NCBI GenBank assembly: GCA_903834675.1
Contig: CAILKC010000101.1
Location: 1 to 9,400 of the forward strand
DNA from: an uncultured Victivallales bacterium
Lineage (GTDB): Bacteria; Verrucomicrobiota; Lentisphaeria; Oligosphaerales; JAFGRS01
Direction: 5' to 3'
DNA: 9,400 nt
Shown here: one piece after another, positions 1 through 9,400 of the stretch
Position numbering within the stretch: the stretch's first letter is position 1
Layout of the letters: each line of letters begins with the position of its first letter
Program-made: the position numbers and the translations under genes
The notes under the pieces: model-generated
Database searches by the model: none
Seen by the model: only the letters and a program-made list of their open reading frames with translations
What the model was told of the DNA's origin: nothing

Positions 1-249
1 CACCGCCCGCGCCTGCGGCCAGGCGCCTCTCCAAAAAACCAATGGAGATGCGGTGGGCTCCACCGCGGTCTGGTGGAGCTGCGGTGGGCTCCACCGCCCG
101 CGCCTGCGGCCAGGCGCCTCTCCAAAAAACCAATGGAGCTGCGGTGGGCTCCACCGCGGTCTGGTGGAGATGCGGTGGGCTCCACCGCCCGCGCCTGAGG
201 CCAGGCGCCTCTCCAAAAAACCAATGGAACTGCGGTGGGCTCCACCGCG
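1..249. repeat. 91-bp compound minisatellite with hairpin cores
   Basis: Units start at 1, 92 and 183 (exact 91-bp period); the third stops at 249, where the heptamer tract begins, and the first may continue left of the window. Each 91-bp unit is 24-nt core, 7-nt spacer, 24-nt core, 36-nt spacer. The five cores lie at 43-66, 74-97, 134-157, 165-188 and 225-248. All contain the perfect inverted repeat GCGGTGGGCTCCACCGC (7-bp arms, 3-nt loop). The long spacer carries a second small inverted repeat (GCCTG, CGGC, CAGGC) and an A6 run. Units 1 and 2 differ only at 48 and 79 against 139 and 170, where A and C are exchanged; unit 3 has a few more changes. I see no convincing protein in it. It could be an intergenic dispersed repeat family or the 3' end of an upstream transcript. 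Confidence 0.95.
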
Positions 250-340
250 AACCCTGAACCCTGAACCCTGAACCCTGAACCCTGAACCCTGAACCCTGAA
301 CCCTGAACCCTGAACCCTGAACCCTGAACCCTGAACCCTG
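250..340. repeat. Heptanucleotide microsatellite, 13 perfect AACCCTG units
   Basis: Thirteen uninterrupted copies of AACCCTG (91 bp) run from 250 to 340, followed by a degenerate copy AACTCCTG at 341-348. The tract abuts the 91-bp minisatellite with no intervening sequence. A 7-bp unit is not a multiple of three and the tract is perfect, so slipped-strand length change is plausible. It ends about 30 bp upstream of the first candidate -35 box (372-377), where a length change would move any upstream element relative to the promoter. That regulatory role is inference. Confidence 0.97.
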
Positions 341-371
341 AACTCCTGCGCTGTTCATGCCCCCGCCGGGG

Positions 372-400
372 TTGACGCAAAGGCACTCAGCGGGTATGGT
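372..400 (+). promoter_or_regulatory. Candidate sigma70-type promoter P1
   Basis: TTGACG (372-377) matches the -35 consensus at five of six bases. A 17-bp spacer leads to TATGGT (395-400), which matches the -10 consensus at four of six. The pair starts 31 bp after the heptamer tract. Transcription from here would give a leader of about 215 nt before the preferred ATG at 624. The call is by consensus only. Confidence 0.35.
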
Positions 401-490
401 TGCCTAGGGTACGGTATGGTGTGATAGATGGTGGGTCTCGGATGGTGCCGTGGCGGTGATCGAGAGTACTTCCCAAGTGACCTATTTTTT

Positions 491-521
491 TTGTCACCGG
501 GGGCTCCGTTGCTGTTATAAG
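491..521 (+). promoter_or_regulatory. Candidate extended -10 promoter P2
   Basis: TTGTCA (491-496, five of six -35 bases) is followed after a long 19-bp spacer by TATAAG (516-521, five of six). TG at 513-514 makes an extended -10, which can compensate for poor spacing. It sits in the only AT-rich patch of the region, just after a T8 run. If it is the main promoter, transcription begins near 528, which rules out the GTG at 450 as a start and supports ATG 624 (or 582) for the DUF1573 gene. Confidence 0.4.
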
Positions 522-623
522 GCACGGCGGTTGTTTATGAGTGTTGGCTATACGGGCAGCACAGCCAGGCGCCGGTTGGTCATGTCCCCTTGTGACCGGC
601 GCAGAGGGCCGGTGCAATCATGG

Positions 624-1769
624 ATGCGGCGGGCGGCCGTGTGGCTCTTCGTTTTGCTTGCTATTCCGGCGCCATCTCTCCTGGCCGTCGACGCGCTGGC
701 GGTTCCCGCTCCCGCTCCTGCCACGCTGATGGCCCCAGCGCCACAATTCGATTTTGGCACCGTCGCGGCCGGCGCCGTAGTCGAGCATGATTTCGTCCTC
801 GAAAACCGCGGCGACGTCGTGGTGCGCATCGAGAAAGTACGCAGTTCATGTGGCTGCACTGCGACCCAAGTCGCCGCCTCCGAGATCGCGCCAGGCGGGC
901 AGACCACGGTGCATGCGCGCTTCGACACCACCGGCCGCAGCGGTCGGCAGGATAAGGAAATCTTCGTCAGCAGCAACGCGCCCGTGAATCCGCTGCTGGT
1001 CTGCCGACTGACGGGCGCCGTCGAACCGGCGCCGCCCCCAGCGCTCGTCGCACCTGCTCCCGCGGCGGTTCCGGCTGCTGCGACGGCCTCTGCTCCCGCT
1101 CCTGCTGCGGTGCTTGCTCCGGTTTCAATCGCAAGCGCCGCCAGCGGGCTGGAAGCCAGCGTGCCCGTCATTGATTTTGGCCGTGTCTGGAGCGAGGAGC
1201 GGCCCCAACAAGCGGTCACCCTCAGCAATACGGGGACCGCGCCGCTGCGGCTTCTGGCGGTCACCGACGACTGTGCCTGTTTCTCCTCGGCTCTGGAGCG
1301 GCGGGTGCTGGCCCCAGGGGAGAAGACGGTGCTACGCTTGCAGCTTCATCCGGGCGACACGAAAGGGGAACTGCTGCAAACGCTGACGGTGGCCACCGAC
1401 GAGGTCGGCGCGGCGCCGTTGCGCCTGCTGGTTCGCGCTCAGATTGCGCCACGAATTGAAGCCATGCCGGCGTCGCTCCTGCTGCTGGACACGCCCGCAG
1501 GCAAGACGGTGGAACGGGTGCTGAAGCTGGCCAGCAATGATGGCGAGGCCTTCCACATCACCCGGATCGAAACTGCGGTTAAGGGCCTGCTGGTCGAGGC
1601 GCTCCCCGGCGGAGATGGGAAGACCTCGAGTCTGCGTTGTCGCTTCACCGCCCCGGCCGAACCCGGTCCGTTGGGCGGGGTGGTCGAAATCGTTACGGAT
1701 CGGCTTGCGGGCGGCACCGTGAGCCTTCGCGTCATCGGTACAGTGGTCACTTCTGGAGGACCTTCATGA
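624..1769 (+). CDS. Secreted DUF1573 repeat protein
   Basis: A 381-residue exported protein of the DUF1573 family, whose biochemical role is not established; members are beta-sandwich proteins of the periplasm or cell surface. Residues 1-26 form a signal peptide (Arg-Arg, then a hydrophobic VWLFVLLAI stretch, Ala-rich cleavage region near 21-26). Domain 1 (about 40-131) has the family hallmarks: FDFGTV at 42-47, SSCGCT at 74-79, a PGG turn and a closing FDTTGRSG segment. A Pro/Ala-rich linker follows (133-178). Domain 2 (about 180-276) keeps IDFG at 183-186 and a changed cysteine motif, CAC (217-219). Residues 277-381 look like a third, diverged unit without cysteines. I chose ATG 624 because it begins the signal peptide; the frame is open back to GTG 450, and ATG 582 is an alternative. 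Only a weak GAGGG precedes 624. The stop overlaps the next start, so the two genes are co-transcribed and probably translationally coupled. Confidence 0.85.
   Translation: MRRAAVWLFVLLAIPAPSLLAVDALAVPAPAPATLMAPAPQFDFGTVAAGAVVEHDFVLENRGDVVVRIEKVRSSCGCTATQVAASEIAPGGQTTVHARFDTTGRSGRQDKEIFVSSNAPVNPLLVCRLTGAVEPAPPPALVAPAPAAVPAAATASAPAPAAVLAPVSIASAASGLEASVPVIDFGRVWSEERPQQAVTLSNTGTAPLRLLAVTDDCACFSSALERRVLAPGEKTVLRLQLHPGDTKGELLQTLTVATDEVGAAPLRLLVRAQIAPRIEAMPASLLLLDTPAGKTVERVLKLASNDGEAFHITRIETAVKGLLVEALPGGDGKTSSLRCRFTAPAEPGPLGGVVEIVTDRLAGGTVSLRVIGTVVTSGGPS
1755..1760 (+). promoter_or_regulatory. Shine-Dalgarno site of the giant gene
   Basis: GGAGGA lies inside the last codons of the DUF1573 gene, 5 nt before ATG 1766. 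The start and the upstream stop share ATGA (1766-1769). This fixes the start of the giant gene and is the classical arrangement for translational coupling. Confidence 0.85.
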
Positions 1770-4700
1770 AGATGGTCCATCGCAATCTCGCCCTGGCTTC
1801 CCTGGCTGCCCCGGCCAACGCAACGCGGCCGCACCGCCAGAGAGTCCGTCCGCGCCTCTTCCCCTGGGGCGCTGTACTCGGACTCATCCTCGGCCTGAGC
1901 CTCGCCGCCCGGGCCGGGGTTACTCTTTCTTCGAACACTACCGGCGACGAAGCCGGGCCCGGGCAGTTGGTTTACATCACGTACACGTTGAACAACAACA
2001 CGGACCCTGCTCAGTCGCTCAGTCACATGTCGCCCTCCATTGACCTGAAGTCCAGCAAGTTCATTTACGAGAAAGACAGCGCGGTAATCACCAACGACAC
2101 GACCGTTCTGACCAGTCAGAACCCGACCACCGTGGGCAACGTCCTCACCTGGAACCTCGACGACCTGTACGATCCCGACCCGACCGTCGCGATCGGCAAA
2201 ATCCTAACCATTGTCTTTGCCGTGCGGGTGGACTGCGGTGCCGCGACCATCCAGTTCAGTACCGCCACGCCCCTGACCCTCTCCACCGATGGCGTCCGCA
2301 CTTGGAGCGCTTTGTATGGACTGACCGTTCAGGAACCGTCGCTGCAACTGACCCTCACGCCGTCGAGCCAGACGGTGCAATTGAGCAGCGGCGCCATCGT
2401 CACCTGGACGGCCAAGATCAAGAACATCGGATTGGGCCGCGCCTTGAATCTGAAAGTCAAGTTCGGGTTCGATTCCGGGCTGATTTTTCAGACCGGCAGT
2501 GCCACGGTGGGCTCCAAAGTCGACAGCAACGCGGGTACCTCAACGTCGGGAACCAGTCCGTCGCCGTACAGTGTGGCCACCACCATTTACACTTGGGATT
2601 TCGGCACCGACATGACATCGGATCCCGACGGCGGCGTCGGTTTGAGCGACGCCGATGGCGATAGCCGGTACGACGATTTGGCCCCCCTGGCGGAAGTCAC
2701 CATCACCGGCATCAAGGCGCAGACTCAGAACTGTGATCCGGTCGGGTTGTTCCTCGACGTCACCTGCGGCAATCCGGCGACTCCCTGCATCAACACGGCC
2801 ACCGACGGTTCGACCGCGGTCGGGACGATCACCGTGGTGCCGGCGGCTCCATCGTTCACCTACGCTTTTTCCAGTCTGACCGGCCTTGACTACTGCACCG
2901 GCGTCAAGGACGCCACATTCACCGTCACCAATCCGCCGGCCGCCAGTGCCGCCGCGCGTAACCTGCAATTCACCATCAGCAGTTTTCCCACCGGCCTCGC
3001 TTTCGTTTATCCCGATAGTCAGAGCGGGTCAGGCACTGGGCTGTACACCATTCTCTACGATTGGAATGGTACCATCGCCACCAATCCTACCGTGCTCAGC
3101 GGCGCCAGCGCCGTCACCTTCGCTTCCTCCAAGTTCGCCAACTTCCCGATCCTCGACAAGGGCAAGCGGTTGGTGGTCAAGTTCGACGTCGACTGTCTTA
3201 CCGGCGGCAGCGCCTACTGTTCCTCATACCCGCTGAGTACGTCCATCTATGTGCAGCCGAGTTATACGGACATCTGTGGTGACGGGTACACGCCGGTAGC
3301 CACAGCGGTCGCGATCAGCCGCAACGAACCGGTGCGTCTCGCGCTTTCCCTGGGCAACACCGGCACCGACGAGATTTACATCGGCGATACCGGCCGCTTC
3401 TACGACATCAGCGCCACTATTGCCGCCCTCGCAGGCGATCCCTGGCTCCAGCTGAGCGGAATGATGCCGGTGACGCTGACCTATACCTACGACCCGGCTT
3501 TGGTGTACACGGGCACCTCGAACAAATCCGGATTATGCACGACCGACCCGGTCGATAACCCTGTCGCCCACACCCTGACGTGGAGCGCCCCCCCGGGCAT
3601 CACCTTCTCATCGGGCAGCCCCGCCTTCGGCTGTCGGCTGACGTTCAACGTCACGGACCGGGGGCTCGGCGATCCCTGCGAAGCCGGCCGCGAGTACAAC
3701 AACTCTTTCACTTTCCCCACACTCAACCTGACCGATTACCTGGGCTGCCCCTATACCATCGGCGGTTCCGGCGGTTTCCGCGGCTATATCAACCAGGAGG
3801 TGGACTATACCGGCACGCCGATCTACTCCATGGACAAGCAGGTCACCTACATCGACACATTCCTGACGGCCGTTGGCGAAACGCATCGCCCCTACCGGAC
3901 AACCGTCACGGTCGACTTCGAGTCGGCTGCGCCCTCGACGTGGTCCGGAATCGCCAAAACGCTGCAGCCGGAAACCCCGGCCGGCGTCCCCTACTTGGAA
4001 GTCGTCCTCGTTGAGCGCCCGAGCTACGGTCAGGTTTTTCGTACCCTCGAGTCGGTCACCTACAACGGGGTCGACTACGGCCCCAACGCACCCATTCTCG
4101 CAAACCGGATAATATCAAACGCGAATGTGATCTCCTATCCGACTGGCGTTGACTACGGGGGCGGCCACCTCGGCAACGGCGAGGCCTGGCTCTTCCTCGG
4201 CGCCCTGGATGCCGCCGGGATTCCCAAGCCGAGCGCGGGTAACATCCTCGAGGTGATCTGGGACTTCGATCCGCCGACCAGCTTCGGCACCACGGCGCAG
4301 TTTTCCGAAATCCGCTGGCCGGTTTCCGATTCCGGATGCGGGTCCGAATTCGGATACGAAAGCGGTTGTTGGATGACGGTCTCCGATCAGGATCTCACGG
4401 TTCAGGTCACTTCCCCGTATTCCGTGCAGCATGGTGCCGTTACCACTCACAGTTTTCTGCTTGCCCGGACCAACTTGGCCCACTATGTCTACGATGTCAA
4501 GGTCACCATGAACCTGGACCCGGACAGCAACGTCCGGGATTTTGCCTACAAGGTCGGCACGACAGTGTTCAGCGGCTTCACCAACCAGGGCGGCGCCGGG
4601 ATTTCGGCGTTCGAACCGACCGTGGTTGGCAATACCCTGGAGTGGGATTTCCGTGCCAAAGGTTACCGGGTTTTAGAGGCGGTCGGCAGCATCAGCGTGG

Positions 4701-7700
4701 ACCTGCTGACTTCGCCGTGCGAAGTCGGTACCTCGTACTCGCTCGCGGTGGATTACAATCGCTATGCCGGTTACGAAGCCGACCCGGGCGGTACCGGCGC
4801 CCGGGCCGCCACCGTCACCGACACCGCGAACCCCGTCCTCTATTCGCCCACCCTGACGACCACGGTTACGCCCTTGGCACGCACGGCCGTCAATCACGAT
4901 GACTATTGGATGCTGCGCGTTGCCAACACCGGCTATGCTCCGGCCTGGAACCTCGGCCTCACCGCCACCGTCGGTTCGGCCATCGTCGTCGATGGCGCCA
5001 AACTGATGTCCGGCGCTGACTGGACCTACACCAACGGCACTCAGATCGCGCCGTCCGGCGTAGCGGCCGGCGGCAACATCACCTGGACTTTTCAGGGCGT
5101 GGGGTACTACAGCGGGCTGGGCCCATTTGTACCCAGTAGTGTGTCCAACGGCGTCACGCTCCTTACGTCAGGTGTCGACAAGGACCTTCTCTCCGTCGGC
5201 CAGTGGGCGTGGGCCTCGAACGGCACATCCAACACGATCTACGTCAATCTCGGCGGCGCTGTGCCCGATGCGACGCCGTTGAGTATGACTGCGGTCGGCA
5301 CGCAGACTTTCCCCGAGGCGCTCTACGGGTGGGTGCAGGTTGGTGCCACTTTCACCTACTACCTGCAGAGGGCTGGTGGCGGCGATCCGGGCCCATTTGT
5401 ACCCAGTAGTGTGTCCAACGGCGCCACGCCCCTTACGTTAGGTGTCGACAAGGACCTTCTCTCCGCCAACCAGTGGGCGTGGGCCTCGAACGGCACATTC
5501 AACACGATCTACGTCAATCTTGGCGGCGCTGTGCCCGATGCGACGCCGTTGAGTATGACTGCGGTCGGCACGCAGACTTTCCCCGACGCGCCCTACGAGT
5601 GGGTTCAGGTTGGCGCCACCAACACCTACTATGTCCGCGGCGACCCCGACGGCACCGGCGGCCTCAGTGATGTTGACGGCGACGGCTACTGCGATGACCT
5701 CGCCTCGGGGGCGACGCTGTACATCCTTGTGAAGCTCCATTATATCGGCTGCGTTTCTTCGAACATGAGCATCAGCCTGGCCACGCAGGCCGGCGGTGAA
5801 TTCCCGGTGGGTACCGCCTACACGACGCCGGTGGTCACCACCCGGCCGGCGGCTTTCTGCACTACGGGCAGCGGCAGTTCTACGGTTACGGAAGCCACGG
5901 AAGGGTTCCAGACCGTCCATGTGAGCCCGAAACTTGCACTGTGTACATCCAAACCGCTCAAGTTCCGGGTCAAGAACATCAAGACCCCCACGGTTTACGA
6001 ACCGGTGTTCCGCCAGTACATCCCGAAAGCGGCAGACTACGGGGTTACGGCGGACTTGACCGGCTCCACCTATGACTTGGACATGAACGGCGACGGCACC
6101 TACGAAAGCACGGGCCTTCCCCTCCCGCCCCCGACCATTATTCCGGGCGCCGTCGGGCAACCGGATACGTACCAATGGAGTTACACTCAGTTTTCCGGCG
6201 CCTTCAACAACGGTTTCCCCTCCGGTGCCATCATCGACATGAATATCCTGATCTGGGGCGATTGCCGGGCGAGCCACAAAACGATTACCTTCGGTTCCCA
6301 GATCGGGTATAAGACGCTCTGCAACGATGTCCGCACCACGACTCAAGTCAATACCAGTGTCGAACTGCTCGACCTGATCGGGACGATCACCATCGAAGCT
6401 CGGAACGTGACCACCGGCGGTACCTTCGCCACCACTCCGGTCATCGGCGGTACCAATGACCAGATCGAGTATCGCCTGACGCTGAAGAATGACGGCGGCA
6501 CCACGCTCCCGAAAGCGACTCTCGCCGTCACCCTACCGGCCAACTTCTCGGATGTGACCAGTTCGGTCCCGGTCTGGGGCGACCATACGGGCAACGTCCT
6601 GACCTGGACCGAGAGCGATATGACCGTTGACAACCCCAAGAAAATGCCGTTGGAACAGGCGCAGACCACCCAGTTCACCTTCACCGCGAAACTGAACGGC
6701 GCCAGCGTCTGCGTGAACCGCGATGTATCCGCCGTACTGACCCTGGGCTGTCTGGCCACGGGCCCCATCGCCGCCTGTACGCTCGACAGCACCACCACCA
6801 CGCATTCCCTGGTCACCGTCCCGACCATGGCCAATCCTGAAGTGTTCCTCTCCGCCACCGACCTCGCCGGCGCCGGTACCGCCTTGACCGCCAACGGCAT
6901 CGTCACGGCCGCCCTGACCGGTAAAGCCGGCCCGGCCAAGGACCCGGTCCTCACCCTCACCATTCCCGCCGGCTGGACCTATGACGTCGTCGGCACCCAC
7001 GACTTCTCCGAGGTAAACGGCGGCGCCGCCGGCGGGATTGACGGCGTCTCCGTCGGCTCATCCGGGAGCGGCCCGACGACCATCACCGCCACCTTCACCA
7101 ACAGCGCCGGCGCGGTGCTGTTGCGCGACGGTAAAGTCGCCCGCTTCCGCATCAAGGTCGTGCAGAATAGTTGCTTCGACATTACCTACGACGCAACCGT
7201 GCAGACGGAAACCACCTCCGTCGAGGGGGGCAACAGCCTGGATCCCGTGGAGCCCGTCGACTTCGCGGTCAGCGCCTCGCTGGCCTATAAGGACACCTGC
7301 GATGTGGCCCAGACCCCGGCGACCGCGAGTGCGTCGCTGACCGTCAAGACCCCCGACGTGGATACCTGGGTTTCCGGCGACACGCCCAGCATCGTAACCG
7401 GCGTGGCCGACACCGCCTCTCTCACCGTCAACCTCAAGAACAACGGCGACGCTCCGGCCCCCTACGTGACCGCCTATGTCGCCATCGGCAACGCCTGGAC
7501 CGTCAACTCCTGGCCCGCTGGTTTCGGCGGCGACCTCAACCTCTGCGGCTCCGAATATGCCTGGGTGCAGCGTGGTGGCAGTGGGAACGTCTACTACCTC
7601 ATCGCGGCGGGAAAGGCGGGAAGTGAGCGCGATCCTGGCCTTTTCCTTCCCACCGCCCTTGGCTCGGCCCCCGCAAAGGCGAACATTGGACTCGTTCTCG

Positions 7701-9400
7701 CGTCCGGAGATTGGTGCTACGGCGATCCCGATGCCTTCGGCTTCTCCACAGTGTATTACTATAGCGGCAGTGGCCTAGCCCCCAGCGTTTCTCTGCTCGC
7801 CACCGTGCCCGCGCTCACCGTTCCCCCAGCGCTCGCCCCGGCTGCTCTGCGCCAGACCACCAACGGCGGCGGCACCTACCAGCCCGGCGTCATCGGCGGC
7901 GTCAACCACTTCCGCGTGGTCCGGCAGACCGTTGCCGACATCGCTGCTAGCGCCACCAGCACTCTCGCTTTCGGCCTCACCGTCGCCAACAAGACCGAAC
8001 CCCTGGCCTTCCTTGCCTACGGCCGCGGCGAAGTCCGCAAGGTGGATGGCACGACCTCCATGGGCGACTACTCCGAGGACTCCTACCTGGCCGGCATCGT
8101 CGGCTTCAACCTGGCCAAGACCCTCAATGACACCAGCGAGATCTTATCGAGCGGCAACACGGTGCAGATCGGCGAAGACGTGCGGGTCAAACTGGCGGCG
8201 GAGTGGTTCGGCGGCGGTAGTCAACTCATCACCGCCGCCTCGATCACCGACGACCTCCCCGCCGGCCAGGGCCACATCAGCTCAACCTTCACTCCTGCCG
8301 GTGGCAACATGCTGGCCCCGACTACGACCACCCTCACCAATGCCGGTACCGACGTGGCCAACATCATCGCCACGAATGCAGGTACCCAGATCTTCTCGGG
8401 CTTCGGCAGCATCGATACCAGCACCGCCGCCAAGACCGCCGAGATGTTCGTCTGGTCGCGGATCCTGAACAACCAAAGCGGTGCCCCTTTGACCTATATC
8501 AACAAGCACGGGGAAAGCAAGATCGACACCGCCGACGCCTCTGCCTTCACCTACCTCGGCCGGTCCTTCACCAAGGACTCCTCCGGTTTCGCCGACGCCG
8601 GCCTGACCGCGACTGTCACCATCAGCGAACCCGCAGTCCCCATCGACTCGTTTCAGGTGGTCGATCTGACCGTGTATCCGGATCCCACCGGACACTGGGT
8701 CACCTCCATTGCCAGCATCGCCGTCGGCCATAGCGTGCGCTTCATACTGGTGGCGACGGCGACCGCCGCCAAGGCCACGCCGTTCGAGGCGGTCTTCACC
8801 CTCGACATGGCCGATTCCATCACCTACACGTCATCCTCCGACACGGGCGCGGGGGGCACCAACAGCGTGGTCACCTGGCCCGCCGTCGACCTGGTTCCCG
8901 GCACGACCTATACTCGCACGGTCGACGCTGTCATCAGCACCGCCACCAACCCGACACAGTTGATGACCAACACCGCCAAGGTCGATTTCGACAGTCTCGA
9001 TGGCGCCAGCGGCGCCGAGCAGACCCCGCTCGGGACTACCGACACCACCACCGGCGCCCGCGCCTACACCACGACGGCCGAGACCAACGTCACCATCACC
9101 AGTGAAAACGTCGAAGTCGTCGGCAGTACCTTGGTCAGCAGGAGTTCGGAACCCGGCACCGCCACCGCTGGCGACCAACTCACGGCTGATGTGACCCTCG
9201 GCGAGGAAGTCGAGATCATGCTGGAGGTCCTCATCCCGCCCGGGACGGTGGACAATCCGGTCATGTCGTCCGTCCTACCCACCGGCCTGACCTTCGTGGA
9301 AGCCAGCCATGCCACCATCACGGACACTGATCTCCAACTCAGTCCGGTCACCAGTTCCTCCGTGACCTACGACAGCGGCACCCGGAAAGTGAGCTGGGCC
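1766..9400 (+). CDS. Giant secreted DUF11-like repeat protein (3' end outside window)
   Basis: At least 2545 residues; no stop occurs before the window ends. Residues 1-50 are a long signal peptide: basic n-region, hydrophobic core GAVLGLILGLSLA (35-47), cleavage after ARA at 50. Units of about 150-170 residues follow. Most contain a V-x-x-W strand (VLTWNLDDL, VLTWTESDM, TLEWDF) and end in a strand closed by Cys, at 157, 323, 477, 638, 858, 985, 1329, 1500, 1649 and 1803. This resembles DUF11-type Ig-like repeats of surface proteins. Acidic loops like calcium sites occur at 295-305, 1302-1312 and 1437-1447. A 90-residue module occurs twice in tandem (1119 to about 1290) and once diverged (1931-2006). 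After about 2110 the repeats change type: TSE plus LPAG near 2120-2170, and SSEPG plus LPTGLTF after 2449. I see no catalytic domain. The likely role is an adhesin or envelope structure; any anchor lies beyond the window. The frame is certain, the function an inference. Confidence 0.9.
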   Translation, partial: MKMVHRNLALASLAAPANATRPHRQRVRPRLFPWGAVLGLILGLSLAARAGVTLSSNTTGDEAGPGQLVYITYTLNNNTDPAQSLSHMSPSIDLKSSKFIYEKDSAVITNDTTVLTSQNPTTVGNVLTWNLDDLYDPDPTVAIGKILTIVFAVRVDCGAATIQFSTATPLTLSTDGVRTWSALYGLTVQEPSLQLTLTPSSQTVQLSSGAIVTWTAKIKNIGLGRALNLKVKFGFDSGLIFQTGSATVGSKVDSNAGTSTSGTSPSPYSVATTIYTWDFGTDMTSDPDGGVGLSDADGDSRYDDLAPLAEVTITGIKAQTQNCDPVGLFLDVTCGNPATPCINTATDGSTAVGTITVVPAAPSFTYAFSSLTGLDYCTGVKDATFTVTNPPAASAAARNLQFTISSFPTGLAFVYPDSQSGSGTGLYTILYDWNGTIATNPTVLSGASAVTFASSKFANFPILDKGKRLVVKFDVDCLTGGSAYCSSYPLSTSIYVQPSYTDICGDGYTPVATAVAISRNEPVRLALSLGNTGTDEIYIGDTGRFYDISATIAALAGDPWLQLSGMMPVTLTYTYDPALVYTGTSNKSGLCTTDPVDNPVAHTLTWSAPPGITFSSGSPAFGCRLTFNVTDRGLGDPCEAGREYNNSFTFPTLNLTDYLGCPYTIGGSGGFRGYINQEVDYTGTPIYSMDKQVTYIDTFLTAVGETHRPYRTTVTVDFESAAPSTWSGIAKTLQPETPAGVPYLEVVLVERPSYGQVFRTLESVTYNGVDYGPNAPILANRIISNANVISYPTGVDYGGGHLGNGEAWLFLGALDAAGIPKPSAGNILEVIWDFDPPTSFGTTAQFSEIRWPVSDSGCGSEFGYESGCWMTVSDQDLTVQVTSPYSVQHGAVTTHSFLLARTNLAHYVYDVKVTMNLDPDSNVRDFAYKVGTTVFSGFTNQGGAGISAFEPTVVGNTLEWDFRAKGYRVLEAVGSISVDLLTSPCEVGTSYSLAVDYNRYAGYEADPGGTGARAATVTDTANPVLYSPTLTTTVTPLARTAVNHDDYWMLRVANTGYAPAWNLGLTATVGSAIVVDGAKLMSGADWTYTNGTQIAPSGVAAGGNITWTFQGVGYYSGLGPFVPSSVSNGVTLLTSGVDKDLLSVGQWAWASNGTSNTIYVNLGGAVPDATPLSMTAVGTQTFPEALYGWVQVGATFTYYLQRAGGGDPGPFVPSSVSNGATPLTLGVDKDLLSANQWAWASNGTFNTIYVNLGGAVPDATPLSMTAVGTQTFPDAPYEWVQVGATNTYYVRGDPDGTGGLSDVDGDGYCDDLASGATLYILVKLHYIGCVSSNMSISLATQAGGEFPVGTAYTTPVVTTRPAAFCTTGSGSSTVTEATEGFQTVHVSPKLALCTSKPLKFRVKNIKTPTVYEPVFRQYIPKAADYGVTADLTGSTYDLDMNGDGTYESTGLPLPPPTIIPGAVGQPDTYQWSYTQFSGAFNNGFPSGAIIDMNILIWGDCRASHKTITFGSQIGYKTLCNDVRTTTQVNTSVELLDLIGTITIEARNVTTGGTFATTPVIGGTNDQIEYRLTLKNDGGTTLPKATLAVTLPANFSDVTSSVPVWGDHTGNVLTWTESDMTVDNPKKMPLEQAQTTQFTFTAKLNGASVCVNRDVSAVLTLGCLATGPIAACTLDSTTTTHSLVTVPTMANPEVFLSATDLAGAGTALTANGIVTAALTGKAGPAKDPVLTLTIPAGWTYDVVGTHDFSEVNGGAAGGIDGVSVGSSGSGPTTITATFTNSAGAVLLRDGKVARFRIKVVQNSCFDITYDATVQTETTSVEGGNSLDPVEPVDFAVSASLAYKDTCDVAQTPATASASLTVKTPDVDTWVSGDTPSIVTGVADTASLTVNLKNNGDAPAPYVTAYVAIGNAWTVNSWPAGFGGDLNLCGSEYAWVQRGGSGNVYYLIAAGKAGSERDPGLFLPTALGSAPAKANIGLVLASGDWCYGDPDAFGFSTVYYYSGSGLAPSVSLLATVPALTVPPALAPAALRQTTNGGGTYQPGVIGGVNHFRVVRQTVADIAASATSTLAFGLTVANKTEPLAFLAYGRGEVRKVDGTTSMGDYSEDSYLAGIVGFNLAKTLNDTSEILSSGNTVQIGEDVRVKLAAEWFGGGSQLITAASITDDLPAGQGHISSTFTPAGGNMLAPTTTTLTNAGTDVANIIATNAGTQIFSGFGSIDTSTAAKTAEMFVWSRILNNQSGAPLTYINKHGESKIDTADASAFTYLGRSFTKDSSGFADAGLTATVTISEPAVPIDSFQVVDLTVYPDPTGHWVTSIASIAVGHSVRFILVATATAAKATPFEAVFTLDMADSITYTSSSDTGAGGTNSVVTWPAVDLVPGTTYTRTVDAVISTATNPTQLMTNTAKVDFDSLDGASGAEQTPLGTTDTTTGARAYTTTAETNVTITSENVEVVGSTLVSRSSEPGTATAGDQLTADVTLGEEVEIMLEVLIPPGTVDNPVMSSVLPTGLTFVEASHATITDTDLQLSPVTSSSVTYDSGTRKVSWA
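5119..5388 (+). repeat. Tandem coding duplication, copy 1 (90-residue W module)
   Basis: A 270-bp (90-codon) in-frame direct repeat within the giant gene. It encodes residues 1119-1208, starting GPFVPSSVSNG and containing QWAWASNG, NTIYVNLGGAVPD and YGWVQVGATFTYY. Over the 244 alignable bases (5119-5362 against 5389-5632) I count 17 differences, about 93% identity, with 65 identical bases at 5252-5316. Several codons here (CCA, TTT, GTA, AGT, CTT, TCA) are less favoured in the surrounding gene. Confidence 0.95.
5389..5632 (+). repeat. Tandem coding duplication, copy 2 (90-residue W module)
   Basis: The second copy follows without a gap and encodes residues 1209 to about 1289. Compared with copy 1, ten residues are replaced (V/A, L/P, S/L, V/A, G/N, S/F, E/D, L/P, G/E, F/N) and five codons change silently. 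After the shared TYY the sequence returns to the host domain, with a GDPDGTGG turn and the acidic loop SDVDGDGYCDDL. Confidence 0.95.
7556..7783 (+). repeat. Diverged third copy of the W module
   Basis: Residues 1931-2006 align by eye with the tandem modules starting at their YxWVQ segment. Shared landmarks in the same order are YxWVQxG, YYL, AG, DPGxFxP, a Leu then Ser before a Trp (LASGDW against LLSANQW), and FxTxY followed by a Gly-rich turn and Pro. It has a 4-residue insertion (SERD region) and reads GDWCYGDPDAFGF where the tandem copies read NQWAWASNGTF. DNA identity is no longer obvious. GGA and CTT codons cluster here, against GGC and CTC/CTG in the flanks. Confidence 0.7.

Follow-up and report, generated by a model that had tools for sequence, protein, structure and literature searches.

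How did a stretch of about 90 residues come to occur twice in the same unit of a giant repeat protein, and is it at home only there? We address this question in a window of 9,400 nucleotides, the whole stretch of DNA that was analysed.

The host protein

The host is encoded by ORF 1637-9400, whose likely start is ATG 1766 and which is open at the window's 3' end.

1766..9400, plus strand: host, a giant repeat protein with DUF11-like units (ORF 1637-9400)

Read by eye, its layout is a signal-like N-terminus and then a chain of DUF11-like units. It scores 16.1 bits with PF01345 (DUF11; cut-off 24.6) and 19.4 bits with TIGR01451 (cut-off 24). The protein probably lies on the cell surface. The upstream gene (450-1769) encodes two DUF1573 / HYDIN-type Ig-like stretches, and upstream of this gene pair positions 1-348 hold a 91-bp tandem repeat (2.7 copies) followed by GAACCCT x14.

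Borders of site 1 and empty homologues

Where does the host end and the insert begin? The following features, all on the plus strand, define the site.

5075..5092, plus strand: host W-strand NITWTF, upstream border of site 1 (frame reading and homologue alignment)
5117..5641, plus strand: site 1 insert, frame residues ~1161-1335, 175 residues, borders good to within a few residues (empty-site alignments)
5642..5686, plus strand: host resumes, DPDGTGGLSDVDGDG (aligned with DSLVDADGDG in L080 and GGLIDADGDG in L088)

Homologues of the host were sought in the phylum of a Verrucomicrobia MAG (G001, locus L070), where 3 of 194 genomes matched, one of them via the module only, and in the class of G076, where 4 of 240 matched, one being already among the former. 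Five homologous loci were fetched (L080, L081, L086, L087 and L088). Site 1 is empty in both of those whose frames span it, L080 and L088: the host sequence NITWTFQGVGYYSG, 175 residues, DPDGTGGLSDVDGDGYCDDL aligns with NAIWDLAITNAVDSLVDADGDGFFDDL in L080 and with NVIWSLETSIVLGGLIDADGDGFVNDL in L088. For L088, BLAST covers both flanks (host residues 857-1106 and 1314-1662 against residues 840-1086 and 1097-1414). The two homologues are distant, at 26-29% identity in the BLAST segments adjoining the site; neither a close host homologue nor a one-copy intermediate was found in the searches of the phylum of G001 and the class of G076. At E 0.1 the module profile matched nothing in the frames of more than 400 residues at the five loci. 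The frame of L087 loses its likeness to the other host homologues just before its end, as if frameshifted.

The initial annotation had placed the module in a loop after the W-strand, separate from the host fold, and had looked to homologues for zero, one or more copies. Both spanning homologues have zero copies. Since they are empty at site 1, the module is no integral part of that fold. The border motifs stand as they had been read, NITWTF at frame residue 1147 (nt 5075) and DPDGTGGL at 1336 (nt 5642), as does the uninterrupted unit said to mirror them, in which IYTWDF lies at frame residue 317, or 274 counted from ATG 1766. This sister unit of the same protein (residues ~317-345) has the same kind of borders and no module. 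Just outside the insert lies a 23-nt inverted repeat, 83% complementary (5060-5082 / 5667-5689), which was equalled in 1 of 300 codon shuffles of the flanks.

Tandem duplication at site 1

An in-frame tandem duplication had been read at 5119..5632, and it is confirmed by Tandem Repeats Finder (5119-5631, period 270, 1.9 copies, 93% matches, 0% indels, score 914) and by base-by-base comparison, in which the period-270 identity begins at 5120 and fades after ~5362 (partner 5632). The 270-base duplication is in frame with ORF 1637-9400.

5120..5389, plus strand: copy 1 in the register of the DNA duplication (Tandem Repeats Finder and base-by-base identity)
5390..5632, plus strand: copy 2 in the same register, 81 comparable codons (the same two methods and codon comparison)

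The duplication thus stands, but the length once given for it, two copies of 90 residues, does not: copy 2 matches copy 1 over ~81 codons, so that the extra stretch relative to the homologues is ~175 residues rather than 180. The cysteine spacing that had been adduced is also correct as arithmetic (Cys 1028 to Cys 1372 is 344, which less 180 leaves 164). It is a weak argument alone, however, because a spacing of 347 occurs from Cys 681 to Cys 1028, where site 1 has no part; by eye, the equivalent Cys is absent from one unit. Between the copies 15 of the 81 comparable codons differ, 10 of them altering the residue, and constraint on the duplicated copies looks loose.

Register of the module

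If the unit is begun at YxW rather than at GPFV, a third copy is uncovered in the same protein (phmmer, domain E 6e-6). The natural module boundary is the YxW start, and so the pair in the window is permuted, which the initial annotation missed. Against a profile HMM built from 61 modules from outside the window (59 from IMG/VR and two from L070) the insert resolves into three parts.

5153..5278, plus strand: C-half of a module (profile 37-80), 11.5 bits with the HMM built without the window
5324..5548, plus strand: one complete module, YGW...PDATP (profile 3-80), residues 1230-1304, 35.1 bits, E 6e-13
5594..5641, plus strand: N-half of a module, YEWVQVGATNTYYVRG, joined to the host; tandem copy of 5324-5362, 3.2 bits alone

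The highest domain score in 200 block-shuffled hosts was 6.8 bits, a maximum clearly exceeded by the full copy (35.1) and by the third copy (27.8). At 3.2 bits the N-half falls within the shuffled range and its score means nothing alone; 5594-5641 is assigned as an N-half because it is a tandem copy of the central module. In the register of the family, site 1 therefore reads C-half, full copy, N-half. The third copy and the central copy of the pair each have the N-half ahead of the C-half, while the outer parts of the pair read C...N.

How much of the module is retained? At the 23 strongly conserved positions (those conserved in at least 85% of the 61 members) the full copy keeps 13, as does the third copy. 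Both retain the shared W, YY, P, L, W, T, Y and P and are without the conserved S, E, R and D. It is thus the structure, more likely than a specific binding site, that is conserved.

A structure prediction had been suggested as a check on whether the module is an independent fold, and the full copy is modelled as a small beta-domain with pLDDT 80.9 (86-95 in its first seven blocks). The folding alignment comprised the full copy, the third copy and the 61 relatives; alignments A4 and A6, in which host homologues were misplaced, were left out. In the AlphaFold model of the pair, the host part is mostly at pLDDT 27-47. The two ends of the module would lie close together, letting a loop of the host carry the domain.

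A third module at site 2

The third copy, also missed initially, lies well apart from the pair.

7553..7789, plus strand: third, diverged module in normal order, residues 1973-2051 (27.8 bits, E 1e-10; phmmer 6e-6)

Site 2 is a different loop of another host unit. It is without a module in both homologues aligned there, by a MAFFT alignment that lies outside the BLAST segments: L081 shows a clean gap, and L080 has ~35 residues of its own and no module. The same protein is thereby shown to have received a second, separate insertion.

Distribution of the module family

Is the module confined to this host? The same module is widespread across unrelated phage and microbial proteins, sitting in loops wherever its position could be checked; the initial annotation had missed how widespread it is. 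We define the family here by modules of the form YxW...GTNEYY...GDNDTLG..TVYVRL..DPD. It was reached only through the consensus of a conserved module with the same YxW-first layout, a query which found 69 IMG/VR loci that encode the module. Queries taken from the window itself found nothing: the module region gave no match among long proteins (7986 candidates scored), a 500-residue query gave no protein match (4638 candidates), and in IMG/VR no relative occurred among 20 pattern matches. Neither the window module nor the consensus matched in the 50,697 phage records of INPHARED. A scan of genome contigs confirmed at least two loci among the 598 pattern matches listed.

A protein database search with one phage module returned 197 proteins at E 1e-5 among 396 candidates; as the query was a phage protein and only proteins of similar length were searched, this set is biased towards phages. 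The best-scoring 120 of the 197, a set enriched in multi-copy proteins, all carry the module. Together with 71 IMG/VR frames they make up 191 rows, partly redundant (for instance, P0014 matches L012 at 100%, and one and the same module appears in L012 and L013). With the modules masked, the hosts of these rows form 41 clusters, with up to 92 rows in a cluster and 27 singletons, an upper estimate since fragments inflate the number. The host contexts include phage tail tubular protein B (PHROG 376), an internal virion protein (PHROG 511) and beta-helix proteins. Nowhere else among the 191 rows does the C...N order of the window occur.

In the cellular genomes searched the module is sporadic. It occurs in 2 of 288 genomes in the phylum of G001, namely G001 and one weak, partial match (G131, 24.6 bits) that we do not count as an established carrier; in 1 of 193 in the class of G076 (G373); in 1 of 14 in the family of G373 (G373 itself); and in 1 of 194 in the phylum of the archaeal genome G002 (G002 itself). 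Within an open frame of 8765 residues, the Verrucomicrobia MAG G001 has two tandem modules (L082). An archaeal (Woesearchaeota) beta-helix protein, L071, carries the module in one repeat and another insert at the corresponding place in its sister repeats.

Does the family have a name? Pfam and NCBIfam gave the consensus and the window pieces weak matches, all below the cut-offs. For 63 members, PHROGs gave 0 families at E 0.01, and Pfam five families (best E 0.014) with one or two members each. The motif strings of the module occur in no paper of the literature searched, which likewise gave no paper on nested insertion or on tail tubular inserts; no account of the module was seen there. A capsid-protein match among PDB sequences (E 0.005, 35 residues) is weak and was taken as chance.

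Empty sites in other hosts

The loops of other hosts, too, are found occupied and empty. Of 71 viral frames, 11 were chosen for alignment, and in 9 of these the module sits in tail tubular protein B with MRV..dGg.v before it and ..PY..aDL..l.ftQSAD after it. A search of phage records matched 190 to one such protein, and four were fetched. In Tr60 and PfDIW6 there is almost nothing at the site, and in Vibrio phage MZH0603 and Pelagibacter phage Lederberg (L093, L096) the same loop holds E1_FCCH (PF16190). That insert shares its loop with the module but belongs to another domain family, which suggests that the tail tubular protein B loop accepts more than one domain.

In G373, two paralogous proteins carry the module in the same loop. 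The host matches in 8 of the 14 genomes of the family, G373 included. Relatives from three genomes (L099, L100 and L103) have the flanks joined without a module, and match coordinates indicate the same for G083 and for one G373 paralogue; L101 aligned poorly and was left out of this count.

Self-nesting

Can the module also receive itself? Nests, in which an N-part, at least one complete module and the complementary C-part follow one another, occur in 6 of the 191 rows, a count that leaves out the partial patterns P0002 (FCF), P0008 (FFNF), L051 (FN, where the frame ends) and L068 (FFC). In profile coordinates the break points are 29/33 in L041, 40/34 and 46/46 in P0004, 37/38 in P0005, 18/24 in P0006, 20/21 in P0013 and 27/35 in P0024. 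P0004 is apparently nested four levels deep, if one counts an unscored N-part, DEWAKSRNGTDEYFYG, read by eye. In P0048 and L066 the module is interrupted at the N/C loop by another sequence or domain of more than 100 residues. By eye, the break points in the window fall in this N/C loop, which is also interrupted in P0006, P0013, P0048 and L066.

When rejoined, the outer modules of nests look complete. In five of the six nested proteins they are more like modules from elsewhere than like the inner ones, so that the inner ones, for the most part, are not fresh duplicates made on the spot. Ranked by match to the outer module, own-protein modules stand at 29 to 173 of 238 in these five nests and come first only in P0006; local self-duplication was accordingly rejected as the source of nested modules.

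Probable origin of the pair

We conclude, with a probability of about 0.86, that an acquired, loop-tolerated beta-domain of ~90 residues was inserted in frame after the W-strand and was then tandemly duplicated by recombination. Rare illegitimate recombination would place the domain in loops, the more easily if its two ends lie near each other. Here the domain would have entered, in frame, the loop after the W-strand of one host unit. Tandem duplication by recombination and subsequent trimming could then leave a permuted pair; the order C-half, full copy, N-half might be what was left when a longer tandem array lost both its ends, or a crossover in the N/C loop might have produced it. The modules may protrude as decoration, serving adhesion, glycan contact or mere spacing. 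Each compared copy in the window has lost 10 of the 23 conserved positions, which favours a structural or spacing role here.

Could the modules instead be in normal order and have exchanged strands with the host? The first module would then borrow the host NITWTF, the last N-half (YEWVQVG...) would replace the host W-strand, and the insert would be a chimera of host and module, not a permuted pair sitting in a loop. We hold this reading to be possible but less likely. The AlphaFold model of the pair has a low-confidence strand (blocks 52-57) at ITWTFQG, before the first C-half, and the last N-half has no strand, as strand exchange would have it; by eye, ITWTFQGVGYYSGL is like a shortened W...YY hairpin. 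On the other hand, NITW aligns with the host homologues (TNAIW, TNVIW), and the module profile gives no match at NITW; the other alignment rows of the pair model are mostly in the YxW register, which favours such pairing. A permuted pair, inserted and duplicated in a loop, is the likelier reading.

It is improbable that the module is ancestral in the host unit and was lost in the homologues. These are indeed distant and few (five fetched, two informative per site), but the sister unit at ~317-345 has like borders without a module, and members of the family turn up only here and there in the cellular genomes searched. We give still less credence to a selfish DNA element that inserts in frame, in the manner of PARCELs or of the Rickettsia palindromic elements, which are DNA elements that do so. 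The presence of the module in many unrelated genes and inside itself would suit such an element, as would the imperfect 23-nt inverted repeat that flanks site 1. However, the third bases of conserved four-fold codons are at near-maximal entropy across the 61 modules, and of the 69 viral modules only one has flanking inverted repeats better than shuffles (p at most 0.05), site 2 being no better than shuffles (p 0.24). On these grounds we rejected the DNA-element idea; it is the protein that seems to be kept. Least probable of all is an assembly artefact that doubled one copy, for with 15 of 81 codons different the second copy does not reproduce the first exactly, as an assembly repeat would, and the copies diverge at their ends.

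Beyond this locus, we lean towards the view that the unnamed beta-domain is a general loop plug-in. It would have entered phage virion proteins, beta-helix proteins and giant repeat proteins of bacteria and archaea; it would in turn take up insertions, both of its own kind (apparently to a depth of four levels) and of other domains; and it could undergo circular permutation and tandem amplification where it sits, as in this window. Its main reservoir, and its route between cells, may be phage virion genes. That domains insert into loops is already known. Occupied and empty sites in several unrelated hosts, recent tandem and permuted copies and self-nesting with complementary break points here form a natural series on which loops accept folded domains, and this series also bears on how permutation arises and on the exchange of parts between phage virion proteins and cellular repeat proteins. 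A model of the family would aid the annotation of 'hypothetical' virion proteins.

Comparison with known systems

How does the module compare with inserts already described? In XylC (GH120 xylosidase, PDB 3VST) an Ig-like beta-sandwich interrupts a parallel beta-helix, and by analogy the module could possibly contact glycans. The GH120-type setting differs from the present one, however, in that no beta-helix family was found in the window's protein at E 1. Tailed phages carry promiscuous Ig-like domains, to which the module is alike as a small beta-domain added to phage structural proteins. Unlike these, it has only scattered weak matches to Pfam (63 members, best E 0.014), and its family can occupy internal loops and nest in itself. 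PARCELs (PMC2996958) are 25-residue repeats whose DNA has dyad symmetry; the repeat-coding sequence occurs across unrelated proteins, and horizontal transfer has been proposed for it. PARCELs and the module are alike in having spread among unrelated proteins, but the module is a beta-domain of ~90 residues without conservation at the level of DNA.
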